The position numbers and the translations under genes are program-made. A stretch of 35,284 nucleotides of DNA from the IMG/VR virus record IMGVR_UViG_3300042324_000041, positions 1 to 35,284 of that record. One strand, 5' to 3'. The stretch comes from a virus. The notes below the pieces were generated by a model. The model worked only from the letters and a program-made list of their open reading frames with translations. It searched no databases and was not told where the DNA came from. How positions within the stretch are numbered: position 1 is the first letter of the stretch; each line of letters begins with the position of its first letter. Below are positions 1 through 35,284 of the stretch, piece after piece.

Positions 1-89
1 TCAGCATGTGCTTGATCAACTGGAGATATCAACATCCATAAAGTCAAGAGCAAACCTACTAATCCAGATTTGATGAGAAGTGATTTTAT
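1..89 (-). CDS. Partial secreted or membrane protein, signal peptide only, apparent ATA start
   Basis: An open frame runs off the left window edge. Its translation begins with a lysine-containing n-region (KSLLIKSG), has a Leu/Val-rich core and ends in a QAHA-type signal peptidase site, so it looks like a complete signal peptide of about 29 residues. A stop codon (TAA, 90-92) lies directly before the ATA codon at 87-89, so no ATG, GTG or TTG can precede the n-region. A purine-rich AAGGGGGAAAGG stands just upstream, and a promoter lies at 129-137. Initiation at ATA, or at an internal TTG, is therefore implied unless the base is a sequencing error. The mature protein is outside the window. In this position a lysin, spanin-like or surface protein is possible, but nothing here shows which. 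Confidence 0.4.
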   Translation of the reverse strand, partial: MKSLLIKSGLVGLLLTLWMLISPVDQAHA

Positions 90-128
90 TTACCTTTCCC
101 CCTTATGCAAACAATGTCTGCTAGGATG

Positions 129-137
129 ATTATACCA
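129..137 (-). promoter_or_regulatory. Extended -10 promoter (TGGTATAAT)
   Basis: The minus strand reads TGGTATAAT, a TGN extended -10 box with a perfect TATAAT. It follows directly after the terminator at 145-180. The predicted start is near 122, giving a leader of about 30 nt with a GGGGG/AAAGG ribosome-binding region. It probably starts a new transcript for the partial secreted gene at the left edge. No convincing -35 box is seen. Confidence 0.55.
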
Positions 138-144
138 TTTTATT

Positions 145-180
145 AAACAAAAAAGAGGGCTAGCACTTGGCTAACCCCCT
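145..180 (-). terminator. Rho-independent terminator after the secreted-protein gene
   Basis: On the minus strand an 11-bp stem (arms 170-180 and 154-164, two G-U pairs) encloses a 5-nt loop and is followed by a run of T. It lies 17 nt after the stop codon of the 352-residue secreted protein and ends the long leftward transcript that includes the terminase genes. Confidence 0.85.
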
Positions 181-196
181 TAGTTGTTGGTTTAAA

Positions 197-1255
197 TTAC
201 TTCTTTAGTGCAACCTTAGCCTTTGGGAACTTAGCGTTCCACTTCTTTGCCAATGCGTTGTACTGTGCAACATATGTAGCCTTAGCAAGATCTGATGCTG
301 CCTTTGCAGTTACTGTTGCTGAATCAGATGCTGCCTTTGCGTCTGCAAGTGCCTTATCTGCTGCAACCTTATCTGCTGCACGTCCTGCCTTCTCTGCTGC
401 AAGTGCTGCATTAGCAACTGCTAGTGCTGAGTTAGCAACTGCAAGTTCTGCGTTCTTTGCTGCAAGTTCCCCTGCAAGATCACGAACTGCTATTGTTGCA
501 ACTACAGAACCTACTGGCGCTGAAAGGCCTGTAACGGCTGCTGCTACTGTTGCGTATGCTGTAACAGTAACTGAACCTGAAGCAGGAAGTGTAACTGTCT
601 GCTCCTTAGTTCCAATAGTTGCTGTTGCTGTATCTGTTACAAGGGCTGTTGCTGTTGCAATACCGTTTGCAGATACTAGCGTATTAACAGTTACACCACT
701 CTTAGGATTACCAAATACGTCAAAAGCAGATACCTTAAGTACCTGTGATGTACCTGCTGCTCCTGATGTTGGTGCAGAAAGTGTAATAGAGTTTGCTGTT
801 GCTGCAGAGTTTGAGCCCTGCACATAATAAATTGTTGTAGTTCCAGCACGTGTAACCGATACTGTTCCTACTGCTGTACTTTTAGTATATACATAAAAGT
901 CTGCTGAATTTCCAGTTCCTGTTGCAACTGAAAGTGTTGATGTTCCAGATGATGCTGTTACTACTGTAGTTCCAGTTAGAGCAGGAACAATTGTTGCATT
1001 TGTTGCAACTGCTGTTACTACTGTTCCAGTGTCTACTGCTGTTACAGCAATCTTCAATGCATCTGCTGCATCGATACTGTTGTCTGCTGGCACTGGTAGT
1101 GATACAGGAGTTGTTACTACTGTTCCACCTGTTGCTGCAGATCCCGCTACCGTTAGGGTAACAGTTCCAGCGTTTGCTTGCGCTGCTGGCGATACGAGCA
1201 TTGTGCTAGTCAGGGCTGCAGCGATGATTAGCGATACTTTCTTGAATGAATTCAT
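197..1255 (-). CDS. Secreted Ala/Thr-rich protein with Ig-like region and coiled-coil tail
   Basis: 352 residues. Residues 1-28 are a classic signal peptide (lysines, hydrophobic core, cleavage after AQANA). Residues 30-255 are rich in Ala, Thr, Val and Ser and low in charge. The segment around 165-250 (VFGNPKSGVTV, SVTVTAYATV) resembles bacterial Ig-like (Big) domains of surface proteins. Residues 260-330 form an alanine-rich heptad coiled coil (AAKNAELAVANSALAVANAA). The protein ends in a lysine-rich basic tail (KKWNAKFPKAKVALKK). It has no enzyme motif. It sits just after the large terminase gene, 16 nt away, and before a strong terminator. The architecture is like a bacterial cell-surface or S-layer-associated protein rather than a virion part, so a cargo gene from the host that alters the infected cell surface is plausible. 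A fibre-like virion protein is less likely because of the signal peptide. Confidence 0.7.
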   Translation of the reverse strand: MNSFKKVSLIIAAALTSTMLVSPAAQANAGTVTLTVAGSAATGGTVVTTPVSLPVPADNSIDAADALKIAVTAVDTGTVVTAVATNATIVPALTGTTVVTASSGTSTLSVATGTGNSADFYVYTKSTAVGTVSVTRAGTTTIYYVQGSNSAATANSITLSAPTSGAAGTSQVLKVSAFDVFGNPKSGVTVNTLVSANGIATATALVTDTATATIGTKEQTVTLPASGSVTVTAYATVAAAVTGLSAPVGSVVATIAVRDLAGELAAKNAELAVANSALAVANAALAAEKAGRAADKVAADKALADAKAASDSATVTAKAASDLAKATYVAQYNALAKKWNAKFPKAKVALKK

Positions 1256-1271
1256 TTTATCTCTTTTCTTG

Positions 1272-3059
1272 TTATAGTGTTTTTAGTCCAGCCAAATAAT
1301 CTTCAATGTCTTTTAATTGGCTAGGTTTATATTGTATCACATTGCGAGAATCCATGTCAAATTGCTCCTCTGGAGTCTTTGGCCTATCCTTATAGGTATG
1401 GACTTCTATCTCAGTATTTATATCTTTTGGGGTATGTGATATTGCCCCAAATATTGCTCCACACACAGCATCAGCCAAGTCCTTTGACTTCTTGCGTGGG
1501 TGATCAACTCTGTCATTTTTCATAATCTTTAACTGGGTTAGTTCTTCAAACAAAAGTTCGATTGCTGGCATTACTAGCCTCTCTTCATAAACAAGCATTG
1601 CCATATCTTCATAATGTTTTTTAGCAACAGAAACAGTATCAGTTCTCATTCCAACCTGATTCAATTCATTCTGAATATCAAATGACTGCCAACGGTCAAA
1701 AGAAACTAGGCCAACATCAAACCCAAGTCTTCTAAGGTTTTGAATCCACTGCTTCACCTCTGAAAGATTAACGGGGCCTTCAATCTTTGGCTCCCACCAT
1801 GCTACTGCATCTACTACTACAATTGGTGCTACCTGTTCGTAGTTATTAATTACTTGGATATTTACCCATTTTTCTACATGGGCGATTGCTACCGCACACT
1901 TGTCATGCTTTTGTGCAAGGTCAGCGTGTACATAATATTTTTTAGTTGGATCTGGTTTAAATGACTCATCAAATCTTTTAAAAGCGTCTATTGGATTTCT
2001 TGTTGTCATACAAGATCTTACCTTATCGTGCTGCTTAAAGAATGCATCTGATGCAAATGTTGGTACACAAGCAAAGCGCATCATTGCATCTCCAAGGTCT
2101 GTCATGAATGCAATCTTAAAATCATCAATCTTTCTTGTTGGGTTTACTTCCCATGTTGGTCTCTTGAGTGCAAAGACCCCAGGATATTTATATGAAACTA
2201 TATGATCTTCATCCCAAGCGATATCAAATGTATTGTCTGCACTATCTTCTGGAAGCAATGGATTAATTACAAACTTATGTGTACGATCTATAACTTCTTT
2301 TTCAGAGATTACTGCATCATACTTTTCTGAAATAAAGTCTCCTGGATAACGTGGGAATGAAAGCAAAACGACTTTGCCAAGGTCAGGGAAACGGGAGTCA
2401 ACAGATCCACGGAAAGCCTTATATATATTATCTGCGGTCTTTCCTTGATCATTTCCTGTACCAACCTCGGATGCAAAACCTGAAATCTCATCAAGAACTG
2501 CAAGCAAAAGATTTAAACCCTCGTGTGACTCACGTTCTGAGTGTCCAGAGTAGACAGTAATAGATTTATTAAACTCAATTGAATCTGCTTTAGCATAGTA
2601 TTTTCCAGCAAACCATGGTGACTTTTCAATTTTTGTTTTAAAACCTTTAAAGAAAACGTTCTTTGCCTGTTGTGCGTTAATAGCAACGTTGATTAAGTCA
2701 ATAGCATCTCCAGAAGGCTTGCCAAAGTATTTTGCTGGGTCTTTTAAGCATAGTAACTTATATACAATGTATGAACATGCTACGGTTGATGTGAAGTCTT
2801 TTCCAGATCCCTTGCCAAGTTGCAGAATGATTTCGTTCTTTGTGTACTTGTCGTAGTATTGGGATCCTTCTTCTTCCCCCATTAATTCTATCAAGTCTTC
2901 TTTTCTATATATCTGACTCATTGCCTCAACAATGTCATACTGGATATCAGACAAGCCAGGCTGGCCAAGGAAGGCATCACCCTCAACAAATGTTTTGGCG
3001 TCTACTGGAATCTCTTCAAAGTTATTATCTTTGAGGGCTTCTAAAAATTCATCATACAT
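1272..3059 (-). CDS. terL: Terminase large subunit (ATPase and nuclease)
   Basis: 595 residues, the usual length. The protein drives packaging of DNA into the prohead and cuts concatemers. The ATPase half has a P-loop at residues 82-88 (GKGSGKD), with Asp where Ser/Thr is usual, and a Walker B near residue 190 (AVLDEIS). The RNase H-like nuclease half shows three acidic positions: YVHADLA near 378, VSFDRW near 455 and KSKDLADAV near 525. The start overlaps the end of the small subunit gene by 8 nt, implying translational coupling. The gene lies after the replication genes rather than next to portal and capsid genes, which are absent here. Confidence 0.93.
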   Translation of the reverse strand: MYDEFLEALKDNNFEEIPVDAKTFVEGDAFLGQPGLSDIQYDIVEAMSQIYRKEDLIELMGEEEGSQYYDKYTKNEIILQLGKGSGKDFTSTVACSYIVYKLLCLKDPAKYFGKPSGDAIDLINVAINAQQAKNVFFKGFKTKIEKSPWFAGKYYAKADSIEFNKSITVYSGHSERESHEGLNLLLAVLDEISGFASEVGTGNDQGKTADNIYKAFRGSVDSRFPDLGKVVLLSFPRYPGDFISEKYDAVISEKEVIDRTHKFVINPLLPEDSADNTFDIAWDEDHIVSYKYPGVFALKRPTWEVNPTRKIDDFKIAFMTDLGDAMMRFACVPTFASDAFFKQHDKVRSCMTTRNPIDAFKRFDESFKPDPTKKYYVHADLAQKHDKCAVAIAHVEKWVNIQVINNYEQVAPIVVVDAVAWWEPKIEGPVNLSEVKQWIQNLRRLGFDVGLVSFDRWQSFDIQNELNQVGMRTDTVSVAKKHYEDMAMLVYEERLVMPAIELLFEELTQLKIMKNDRVDHPRKKSKDLADAVCGAIFGAISHTPKDINTEIEVHTYKDRPKTPEEQFDMDSRNVIQYKPSQLKDIEDYLAGLKTL

Positions 3060-3585
3060 CTTGAACCACAGTTATAACTTCATCTTTTTTAGCAATAGAT
3101 GAAAGTCTTTTCATAATCTCGTCACGAACTTGTGGATACTCTGACGCAATATCTTTTAGGATTGACATTAATACCATCTGTCTATTTTCAATCTCAATCA
3201 TTTCATCAGCAAGTTCTTTATTCTCAAGAAGCCCTGCTTTCTGAAGCATGTCAATTCTTTTTGATTCAATGTCCATGACCAGTTTAATTGCCTGAGTTTT
3301 TGCTCCAAGGTTATTGGTCATTGATGCCTCATCAATTACTTCGTAAGACTTTGATATAAGTTTGCTGTAGTGTGTATCGGCAGCAGCAAGTGCTTCTTTA
3401 GCACGTGCTCTAATTGCATCGTTTGCAGATGCCATAACTTTCCACTCATTAATTAATGTCACAACACGTGTGCGTGGAATATCCAGTTGTTTAGAAATTA
3501 CTGTTGGATCATTCCCCTTTAGGTACTCTTCAACAACAAGGTTAACTTGATCAAGATGTTTAACTAGATCTTCTTCAGTCGACAT
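3052..3585 (-). CDS. terS: Terminase small subunit (DNA recognition)
   Basis: 177 residues. The N-terminal part (about 15-50) is a helix-turn-helix (EEYLKGNDPTVISKQLDIP followed by RTRVVTLINEW). The middle is a long helical, charged region suited to ring oligomerisation, typical of small terminase proteins that recognise the packaging site. The identity rests on the direct overlap with the large terminase gene and on this architecture. The start has a GGGAG Shine-Dalgarno sequence 8 nt upstream and overlaps the preceding gene by 11 nt. Confidence 0.8.
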   Translation of the reverse strand: MSTEEDLVKHLDQVNLVVEEYLKGNDPTVISKQLDIPRTRVVTLINEWKVMASANDAIRARAKEALAAADTHYSKLISKSYEVIDEASMTNNLGAKTQAIKLVMDIESKRIDMLQKAGLLENKELADEMIEIENRQMVLMSILKDIASEYPQVRDEIMKRLSSIAKKDEVITVVQDV

Positions 3586-3847
3586 GATTTAACTCCCTTG
3601 CTATCTTTAATAGTATAAGGTAACCAATCAAATCATCAATATCGTTATCGCCAATGAATGCTCCGCCTCTGGTAATCCTAGAAAGTTTGTCATCAATTCG
3701 AACATGTAACTGTTCAATATTATCAGAGATAGAAAAAATCCGAACTGGATTTAGCGCTGAGTCTCCGTAAGATTTATTTTTTGTAATAAGCATATCCTTG
3801 ATCTCATCACAAACCTGACCAATAGTAAACTGTGTTTCAGAACTCAT
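3575..3847 (-). CDS. DUF1599/MazG-like small protein
   Basis: 90 residues, all-helical in appearance. The pattern KNKSYGDSALNP, then VRIDDKLSRI, then DDLIGYLILLKIA matches my memory of the phage DUF1599 family (nucleotide modification associated domain 1), relatives of MazG-type NTP pyrophosphohydrolases. If so it may act on a nucleotide pool or a modified nucleotide. A GAGGAG ribosome-binding site lies 8 nt before the ATG, which is inside the end of the upstream miniprotein gene (11-nt overlap). The family assignment is from motif memory. Enzyme activity is inferred, not shown. Confidence 0.6.
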   Translation of the reverse strand: MSSETQFTIGQVCDEIKDMLITKNKSYGDSALNPVRIFSISDNIEQLHVRIDDKLSRITRGGAFIGDNDIDDLIGYLILLKIARELNHVD

Positions 3848-3974
3848 CGTCTATCTCCTCTTCTAGATCCCAATCAAAAATTTCTGGTAGGTTCTTAAGT
3901 GTTAAAAGTGTATAGGCCAGTCCAGCAGACATGACTAATGATAAAATAACTAATGCCTTACTTGTATTTTTCAT
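3837..3974 (-). CDS. 45-residue single-pass membrane miniprotein
   Basis: The start is taken at the ATG at 3974, not further upstream, because GAGGAAA precedes it and it overlaps the stop of the HTH gene as ATGA. The product has a basic N-terminus (MKNTSKA), one hydrophobic segment of about 20 residues (LVILSLVMSAGLAYTLLTL) and a strongly acidic C-terminus (DWDLEEEIDDEF), so it is probably a type I or III single-pass inner-membrane protein. A holin-like or host-takeover role is possible, but no family is recognised. Its place between regulatory and terminase genes gives no clear clue. Confidence 0.65.
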   Translation of the reverse strand: MKNTSKALVILSLVMSAGLAYTLLTLKNLPEIFDWDLEEEIDDEF

Positions 3975-4126
3975 CGTTTTGATTTCCTCAATCCAAATTT
4001 TGCAAGGTAGACGTAGATAGTTTCTATGCTCACTCCACACTCCTTTGCAATCTCTTCTGGTGTCTTCTTATCCATAACATATCTCTTACGCATAAAAGAC
4101 TCACTTGTATATAGTTTAGCAGCCAT
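3971..4126 (-). CDS. 51-residue helix-turn-helix protein
   Basis: A short gene that reads MAAKLYTSESFMRKRYVMDK and continues with TPEEIAKECGVSIETIYVYL, a clear helix-turn-helix with a second, recognition helix ending in KFGLRKSKR. This looks like the small homeodomain-like DNA-binding proteins common in phages. It begins 4 nt after the stop of the previous gene, and its stop overlaps the next ATG (ATGA). The Shine-Dalgarno signal is weak, so an internal ATG (4093 or 4075) is possible; all options keep the HTH. It probably regulates transcription or assists terminase, but the target is unknown. Confidence 0.7.
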   Translation of the reverse strand: MAAKLYTSESFMRKRYVMDKKTPEEIAKECGVSIETIYVYLAKFGLRKSKR

Positions 4127-4130
4127 AGCG

Positions 4131-4304
4131 TTATTTGTCAACCCTGCCAATTGGCTTCATCTTGTCCCAGTATCCCCCAGGATTTCCAACATACACCTGT
4201 CCAGTTTCACGATCTACGAGTATCCATTTTTCTGGACACAGGGTTCTAACGGTAAGGATTACATCCTCTTCTTCTTGTTTAAAGTTAAATGGTTCCCGAC
4301 TCAT
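4131..4304 (-). CDS. Hypothetical 57-residue protein
   Basis: The start is placed at the ATG at 4304, which overlaps the RuvC-like gene's stop as ATGA. A more upstream start would extend deep into that gene. The sequence has an acidic, aromatic core (EKWILVDRETGQVYVGN, then GGYWDKM), suggesting a small beta-rich fold. No family is recognised. Its tight coupling to the resolvase and HTH genes supports it being translated. Confidence 0.6.
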   Translation of the reverse strand: MSREPFNFKQEEEDVILTVRTLCPEKWILVDRETGQVYVGNPGGYWDKMKPIGRVDK

Positions 4305-4888
4305 AACTGTACTGCTTTCTCCCAATTATTAATTGCCCAATGACCTATCCCGCAGGCATCTGCAACATCGTTATCTGTAATAGTTCTATCATACATTGTA
4401 TTAATATATCGAATAGTCCTCTGTTTTCTTAAATCTCTTTCATAAGTCTTAAGCCATGACTCCGACTTGCCAGGATTTTGAGACTTAATGTATAACTTTT
4501 CATCAGTGGATATTTTTTTATTACCTATAAAGTTTTGCCATGTAATTGGGGCAACCCTGCCTATTACTTTTGTACCAGTCAAACCTGCAGCGCCAAGGAT
4601 CGACCCTTGGACAAGTGCTAGGTCTGCTGCTGTTTTTGGACTATTCATAAACACAGTATGCTCAATCACTATTGCTTCAAAACCTCCATAGTAATCAAAG
4701 AATGCCTTTACCTTTTTCCCAGCATCCATAACTTTTTCATAGGTATTATTGCCTTGAAATTTAATCTTTCCAACAGCGCCAAGAGTTTCCTGTTGCGTAT
4801 CAAAAAGTGCAAACGCCAAACTATTGGTACTTGCGTCTATAGCACAAATACTTTTTGGAAGGTTCTGATCTATTAAGGACAATTTCAT
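4301..4888 (-). CDS. RuvC-like Holliday junction resolvase
   Basis: 195 residues with a RNase H-fold endonuclease pattern: first acidic residue in CAIDAST (D18), second in VIEH (E76), and a C-terminal pair in DNDVADACGIG (D174, D177), the same order as RuvC. It would cut branched DNA formed by recombination or replication before packaging. It is coupled by ATGA overlaps to both the zinc-finger gene before it and the small gene after it. It lies 1 gene from a Cas4-like nuclease and 4 kb downstream of the RecA-like gene, so it fits a recombination and DNA-maturation set. Confidence 0.82.
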   Translation of the reverse strand: MKLSLIDQNLPKSICAIDASTNSLAFALFDTQQETLGAVGKIKFQGNNTYEKVMDAGKKVKAFFDYYGGFEAIVIEHTVFMNSPKTAADLALVQGSILGAAGLTGTKVIGRVAPITWQNFIGNKKISTDEKLYIKSQNPGKSESWLKTYERDLRKQRTIRYINTMYDRTITDNDVADACGIGHWAINNWEKAVQL

Positions 4889-5163
4889 TCTTTTGCCATC
4901 CGCTTAATTTCTTTTAAAACCTTTTTTACATCTGATGGATTAATGTTACACTCAAAACAAATTGGCTCATCGTTGTATATCGATAATTCAAGTTGACAAT
5001 TTTTACATAAACGTTTTTTGCCTATGCGTTTTTGTCTTCTTGCATGAAGATATCTTGATGCAATCTTTTGCTTTGTTGCAGCCTCTCGACATATTGTAGA
5101 ACAATATACCTGATAGGATACGGTAGCCTTAAATTGGTTGTCGCACCAATTACAATTCTTCAT
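4885..5163 (-). CDS. Double zinc-finger protein
   Basis: The start is the ATG at 5163, which has GGAG 7 nt upstream and overlaps the preceding nuclease gene by 14 nt. The product is 92 residues with two zinc-binding clusters: CNWC at the N-terminus paired with CSTIC near residue 23-27, and CKNC paired with CFEC further on. Between them is a basic helix (RYLHARRQKRIGKKR) suited to nucleic-acid binding. Its position between the Cas4-like and RuvC-like nucleases suggests a DNA-binding helper or an HNH-type remnant, but no catalytic histidines are evident. Confidence 0.65.
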   Translation of the reverse strand: MKNCNWCDNQFKATVSYQVYCSTICREAATKQKIASRYLHARRQKRIGKKRLCKNCQLELSIYNDEPICFECNINPSDVKKVLKEIKRMAKE

Positions 5164-5965
5164 CCAATGACTCCAAGGATTTGACTTTAAGATCCCCTTC
5201 GCCTGCTGACGCACACGCCTTTTGTACTGGGCATGACTTGCATATCTTGGAATTTGCTCTATAGTTTTTCTTAGGAAGAGTTCTATCTACCCAAGCCCTA
5301 CGAACTTCTCTCATCCAATCAAATGCCTGGTCTACCCACCGACGGTAATGATCGTTCACTGTTACGGGAAGAACTAGCAACTCGTGATTATTTTTATTTT
5401 CATAAATAAGAACACCCTTTGATTTCTTAAGGATCTTCATATAAATAAGTAATTGAATTAAGTGTCCAGTCTTTGGCTTTCGCTTTGCTTTGCGATATTC
5501 AAATCCCTCACTCATCATTGTTTTAATTTCTCCAACAATTTGCTCATCGCCCCAGTTAAGCATGGCATCTCCATATCCAAAGATAGGAGGATCCTGATTA
5601 ACAATCTTAAACTCTGTTGTTGGATTATCATTTGCATCACGGAATATTTCCGCAATACCAGAAGCCATCATTGCATCTTGAATTCTATCATGAGACTTTG
5701 TACCAGCAGTCATGTTGGCAACACCATAAGCATCATTGTTATCTTCAAATGTTTGACCATCAAAGGCGAGATACCAGTATCTAGGACACTCTCCGTGCCC
5801 ATAGGCAATCGTTGATGGAGCAAAGGTCTTCTTTTGTGTATGCTTAGGTCCACGTCCTTCAAGGTATCCAGACTGGATCTTTTGAACCATTTCCGTTGTA
5901 TCAAAACTGTCCGCTGGAAGTGGTTCTGGTTTAACCATTATTGATTTTAGTAAATTTTTTGTCAT
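5150..5965 (-). CDS. Cas4/RecB-family Fe-S nuclease
   Basis: 271 residues with the full PD-(D/E)XK set of this family: H92 (GTKSHDR), D133 (GYGDAML), E146-x-K148 (GEIKT) and a Q171/Y175 motif (IQLLIYM). Four cysteines, C60 (GECPRYW) and C242/C245/C251 (ICKSCPVQKAC), are placed as in the 4Fe-4S cluster of Cas4 and AddB. It is predicted to degrade or resect DNA ends as part of recombination. There is no CRISPR array or other cas gene in the window, so it is a stand-alone phage nuclease. A promoter candidate lies at 5994-6002. Confidence 0.83.
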   Translation of the reverse strand: MTKNLLKSIMVKPEPLPADSFDTTEMVQKIQSGYLEGRGPKHTQKKTFAPSTIAYGHGECPRYWYLAFDGQTFEDNNDAYGVANMTAGTKSHDRIQDAMMASGIAEIFRDANDNPTTEFKIVNQDPPIFGYGDAMLNWGDEQIVGEIKTMMSEGFEYRKAKRKPKTGHLIQLLIYMKILKKSKGVLIYENKNNHELLVLPVTVNDHYRRWVDQAFDWMREVRRAWVDRTLPKKNYRANSKICKSCPVQKACASAGEGDLKVKSLESLDEEL

Positions 5966-5993
5966 TGTTTTTATTCTCGTTTCCGTTCATATA

Positions 5994-6002
5994 AGTATAG
6001 CA
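5994..6002 (-). promoter_or_regulatory. Extended -10 promoter (TGCTATACT)
   Basis: The 41-nt gap before the Cas4-like gene holds TGCTATACTTATATG on the minus strand, close to the motif at 34508-34516. The predicted start is near 5987, giving a leader of about 22 nt. The -35 region is poor (AGTACA at an 18-nt spacing). Confidence 0.4.
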
Positions 6003-6006
6003 GAAA

Positions 6007-6312
6007 TTATCTAGTTGTGTACTTTAATGCAGAAACAAGATTGTTAATTGCTTCGGCTGCGGTGTAGTATAAGTTTTTCTTTCCACGATCTGACTTATCT
6101 ACATTGGCCATCCATGTAGCCTTTAGTGCCATTTTTGCTGCGATTGCTTGAAGTCTAACTATCTCAACAGTCGCAACATTTAGTGGGATATCTGGTTTAA
6201 GGATAACCTTGGCAATAAAAGTTAAAGCAGTTGTAAGTTCTTCGTCATTCATGTAGTCTGCAATTTCTGACAGACCGTTTATCATATCTATTGTTGTATT
6301 GTTTTGTTCCAT
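6007..6312 (-). CDS. Hypothetical helical protein
   Basis: The start is set at the ATG at 6312, just after the stop of the upstream dioxygenase, with GGGA as a ribosome-binding site; a longer frame to 6366 would overlap that gene. The 101-residue product is almost wholly helical, with a conserved-looking C-terminal half (LQAIAAKMALKATWMAN then KKNLYYTAAEAINNLVSAL). It has no catalytic motif. Lying between dioxygenases and the Cas4-like nuclease, it could be a recombination accessory or adaptor, but I do not recognise the family. Confidence 0.65.
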   Translation of the reverse strand: MEQNNTTIDMINGLSEIADYMNDEELTTALTFIAKVILKPDIPLNVATVEIVRLQAIAAKMALKATWMANVDKSDRGKKNLYYTAAEAINNLVSALKYTTR

Positions 6313-6314
6313 TT

Positions 6315-7103
6315 TTATCCCATCGATTTCTTTGATATTCCGTCTCTTAATCCTTCTTCTTCCCAAAGTTTAAACGCTGCCTGCATATCTGGTCTTGACT
6401 GAAGTTCATCAAGATATCTTTTTCTTACGTCTGGGCTATGCTCTGGGTCTATTGGATTTTTATCTCCAGTAAATCTATAACTATTTGTTGGACAATAGTC
6501 CATACTGATAATCTCACAGAACTCTCCCTCTTTAAATTTACGCTTTGGTCTCCAGTGTATCTGATTCACTGCGCTAAAGACAATAGTCTGACCACCACTG
6601 AGTGAATACTTAGTAAAATTACTTGTATCGTTCCAGTTGCTTACATATAGGTCCCACTCAATGTTTGTGTCTGGGCAATAGTTTATTGTTACAAGATTTT
6701 CATCTGCATCAAGATGTGGTGGTAGCGCTGGAGAATTATCTCCGTATCCATACTTTAAGTTATAGTCAATATAATTCCAATGGCATAAGGCTATGTCTCC
6801 ATTATAAAGTGGCTTAGCAATTTCGTCCAAACGCCTTTCACAGTCTTCTGGCATATCAAACTCAATTAAAGTTCTTGACATATTCTTTGCTATCTTTGGC
6901 TGAAACCTACTTCTAAATTCAGAAGTTCTAATATACCCATCTTCGATCCTGTCCCCAATAATAAATGGTTCAATTTCACGATTAGTTTCAATTAGATCTC
7001 TAATTTTTTTATCTTGATCTGATGTAAAAAGGTTGTCTATATAAAAAGGAAGTGGCTGATTATATTTCTCAAACCCCGTAAGGTATTTGTGTAACTCAGC
7101 CAT
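6315..7103 (-). CDS. 2OG-Fe(II) dioxygenase, paralogue 3
   Basis: 262 residues, the longest of three tandem paralogues. The double-stranded beta-helix iron triad is visible as H130-x-D132 (PPHLDAD) and H183 (NQIHWRPKRKF). The basic residues after the distal histidine are the likely 2-oxoglutarate anchor. The opening IDNLFTSDQDKKIRDLIE and the segment DYNLKYGYG match paralogue 1. It also has a C-terminal extension of about 55 residues not found in the other two. The start overlaps the previous stop as TAATG. The substrate is unknown: protein, nucleic acid or small molecule are all open. Confidence 0.8.
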   Translation of the reverse strand: MAELHKYLTGFEKYNQPLPFYIDNLFTSDQDKKIRDLIETNREIEPFIIGDRIEDGYIRTSEFRSRFQPKIAKNMSRTLIEFDMPEDCERRLDEIAKPLYNGDIALCHWNYIDYNLKYGYGDNSPALPPHLDADENLVTINYCPDTNIEWDLYVSNWNDTSNFTKYSLSGGQTIVFSAVNQIHWRPKRKFKEGEFCEIISMDYCPTNSYRFTGDKNPIDPEHSPDVRKRYLDELQSRPDMQAAFKLWEEEGLRDGISKKSMG

Positions 7104-7687
7104 TACTGTCCCTCATATATTTTAATAAAGTGCTTTGCCTTTTCGTTCATCTCGGCATTAACTTCTGCACCCTTTGGCTTTGCATCAGTTTTTCTTAAGT
7201 GAAAAAAGATCATATCAACAAAGTCTTCGCTAGAGAATATTTTTTTAGTTCTCCAATGAATCTGGTGCGTTCCAGAAAATGTCAAAGCCTGATTATCCTC
7301 CAAGGCATACTCACGCTCTTCAACTACTAAGGGCCAAGAAGTATTGGATTTCATTTGGTAGTCAAATGTAAACCTAGGCTCTTTGAATGTTTCATCGTAG
7401 TGTGGGGAAAGAAATGGTGCGCCAATTGATCCATCTTCATTTACAATATTCGTATATCTTGCAAATTGATACTCAGATATCATCAAGCCAGTTTCTCCAG
7501 AAATGTTTTCACAATACTTTATTACTTTTCTTTCAACTCCTTCTGGCAATTTAAAATCAGAAATTTTTTGATTAAATCTTTTCATTACATACTGTTGAGA
7601 GGGAGTCTCAAGCATTTTATATATTTCTTGAATTTCTTGCTCAGTTAAAACATTGTCAACTATCTCATTTGCTTCATCGTATTTCAT
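7103..7687 (-). CDS. 2OG-Fe(II) dioxygenase, paralogue 2
   Basis: 194 residues. The iron-binding triad is H96-x-D98 (SPHYDET) and H144 (HQIHWRTKK), followed by a strand ending in MIFFHL. The N-terminus (VDNVLTEQEIQEIYKMLE) aligns with both neighbours, so the three arose by duplication but have diverged strongly. The middle strands differ, which suggests a different substrate pocket. It starts at ATGA overlapping the first paralogue's stop, with AGGAG upstream, so it is co-translated with it. Confidence 0.8.
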   Translation of the reverse strand: MKYDEANEIVDNVLTEQEIQEIYKMLETPSQQYVMKRFNQKISDFKLPEGVERKVIKYCENISGETGLMISEYQFARYTNIVNEDGSIGAPFLSPHYDETFKEPRFTFDYQMKSNTSWPLVVEEREYALEDNQALTFSGTHQIHWRTKKIFSSEDFVDMIFFHLRKTDAKPKGAEVNAEMNEKAKHFIKIYEGQ

Positions 7688-8334
7688 ATTTTTTCTCCTA
7701 TGTCTCGTCTAAAATCTCTAATTTCTTGTTCAAGTTTTTTATCATCAATAACTTTTGGAGAATTTGGAGTAAACATTTCAAAGAATAAAACCTTTACAAA
7801 ATCTCCTTCGTTCCATTTTCTAATTGTTCTCCAGTGATAATCCTGTCTTGGATAAAGCATTAAGATTCCATTATCTGGTATTGTGTAAAGGTCTTTATTG
7901 CTTCCGACCTGCCAAGAAATGTTTGAGTCGAGTTGATATGTTAAAACAACACCTGCTCCTCCTGTATGGGTTATCTCTCCGTTCCTGATTGGGTCCCGAT
8001 CCTTATGTACCTCAAGGATTGGCTGACCATACTTTAAATTATATTCTGCATATGTAACACTTATAAGTCTTTCAATTTTTAAATCTAATTGACAATTTTC
8101 TTTTGCTAAACTTACAACCTTATTAACAATATGCGATGGCAGTTGAAGTTCATTTATGTCAAGTCTGCCAAGGTTATTTCTCTTTATTCTTATAATTTTT
8201 TTCTCATGCCAATTACTATCTACGGCGTCATCCCACTCAACAATCTCACGGGTAGCAAGTTCTTTATCTATTGCCTCTTGAATTTCTTTAATTTCATCTG
8301 AGGTAAATACATTATCGATCTGATTATTTCTCAT
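7684..8334 (-). CDS. 2OG-Fe(II) dioxygenase, paralogue 1
   Basis: 216 residues from the ATG at 8334. That start is chosen because it follows the upstream stop and stands 6 nt from a TATAAT box; the frame could extend to 8358 but without a ribosome-binding site. The triad is H110-x-D112 (LEVHKDRD) and H167 (QDYHWRTIRKW), and R172 may bind 2-oxoglutarate. EYNLKYG near residue 97 is shared with paralogue 3. It is the first gene of the dioxygenase block and may be made from a leaderless mRNA. Similar phage proteins are usually annotated only as 2OG-Fe(II) oxygenases. Confidence 0.8.
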   Translation of the reverse strand: MRNNQIDNVFTSDEIKEIQEAIDKELATREIVEWDDAVDSNWHEKKIIRIKRNNLGRLDINELQLPSHIVNKVVSLAKENCQLDLKIERLISVTYAEYNLKYGQPILEVHKDRDPIRNGEITHTGGAGVVLTYQLDSNISWQVGSNKDLYTIPDNGILMLYPRQDYHWRTIRKWNEGDFVKVLFFEMFTPNSPKVIDDKKLEQEIRDFRRDIGEKI

Positions 8335-8346
8335 AATTATATTATA
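8335..8346 (-). promoter_or_regulatory. Candidate leaderless promoter for the dioxygenase block
   Basis: TATAAT (8341-8346) overlaps the stop codon of the nuclease gene and is separated from the ATG at 8334 by exactly 6 nt, so transcription would begin at or near the A of ATG. No Shine-Dalgarno sequence is present for this gene. There is no TGN extension and the -35 is poor, so this is weaker than the other candidates. Confidence 0.4.
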
Positions 8347-8632
8347 CACCATCCACAATCTGCTCTAATATACTCATCTCAATTACTGCAAGTCTTACTT
8401 TGGCATTGCCCTCTCCAATAATAACAATAATTGCTGGATCATTGCCATTCTTAATGGCATCTGTTGTTGCCTTTGCCCATACCGCTTTATTTAATGTAAA
8501 AGATTTTCCAACCTCTTTAAAATCTACAGTAAAGTTTTCCCAGGAGGCATCACCTTTATGGGTTCCTCGACCAGAATTCTTGTGCTGCTTGGCACCTATT
8601 CTTTTACTTTCACTCTTCTCCGTCAAAGTCAC
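8342..8632 (-). CDS. Small PDDEXK nuclease, Holliday-junction-resolvase-like
   Basis: About 96 residues from a GTG at 8632; a TTG at 8650 or 8626 is also possible, and none has a strong ribosome-binding site. The pattern is that of a minimal PD-(D/E)XK resolvase: a GSGRG-like loop (NSGRGTHKGDAS, Asp 28), then D37-x-K39 (FTVDFKEV), then a helix and a PAIIVII strand. It follows the RecA-like gene and a zinc miniprotein, so it probably acts on recombination intermediates. With the RuvC-like gene, it gives the phage two candidate resolvases. Confidence 0.6.
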   Translation of the reverse strand: MTLTEKSESKRIGAKQHKNSGRGTHKGDASWENFTVDFKEVGKSFTLNKAVWAKATTDAIKNGNDPAIIVIIGEGNAKVRLAVIEMSILEQIVDGV

Positions 8633-8786
8633 TCTTCTTTCTTCTTCCAAGATACACTGTTGTTAAGTGCTTATCTTTACACATCCAAGTTAATGTCTTT
8701 GTTTCAGCATAACATCTTAGCGTTGGAACAATTACTTTGCAGGTATGGCAAACCCACTGTCCAGAATAAACTGTATACGAAGCCAT
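8610..8786 (-). CDS. 58-residue zinc-ribbon miniprotein
   Basis: An open frame beginning MASYTVYSGQWVCHTCKVIV and ending in KKSDFDGEE fills the gap between the RecA-like and nuclease genes. Four possible metal ligands are C13 and C16 (CHTC), C25, and C36 with H40 (CKDKH), a plausible zinc ribbon. It overlaps the start of the nuclease gene by about 23 nt, a common arrangement here. No strong Shine-Dalgarno sequence is seen. The role is unknown; DNA binding or a recombinase adaptor fits the neighbourhood. Confidence 0.6.
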   Translation of the reverse strand: MASYTVYSGQWVCHTCKVIVPTLRCYAETKTLTWMCKDKHLTTVYLGRRKKSDFDGEE

Positions 8787-8803
8787 TTATAACAATCTGC
8801 TCA

Positions 8804-9811
8804 TCAAGACAACTTTTTCTTTAGATCATCCTGCAAGTCAAGATCTTCTCTAACACGATTGATAAAGCCATCTCTACCCTGAACCTTAGTTCCATCTGGA
8901 AGTAAATACCACGCACCAGTTCTTTCAACTAAGCCTACTAGTTCTGCTGTATCAACAAGATCTCCAACTGCATCTAGGCCGATTGAGTCTCCTCTGAAAT
9001 AGAAATCATATTCTCCTGATTGAAAGCCTGGAGAAGTTTTTGAGAACTGAAGTTCCCACTTAATCTTTCTTCCAACTTTTTCCTCAATCAACTTATCTCC
9101 TACCTTAATCTTTCCTTTAATCGCCTGATTGTCGGACTCGGAACTAAATAACTTAATAATGCAAGAGGAATAAAACTTAGTAGCCTGACCACCAGAAGGC
9201 TGCTGACTAGTATACATAGCATTAATATTATTGCGAGACTGACTAATAAGCACAAGCAGAGTAGGCTTAACTTTATTATTAGCATAGTTAAGCATCTTCC
9301 ATGCATTGCTAAAGTCACGGGATTCTGCTCCAATCTGTTTTGTATTTTCCAAGGCCTTCATCTCATCAGTATCTTTTTCAAAATAGATTGCTGGAAGCAT
9401 TGATGTAATAGAGTCTACCACAATTAAGTCTACTCCAGCATTCATTAATCCAACGCCTACGTCTACCATATCACTGATAGTTCTTGCCTGTGAGTAGATT
9501 AATTTTTCTGGATCTACCCCGAGTTGTCTAGCCCAATCTTCTGAGTATGACATTTCTGAATCAATCCAAGCACATAACTTTCCTTCTGCCTGGGCCAGAG
9601 CAATCATCTGAAGACACATAGAAGACTTTGCAGAGGACTTTGATCCCCAAATAAGAACTTGTCTTCCGTATGGCAAGCCACCGCCAAGAGCCTTATTTAA
9701 TCCAAAACTTGGCGTTGGCTGAAATTCATACGAAACTCCAACACCAGTGCCTAATTTCTTTCTCAACTTTGGATCTAGTTGTGCAAACGCTTCTTCTAAA
9801 CTAACCGACAT
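8804..9811 (-). CDS. recA: RecA/UvsX-like recombinase
   Basis: 335 residues from the ATG at 9811, chosen over an upstream ATG because GGAGG lies 6 nt before it. It would catalyse strand exchange for repair and recombination-dependent replication. The Walker A (residues 56-63, GSKSSAKS) has Ala in place of the usual second Gly, recalling the altered P-loop of T4 UvsX rather than bacterial RecA (GPESSGKT). Walker B is VDLIVVDS, near residues 127-133. The loop segment LVLISQSRNNINAMY fits RecA L1. It overlaps the polymerase gene by 11 nt. Confidence 0.9.
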   Translation of the reverse strand: MSVSLEEAFAQLDPKLRKKLGTGVGVSYEFQPTPSFGLNKALGGGLPYGRQVLIWGSKSSAKSSMCLQMIALAQAEGKLCAWIDSEMSYSEDWARQLGVDPEKLIYSQARTISDMVDVGVGLMNAGVDLIVVDSITSMLPAIYFEKDTDEMKALENTKQIGAESRDFSNAWKMLNYANNKVKPTLLVLISQSRNNINAMYTSQQPSGGQATKFYSSCIIKLFSSESDNQAIKGKIKVGDKLIEEKVGRKIKWELQFSKTSPGFQSGEYDFYFRGDSIGLDAVGDLVDTAELVGLVERTGAWYLLPDGTKVQGRDGFINRVREDLDLQDDLKKKLS

Positions 9812-12800
9812 GTATATCCTCCAATGTAACTGTCCCGTCTTTTGTCTTTCCAAAACTAAATTTATAAGACTTTCCTTCTTCTAGATTCATGTATGCCCTA
9901 GCAAAAGATGTAGGGAATACCGTGATAGAGTGAAGATCTCTAGATGTGTCAGCAAGTGTTAATGATGCCATCTTCTTTCCAGTTTTTGTAATCCTTGGTT
10001 TAAAGGATACCACAAACATTTCCTCCTCTGTAAAAGGTAACTGCTTGTAACTAAGAAACTTTACCAGCGCATTGCTTGATGTTTTTATTTCATCAGCAGG
10101 AACTGCAGATACAATCCTATTATCGTTTGCAAGAATAAGATAAGTACGACCAGTCTCAATAGTGGTTGCTTCTTCATCAAATATACCAACACTCCCAGTC
10201 TTGTCCAAAACTTCAACTCGTGACCATCCTGTTCCTCGCTTAATTGATTTTACCATACCTAGAAGGATATAAGATCCCTTCTCTTCAAAATCACACACGT
10301 CCTGAATAAATGCGTAATAGTGTGAGGGAATAGTAATATTAAATTCTGGAAGGTTTAAATACTCGTAAAGGTTTTCTTTAATCTGAGTATCATTTCTTTC
10401 ATTGTCTGGAAATGTTAGTGCGCCAATCATATTCATAGCCTGTAGTGCACGGCTATTAACTCCATTACCTTTTGTAAAAGTAAACTCTTCTACTTCCTTA
10501 TAAGATTTAAAAGGTCTAGCAGCAATATATTTTTCAGCAATGTTATTAGAAATATACTTAATTGCAGTAAGTCCAAACCTAATACCCTTGCCTTCAATTT
10601 TAAAGTCAAAGTCGGAGTCGTTGATGTGTGGAAGTTTTACTGAAATGCCCATACGCTTTGCCTCAATAAGATATCCAGTTCTATTGTCTTTGTCTTTCTC
10701 ATTCTTTAGAAGAGCAAACATAAACTCAAGTGGATAATAATACTTTAGCCACGCCGTCCAATACGAGAGCGTAGAGTAAGCAACCGCATGAGACTTGTTG
10801 AACGAGTACCCAGCATGCGCTTCGAAGTCGTGCCATAGATCACGAGCCTGATTGGGACTAATAAAGGCAGAAGCACCCTCGACAAACCTTTCTTTGAACT
10901 CGTCAAAGTCTTTAGCATCTTTTTTCTTTCCAATGATTTTTCTAACTTTATCTGCTTCCGACATGGACATTTGTCCAAGGTGTACGCATGCTTGCATAAC
11001 TTGCTCTTGGTATAGGATGCAGCCATAAGTGTCCTCCGTGAATGGTTTCATAATTTGGTGACTATAAGAAACGTTTTGCTTTCCATGCTTACGTGCAATA
11101 TAGTCTTTGCCAATTGTATTCATTGCTCCTGGTCTAACTAGTGCGTTAGATGCAGCAAGTTCGTTAAAATTCTTTACCCCCATTTTTATAAGAAGGTTTG
11201 TATATGGAGTTGCTTCACACTGGAATACACCTTTAGTGTATCCATCAGAAAGCATTTCATAAACTTTTGGATCTGCAAGATCAAGAGAGTCTAAATTAAT
11301 ATCCTTATAGTGGTTTTCTTTAATCATTGCAACTGCATCCTGAATAACGCTTAGCGTCTTTAGTCCAAGTGCGTCAATCTTAATTAGTCCAATTCTTTCC
11401 GCTTCTTCCATGTCGACTCCAACCACTGGAATCCTATCGTCAGATCCAGGAGAAGAACGAGTTTCCATCGGCGCATACCTAAAGATTGGATCTTTACTAG
11501 TAACAACTCCTGCAGCGTGAATACCAGTACCCCTAATTCGACCACGTAATTGCTCTCCATACATCTCCACCTCTGGATATTTTTCTCTAAACTCTCTAGT
11601 TGATTTTGAAGTACAGTATTCGTCCCAAGTGTCAACCATCTTTAAAACCTTGTTAACATCTGTTAGTGGAATATTTAATACTCTTGCAACATCTCGTACG
11701 ACTCCTTTATCTTTAAACTGTAAGAACGTAGCAATGGATGCAACGTGCCTATATTGTCTAACTAGATAGTCTTTAACCTCATCACGGCGAGAGTCTTGAA
11801 TGTCCGTATCAATATCTGGAAAGTCATTACGATCTGGATTAATAAAACGAAAGAACAGCAGTCCATACTTTAATGGATCAACATCTGTTATTCCGAGTGT
11901 GTAGCATACTAAAGAACCTGCTGCAGATCCACGCCCTGGACCAACCATAATGCCTTCCTTCTTTGCCCAAGCAATCATGCTCTGAACAACAAGGAAGTAT
12001 GGAGCAAACTTTTTATTTTTAATAATCTCTAATTCTTCTTCAACTCTAGCAACATATTCTTCATTATCCGACAACCCCTTTAACTCTAAACCCTCAAATG
12101 CAATCTTTCGTAATTGTTTGTCTGGACTCTTATACTGTACTGGAAGTAGATTTAAGCCTTCTTCTATACCATAGTCTTCTACTGTATCTGCCAATAGTAG
12201 TGTGTTTGAGTATATGTCTGCCCTATCTATCCCCTGCAATTCCATGGCAGCCTTAATCTCATCATAAGATAAAAGGTGGATATCAAATTTATTAAATGTT
12301 ATTTGTCGATCTTCTCCGTATAGGTAGTCAAGGCGCTCCATCATAGATTCGATCTTTGCTGACTTTGCATATGTTGTATCTTTACTTATTTTGCCGTGGG
12401 TGTTCATTAATAATTTAAATTCTTGAATTTCTTTTTGTGATGGGTCAACGTGGTGACAGTCTGGAGTCACAACAACTTTAATATTAAATTCATCTGCTAA
12501 AGCAATAAGATGCTTATTTATACTTGCTTCGTTGTGGGGCATTACCTCAATGTAGTAGTCATCTCCAAAACGATCTTTAAACCAGGAGATATACTTCTTG
12601 GCAAGTGCAAACTCTTCTTCTTCTAATGCCTTGACCAAAACGCTACTTGGGCAGGCAGAGGTTACAATAATTCCCTCTTTGTATTTTTCTAATATTGTAA
12701 AGTCAAACCTTGGCTTTTTAAAGAATCCATCAGTCCAAGATAATTCGCTAATCTTATTTAAGTTTTCTAAACCAATTTTATTCTTGGCTAGAAGGATAAT

Positions 12801-13076
12801 GTGATTATAGACAAGATCTTGTTGACCTTCTCTTTCAGATTTATCTCGTGTATCAGATATATCTGCACACATGTATCCTTCTAGACCTAGAATCGGTTTA
12901 ACGCCCTTTGCTTTTGCAACACGGTGCAGTTCCCTGTGCCCAGATAAAGTACCGTGGTCGGTGATAGCAATTGCTGGCATCCCCAACTCAACTGCACGGT
13001 CAACGTATTCTTCTGGAGTAGCAACACCATCAAATAATGAATAGTGTGTGTGGACGTGTAAACCTACGTAGTTCAT
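9801..13076 (-). CDS. dnaE: DNA polymerase III alpha subunit (DnaE-type)
   Basis: 1091 residues, close to bacterial DnaE. The N-terminal PHP domain appears to keep its metal ligands: H7-x-H9 (LHVHTH), AITDHG, GLEGY and a late PDCHH, so it may proofread by itself; no separate DnaQ-type exonuclease is visible. The polymerase core has GRGSAAGSL, the two catalytic aspartates in PDIDTD near residue 420, and the third in KIDALGLKTL near 565. The C-terminal third has fingers, helix-hairpin-helix and OB-like parts. This is the replicative polymerase. The gene begins 2 nt after the preceding stop. Confidence 0.95.
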   Translation of the reverse strand: MNYVGLHVHTHYSLFDGVATPEEYVDRAVELGMPAIAITDHGTLSGHRELHRVAKAKGVKPILGLEGYMCADISDTRDKSEREGQQDLVYNHIILLAKNKIGLENLNKISELSWTDGFFKKPRFDFTILEKYKEGIIVTSACPSSVLVKALEEEEFALAKKYISWFKDRFGDDYYIEVMPHNEASINKHLIALADEFNIKVVVTPDCHHVDPSQKEIQEFKLLMNTHGKISKDTTYAKSAKIESMMERLDYLYGEDRQITFNKFDIHLLSYDEIKAAMELQGIDRADIYSNTLLLADTVEDYGIEEGLNLLPVQYKSPDKQLRKIAFEGLELKGLSDNEEYVARVEEELEIIKNKKFAPYFLVVQSMIAWAKKEGIMVGPGRGSAAGSLVCYTLGITDVDPLKYGLLFFRFINPDRNDFPDIDTDIQDSRRDEVKDYLVRQYRHVASIATFLQFKDKGVVRDVARVLNIPLTDVNKVLKMVDTWDEYCTSKSTREFREKYPEVEMYGEQLRGRIRGTGIHAAGVVTSKDPIFRYAPMETRSSPGSDDRIPVVGVDMEEAERIGLIKIDALGLKTLSVIQDAVAMIKENHYKDINLDSLDLADPKVYEMLSDGYTKGVFQCEATPYTNLLIKMGVKNFNELAASNALVRPGAMNTIGKDYIARKHGKQNVSYSHQIMKPFTEDTYGCILYQEQVMQACVHLGQMSMSEADKVRKIIGKKKDAKDFDEFKERFVEGASAFISPNQARDLWHDFEAHAGYSFNKSHAVAYSTLSYWTAWLKYYYPLEFMFALLKNEKDKDNRTGYLIEAKRMGISVKLPHINDSDFDFKIEGKGIRFGLTAIKYISNNIAEKYIAARPFKSYKEVEEFTFTKGNGVNSRALQAMNMIGALTFPDNERNDTQIKENLYEYLNLPEFNITIPSHYYAFIQDVCDFEEKGSYILLGMVKSIKRGTGWSRVEVLDKTGSVGIFDEEATTIETGRTYLILANDNRIVSAVPADEIKTSSNALVKFLSYKQLPFTEEEMFVVSFKPRITKTGKKMASLTLADTSRDLHSITVFPTSFARAYMNLEEGKSYKFSFGKTKDGTVTLEDIHVG

Positions 13077-13078
13077 TC

Positions 13079-13735
13079 TTACCAGTCTGCGTTTGTTGCA
13101 GATGTGGTTGTTGGGCCATCAAAGCCCAAGTAGAATGCTTCTTGTTCTGCGTAAGGAATGTTACGAAGTGCAAGTTCAAGAGGGTATGGCTCTGTACCTT
13201 CCCAGTTGAACGGTTCCTTATCTGGTGCAGATGGAATCAAAGTGTAACTTGTTTCAGTTCCCTGACCATTACGCTTTACCTTCCAAACAAGATTTGAGAT
13301 GCTTCCTGTTTCTAGGGCATACTCACGAATTGTATTGAATGCTGATTGCTTACTAACACCCATTGACCAAATTGCAACATATGGCTTTTCAATTCCATCG
13401 TCAACGAGAACGTTGCAATAGAAACGAAGACGTGCTCGCCATCCAGCCTTTGGATCTTTGCGGTGCATCTCTTCAGCCCAGTCACGGCCTTCTGATTCCA
13501 TTGTGTCTACAGCCTTGCGCTTATAGTCCTTTGGATTTGTGTGTTCTTTAACTACAAGTGCAAGTCCACGACCTTCGTTGTAGTTTGCAGATTCATCGTC
13601 TAATTCTTCAATAAAACGAATCTTTACTGCTTGACCGTCAGCAAGTTTTAGCCACTTGACCTTCGGTGAGTTTTCATCATACTTTGGCTTATCGAGCAGG
13701 GCATTGATTGCTTTTAGTCCCTTTACTACGCTCAT
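13079..13735 (-). CDS. Probable single-stranded DNA-binding protein
   Basis: 218 residues, with a strong AGGAG ribosome-binding site. The N-terminal stretch (SVVKGLKAINALLDK, then WLKLADGQAVKIRFIEEL) opens a beta-rich region (ARLRFYCNVLVDDG, YVAIWSMGVSK), as in the OB-fold gp32-like proteins of phages. The C-terminus is a short flexible tail with a terminal aromatic (TTTSATNADW). It lies between primase and polymerase and is the only SSB candidate among the replication genes. The assignment is from position and overall pattern, not a decisive motif. Confidence 0.6.
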   Translation of the reverse strand: MSVVKGLKAINALLDKPKYDENSPKVKWLKLADGQAVKIRFIEELDDESANYNEGRGLALVVKEHTNPKDYKRKAVDTMESEGRDWAEEMHRKDPKAGWRARLRFYCNVLVDDGIEKPYVAIWSMGVSKQSAFNTIREYALETGSISNLVWKVKRNGQGTETSYTLIPSAPDKEPFNWEGTEPYPLELALRNIPYAEQEAFYLGFDGPTTTSATNADW

Positions 13736-13759
13736 ATTATTCTCCTTTGTGTTGTTATC

Positions 13760-14704
13760 TTAGTTTAGCATAGACATGATAGATTTGTCAAACTGGAACT
13801 GTAACCCAGCAATTGAATCGTCATCCATGTCGCCTATGTCTTTATATTGTTTATCTAACTTTATAACGGAAACACGAGATCCAAGTTTTTCAATTATCCT
13901 GTCTTTCATATTTCCTCCCGCTTCATCATTATCTGCAACAACTATAATGTTGTTGAAATATTTCTGAAGCAATTCTACTTGCGCCTTAGATACATTTGCC
14001 CCAAGGGTTGCTACTGCTGGGATGCCAACTTGATCTAGCCTAATAGCGTCAAATGATGACTCAACTATATAGACATTATCAGACGTCTTTACTCTATGCA
14101 AATTAAATAAAGTCTTTGCTTTTGGTAGACCTGGAGTATTTTTAAACTCCTTGCCCTCAACAGATCTTCCAACAAAACCTATAGGAATTCCTTCTGGACT
14201 ATGAACTGGGACGGTAACCATGTCCTGCTTAATAGAGTATCCCAAAGAAAACTTTGACCAGGAATCTGTATTTATTTTCCTATACTTAAAATAGTTTTTT
14301 GCTCTATCGGAAACCAGTAAGCCGTTGTATAAGCGCTTTAAGACTACCTCGTCAAACGGAATGAATTCTGGCTTTGCGTATAGTTGTTTCTGTACTTCTG
14401 CTTCAAGGTTAGTTTCACCTTCTTTTGATTTTATAAATCTGGCTGCCTCAAAATATGATCTGCCAGACGAATGCATGACAACTTCAATAAGAGGTGCGGT
14501 CTTCTGACAAGAGAAACAGAAAAACAATCCATTCTCTTTGTGGACCTCTCCTGCTGGGGTGCGACTGTTATTATGGAAAGGGCAAAATATAATGTAGTTT
14601 AAATCTAAGTCAGATTCGACTTCAATGCCTGCGCCCGTGAGGACTCTTTTAATTTGTTCGGCGGTGTATAAATCACCTTGTGCCCGTCTATTCCATCTAT
14701 CCAT
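13760..14704 (-). CDS. dnaG: DNA primase (CHC2 zinc finger and TOPRIM)
   Basis: 314 residues, shorter than cellular DnaG (about 600), with no helicase-binding C-terminal domain. The zinc finger has C41-x2-H44 (CPFH) and C63-x2-C66 (CFSC). The TOPRIM domain has a catalytic Glu in YIVESSFDAI near residue 215 and the DxD in VADNDEAGG near 256. It makes RNA primers at the fork, working with the DnaB-type helicase encoded 270 nt upstream. The start overlaps the preceding gene by 100 nt; the N-terminal residues before the zinc finger look native, so the overlap seems real. Confidence 0.92.
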   Translation of the reverse strand: MDRWNRRAQGDLYTAEQIKRVLTGAGIEVESDLDLNYIIFCPFHNNSRTPAGEVHKENGLFFCFSCQKTAPLIEVVMHSSGRSYFEAARFIKSKEGETNLEAEVQKQLYAKPEFIPFDEVVLKRLYNGLLVSDRAKNYFKYRKINTDSWSKFSLGYSIKQDMVTVPVHSPEGIPIGFVGRSVEGKEFKNTPGLPKAKTLFNLHRVKTSDNVYIVESSFDAIRLDQVGIPAVATLGANVSKAQVELLQKYFNNIIVVADNDEAGGNMKDRIIEKLGSRVSVIKLDKQYKDIGDMDDDSIAGLQFQFDKSIMSMLN

Positions 14705-14949
14705 TCGCTCTGCTTTCTTCCTACGTATATTCCATGTACCGTGATTTCAAACTCAAAATACTTCTTCTTACTATTATAGTCTACCGTAAAATCTACTTCT
14801 ATGTCAAGCCTTGGAACGTACCCTGTTAGTTTCATTTCTGATACCAGCAGTCTAACATACTCCTGTTTAAGTCTGGCTAGGGCTGACTCATCGTGAATAA
14901 CCCCTGATAGGTTAAATCGCTTGATGGGTTTATGATGTACGTTTGCCAT
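14605..14949 (-). CDS. Hypothetical protein, first gene of the primase-polymerase transcript
   Basis: 114 residues with a basic N-terminus (MANVHHKPIKRF), a helix and then beta strands rich in charge and aromatics (DIEVDFTVDYNSKKKYFEFEI). No family is recognised. Its last 100 nt overlap the primase gene in another frame. The ATG is 6 nt from a -10 box and lacks a Shine-Dalgarno sequence, so it is probably translated from a leaderless mRNA. The helicase-primase neighbourhood suggests a replication role, perhaps a loader or adaptor. Confidence 0.65.
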   Translation of the reverse strand: MANVHHKPIKRFNLSGVIHDESALARLKQEYVRLLVSEMKLTGYVPRLDIEVDFTVDYNSKKKYFEFEITVHGIYVGRKQSEWIDGIDGHKVIYTPPNKLKESSRAQALKSNLT

Positions 14950-14984
14950 ACATTAATTATACCCATATGTTTACTTATCCTCAA
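14950..14984 (-). promoter_or_regulatory. Promoter with -35 and -10, leaderless start
   Basis: On the minus strand TTGAGG (14979-14984) and a perfect TATAAT (14956-14961) are separated by 17 nt. The -10 box is 6 nt from the ATG at 14949, placing the predicted start at the A of ATG. The 21-nt gap between the helicase stop and this ATG holds little else. It should drive the primase, SSB, polymerase and recombinase genes. Confidence 0.65.
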
Positions 14985-16191
14985 AGTCTTTGTATCTGTA
15001 GTATCCCTTGTCAAAATCACACTGAACTAGGAAGTCCCCCATATATCCATTACGATTTTTACGAAAAGCACATTCAATAATGTCGCTGTTTGTAGCACGG
15101 CCAAGGGCAAGAACCCAGTCAGCATCGTAGGCAATTTGTCTAGACCAAGATGTTTGACCAAGTGTTGGAACGCTGTTTAGGTCGTTGGCATCATCAGGGG
15201 TAGCGGATGAAATTGCAATAATAGGAACTTCTTCTCCAATTGCCATTAGTTTAAGTTCTCGTGATAAGTTCTTCATTCTTACCGTTTCATTATCTGACTT
15301 CTGATTGGGAGCCATCAACTGAAGATAGTCAACAATTACAAAGTCTGGCTTGTATTGATCAATCTTTCCACGAAGAACTGATGGGTTAATTTCTCCACCA
15401 CTATCATTTGATATAATATGAAACTCTGGCTTTCCCTGAAGATTCTTTGCATGCCACTCTTTAAGCATTTCAATCTCAATTTCGCCATTACTAATTTTTC
15501 TGTGTGACCAACGGCCCTCACCCATGATAGTAAACACACGGTTACGAACCTCTGTTTCACTCATTTCAAGACTGATGACCATTGGGCTACGACCCTGTTT
15601 CCAGGCCTGTACGGCGAAGTAGAGAGCCAACCAGGACTTTCCAATACCTGGGTATGCAAGGAAGACTCCCAACTGCCCTGGCATGATTCCAGAAGGCAGG
15701 TAATTATCAAAACCTGGAAGACCAGTCTTAATGCCTACATGTCCTAAAGCCTGCATCTTCTTTACACTTTCAAAGTATGCGACTGCAGACTCTAGGTCAG
15801 TAACATCAATATCACGGATTGCGGATGTATTCTTTTTTAATGCTGATGTAGATGTGATCAAAGAGTCTAGAGCCTCTGGACCATTACCAGACTGAACATC
15901 CGATGCTGCTGATCTTATTATATCTTTAAGGCTATCTGTTAAATATTCTGCACGTAACTCTTCTAGGTGGTGCTTTGTTGCACCAATCTCTTCTGTGGGG
16001 GAGAAGTCTCTAAATTTCTCAACAACCAAACTAACTGGAGGGGTAGAACCATTAGCCTCAAAGTACTTTCGGATAAATGTCCAAATGTCTCCGTGGGTTC
16101 TGAGAATTGAATCAATGTTGGCTTGAAGTAGAACATGGGCTTGTTTGTCTTTCAATACTGCAGAAATCAATTTTGACTCTGTATTACTCAC
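14971..16191 (-). CDS. dnaB: Replicative DNA helicase, DnaB family
   Basis: 406 residues. The C-terminal RecA-like motor has a Walker A at about 178-187 (AYPGIGKSW), the motif VISLEMSETEVRNR, and a Walker B near 287 (FVIVDYLQLM), with a QTSWSRQIAYDADWVLAL segment as in DnaB/gp41 enzymes. The N-terminal helical domain is short. It would unwind the fork and recruit the primase. The start is a GTG at 16191 with GGAG 7 nt upstream, overlapping the previous gene by 8 nt. The gene ends directly before a promoter, so primase and polymerase can be transcribed separately. Confidence 0.92.
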   Translation of the reverse strand: MSNTESKLISAVLKDKQAHVLLQANIDSILRTHGDIWTFIRKYFEANGSTPPVSLVVEKFRDFSPTEEIGATKHHLEELRAEYLTDSLKDIIRSAASDVQSGNGPEALDSLITSTSALKKNTSAIRDIDVTDLESAVAYFESVKKMQALGHVGIKTGLPGFDNYLPSGIMPGQLGVFLAYPGIGKSWLALYFAVQAWKQGRSPMVISLEMSETEVRNRVFTIMGEGRWSHRKISNGEIEIEMLKEWHAKNLQGKPEFHIISNDSGGEINPSVLRGKIDQYKPDFVIVDYLQLMAPNQKSDNETVRMKNLSRELKLMAIGEEVPIIAISSATPDDANDLNSVPTLGQTSWSRQIAYDADWVLALGRATNSDIIECAFRKNRNGYMGDFLVQCDFDKGYYRYKDFEDK

Positions 16192-16492
16192 TTAGCCACT
16201 CCTTTGCTTTTGCCCTGCGCTCTAGTCGTTCCTTGTCGTCTTTTTTCTTATCTAGTCTTGCTTGTAATATTTTCTCTGCATTGTATGCAAAGTAATTCCA
16301 AGAAGGAGAGGAAGCAACACTAAAATAGTACTCAAGTAAATCATAGCATTCCCCTATTCCGTAGGACTCTACGAGTGCGTCGGAAGCCCATTGTTCAACG
16401 TTTAAATTCAGTGATGGCTTTGACTCGTACCTTGCTGTGTGATACTTACTGTATCTTGAAAGCAAAGCCATTCGGTCTTTGCGTTCGGCCAT
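16184..16492 (-). CDS. Hypothetical small helical protein upstream of helicase
   Basis: 102 residues, mostly helical, with aromatic-rich segments (YDLLEYYFSVASSPSWNYFAY) and a charged C-terminal helix (LDKKKDDKERLERRAKAKEW). It starts at TAATG overlapping the previous stop and ends inside the helicase start. Small proteins directly before phage dnaB genes are often helicase loaders, so that role is a reasonable guess, but no motif proves it. Confidence 0.6.
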   Translation of the reverse strand: MAERKDRMALLSRYSKYHTARYESKPSLNLNVEQWASDALVESYGIGECYDLLEYYFSVASSPSWNYFAYNAEKILQARLDKKKDDKERLERRAKAKEWLSE

Positions 16493-16698
16493 TACTCGTT
16501 TATTTCAGACTTTGCTTCGTTAATTTTAGTAGTCAGTTTGTCTTCAACAAACTTATAAACACGCTCAAAGGCTTGGTCAACTGTTTCTCCATTTTTGCGA
16601 TTGTCAACAACCCCAAGATCCAGTCTAAGCGACTGAAAATTTCCCAGGTTAAGCGTGTATCCTAATGTTACAGATACCTTAGTTTCTTCGTTATTCAT
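16492..16698 (-). CDS. Hypothetical 68-residue protein
   Basis: The start is the ATG at 16698, which has AAGGGG 7 nt upstream; a longer frame to 16779 would lie inside the preceding gene. The product has two beta-like segments (TKVSVTLGYTLNLGNFQSLRLDLGVVD) followed by an amphipathic helix (DQAFERVYKFVEDKL). I recall similar small proteins in actinophage replication regions but cannot name a function. Confidence 0.62.
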   Translation of the reverse strand: MNNEETKVSVTLGYTLNLGNFQSLRLDLGVVDNRKNGETVDQAFERVYKFVEDKLTTKINEAKSEINE

Positions 16699-16708
16699 CC
16701 TATACCCC

Positions 16709-17254
16709 TTAATTAATTGATTCGTTCCAAATTGGAATAAATCGTCCATCTTCAGTTTTCGTATATTTAAGTATACCATCCCCCATTCGCCTTGTCAATT
16801 CAGCCTTTGTGGGTGTTATATCGTTTGTTATTAAATTATCTTTTCTTGGTCTACCAATGTGGTGTGTAGCAAGTATATCACGAATCTCTCTTACTTGGGA
16901 TTCTGAGTAATAGGATCTTACTTGCCATCCCCTGTCCCCGCCTTTCTGTGACCCCGTAGGGAATGGAATGACTCCTCGTTTCATTAATGATGGCATATAT
17001 TTTTTATGACGATTAACTAAATCAGCAGTCTGGCCTACAGTATATGCTCGTTCTCTTTTATTTTTAAAATCACTAATTAAACAACTTTCGATTTGATCTT
17101 TTGTAATATTATAAACAGACATAATGCCATTGGATTGGTTGTAATGATATATGCGAACAAGGTCTTTATTTAAAAACCAAACTTTTTTATTGCCAGGAAT
17201 TACAGGGAGGAGATTGTAGCCTTCGACCTCTGTAGTTCCTTTTTTAGTAGCCAT
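16709..17254 (-). CDS. MerR/excisionase-like DNA-binding protein
   Basis: 181 residues. Residues about 88-140 form a winged-helix pattern of the MerR/Xis type: YTVGQTADLVNRHKKYMPSL, then KRGVIPFPTG, then RSYYSESQVREIRDIL. An AT-hook-like GRPRKD follows. The N-terminal 80 residues (YNLLPVIPGNKKVWFLNKD) are of unknown fold. It probably binds DNA as a regulator at the boundary between the tail and replication modules, or acts at an origin. It overlaps the zinc-ribbon gene by 55 nt and has an AGAGG just before the ATG. Confidence 0.68.
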   Translation of the reverse strand: MATKKGTTEVEGYNLLPVIPGNKKVWFLNKDLVRIYHYNQSNGIMSVYNITKDQIESCLISDFKNKRERAYTVGQTADLVNRHKKYMPSLMKRGVIPFPTGSQKGGDRGWQVRSYYSESQVREIRDILATHHIGRPRKDNLITNDITPTKAELTRRMGDGILKYTKTEDGRFIPIWNESIN

Positions 17255-17391
17255 CTTCCCTCTTCCGAACTATTAGGTGGATTAAAAAACCTTCTAGATC
17301 CACAGAGCATGCAATATGATTCGAGATGCATTGGAGATGAATATATCCTGTCTAAGAACATTCTTCCTTTGCATTTTAAGCATCTCAGCAT
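17200..17391 (-). CDS. 63-residue zinc-ribbon protein
   Basis: Starts MLRCLKCKGRMF, with CLKC at residues 4-7 and a second CMLC at about 27-30, a standard zinc ribbon; the rest is basic and helical. The ATG overlaps the upstream stop as TAATG. It is one of three zinc-ribbon or zinc-finger proteins in the window. A transcription-factor-like role is possible, but the family is not identified. Confidence 0.65.
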   Translation of the reverse strand: MLRCLKCKGRMFLDRIYSSPMHLESYCMLCGSRRFFNPPNSSEEGRWLLKKELQRSKATISSL

Positions 17392-17834
17392 TAATTTGGT
17401 ATGCCGATGATAATAAGATTAACTCCAGCAGTTACAATACCGCCTTTGTTAAATCGGACAGATCCCTCAACCTTGTTTGTAGATGGTGGTTTAATAACTA
17501 CCGACATATCACGACCAGCATCGGTTCCTCCTGCATTCACAACAGTTGCAACAACTATTGGAGCATATTTAAAATCTGTTGAAAAGTCATATGAAAAATC
17601 TTTTTCTTCTGAAGCGGTTACAGATGTATTATTATTAATTGATACATATCCACCAATCATTCTTGCCTCTGAAGTTCTTACACTCTGTTTGCCAGCAGAG
17701 CCAGCATCAACAGTTACATACTTGTATGTTGAAGGAGAAATTGCAGATGCAAGATCATTAATAGCATTAGCCATCTGGTATACATATGTAACATCTAGCG
17801 GTTGACCACGCTCAGGTAGGGGTATTTTTGCCAT
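17391..17834 (-). CDS. Possible receptor-binding protein, H-type-lectin-like
   Basis: 147 residues. The first 35 residues (VTYVYQMANAINDLASAIS) look like an attachment helix. The C-terminal half (FSYDFSTDFKYAPIVVATVV, then a glycine-rich turn and VEGSVRFNKGGIVTAGVNLIIIGIPN) matches the pattern of short H-type-lectin-like tip domains in phage fibres. It is the last tail gene and has its own promoter in the 14-nt gap upstream, without a Shine-Dalgarno sequence, so it is probably leaderless. Carbohydrate binding is inferred. Confidence 0.6.
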   Translation of the reverse strand: MAKIPLPERGQPLDVTYVYQMANAINDLASAISPSTYKYVTVDAGSAGKQSVRTSEARMIGGYVSINNNTSVTASEEKDFSYDFSTDFKYAPIVVATVVNAGGTDAGRDMSVVIKPPSTNKVEGSVRFNKGGIVTAGVNLIIIGIPN

Positions 17835-17848
17835 ACTTAATTATACCA
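17835..17848 (-). promoter_or_regulatory. Extended -10 promoter filling the gap, leaderless start
   Basis: The entire gap between the upstream stop and this ATG is TGGTATAATTAAGT: a TGN extended -10 box with perfect TATAAT (17840-17845) and a 5-nt discriminator. The start of transcription should fall at or next to the ATG at 17834. Confidence 0.65.
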
Positions 17849-18295
17849 CTAGGCCAGTGATATAACTCCGCTTTCCCATAAAGTTGAATTTTCGAATCTT
17901 TGTTTTTGATAAGTCTCTTGCTGTACTGCAACCTGTACGGTAGTTTTTGCCTGTTTCTTTAAAGTTGCAAAATAAGATGATGACACAGTTGTAACAAAAG
18001 ACCAGTCTGTATCTCCAGACCACTTGACATAAACATCAAACTTATCAGAAATTTTTCCACTTGAGTGGTCCCAAACCGCTATAACATTTGGACCAGAAAC
18101 GGCAACATTAAAGTTCATGTTTGCTGGTTTTGCAACTATCATACTTCTTTGTGGAGACCAGTGCGATGATCTATTTCCATCAGAAGAAACTACTTTATAT
18201 CTTATTGTATAAGAACTATTCTTTCCATCATATGCTGGTAGATCTTTTTTTTGGATTATAATATTCTTAATGCCTGAATCTGGATTTGCCATCAT
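17849..18295 (-). CDS. FN3-like tail protein
   Basis: 148 residues. Residues 40-148 have the strand pattern of a fibronectin type III domain (SGPNVIAVWDH, DKFDVYVKWSGD, then TTVQVAVQQETY), a common module in phage tail fibres. The N-terminal part (SSYTIRYKVVSSDGNRSSHWSP) may be a second, partial FN3-like unit. The start overlaps the previous stop as ATGA. It probably decorates or extends the tail tip. Confidence 0.6.
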   Translation of the reverse strand: MMANPDSGIKNIIIQKKDLPAYDGKNSSYTIRYKVVSSDGNRSSHWSPQRSMIVAKPANMNFNVAVSGPNVIAVWDHSSGKISDKFDVYVKWSGDTDWSFVTTVSSSYFATLKKQAKTTVQVAVQQETYQKQRFENSTLWESGVISLA

Positions 18296-19494
18296 TGCAC
18301 CTCTATAGCAAATCTAAATTCTATATACCCAGAGTAAGATGTCTGCTTTACGATTGGCTTTGAATCTACATTTTTAACAACAGAGTATCCAGTCAGTCCG
18401 TATAATGGATTAGATGTTGATTTATTATCTAAACGAAGACCGTCAAAAGATACGTAGTAGTCTGATGAAACAACGTAAACATTCTCTGAATTTTTTCTAA
18501 ATACTGAGGCATAAGCCTTTACTAAGTTTACAGAGTTCCAAGAGAATGGGGTTAGACCAGAGTTATAGAATAGTTCTTGTAGTTGTTTTGTTACAACAAA
18601 ATATCTATTTGAAGAAAGATCTATAGACATATCATCCGAGTCTATCTCCATTCTTGCTGTTTGTGTTCCATCTGTTGATGCAAACTCTAGAATAATTTTA
18701 AACTTTTCTGGATCTAATCCAGTTTCATTTTTATTAACAATTGAAAAGGCAAGTTTTAGTTCATCAACTGGCGAGTTTCTTGTAAGATCAATAGAGACTC
18801 CAGTGTATATCAAACACTTTGATGTTGCTGAGGCTGATAGCCTTGTACCAGTCTTTGTTATTGTTGCTGAATCTCCCCGCACCAAAACCGTTTCATTTAA
18901 AAATCTAGATCTTTCATTTCTTGCAATTCTAACGCTTGAGTTGAAAATAGTATTCTCTGCACTTGTTTTTATGACTGGACACTCAACAAGTGCTCCATTT
19001 GTGCCAACATTATAAGAACCTAAAATATTATTTGTTACAGCAGTTGTGGCTGTGTTTGTACTAAGTGGATCTAGAATTTGTGGAATTTCCGTAATCAGCC
19101 CAGAGCCAGTTCCTGGGGTATACAGTTTCCAATTTTCATTATTAGAAAATGAAAATAAAGACTTGCTGTCATAGGCTCCGTTTGCAGTGTTTGATCCAAC
19201 AGAGAAAACTCCAACTTCTGATATCTCATATCGTGGAGTAGAGTCTAGTTCTGCAGTAAATACAATCTTAGAGACACCATTCTCTTTTACATATCCTCTT
19301 GATGTAATTGGAACTCTTTGCATTTCAAAGTCAAGACTAGTTTTATTGCTCATACTAGAGACCTCTTGATTTGTAAATGCGTGACCCGAATCAACTGGTC
19401 TTGGTCCACAGCCTATAGCAATATATGAGGCATAGGCTGGTGCCTGCCCTATAAGGTATTTTGCTAGTATGCTTTTGCCTGTGTTAGTTATCAT
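18292..19494 (-). CDS. Tail fibre or tail-tip protein
   Basis: 400 residues. The N-terminus (MITNTGKSILAKYLIGQAPA, then YASYIAIGCG) is typical of phage appendage proteins that dock to the tail, with a later ISEVGVFS motif common in these. The rest is beta-rich, with Thr/Ser/Asn-heavy strands likely to form fibre or carbohydrate-binding domains. It sits in a run of tail-tip genes and starts after a GGGA ribosome-binding site. The exact position in the virion is inferred. Confidence 0.72.
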   Translation of the reverse strand: MITNTGKSILAKYLIGQAPAYASYIAIGCGPRPVDSGHAFTNQEVSSMSNKTSLDFEMQRVPITSRGYVKENGVSKIVFTAELDSTPRYEISEVGVFSVGSNTANGAYDSKSLFSFSNNENWKLYTPGTGSGLITEIPQILDPLSTNTATTAVTNNILGSYNVGTNGALVECPVIKTSAENTIFNSSVRIARNERSRFLNETVLVRGDSATITKTGTRLSASATSKCLIYTGVSIDLTRNSPVDELKLAFSIVNKNETGLDPEKFKIILEFASTDGTQTARMEIDSDDMSIDLSSNRYFVVTKQLQELFYNSGLTPFSWNSVNLVKAYASVFRKNSENVYVVSSDYYVSFDGLRLDNKSTSNPLYGLTGYSVVKNVDSKPIVKQTSYSGYIEFRFAIEVQ

Positions 19495-19496
19495 AT

Positions 19497-19988
19497 TTAT
19501 CCCGCCCCATATATTGTAGCATTATACTTGGTCCCATTTACCTGAATTTCAACACGTACATTTTCGTCACTACCCAAATTGACAACATTGATGACTAGGT
19601 CTCCCGTAGCGCTATCAATATAGACAATGGCCCCATCTGGACCATTTCCGTTTTCTGGAACGTATTTTTCAAACTTTAAGGGGAAAGCATCAAATGTTGA
19701 TTGAATTGTTCCTTGCATCGCAATCAGGTTTAGTGGGTTGTACTGAAAGAATATGCTACTTAAGTTCCTGATTGGAGAGTACAGGATATCTTGTCCATTT
19801 ACCATGTCTGATCTTGATAGGCTTAGTAACTCTATCCCACCGATATCTTCAAATATTAGATCACTCATTACCTCAATTGGCATTGGGGCAGTGCCAAAAA
19901 GAACTAGGTCTGGCGTTGGTATCTTGACAGCACTTTGAGATGCTGCGCTGCTGGATGCAGGTGTAGTTGGTGTTGCTTCTACTGCCAT
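19497..19988 (-). CDS. Minor tail protein, unknown function
   Basis: 163 residues. A low-complexity N-terminus (TPTTPASSSAASQSAV) is followed by a folded part with IEVMSDLIFEDIGGIELLSL and IRNLSSIFFQYNPLNLI, ending in a short beta domain (GDLVINVVNLGSDENVRVEI). It lies between the hub protein and the tail-tip genes, so it is probably structural. The family is not recognised. A GGGGG ribosome-binding region lies 10 nt before the ATG. Confidence 0.6.
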   Translation of the reverse strand: MAVEATPTTPASSSAASQSAVKIPTPDLVLFGTAPMPIEVMSDLIFEDIGGIELLSLSRSDMVNGQDILYSPIRNLSSIFFQYNPLNLIAMQGTIQSTFDAFPLKFEKYVPENGNGPDGAIVYIDSATGDLVINVVNLGSDENVRVEIQVNGTKYNATIYGAG

Positions 19989-19989
19989 T

Positions 19990-22900
19990 TTATATTTCCC
20001 CCAAGTATACTGTCATGTCTGGACCTGATACAGATCTAGTGTAGTCTATGCTATATACAACGTATCTTTTATTTTTTGAGTCTAAGACATCAATATCGTT
20101 ATCTAAGTAATCGATCTTTACAATATCTCCTAGTTGCATTGTTGGTAATGAAAAGATCTTAAGTCCAATAGAGTTTCTGGGCTTCATAATTCTTTGCGTT
20201 AGCCAAGACATAAGAGAGTTTGCTTCGTCTGAAGATTGAACATATGGAACATCTAAAGAAAAATCTTTATTACCATGAAGCATTCTGCTTAACTTGATTC
20301 CTTCATATTGCTTCTTTACTTTAAACGGAGATGACACAAGACTTGAGCCAGTAAACTGTGGATCAGAAAAATCACTGCCCTTATTAAAAAATTCATCGAC
20401 TGTCAACTTATTAGCACTTTGCTGCGTAAAGGTTACGCCCTGTATTCTTAAATAATTTCCACTTGATGAGTCCAAACTGATTGCGGTATCTGTTGCATTA
20501 AATACCATAAACTCTGCCCCATATGACCCAGCCCTAAATCCAGATACTGAATATGTTTTTAGTGAGTTAAAAGTTGGAGATAGTTTTGCGTATAGCGCTG
20601 GATAGGCCTTGTCATACTTAACGTTAAATGTTGCACACTCTCTCATAATTGTTCCAAACTCTTCAAAATATATATTATACTTTGGTGGCTGTGATGGATC
20701 AATGCCTGAAAGGTATGTGTTTTGAATCATACCGCTTAGAGCATATTTTTTAAATGATTCATGAACATCTACAGAGTCGTCTCCATATACAGACTGAACT
20801 GGTGTTTCAAGAATGTTGGAAGTGTTTTGACTATAGTTTGTTGTTAACGCATATATATTTTCAAACATTATCTTTGATGAACCACGGGTAAATAAAGCCA
20901 TGTTGTTGTATGTTGGTAGTGGAGATGCATCATCAACAGTCTTTATTAGTACTCCGTTTATGTATAGGTAGAATCTTCTAATATTGCCAATGTCAATATA
21001 TTCGACTGCAAGATCATAGACTGTTGGGTTTTGTTCAGATGCCATTCTGTATTGGCCAGTAAACAATCCATTGTCTACAATTATGCTGCCCAAGCCTTCC
21101 CAAAGTTTGATCGGAACCGCTTTGTTGCTAGAAGAATCTTTTTTTATCTTATAAAACATAATGTTGTTTACATTTGCTTTTGAATTAGAACTGATATTGT
21201 TTGATCCTAGTGCTATGATTTCAAAATAATATCCTACATTAGTTTCTGGGTTTAGCAAAACTGCAAGCCCTCCAGATCCTCCTGACACATTGATATTTTT
21301 ATCTGGTGTAGTTCCTGGAACAACGTAGTATGTTGTATTTCCAACTGCTGACTGTGAGTTAGATAGACCGCTTTCAACCTTTCCAATAATTCTCATTCTT
21401 GTTCCAAAGTGTTTGAACTTATCTGTTAGTGGTTTTTTAACATAAGATAAAAAGTTAATTGGTGATTCTTGTGCAGAAAAACTTGGGCCAGATAGGACAA
21501 AAGCAGAAGACTGAACAGTTCCAGTCTGAGTTGCTCGTATTGAGTTGATTGTTTTTTCATCTACAAATGTTGTTGATAAGAAGTTTTTAATTATATTAGT
21601 TCTTCCACTTTTCTGAGCAGTGGCAGAGTTAACTCCTGCTGCTGCAATTACTCCCGTTGCTGTTCCGTAATTAGTTTTAAATAGATAGTCTGAATTCATG
21701 TCGCAACCTCTTACGTTGCTACTATTTAGCCAATGATCTGATATGGCTGCTTTATGCGAAACGACCTCAGTTCCAAACTGTCCACGTCCATGTTCTTCAA
21801 CTTCGCCATTCTGTAATCTAAGAACACCCTGAAAAGTTTCATATTTTGGAATAGAGTAAATCCTTACTCTTCCTGTTGGATAAAGTTTTCCATTAAATGA
21901 TATTTTAGAAAAGTAATTAGCGTATTCTTGTGTGCTAGATATCCAAACATTTCCTTGTCCCGATATGCTGTACTCTACAGCATCATACTTAATGATTTCT
22001 CCATTAGAGTAAAAATATCCATTGTACCTAGATATCCAGTAAACCCCTTCTCCAAAGTCAATAACATTATCAACAACTATATTATTTTTTACATACGGAA
22101 CGGTGGCGGACAGGTTTGAATTTAAAGGTATTGCGCTAAGTGTATAGTCTGACTGGTTTGTTATTTGACCAGTAGATGTTTTTGTATTTTCTGTTCCAGT
22201 TACTTCCCACAAAAGAACGGGCTTGTATATCCACGTTTTATCAGAATCAATTAGGCTTGCCTGCTTAATTGAGCCGTAGGTTTTTTGTATTGATCTTGTC
22301 TCGTAATTAAGAGATCCGTTATTATAAACTAAATTATTCTTTGAAGATACATCAATGATGTTTAGGTCTTTTGATAAAGTAAAATCAGAAACTCTTTCTG
22401 TTTCTGTTGGCATCATATAAGATTTACTCATACAGATAAAATTATTGTATTCATCAAAAAACATTGCTGTCTGTGTAGATCTTGCAAGATCTTGTAAAAT
22501 TTCTGCAATATTTTTATCTGGTGGAATAAAGAAGAATGGGATTATGAGATCTACCTCTCCAGGAACTCTCTTGAATGCATAGTTTGAAAATCCAATGGCG
22601 TCTAGTAAAAATGATACTGCAGAACTAAGGCTGGCATCCCTAAATAGTGTTTGTGGCGCAGTGAGTGATTCAAAGTAAAAGAATAGGTCTCTAAGTTCTA
22701 CAGTAAGTTTCTTGTTAGCAATTTCATATTTTGGGAAACCTTCACAATACATTGTCTTAATTGGCACCATGTAATCATAGCCATTCAAATTTACAGTTAC
22801 ATCATAAATCTTAAATTGTATATGGTTGGTAATATATTTAGAAATAATGCTGCTTGTATTGTTAGCACTAAAAGCATCATCAAAATCAAATAAGGCCAGT

Positions 22901-24210
22901 GTGCCTGTTGAGGCTAACAGTTGACCAACTGGCAATCCACTTGACCCTAAATCTGAGGCACTCTTCTTTAAGTTTAGAGTAGTAACCTTGTCTGAAACAT
23001 TTACAGATAGTCTTGGAGATAATTCAATAAGATCTAGTGTTGCTCCAACTTTATTCATTGTTTGTGCAACAATCCTTAGTCCACCAATGTAGTCAAACTC
23101 ACGGTACTTATATCCGCTATTTGTTGTGGTTGTAAATTTGATTGGAGAAGTAGTATCTGTAACAAAGTTTGTAAGCCTATCAACAGAGTCTTCCTCTAGG
23201 TACCAACCATACTCTGGAACAAATGTCTCTCTGTTTCCATTAATAAATATAACGTAATAGCCAATATCAGTATCTGACTGCTTTATAAAATAAGAATATC
23301 CATTTACTGACTCGTCTGGCAAGAAGTCTTCAGAGGTATACGTTTCTGCATAAATAAAGATATCTCTATATTTCTTAGGTATCTTTAATCCATAGGCTAA
23401 CTCAACGTAACCGTCTGTCTTTATTACTGGGGTTCCGTCTTGTCTTAAAGATGTTTCTGTAAATGATACTAGGTCTATCCAGGTATTATTTTTTAGCCCC
23501 TGAATTTTCCACCTCAGTGGAACGCTTTTATTAGCATCACCGTATAATGGATCAGAATATGTTCCTGTTGAATTTGAAAATGGCCCAAGGTCAACGTTGC
23601 CAGAGTGCGTTTGTAATTTAACGACTACACGGTTTGCTGGAACCTCTTCTTCATAAACAATATATGGTGCTGAATCATTAATTGCATACTGTCCACCAGA
23701 TGACAGAAAAGAAATTCCGTGCTCAGCATTTCCTTCGGTCCTTAAAGAAGTCCAGTATTTGAATTTATCATTTTTATCAGGCATATAATATCTCGGTCTA
23801 CGTGCCATGTTTATATTTTGGCTATGAAGATATCTCCCAGGTAGGTATGACGCTTTGTTAATCCCAGATCGTGGCCTAAACTGTTGGAAGCAAGACTCTA
23901 AAGAGTAGATCATTTTTAATTTATCTTTTGCTCTTGTTAGTGTAGTTGGAAGATTGTTATCCGTGTACCCACCATCAACAGTTATGTCTGAATCTGTTGC
24001 GCCTGTATAATGATTGCCAGCGTCGTTAATGTCAAAAGAAGATACAATGTTGTTATATGTAGATGTTTGATCAGTTGGTCTGTATCTGTAGTTTCCTATT
24101 TGCTTAATGTTTGTTGGAATGTTAAGGTTCCACTCTGCAATAACTAAAGAGTTTGTTTGAACTACAGAAGAAGACAGTAGATGCTGGTTTAGTTCTGCAT
24201 TGTTAAACAT
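19990..24210 (-). CDS. Tail hub/tail-associated protein with lectin-like insert
   Basis: 1406 residues from the ATG at 24210, chosen because it overlaps the preceding stop as TAATG with GAAGAGG upstream; the open frame extends to 24243. Residues about 437-720 look like a hub domain (SFLLDAIGFSNYAF, AEILQDLARSTQTAMFFDEY). Residues about 905-1125 resemble a LamG/concanavalin-like lectin fold (YDLAVEYIDIGNIRRFYLYI, then NGVLIKTVDD). The last 100 residues (LGDIVKIDYLDNDIDV, then VYSIDYTRSVSGPDMTVYLG) close the hub. It follows the Dit-like gene, as tail-associated proteins do, and should form the tip that contacts the cell. Confidence 0.75.
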   Translation of the reverse strand: MFNNAELNQHLLSSSVVQTNSLVIAEWNLNIPTNIKQIGNYRYRPTDQTSTYNNIVSSFDINDAGNHYTGATDSDITVDGGYTDNNLPTTLTRAKDKLKMIYSLESCFQQFRPRSGINKASYLPGRYLHSQNINMARRPRYYMPDKNDKFKYWTSLRTEGNAEHGISFLSSGGQYAINDSAPYIVYEEEVPANRVVVKLQTHSGNVDLGPFSNSTGTYSDPLYGDANKSVPLRWKIQGLKNNTWIDLVSFTETSLRQDGTPVIKTDGYVELAYGLKIPKKYRDIFIYAETYTSEDFLPDESVNGYSYFIKQSDTDIGYYVIFINGNRETFVPEYGWYLEEDSVDRLTNFVTDTTSPIKFTTTTNSGYKYREFDYIGGLRIVAQTMNKVGATLDLIELSPRLSVNVSDKVTTLNLKKSASDLGSSGLPVGQLLASTGTLALFDFDDAFSANNTSSIISKYITNHIQFKIYDVTVNLNGYDYMVPIKTMYCEGFPKYEIANKKLTVELRDLFFYFESLTAPQTLFRDASLSSAVSFLLDAIGFSNYAFKRVPGEVDLIIPFFFIPPDKNIAEILQDLARSTQTAMFFDEYNNFICMSKSYMMPTETERVSDFTLSKDLNIIDVSSKNNLVYNNGSLNYETRSIQKTYGSIKQASLIDSDKTWIYKPVLLWEVTGTENTKTSTGQITNQSDYTLSAIPLNSNLSATVPYVKNNIVVDNVIDFGEGVYWISRYNGYFYSNGEIIKYDAVEYSISGQGNVWISSTQEYANYFSKISFNGKLYPTGRVRIYSIPKYETFQGVLRLQNGEVEEHGRGQFGTEVVSHKAAISDHWLNSSNVRGCDMNSDYLFKTNYGTATGVIAAAGVNSATAQKSGRTNIIKNFLSTTFVDEKTINSIRATQTGTVQSSAFVLSGPSFSAQESPINFLSYVKKPLTDKFKHFGTRMRIIGKVESGLSNSQSAVGNTTYYVVPGTTPDKNINVSGGSGGLAVLLNPETNVGYYFEIIALGSNNISSNSKANVNNIMFYKIKKDSSSNKAVPIKLWEGLGSIIVDNGLFTGQYRMASEQNPTVYDLAVEYIDIGNIRRFYLYINGVLIKTVDDASPLPTYNNMALFTRGSSKIMFENIYALTTNYSQNTSNILETPVQSVYGDDSVDVHESFKKYALSGMIQNTYLSGIDPSQPPKYNIYFEEFGTIMRECATFNVKYDKAYPALYAKLSPTFNSLKTYSVSGFRAGSYGAEFMVFNATDTAISLDSSSGNYLRIQGVTFTQQSANKLTVDEFFNKGSDFSDPQFTGSSLVSSPFKVKKQYEGIKLSRMLHGNKDFSLDVPYVQSSDEANSLMSWLTQRIMKPRNSIGLKIFSLPTMQLGDIVKIDYLDNDIDVLDSKNKRYVVYSIDYTRSVSGPDMTVYLGEI

Positions 24211-24830
24211 TACGCCTCTTCCAGGGTTACCGTAATATCCCAAAAATCATGTAGTGTTTGTCCACGTTTTCCAACCTTATAATTAAAGTTTGAGATATAC
24301 ACTTCAACGATATCGTTGTATTGCTGCAAGTGCATTTTAGCCTCTGAGTCAGATCCAAACGTATTGTATTTGTCGTAAGACAAAAACATCCAAAAAGAAC
24401 CTTTATGGTTTTCATACCAGTCTAACAGTTCTACTCCACCTGCTCCACCATCTACAGTAAACCCAATGCCAGCGCTAGTCTTTTTTCCCATTACGGAAAA
24501 CTCTGGGGCATCTGAAAATGCTCTTGATGGAAGTCCTGTCCACGAGACAGTAAACTTATTCTTGTCTGCAATATGATAAGATCTTGATTTACCATTTACA
24601 GTTCTTTCACGCTTCTCAATTCTTTCTGTTGATATATCAATAGGGGCTCTTCCGTGATCTGATAGCACAATGAATTGATTGACTAAGGTATCTGTTGTTG
24701 CTGTTGCACCCTTTTCTAATCCGTTTGGCACGTACAGTCCATTGTCTAACTTCCCCGAATTTTCAGACCAAAGCAACGCTTGGGGCCTTCCCCACTTTTT
24801 GCGTCCTGACATATACGATGCGGTTGCCAT
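24210..24830 (-). CDS. Dit-like distal tail or tail-adaptor protein
   Basis: 206 residues, directly after the tape measure gene with TAATG overlaps at both ends. The sequence is beta-rich, with FTVSWTGLPSRAFSD in the middle and a C-terminal VEVYISNFNYKVGKRGQTLH followed by WDITVTLEEA, a pattern like tail-tube-fold proteins. Gene order (tape measure, this gene, hub) is that of the distal tail protein. The call is by position and fold pattern only. Confidence 0.62.
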   Translation of the reverse strand: MATASYMSGRKKWGRPQALLWSENSGKLDNGLYVPNGLEKGATATTDTLVNQFIVLSDHGRAPIDISTERIEKRERTVNGKSRSYHIADKNKFTVSWTGLPSRAFSDAPEFSVMGKKTSAGIGFTVDGGAGGVELLDWYENHKGSFWMFLSYDKYNTFGSDSEAKMHLQQYNDIVEVYISNFNYKVGKRGQTLHDFWDITVTLEEA

Positions 24831-27800
24831 TATAGTCTGTTGCTCCTAATTCGTTGATTGTCTACTTGCCTAATTTGTTCAATGATTGTCTGGGCTATAT
24901 CGTTTGGATTTGCATCAGACTTAACATTAACGCTTAGGTTATAATTATACACTGAGCCAAGGTCTGTATTGCCAGTATTTATAGACCTAAGTTTATCTAC
25001 TCCAAAGTTATCTACCGCAAACTTACTTACAACAAACTCTCCAGGACTTAACATTGCAGGAATTGTATCAGTTCCAATTGGAATCATATTAAATCCACCC
25101 TGTGCAAAGTATCTTGGAACCATTCCGCCCGAAGCCATAGCATATGGAGCCCACTTTCCTCCTGCTGTCTTGCTTGTATTTGCACTTCCTGTATTTGAGT
25201 CTGCAGTTCCTCCATCTGACTTACCACCAGTCTTTGCAGCAACTGCAACAGTTGTTACATAGTTGGTGATATAGTTTGTAATATTGTGAATTTCGTCATA
25301 CACATGCTTTGTGTATAGACTCTTAGGAATCTTATTCATAGTGTCAAGAACTGAAGCCCAACTATTTTTATTGTTTAGCGCTGAATCTGCTGCTGCCTCC
25401 ATAGCAACTGCATAGGCTTCGGATAGTGGCTCGCCTTCTTCCATCTTTGCAACTATCTCTTCCCACATTTCAAGTGTGTGCCCAGAACTATCATCTAAAG
25501 CCATGATCTGATCTACAACTGCTTGAGCAGATATTTCCTCTAAAGCAAGTTGTGCATCCTGTTGCATTAATGTATCAAGAATAGTTTTTTGATCAGCAAG
25601 TTGAGTTTGTATTGTTGCGTTTATTGTATCAAAGTCAGATTGTAGTTTTTCGGCTGCTGCGACTTGGGCTTCTTGATATACGACTATCTGAGCCTGCGCT
25701 TCTTCTATTGCCTTCTCTGCAGCAAGCCTTGCTGGATCTGTTTCTAACTTGAAGAGTTCTTGAGAAATTTGGTACTGTCTTTCTTGTAACTGCTCTTGAC
25801 TTTGTCCAGAATCATTTTTTAGATTTTTTATCTCATTGTTGCGTGACTGATCCATTGCAGATGAAACTCCGCCTGCGTAATTGGACGCATCTGCTGCTCT
25901 CATATCCTGAGCAGCCTTTGCTGCTGCTGCTATATCTCCAGATGACAATGCGTCTGCTAAGCCCAACTGTTGCTGTTGTTGGCGAATAATATTTTCATTA
26001 ATACGCTGTACGTTTGCAAGGGCTTCGGCTTGAGCGTCATACTTCTTATTAATCTCATCAGCAGAGTGAGCCATAATCGATAAGTCGTTTGAAATTTTAT
26101 TAGACTCGACACCAAGAGCCTTTGCTGGATCTTCAAAATTCTTCTTAATGAAGTCTTGCTTTGTTTTAATGATTGACTCTTGTGACTTAATTAGACTTTC
26201 ATACTTTTTAGCGTTTGTCTCTAAGTCTTTAGAAAGTTTATTTTGGGCAGTTGTAAGTTGTGATTCAAGGGCTGTAGTCTTTGCTGTTGCAACGCCAATT
26301 GCTTGTGCTAGTGATGCACGTTGCTTTTGAATACTTGCCAATGACTTGCCCATCATTCCTGCAGATGGGTCTACACCATTCTTTACCGCTGCCTGGTATC
26401 CTGCTTCTCCAACATTCCAAGAAGCCTTTCCACCAAGAGCAGTGTTGTCTGATGTCTGAGCCTTGCGTAATTCGTTTATTGACATGTTAGAGTATGCAGT
26501 TTTTCTAACATTCATAATCTTTTGTGCAGCCTCAAGACCCTTTGTAGCCTTGCCCTTTAAATCAGAATTTGCATATTCAAGTGCAATCTTAATTGTTGAA
26601 TTTGCTTGAACTGCCTCTAAGCCCTTCGCAATGGCCTCAACTTGCTCCTTGGCTTTTTCTGCATCTGTTCCATAAGTTTCCATTGCTGCGATGGCGCCTG
26701 CAAGAGATTTTGGATCTGAGATTAATGAGTTTAATGCCTTTGGAGACATGGCTGGGCCATTCTTAGCAAAGAATTCTAGTACTGCTGGAATCTTTGTATT
26801 ATTACTTTGTTCTTCAATAGCAGTCTTTCCAACATTAATTAATTCATTAATCTTTTCTCGTGCAACTCTTTGCTTTTCTAGTGCAATGTTTGTTGCTAAC
26901 TCTTTGTCTGTAATCTTGCCTGTGGCAATAACTGTTGTCATTGCTTCATCTGAAAGTACCTGCTGAATTTCAGAGTTAGACATTCCAAGCGCAGCCAACT
27001 TCTTTGTTACAATTTCTTGTTCATTTAAATTCTTAAGAACTGCTTTTTGTGCAACAATAAAATCTCCAGTAATTGCTTTATTGAGTCCAGCCTCTACCTG
27101 TTGTGCATTCTTGCTAAATACAACATCTCCAACTTTTCCATCCTTAATGACCTTACCAGTAAATGGATCAATAGCCTTGCCTTTATTTTTCCCAGTTCCA
27201 GCCTTGGCGGTACGCATAAACTTTGCTTGCTCTTTTGGATCAAGACCCATAATGAAGTCCATGTACTGAGAGTTCTTGCCCTTATCCTGCATTTGTTCTT
27301 TAATGCCCTTGTATGCATCTCCAATACCGCCCTTCTTTGCTGCTAGAAGTGCTTTATTTAAAGCCTTAATTCCACCCTCTGCATTTATAGATGCAAGGCG
27401 AACCTCTTTAAGTCTCTTTAGTAAATCTGCATATGGGTCTGCTGGCTTTGTGCCTGATCCAGTGTCTGTAGCCTTGCCTGCTGCCTTTGATGCAACAACT
27501 GGATCTACTCCATATTTTGCTACGACCATTGCGTTTGCAGTCTTTGCTGCTGCTGCTGGATCATTAAGTGTTCCCGATGTAAGGGTATTAAATTTTGTAG
27601 TATAGGCTGTTGTATATTCTTTTGAACCTTTTGCTCCAAAGCCAAGTGCTTCTTGTTCTGCAAGTTTTGCAGCCCATGCTCTGCGAGCATCTTCGTTTTC
27701 AAAACTAATTAGAGTATTGTGTAATGCTGTATAGGTCTGTATTGCTTCTTTTTGAACTGGATCTTTAAGATTACTAAAGTATGTCCAGTTATCAATAATT

Positions 27801-30800
27801 CCCTGCATATTTGTACCAGTGTCTTTGCCAAAATCAATAATGGCTTGCTTTTCAATTGGACTCTTCATTGCTTCAATTAGATCAAGTTTTGCAGCAAGTT
27901 TTTCTAATCCTGGAAGACCTACTGTATCAATGTAGGCACTCATGTCTATTTCTAATCCATCTGATGCGCTAAGAAGTGCCAAAGCCTTACCAACTCTATC
28001 AAACTCTGCTGGACTCTTTCTGACCATATTAACAACAATGTTTTGTGCTGTTGTCTTGTTTTTCATTCCAGAAAGAAGTGATGTTAGTTCTGCTACCTTT
28101 GTAGCACCTTGTTTTTTAATTCCCACATTTAAAGCAACATCCATACTTGCAAGGTTGCCATTAAATATCTTCATCATTGTTTCCACTTGTTGAGGATTCA
28201 TTTGACCAGAAGCCATAAGCATTTGAATCTTTCCTTCAAACACCCTTCCTGCTGCAACGCTTCCAAATGATTTGTCTTCATCGGCACGTGCGCCAAGATT
28301 AAGAACTCTTTGTGCAGATGCCTCATATGCTGTTCCTTTGTACTTAGCCTTTACATCAGCCTTGCTAGCATCAAAGAATGCATCTTCTTTTGCAGTGCCT
28401 GTATAATCTCCAATTATTTCATCTCTTAAATATCCTTCTTGTCTTAATACCTGGGCAGCAACAAGCCTGTTCATCTTTTCCATTCCAGCAATCTGCTGAT
28501 CTTGAACTGCCTTAATCTGATTATCTAATTCTAATTGTCTTTCTTTGTTGGTTGTTGCAGCACGTTGTGCTGTCAAAGACTTTACCTGGTCTTCATAGTA
28601 TCTTGCCATTCCGTCGGCTTGCATCTGTGCCATTTCAATCGCATTAGCACCAGAGGCAGCAAGTTGTGCTGCTTCAGTTCTACCGCTATTGCCTTTTGCT
28701 AAAGCCTCATTTAGTCCTTGGACTACCTGGTCTGATCTTCCTCCAGCAACTACTGCAAGTCTTGTTCTTACTGTTAATGGATCTCTTGTTAAGTCTTCTC
28801 CATTTGCACCGATAAGATTTCTTAGTTGTCCATCAACCTTCATAGATATGCTAGAGTCTTTTAGGTTAACTCCAAGTTGGTAGGCTGTTTGACTTGCAAG
28901 GTCTGCGCTCATAGTTCCATCAGCAACTGCTGCTGCTAATTGCATTGCAAACTGCTGGGCTGCTACTTCAGAACCATTCTCATTTGCGTTCTTTGTGTAT
29001 GTTGCTGTCAACTCTTTACCAGTTGCGGACCCCATAAACTTCTCGCCTTCCATGGTTCCCTTACGTGCTGCCTCATTATATCCAGAAAGAAGTCCATCGC
29101 CTCTTCTCTTGTTCATAATTTCAGATGCACCAACAAGACCAGTTTCTTGGCCAATCTTTTTCATTAGATCAGATGTAGCAGATGTTGCTGTTACAAATTT
29201 TGCAGTTGCTATTGCTGCGCCTTCAAAATGTTTATTAAGTAAGTATGCTCCGCCACCAACGGCTGCAAGACCTGCAACAGCCCAACCTACTGGACCCATT
29301 CCTGCTAGTGCTGGGGCAATAGATGCAACTGTAGATGCTGCTCCAAGTGCTCCTGTTACTGCTGGTGGTGCCCCCATGGTGCCTGCGACCATAGTAGCCA
29401 TTCCTAGGCCTCCAGCAGCCTTGCCAGAGAACTTTCCAACCTTTTCTCTACGCATGCCACGCTTCATCTTATTGTATGTCTTCTTGTCCATTGGGTCGCC
29501 TGTACCTGGATCAATAAATACTTTTCCATCTTCACGAGCATATCCAGAGGCTTCTTTGAGCGCTTGTTCTTTTGTAAGTCTGTTATCAAGATTTTGTGAC
29601 TGTGAAGCAGAAGAACTAATCTTTGCACGAAGTGCAGCAAGTTCTCTTTCTTTCTCTGCAAGAATTTCACGATCTTTCTTTGAAATTTGATCTGCAAGCA
29701 TAGAAGATGTTTGCTGTGCATTTGCTGTTTGATCTGCTGCATTTGCAATTTGTTGTGAACTATTTGCTGTTGCTTCAGCAAGATCTGACGCTGTTACTAT
29801 GTTATCTTGATGTCTTCTCTGTGCCTCTAGTGAATCCCCAGTTGCCTTAGATAGTTTATCTACCTCTAGTGTTAGCGTTGCAGATGATTTATCAATTCTG
29901 TCAGAACTGGATCCAGAGGATATTGAACCCTTACCTGATCTTCTTCTCCTATCAAGAGATTTAAGAACCTGTCTTTGGTCTCTCATATCTGGGGTATCTA
30001 TATCATCATAAAATTCTTTATTATCAGTGTCAATCTTGGCAGCATTCTTTAGTTTATCTGACTGTGCTGATACATCCTTAGTTTTTGATGCTAGCCCTTG
30101 ACTTAGTCCATCTCCAATATCTTGTCCAAGTTTTTTAGTTCTCTTTGATGGCGATGCTGTCTTTGCAATCTCTTTTTCTGCTCTTGTCAAATCTTTATCT
30201 AATGCATCGCTAATTTCTGTTGAAGCCTTTACAAATTCTGGATTTCTTTTCCTGTATGGCTTTACACTTGATGAAGCACCAAGTTCTGATCTTAGGGCTG
30301 TTTCTTTGGCTGCTAAAGATATTCTTTGACCTTCTGAGCCACGATTCTCTGCACCGCCAAAAGTACCAACAACTGAAGTTGATTTGGCATCAGCAATTGC
30401 CTGCTTCATCATTCCACTGACGGAATCCCCAAGTTGAGATTGTGCTTGCTCTACTGCTGCGTAAAATTCTGGATCATTAACAAACTCTGTTGGAATCTTT
30501 GAAACTTCGCTTGAAATTCTGCCTGCAAACACCTGCATATCTGCATGCATTTGAGATGCAATTGCAGGATCATTAAGTGCTTCTTGCAATGACATCCCCA
30601 TAGACCTTGCATACTGATCATACATCGGGGCCATTGTAATTGACATATCTTCGCCACTAAACCTAGAGGCAAGATCTGTAGGAGACATCTGTCCCTTATT
30701 TGCTTTTTCTGGAAGCATGAATCCAAAATTGCTAAACTGTCTAACATATCCATTTGGATCTCCTGCTCTAGCAGCATCTGCTGAAGACTGTAGGTGCTTT

Positions 30801-33409
30801 CCAACTCCAGATGTTTTTGATGTTGCTAAGTCTGCAAGCCTTTGCAGTTCTTGTGGATCTCTTATTGGGGCGCCTGGCGCCTGACCATGAGCAAATACAA
30901 GATTCTCTCCGTTGAACGTTGTTGCAGAGGTTCCCTTTGGTCTATTTCTTGCTACGCCTTCTTGTTCAAGAATGTTTTTTAATGTTTCCCCAGATAACTT
31001 TTTAAATCCATCTCCTGCTGCTCTTGCTTCATCTTCAAGTCTTTGCAATACACGAGATACTCCTTCAATGTCTTTGCTGAACTTAGATAGTTCTGAAATT
31101 AATGCAAGATTTGCGCTTTGTGGTGTTGCTCTATTTGGTATTGCATAACTTCTGCCACCAAAAGAAATATTTGATCCATCTGCACCAATACCATCTCTAC
31201 CAGTTGCATATCCTGGAACAGAATCATTTCCAATTGCTCTTAGTAGTGGTCCATACTTATCAGTGTTTTCTTTTGATACAACAGTCTCTCCTGGTTCAAG
31301 CATGGCTGGGACTTTATCGCCAGTACCAGTACCTGGAACGCTGAATACACCCTCTGCATACTTTCTTGGAGCAAGACCTGATGTTGCGCCCATCGCACCA
31401 GGGGCTGCATTAAATAATCCTGGGGATGACATTGCAAGTGCTCTTGCCTGTGATGCTGCATTTCCATATGCTGCTGCCAAGGCATTTGCTGCTCCTGCTT
31501 CAACATTAAATGTTTCAATTAATTTTTGATGTGATGTATGAAGTGCGTTAGACTGTGCAAGGCTTTCAATCTGTTGCTGAGTCATATAGTCAAAGCCTGC
31601 ACCAAGGACGTTGCTTTGTCCATTAAGTTTTGCCATTCCTCCACGGAGCATTGCAAAGAACTTGATTACGTTTGCAGTTCCGTTAGCAAGCAAACCAAAA
31701 GCCATGAGTGCAACTGGTGCCAAACCTCCAACCACTCCAACAATAGTTGTTATGATTTTCTTTGTTCCATCACTTAGGTTATTAAACTTTGCTAATATAT
31801 CTCCAACAAATTTTACAATAGGTGTTGCAGCCTCAAGGAATGCCTTACCCAAAGGCATCAATTGAACCTTCATATCTTCAATTGCCTTTTGGAATTTCTT
31901 TCCAGTTGCATTTTCAATCTTTGATGTTTCTCGCTCTGCCAGGATTGCTAACTCTTCCATAGAGGCGCCTGCCAAACCTAGTGCTCTAGAAGCCTGACTA
32001 CCATCTTTTGTTATGTTCTGGAATAATGTTGATAGACGGGCAAACTGGAACTTACCAAACATCTGCTCAATTGCTCTAGCACGGTTGAGTGGATCTAGTG
32101 TATCTAATGCTCTTGCAAATCCTACTACGGTTCCCTTTATGTCCCCCGCATTATTATTTACAATTCCCTTGATATTAATACCAAGCCCAGCGAGCATCTC
32201 TGCTGCTTTCTTGGAAGGGTTAATCATAGATGCAAGACCAGATTTAAGTGCGTTAGCACCTTCTGATGCGTTGATGCCACCTTCCTTCATTGCTGTTAGG
32301 AAGAACGCAAGATCTTCAACAGATCCTCCAAGTTGCTTGATTACTGGGGCTGCTTTTGGAATTGCAATTGTTAAATCTTCAATAGATAGAACAGTTTGGT
32401 TTTCTACAGCGTTGAGAAAGTTAATCTTGGTTGCTAATTGTTCAGAAGATATTCCAAAAGCATTTTGCAAAGATATAGTAGTCTCTAGGGCTTGTTGCTG
32501 ATCAACCTGACCAAGAACAGCAAGCCTAGTTGCCTGTGTTACTTGAGCGGTAAGTGCTGCGCCAGCATAGCCTGCTGCTGCTGCATCTGCAGCCATGTTC
32601 ATTGTATCTTTTACTGCAACACCATACTTGGTAAACTCACCAGCGAGTCTTTTAATTCCATCAACAGCCTTATCTGTTTCTGCAACGCTAGTTGCCATAT
32701 CCCCGTATACACGCTGGAATTTTACAGTTGCTTCTTCCATTTCTCTAAATGTTTTAGCAGCAAAGGATCCAAGCATTGTAAGAGGAATTGTTAAACCAAC
32801 CATTAACTGACGGCCTGCCCACTGAGTATTCTTACCAAAATTCAATAGTTGTGTTGAACCCTGCTTGAGTAGTTGGTTGAGGAACTGCTGTCTTTGTGCA
32901 GCCATCTGAACACGTGTTGCATAATCCGTATAAGCGCCATTGGTCATTTGCAGATGCTTTGGCATGACCTGAAGCGTCTTTACTAATTGACCATTAGCAT
33001 TTGTTAATTGGACATATTGACTTTGAAGTGTCTTTACTCTATCCTTGCTTGCACGTTGAAGGATTTCCTTCTCTTGAGCAAAGAAGTTTTTTAAGACATT
33101 GCTGTTTAATGATGTGGCTGCTGCGGTGTATCTAAAATATTGTTTAAGGCTTAACTGGTTTTTTTCTAGCGCACTGGTGAAGGCTGCAGTGGAAGTGTGG
33201 ACATCCTTTTGGCTAGCAATGAACTTTCCAGTTTGATTAATCGACTGGATGAGTTGGCTGTTTAAACCCTTTTGTGCATTTTCAGCAGCAATGTTTCCTT
33301 GTGTTAAGGATTGGTTAAACTTGCTTAGACCAGCCTGAAGCCTTCTTAATTCTGAAAGAGCCGTGGCCGTATCAAAATGTATGCCTATATTAGCATTTAC
33401 ATCAGACAC
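24830..33409 (-). CDS. Tape measure protein, very long
   Basis: 2859 residues. It sets tail length and helps DNA ejection. The TP901-type core lies at about 190-490 (REMEEATVKFQRVYGD, AADAAAAGYAG, GINASEGANALKSGL). Hydrophobic segments occur near 545-590 and 1330-1393. The motif PAML(E/S)PGE occurs twice, near 700 and near 2783, and an SPSK...GDGL motif lies near 1085. Long coiled coils fill about 2430-2650. At about 1.5 angstroms per residue, a fully helical protein would mean a tail of some 400 nm, so globular insertions are likely. The start is a GTG with AGAGGTGG 8 nt upstream. The stop overlaps the next ATG. Confidence 0.93.
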   Translation of the reverse strand: MSDVNANIGIHFDTATALSELRRLQAGLSKFNQSLTQGNIAAENAQKGLNSQLIQSINQTGKFIASQKDVHTSTAAFTSALEKNQLSLKQYFRYTAAATSLNSNVLKNFFAQEKEILQRASKDRVKTLQSQYVQLTNANGQLVKTLQVMPKHLQMTNGAYTDYATRVQMAAQRQQFLNQLLKQGSTQLLNFGKNTQWAGRQLMVGLTIPLTMLGSFAAKTFREMEEATVKFQRVYGDMATSVAETDKAVDGIKRLAGEFTKYGVAVKDTMNMAADAAAAGYAGAALTAQVTQATRLAVLGQVDQQQALETTISLQNAFGISSEQLATKINFLNAVENQTVLSIEDLTIAIPKAAPVIKQLGGSVEDLAFFLTAMKEGGINASEGANALKSGLASMINPSKKAAEMLAGLGINIKGIVNNNAGDIKGTVVGFARALDTLDPLNRARAIEQMFGKFQFARLSTLFQNITKDGSQASRALGLAGASMEELAILAERETSKIENATGKKFQKAIEDMKVQLMPLGKAFLEAATPIVKFVGDILAKFNNLSDGTKKIITTIVGVVGGLAPVALMAFGLLANGTANVIKFFAMLRGGMAKLNGQSNVLGAGFDYMTQQQIESLAQSNALHTSHQKLIETFNVEAGAANALAAAYGNAASQARALAMSSPGLFNAAPGAMGATSGLAPRKYAEGVFSVPGTGTGDKVPAMLEPGETVVSKENTDKYGPLLRAIGNDSVPGYATGRDGIGADGSNISFGGRSYAIPNRATPQSANLALISELSKFSKDIEGVSRVLQRLEDEARAAGDGFKKLSGETLKNILEQEGVARNRPKGTSATTFNGENLVFAHGQAPGAPIRDPQELQRLADLATSKTSGVGKHLQSSADAARAGDPNGYVRQFSNFGFMLPEKANKGQMSPTDLASRFSGEDMSITMAPMYDQYARSMGMSLQEALNDPAIASQMHADMQVFAGRISSEVSKIPTEFVNDPEFYAAVEQAQSQLGDSVSGMMKQAIADAKSTSVVGTFGGAENRGSEGQRISLAAKETALRSELGASSSVKPYRKRNPEFVKASTEISDALDKDLTRAEKEIAKTASPSKRTKKLGQDIGDGLSQGLASKTKDVSAQSDKLKNAAKIDTDNKEFYDDIDTPDMRDQRQVLKSLDRRRRSGKGSISSGSSSDRIDKSSATLTLEVDKLSKATGDSLEAQRRHQDNIVTASDLAEATANSSQQIANAADQTANAQQTSSMLADQISKKDREILAEKERELAALRAKISSSASQSQNLDNRLTKEQALKEASGYAREDGKVFIDPGTGDPMDKKTYNKMKRGMRREKVGKFSGKAAGGLGMATMVAGTMGAPPAVTGALGAASTVASIAPALAGMGPVGWAVAGLAAVGGGAYLLNKHFEGAAIATAKFVTATSATSDLMKKIGQETGLVGASEIMNKRRGDGLLSGYNEAARKGTMEGEKFMGSATGKELTATYTKNANENGSEVAAQQFAMQLAAAVADGTMSADLASQTAYQLGVNLKDSSISMKVDGQLRNLIGANGEDLTRDPLTVRTRLAVVAGGRSDQVVQGLNEALAKGNSGRTEAAQLAASGANAIEMAQMQADGMARYYEDQVKSLTAQRAATTNKERQLELDNQIKAVQDQQIAGMEKMNRLVAAQVLRQEGYLRDEIIGDYTGTAKEDAFFDASKADVKAKYKGTAYEASAQRVLNLGARADEDKSFGSVAAGRVFEGKIQMLMASGQMNPQQVETMMKIFNGNLASMDVALNVGIKKQGATKVAELTSLLSGMKNKTTAQNIVVNMVRKSPAEFDRVGKALALLSASDGLEIDMSAYIDTVGLPGLEKLAAKLDLIEAMKSPIEKQAIIDFGKDTGTNMQGIIDNWTYFSNLKDPVQKEAIQTYTALHNTLISFENEDARRAWAAKLAEQEALGFGAKGSKEYTTAYTTKFNTLTSGTLNDPAAAAKTANAMVVAKYGVDPVVASKAAGKATDTGSGTKPADPYADLLKRLKEVRLASINAEGGIKALNKALLAAKKGGIGDAYKGIKEQMQDKGKNSQYMDFIMGLDPKEQAKFMRTAKAGTGKNKGKAIDPFTGKVIKDGKVGDVVFSKNAQQVEAGLNKAITGDFIVAQKAVLKNLNEQEIVTKKLAALGMSNSEIQQVLSDEAMTTVIATGKITDKELATNIALEKQRVAREKINELINVGKTAIEEQSNNTKIPAVLEFFAKNGPAMSPKALNSLISDPKSLAGAIAAMETYGTDAEKAKEQVEAIAKGLEAVQANSTIKIALEYANSDLKGKATKGLEAAQKIMNVRKTAYSNMSINELRKAQTSDNTALGGKASWNVGEAGYQAAVKNGVDPSAGMMGKSLASIQKQRASLAQAIGVATAKTTALESQLTTAQNKLSKDLETNAKKYESLIKSQESIIKTKQDFIKKNFEDPAKALGVESNKISNDLSIMAHSADEINKKYDAQAEALANVQRINENIIRQQQQQLGLADALSSGDIAAAAKAAQDMRAADASNYAGGVSSAMDQSRNNEIKNLKNDSGQSQEQLQERQYQISQELFKLETDPARLAAEKAIEEAQAQIVVYQEAQVAAAEKLQSDFDTINATIQTQLADQKTILDTLMQQDAQLALEEISAQAVVDQIMALDDSSGHTLEMWEEIVAKMEEGEPLSEAYAVAMEAAADSALNNKNSWASVLDTMNKIPKSLYTKHVYDEIHNITNYITNYVTTVAVAAKTGGKSDGGTADSNTGSANTSKTAGGKWAPYAMASGGMVPRYFAQGGFNMIPIGTDTIPAMLSPGEFVVSKFAVDNFGVDKLRSINTGNTDLGSVYNYNLSVNVKSDANPNDIAQTIIEQIRQVDNQRIRSNRL

Positions 33410-33436
33410 GTTTCATTCCACCTCTTTACATTATTT

Positions 33437-33766
33437 TTACTTAGTTAAAGAATTAACTAATGCAGTTGGATCAGCAAGTTGGATTCCAGAGGCTGCATCT
33501 ACTACTTCATATACTGTAGGTAGGTCGATGTTTTCTTCTAGTGCTGCTCTATCGTCTGCGAGTTCTGGACTGTACTGCTTGAATGCGATCTGTACGCAAT
33601 CAAGAAGAATGTCCATAGACTTTTCATTATTGTCTGCCACTGTGCTTAGTTCTTGGAACTTTTGCATGAATGGCTTAAGTAGTGAAATCTTTAGTGGTTG
33701 TACTGTTACCTTTGTACCGTCGATTAAAACTACGTGCTTTTTATCTGTTGTGGCTTTGTCTGCCAT
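33437..33766 (-). CDS. Tail assembly chaperone, short form
   Basis: 109 residues, directly before the tape measure gene. It shares a domain with the N-terminal half of the next upstream protein: VQPLKISLLKPFMQKF, IAFKQYSPE and PTVYEVVDAASGI match PLKIKYLRELMDAF, IALKQYCPE and PIVYKLLNYAAGI. In most siphophages short and long chaperones come from one gene by frameshifting; here the short form is a separate gene. It has a strong AGGAGG site and a promoter at 33796-33824, so its level can be set independently. It probably coats the tape measure protein during assembly. Confidence 0.78.
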   Translation of the reverse strand: MADKATTDKKHVVLIDGTKVTVQPLKISLLKPFMQKFQELSTVADNNEKSMDILLDCVQIAFKQYSPELADDRAALEENIDLPTVYEVVDAASGIQLADPTALVNSLTK

Positions 33767-33795
33767 AGTATTTCCTCCTGTGGATTGTTAAATTA

Positions 33796-33824
33796 ATTAT
33801 ACCACAGCAAGCGTGTTTTTTTAA
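33796..33824 (-). promoter_or_regulatory. Promoter upstream of short chaperone and tape measure genes
   Basis: TGGTATAAT (perfect TATAAT at 33796-33801 with a TGN extension) stands 17 nt from TTAAAA (33819-33824), a 4-of-6 match to the -35 consensus. The predicted start near 33789 gives a leader of about 23 nt that contains AGGAGG. It should serve the short chaperone and tape measure genes. Confidence 0.65.
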
Positions 33825-34501
33825 CCCTCTACAATTTCGTAGTCTATACCCATACCTACACCAAACCCTGCCTTTGATGCTGTTGCACCTTGATAGGCAA
33901 GAATGTCATTTCCATCAACTGCTTGACCTTTACTGAATACCCTGGCCTTCATGTCTTCCCATTCTTGCTGACCGCCACCAGAACCAGCATCTAAATCTAC
34001 TCCTTGCATTGCTGCTATAAATTTCTTTTCGTTATGATCCAATTCTCTTTTAACACTGAGGGTTGCAAGTATCTCTGGCATAGACATTGACTTTTCTAGT
34101 TCTAGATAATCTTTCCAGATCCCAAGCAAAAATACTTCTGATTCTATCTTTGCTAAATCTAATTCTTCCCAGGAAGATCCACTGTCTACTGCCTGCTTTT
34201 TTACAGACTCTTCTGAATCTTTATTTACTTTAATACCTGCAGCATAGTTGAGGAGTTTGTATACAATTGGCATGTTACATATGTCTTCTGCTTCTGGATA
34301 AAACTCTGGGCAGTATTGCTTTAATGCTATAGAGGCACACAAAGCAAGGTTAGTCATTGCTTCATCATCACCATCAGAGTTTTTAACAAGTTCAAAGGCA
34401 TCCATTAATTCTCTTAAATATTTTATCTTTAATGGTACTGCTTCAACTATAACTCCATTGAGTAATTCTACTTGTCCTGATTCATATATTTTTGTTGCCA
34501 T
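33821..34501 (-). CDS. Tail assembly chaperone, long form
   Basis: 226 residues. Residues 1-95 are the same domain as the short chaperone. Residues about 110-180 (SWEELDLAKIESEVFLLGIW, then a KKFIAAMQGVDLD segment) form a second domain equivalent to the C-terminal part of frameshifted GT-type chaperones. Both domains are in one continuous frame. A slippery A AAA AAG lies between them, and the -1 frame would stop after about 36 codons. The ATG follows a -10 box by 6 nt and has no Shine-Dalgarno sequence, so a leaderless mRNA is predicted. Confidence 0.75.
   Translation of the reverse strand: MATKIYESGQVELLNGVIVEAVPLKIKYLRELMDAFELVKNSDGDDEAMTNLALCASIALKQYCPEFYPEAEDICNMPIVYKLLNYAAGIKVNKDSEESVKKQAVDSGSSWEELDLAKIESEVFLLGIWKDYLELEKSMSMPEILATLSVKRELDHNEKKFIAAMQGVDLDAGSGGGQQEWEDMKARVFSKGQAVDGNDILAYQGATASKAGFGVGMGIDYEIVEG
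34196..34202 (-). other. Possible -1 frameshift heptamer (A AAA AAG)
   Basis: Read in the zero frame the sequence is GTA AAA AAG CAG, placing A AAA AAG exactly as in the dnaX slippery site. It is at the border between the two domains of the long chaperone. Slippage would give a product of about 140 residues with an unrelated 36-residue tail. Chance occurrence in AT-rich DNA is likely enough that this is only a candidate. Confidence 0.3.
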
Positions 34502-34516
34502 TATATAAGTATACCA
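34502..34516 (-). promoter_or_regulatory. Extended -10 promoter, leaderless start of chaperone gene
   Basis: TGGTATACTTATATA runs directly into the ATG at 34501. TATACT (34508-34513) with TGG before it is an extended -10 box; the 6-nt spacing puts the predicted start at the A of ATG. It follows the terminator of the major tail gene immediately. Confidence 0.65.
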
Positions 34517-34550
34517 AAAGAAAAAGCCCCATCCGTTAGGATGAGGCCAA
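34516..34550 (-). terminator. Rho-independent terminator after the major tail gene
   Basis: On the minus strand arms 39-48 and 26-34 of the 34500s (GGCCTCATCC and GGATGGGGC) form a 9-10 bp stem with a TAAC loop, followed by TTTTTCTTTT. It ends transcription from the strong upstream promoter 28 nt after the major tail protein gene. Confidence 0.85.
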
Positions 34551-34577
34551 TTCTATTATTAAGTTGTGGTTTAAAGA

Positions 34578-35222
34578 TTAAGCGCCTCCGCCAGCAGTGC
34601 CAACGGTACGGTCAACGATCTTTCCGTATGAACCAGATGAGTCATCTGGAAGTAGACGGAATGAAACTTCAAACATAGAAGCAGCATCACGCTTTGCAGA
34701 TACTGTTACGCTTTCGATTGAAAGTGCACGGTATGCAGTGTAGATACGCTCCTTTGCAACTGCTGCGTCGCCAGATCCTGGACCTACAGCAATTAGACCT
34801 GCTTCAACTGGGACATCGCCCAAGTCTCCTGCAGATAGGTTAAGTGTTGGGTTTCCCGCAACTGTAGACAAGTTAGAATCCTTTGCTGCTAATGCAACTA
34901 GAAGGTTTTCCATTGTTGCTTCAGCGAATGATGTCTTTAGATTGACCTTCATACCTTGCTTGAACAACTTTGCTACGTCAAGAACCTGATCAACAGCAAC
35001 TTCACCGAAATCTGGCTGGAACTGTAGTTCTAGACCATTGCTGGTATAGCCTACGTTACGCCACTTTGCAGTGTTGGCTGATGCTGAAAGGGTCTCTGTG
35101 TACTTTGTACCAGACACGAATGCTGGAACTGAAGTAGATGGTGTAAGGGCACCGTCTTCGTATGTGAAGAGCGCTGCTGCGCCAACGATTATGTTAGCGT
35201 TACTTCCTCTTGAATATGCCAT
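34578..35222 (-). CDS. Major tail tube protein
   Basis: 214 residues, the usual size for a siphovirus tail tube subunit. It is beta-rich, with strands such as GLELQFQPDFGEVAVDQVLD, then VNLKTSFAEATMENLLVALA, and a closing FEVSFRLLPDDSSGSYG, as in tube proteins with the lambda gpV/Hcp-like fold. Its place before the chaperone and tape measure genes is the standard order. It has its own promoter, a leader hairpin and a terminator, as expected for an abundant virion protein. The start is supported by AAGGTG 7 nt upstream. Confidence 0.8.
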   Translation of the reverse strand: MAYSRGSNANIIVGAAALFTYEDGALTPSTSVPAFVSGTKYTETLSASANTAKWRNVGYTSNGLELQFQPDFGEVAVDQVLDVAKLFKQGMKVNLKTSFAEATMENLLVALAAKDSNLSTVAGNPTLNLSAGDLGDVPVEAGLIAVGPGSGDAAVAKERIYTAYRALSIESVTVSAKRDAASMFEVSFRLLPDDSSGSYGKIVDRTVGTAGGGA

Positions 35223-35237
35223 ATTTTTTCACCTTTT

Positions 35238-35256
35238 CCTTTATATGAAATAAAGG
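35238..35256 (-). other. Leader hairpin beside the ribosome-binding site
   Basis: CCTTTAT and ATAAAGG form a 7-bp stem with a TTCAT loop in the leader of the major tail gene, ending 3 nt before the AAGGTG ribosome-binding site. It may stabilise the mRNA or tune translation. No longer T-run follows, so it is not a terminator. Confidence 0.4.
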
Positions 35257-35274
35257 GCTTGTTTCCTCGTATTA

Positions 35275-35283
35275 ATTATAACA
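35275..35283 (-). promoter_or_regulatory. Extended -10 promoter of the major tail gene
   Basis: TGTTATAATTAA on the minus strand has a perfect TATAAT (35275-35280) with a TGN extension. The predicted start near 35268 gives a 46-nt leader with a hairpin and a ribosome-binding site. Any -35 box lies outside the window. Confidence 0.55.
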
Positions 35284-35284
35284 G

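Follow-up and report, generated by a model that had tools for sequence, protein, structure and literature searches.

Sets of several 2-oxoglutarate (2OG) oxygenase genes are already known in phages. One described case is cyanophage S-SCSM1, with 24 2OG-Fe(II) oxygenase genes, most T4-like cyanophages having one to five (PMC9602691), and by Phold many phage proteins resemble human EGLN3 (PMC12774648). Other reports concern phage genes named ferrochelatase. In pelagiphages such a gene always comes with an adjacent 2OG oxygenase gene, an association discussed there with reference to the insertion of iron into haem (PMC9599517), and phrog2954, under the name 'ferrochelatase', is reported as a seasonally enriched viral metabolic gene, enriched together with phrog61 (PMC11561400). 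Here we analyse a window of 35,284 nucleotides (positions 1 to 35,284 of IMG/VR virus record IMGVR_UViG_3300042324_000041, the whole stretch of DNA under study), from an uncultured aquatic phage, in which three adjacent genes, termed A, B and C (Table 1), encode putative 2OG-Fe(II) dioxygenases. As far as our literature searches show, the novel elements are a family with no Pfam match, its collinear cassette at one site, natural fusions, apparent allele exchange and a reassignment of the phage 'ferrochelatases'.

As in S-SCSM1, many diverged 2OG oxygenases may be found here in one genome. However, S-SCSM1 is T4-like and its genes fall into four Pfam families, whereas the present genes belong to relatives of Stanwilliamsviridae, match no Pfam family and are collinear at a single insertion site. 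Among the matches listed, the terminase (~54% identity) and DnaE (~52–55%) resemble those of Streptomyces phages, and, judging from these relatives, the host is likely to be an actinobacterium. The Stanwilliamsviridae phages Circinus and Blueeyedbeauty have the same gene order as the window, DnaE-RecA-resolvase-Cas4-RuvC, but lack 2OG genes at this position, and their genomes contain no match to PF13640 or to the family. A longer record, G001 (112 kb), carries the genes of the window at 99–100% identity.

Table 1. Features of the cassette and its surroundings in the window
Feature	Position	Strand	Remarks
Gene A, 2OG-Fe(II) dioxygenase, 262 aa	6315..7103	-	H130/D132/H183, R185
Gene B, 2OG-Fe(II) dioxygenase, 194 aa	7103..7687	-	H96/D98/H144, R146
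Gene C, 2OG-Fe(II) dioxygenase, 216 aa from ATG	7684..8334	-	H110/D112/H167
TATAAT, candidate leaderless promoter	8341..8346	-	-12 to -7 of gene C ATG
Holliday junction resolvase-like gene (phrog_2002)	8342..8650	-	upstream boundary of insertion
phrog_9818 gene, no assigned function	6007..6312	-	downstream boundary of insertion
Cas4-like nuclease	5150-5965		after phrog_9818 gene

Layout and distribution of the cassette

A sequence-only reading of this DNA had described three neighbouring, related and translationally coupled genes with HxD...H motifs. The genes, their strand and all nine motif residues are as it gave them, and the coupling is borne out by a 4-nt overlap between C and B (ATGA) and a 1-nt overlap between B and A (TAATG); the end of A is separated by 2 nt from the ATG of the next gene. 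An alternative start of C, a TTG at 8358 upstream of the ATG, is possible. The three proteins detect each other by tblastn (E ~1e-7 to 1e-10), and a profile of the family finds exactly three places in the record of the window, those of A, B and C. By these sequence comparisons they are diverged paralogues, and a chance resemblance is ruled out. Against general databases they are nearly mute: the best Pfam match has an E of 0.15, nothing significant appears in PDB by sequence, and there is no NCBIfam match above cut-off and no Rfam match at the gathering threshold.

The same reading had suggested that one leaderless promoter possibly drives the trio. In favour of this, a TATAAT hexamer upstream of C is kept in all eight close relatives read, and among 376 genes (of at least 90 aa) of three related genomes, which have orthologues in common, TATAAT peaks exactly at -12 of the predicted start (16 genes), compared with 0–5 genes at every other scanned position. 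On the other side, the hexamer before C overlaps with the stop codon belonging to the gene upstream of it, and a sigma-70 two-hexamer scan was dropped as support, its sites being rarer than in shuffled sequence. A leaderless promoter driving a C-B-A operon is plausible.

Exact peptide patterns run against IMG/VR recovered 64 loci through A, 13 through B and 11 through C. The family profile matched 192 ORFs, spread over 65 of the 66 sequences examined (the window and 65 de-duplicated loci). The single sequence without a match, L067, has only 38 residues present there. Contig IMGVR_UViG_3300042460_000058 (L066/L071/L079), left out of the profile count by de-duplication, contains complete copies of C and B and an A truncated where the contig stops, as seen by tblastn. 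In 48 loci, RecA is present together with the gene that lies downstream of A, and the number of copies is two (4 loci), three (31), four (9) or five (4); two to five copies are the rule where an A-type gene occurs among these loci, which, having been fetched via A, B or C, are uninformative on absence. The order is conserved, with A last or a further type, D, after A. In a tree of 111 of the 116 rows, which carried a long-branch warning, support was 100/100 for the D clade, 100/97 for A with two outliers, 100/97 for the core of C and 97/71 for B; on these supports the types A–D seem to have arisen before these phages diverged, B less surely so. Some neighbours are fused: a 408-aa protein at the start of G007 joins two intact family domains, and in L010 and L082 a 400-aa protein consists of an intact domain followed by a degenerate one without HxD...H. 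Since neighbours are fused in some relatives, the products may act as hetero-dimers, a hint that adjacent gene products work together.

Presence and absence were surveyed free of this bias in relatives fetched by way of RecA and Cas4, taking the best 80 loci for each gene (for RecA out of more than 590 matches). After ten contig repeats were dropped by name, this gave 129 contigs with RecA followed by Cas4, that is, the relatives closest to the RecA or Cas4 of the window. Between the two genes, no family copy is found in 87 of them, one copy in 24, two in 1, three in 12 and four in 5, counts that are not independent because many viral contigs are near-duplicates. The RecA-Cas4 gap measures 780–822 bp when empty, 1379–1547 bp with one copy and 2772–2925 bp with three. 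All 24 single copies lie at the identical spot, after the resolvase gene and before the phrog_9818 gene; the nearest type is A for 19 (at only 23–29% identity), B for 4 and C for 1. With the site empty in 87 of the 129 and every single copy at the same place, the trio is no fixed trait of these phages but an accessory cassette with a single insertion site. This retrieval overturns the picture of a fixed conserved array given by the loci fetched via A, B and C, and conservation of the trio in related phages, on which the sequence-only reading had made its proposal depend, largely fails, with three or four copies in 17 of these relatives.

The content of 2OG genes elsewhere in the genomes is likewise strongly uneven among related phages, from 0 to 14 per record. 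PF13640 (2OG-FeII_Oxy_3, P4H-like), also present in related genomes, has the HxD...H motif and the superfamily fold in common with the A/B/C family, but its profile has no significant match to it (hhalign probability 0.8). Each of 17 records linked to loci with A has three to seven matches to the family profile, and 16 of them have one to seven to PF13640. For the records of 100–123 kb the sums of both are 10 in G001, 12 in G002, 13 in G003, 12 in G005 and 12 in G007, where a single PF13640 match in each of G003 and G007 falls below the curated cut-off and two family matches in G007 are one fused gene. Fourteen further records, chosen for length, have sums of 0 to 14; five of them, up to 105 kb long, have none, and G017 reaches 14 (two family and twelve PF13640 matches, all elsewhere) with the cassette site empty. 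A cassette found at one site in some phages and missing there from others that are otherwise similar, and naturally fused in a few, lends itself well to a search for the substrate, since phages with and without it can be set side by side.

Predicted fold and active site

AlphaFold2 models were built on family alignments, with a pLDDT of 88 for A and 95.5 for B. Compared with PDB, both predicted models have the double-stranded β-helix fold. Foldseek matches of A are 2OG oxygenases (E down to 4e-7), and by VIA the model reaches a Z of 13.6 with a Burkholderia oxygenase (6n1f_D, 2.4 Å over 161 residues), 13.0 with SnoN, 12.5 with PHD2 and 12.4 with the P. putida P4H. For B, VIA gives SnoN (15.6) at the top, then 6n1f (15.5), AlkB (13.9) and PHD2 (13.7), whereas Foldseek places the DNA-repair enzyme ALKBH2 first. 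The fold matches of A and B include PHD2, P4H, P3H1 and OGFOD1. Such structural matches, obtained with predicted models, cannot discriminate between protein, DNA and small-molecule oxygenases.

HxD and HxR are present in 115 of 116 unique family members, the remaining row ending at a contig end before the distal site; the degenerate second domain in both 400-aa fusions is an exception. The β-helix fold, for which the sequence-only reading had proposed structure prediction, is found in the models of A and B, and its description of a catalytically intact trio agrees with an HxD...H that is complete in all three proteins. By class, A, B and C are almost certainly Fe(II)/2-oxoglutarate dioxygenases. 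The invariant arginine of the family sits at His+2 of the distal histidine and is a candidate contact of 2OG. In prolyl hydroxylases, by contrast, the basic residue that binds 2OG is located at about His+9 to +11.

Phage proteins named ferrochelatase

Against predicted viral structures, ranks 1–5 for model B are uncharacterised phage proteins and rank 6 is the 'Ferrochelatase' of Synechococcus phage S-SM1 (E 5e-7, TM ~0.5). Likewise, hmmscan of PHROGs assigns A (E ~0.003) and B (E ~0.002) to phrog_2954 'ferrochelatase'; B also matches one PHROGs family of no known function, and C has no match to phrog_2954 at 0.01. Conversely, two S-SM1 proteins named ferrochelatase match the family profile. 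When alignments were compared with hhalign, the phrog_2954-type alignment reached a probability of 97.9 (E 4.5e-13) with that of B and 97.95% with that of A, against control values of ~0.1% for Cas4 with either family (one E 0.57) and, for PF13640, 0.8% with the B alignment and 47% with the 'ferrochelatases'. In twelve phrog_2954-type proteins from 11 cyanophages and pelagiphages the residues H, D, W, H and R are invariant and keep their order, with HxD...HxR in all; eleven are named ferrochelatase and one (S-RSM4) hypothetical. The Pfam ferrochelatase profile matches none of the twelve at E 0.1, and none of A, B and C at E 1. In ACG-2014f the phrog_2954-type protein runs on into a PF13640 oxygenase, as a fusion.

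From these profile comparisons, phrog_2954 is homologous to the A/B/C family, and the label 'ferrochelatase' is judged to be wrong. If phrog_2954 is itself a 2OG oxygenase, the occurrence of phage 'ferrochelatases' beside 2OG oxygenases is simply explained. The extent of the naming can be seen at E 1e-5, at which the two S-SM1 proteins match 147 and 156 phage records: among the 60 matches listed for each, most are called ferrochelatase and some hypothetical, and homologues in S-SCSM1 and S-CREM1 are already named 2OG oxygenase. Our search of the literature on misannotation of phage ferrochelatases surfaced only a diplomonad paper, and the reassignment touches the published viral ecology of 'ferrochelatase (phrog2954)'.

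The phrog_2954 proteins of Kyanoviridae and pelagiphages (S-SM1, S-PM2, HTVC008M, HTVC023P) thus resemble those of the cassette in HxD, W and HxR, and several of their genes adjoin other 2OG oxygenase genes. They differ in that identity to B is low (best blast match 28% over 58% of B) and in that the regions read contain one or two copies beside oxygenases of other families, instead of the three or four paralogues of one family found here. We also located relatives of phrog_2954 at 46 GTDB loci, many of which may be phage-derived. Among 100 neighbouring ORFs, 22 match PF13640 and 12 match PF13759, with possible overlap, which shows the company of other oxygenases and points to no substrate.

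Divergence and possible substrates

Among close relatives, dN/dS is 0.01–0.12 for A (11 pairs), 0.06–0.13 for B (11 pairs) and 0.10–0.27 for C (12 pairs). As it is well below 1 in every computed pair, the three genes are, by these estimates, under purifying selection, and positive selection on whole genes was rejected. Gene A is the best conserved of the three among A-carrying loci (median identity 81%), and C has the lowest median identity to relatives. Synonymous divergence is uneven: between the window and L009, dS is 0.26 for DnaE, 0.32 for RecA, 0.38 for Cas4, 0.48 for A, 1.09 for C and 1.72 for B, and with L010 a mosaic is seen, with 0.17 for C and 1.57 for B (values above 1 are saturated, and the dS of RuvC is also high with L011). 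No excess is found between the window and L080 for B and C, or between L010 and L011 for B. Because their dS is uneven and frequently well above that of the flanking genes, alleles of B and C appear to be frequently exchanged. Decaying or selfish duplicates without function could account for the wide variation in presence and copy number and for the motif lost from one domain of two fused proteins, but such an origin is very improbable, given the low dN/dS in all pairs of A, B and C and a motif kept in nearly every unique member.

Other readings concern the substrate. Oxidation of DNA, RNA or nucleotides (AlkB-, TET- or JBP-like), in the repair or masking of the phage genome, is unlikely. It would suit a cassette inserted between the resolvase/RecA/DnaE block and Cas4/RuvC, ALKBH2/3 heading the Foldseek PDB list for B, and some cyanophage homologues near genes for ribonucleotide reductase, for a helicase, or for a DNA methylase and clamp loader. 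However, A, B and C have no match to Pfam Tet_JBP (PF12851) or AlkB at E 1, and neither PF00303 nor PF00145 was found in any of 17 records, many of them fragmentary, so that the usual routes to 5hmU and 5hmC are unseen and hypermodification by known routes was set aside; a base may instead be oxidised directly. The acidic family (median pI 5.09, 0 of 113 above 7) would argue weakly in the same direction, but pI is uninformative as a test of DNA binding, since the SSB, RecA and DnaE of the phage are acidic too. A DUF1599-like neighbour, cited in the sequence-only reading as a link to nucleotide modification, found no support: at E 0.1 Pfam has no family for the products of 3575-3847 and 3837-4040, and that of 3052-3585 gives only a sub-threshold HTH match. 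It is equally unlikely that the enzymes tailor a small molecule, a lipid or a sugar such as a surface glycan of virion or host, in concert with the glycosyltransferases, methyltransferases and carbamoyltransferase encoded in the same genome. G001 does encode a carbamoyltransferase, a glycosyltransferase-like protein, two Methyltransf_24 proteins and PF13640 oxygenases, SnoN, the top VIA match of B, belongs to nogalamycin biosynthesis, and a fourth family copy adjoins an APS-kinase/CTP-transferase-like gene; but the G001 cluster, ~10–28 kb away, is at most a putative partner of the trio (G010 ends before the corresponding region). An action on host metabolism or regulators, such as a lowering of 2-oxoglutarate or the hydroxylation of host translation factors, is quite improbable. 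A cyanophage 2OG-Fe(II) oxygenase has been guessed to affect host nitrogen metabolism via 2-oxoglutarate levels (PMC9602691), and the complex of P. putida P4H with EF-Tu (4iw3) is among the fold matches of A, yet a lowering of 2-oxoglutarate alone would hardly need several diverged, separately kept paralogues.

Protein hydroxylation is the reading we tentatively favour over nucleic acid and glycan or small-molecule substrates, with a probability somewhat short of one half; the sequence-only reading had given modification of a host or virion protein as a possible alternative. It draws on the fold matches to prolyl hydroxylases and OGFOD1, on structural neighbours of homologues and on differences between G001 and G010. 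In 4 of 11 cultured-phage regions read (HTVC023P, HTVC008M, S-SM2 and S-RSM4), genes for tail, neck, head or baseplate are found close by, within one short stretch. Besides C and B, the genes that differ most between G001 and G010 are those for a proline-rich protein, a head protease and structural and tail-fibre-like proteins, a pattern that fits a role in host interaction without proving it. Against protein hydroxylation, the other seven regions have no gene annotated as structural, and some have replication genes; the window itself has the cassette inside a replication and recombination module; and most relatives lack the cassette. As the genes are accessory, a step required by every phage of the group is unlikely; the accessory status fits a host-dependent role and leaves the weight of each reading as before.

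C, B and A form one operon, probably starting at the leaderless promoter before C, and each enzyme, binding Fe(II) via HxD...H, would consume O2 and 2-oxoglutarate, yielding succinate and CO2, while hydroxylating its own substrate. If protein hydroxylation is the function, we infer that the substrates would be side chains of virion or host proteins, at least one per paralogue, that the need for the cassette would vary by host, and that neighbouring products might form hetero-dimers. In a wider and distinctly unlikely version, the proteins would form a modular hydroxylase complex, with hetero-oligomers around enzyme A, some paralogues degenerate or fused, and several sites modified on phage or host proteins; gain and loss, copy number and swaps of B and C would retune it to the host, and the same system would exist in ocean phages under the name 'ferrochelatase'. 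If this were true, what has been reported as a viral haem gene would instead belong to a system for modifying proteins after translation. A collagen-like substrate was rejected after a Gly-X-Y search of three genomes, in which only short runs (≤39 residues) appeared. A proline-rich protein, which nothing ties to the cassette, is encoded in each of three genomes and is 492–900 aa long.

Phage proteins named ferrochelatase

The phage proteins annotated as 'ferrochelatase' (phrog_2954) have the signature of 2OG-Fe(II) oxygenases. The ACG-2014f example combines a phrog_2954 domain and a PF13640 (2OG-FeII_Oxy_3, P4H-like) oxygenase domain in one natural fusion. Two such proteins from S-SM1 matched 147 and 156 phage records at E 1e-5; the name is probably wrong for most among the matches listed (60 for each), a misnaming that probably extends to at least two papers (PMC11561400, PMC9599517).

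Oxygenases and possible tailoring genes in related phages

In the related record G017, the cassette site between the resolvase-like and phrog_9818 genes is empty, and 12 PF13640 matches and two to the cassette's family lie elsewhere, 14 2OG oxygenase matches in a single record, several of them clustered at the record ends. A ribonucleotide reductase gene of G001, another relative, is directly followed by a PF13640 oxygenase gene. A longer G001 stretch may represent a glycan or small-molecule tailoring module.

Features in other phage records
Feature	Location	Length	Content or context
'Ferrochelatase' (phrog_2954)	L087:4256-5372; L126-L135
ACG-2014f 'ferrochelatase'	L130:2965-4053
G017	record of L237	115,665 bases
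PF13640 oxygenase gene after a ribonucleotide reductase gene	G001:32819-33349
Possible tailoring stretch	G001:83313-101392 (L106/L107)		carbamoyltransferase, glycosyltransferase-like, tetrapyrrole-methylase-like, Methyltransf_24 x2, PF13640 x3
Proline-rich protein	G001:80082-82784	900 aa	near terminase
Proline-rich protein	G002:484-2088	534 aa	near terminase
Proline-rich protein	G003:80434-81912	492 aa	near terminase

Proline-rich protein and start-proximal TATAAT

The G001 proline-rich protein has a sub-threshold match to an extensin-like Pfam family; the corresponding protein in G010 is different (73% across the first 515 residues).

When TATAAT positions were counted upstream of genes of at least 90 aa in G001, G002 and G003, a sharp peak appeared at -12 from the predicted start codon (16/376 genes), which suggests leaderless transcripts in the window's phage group.
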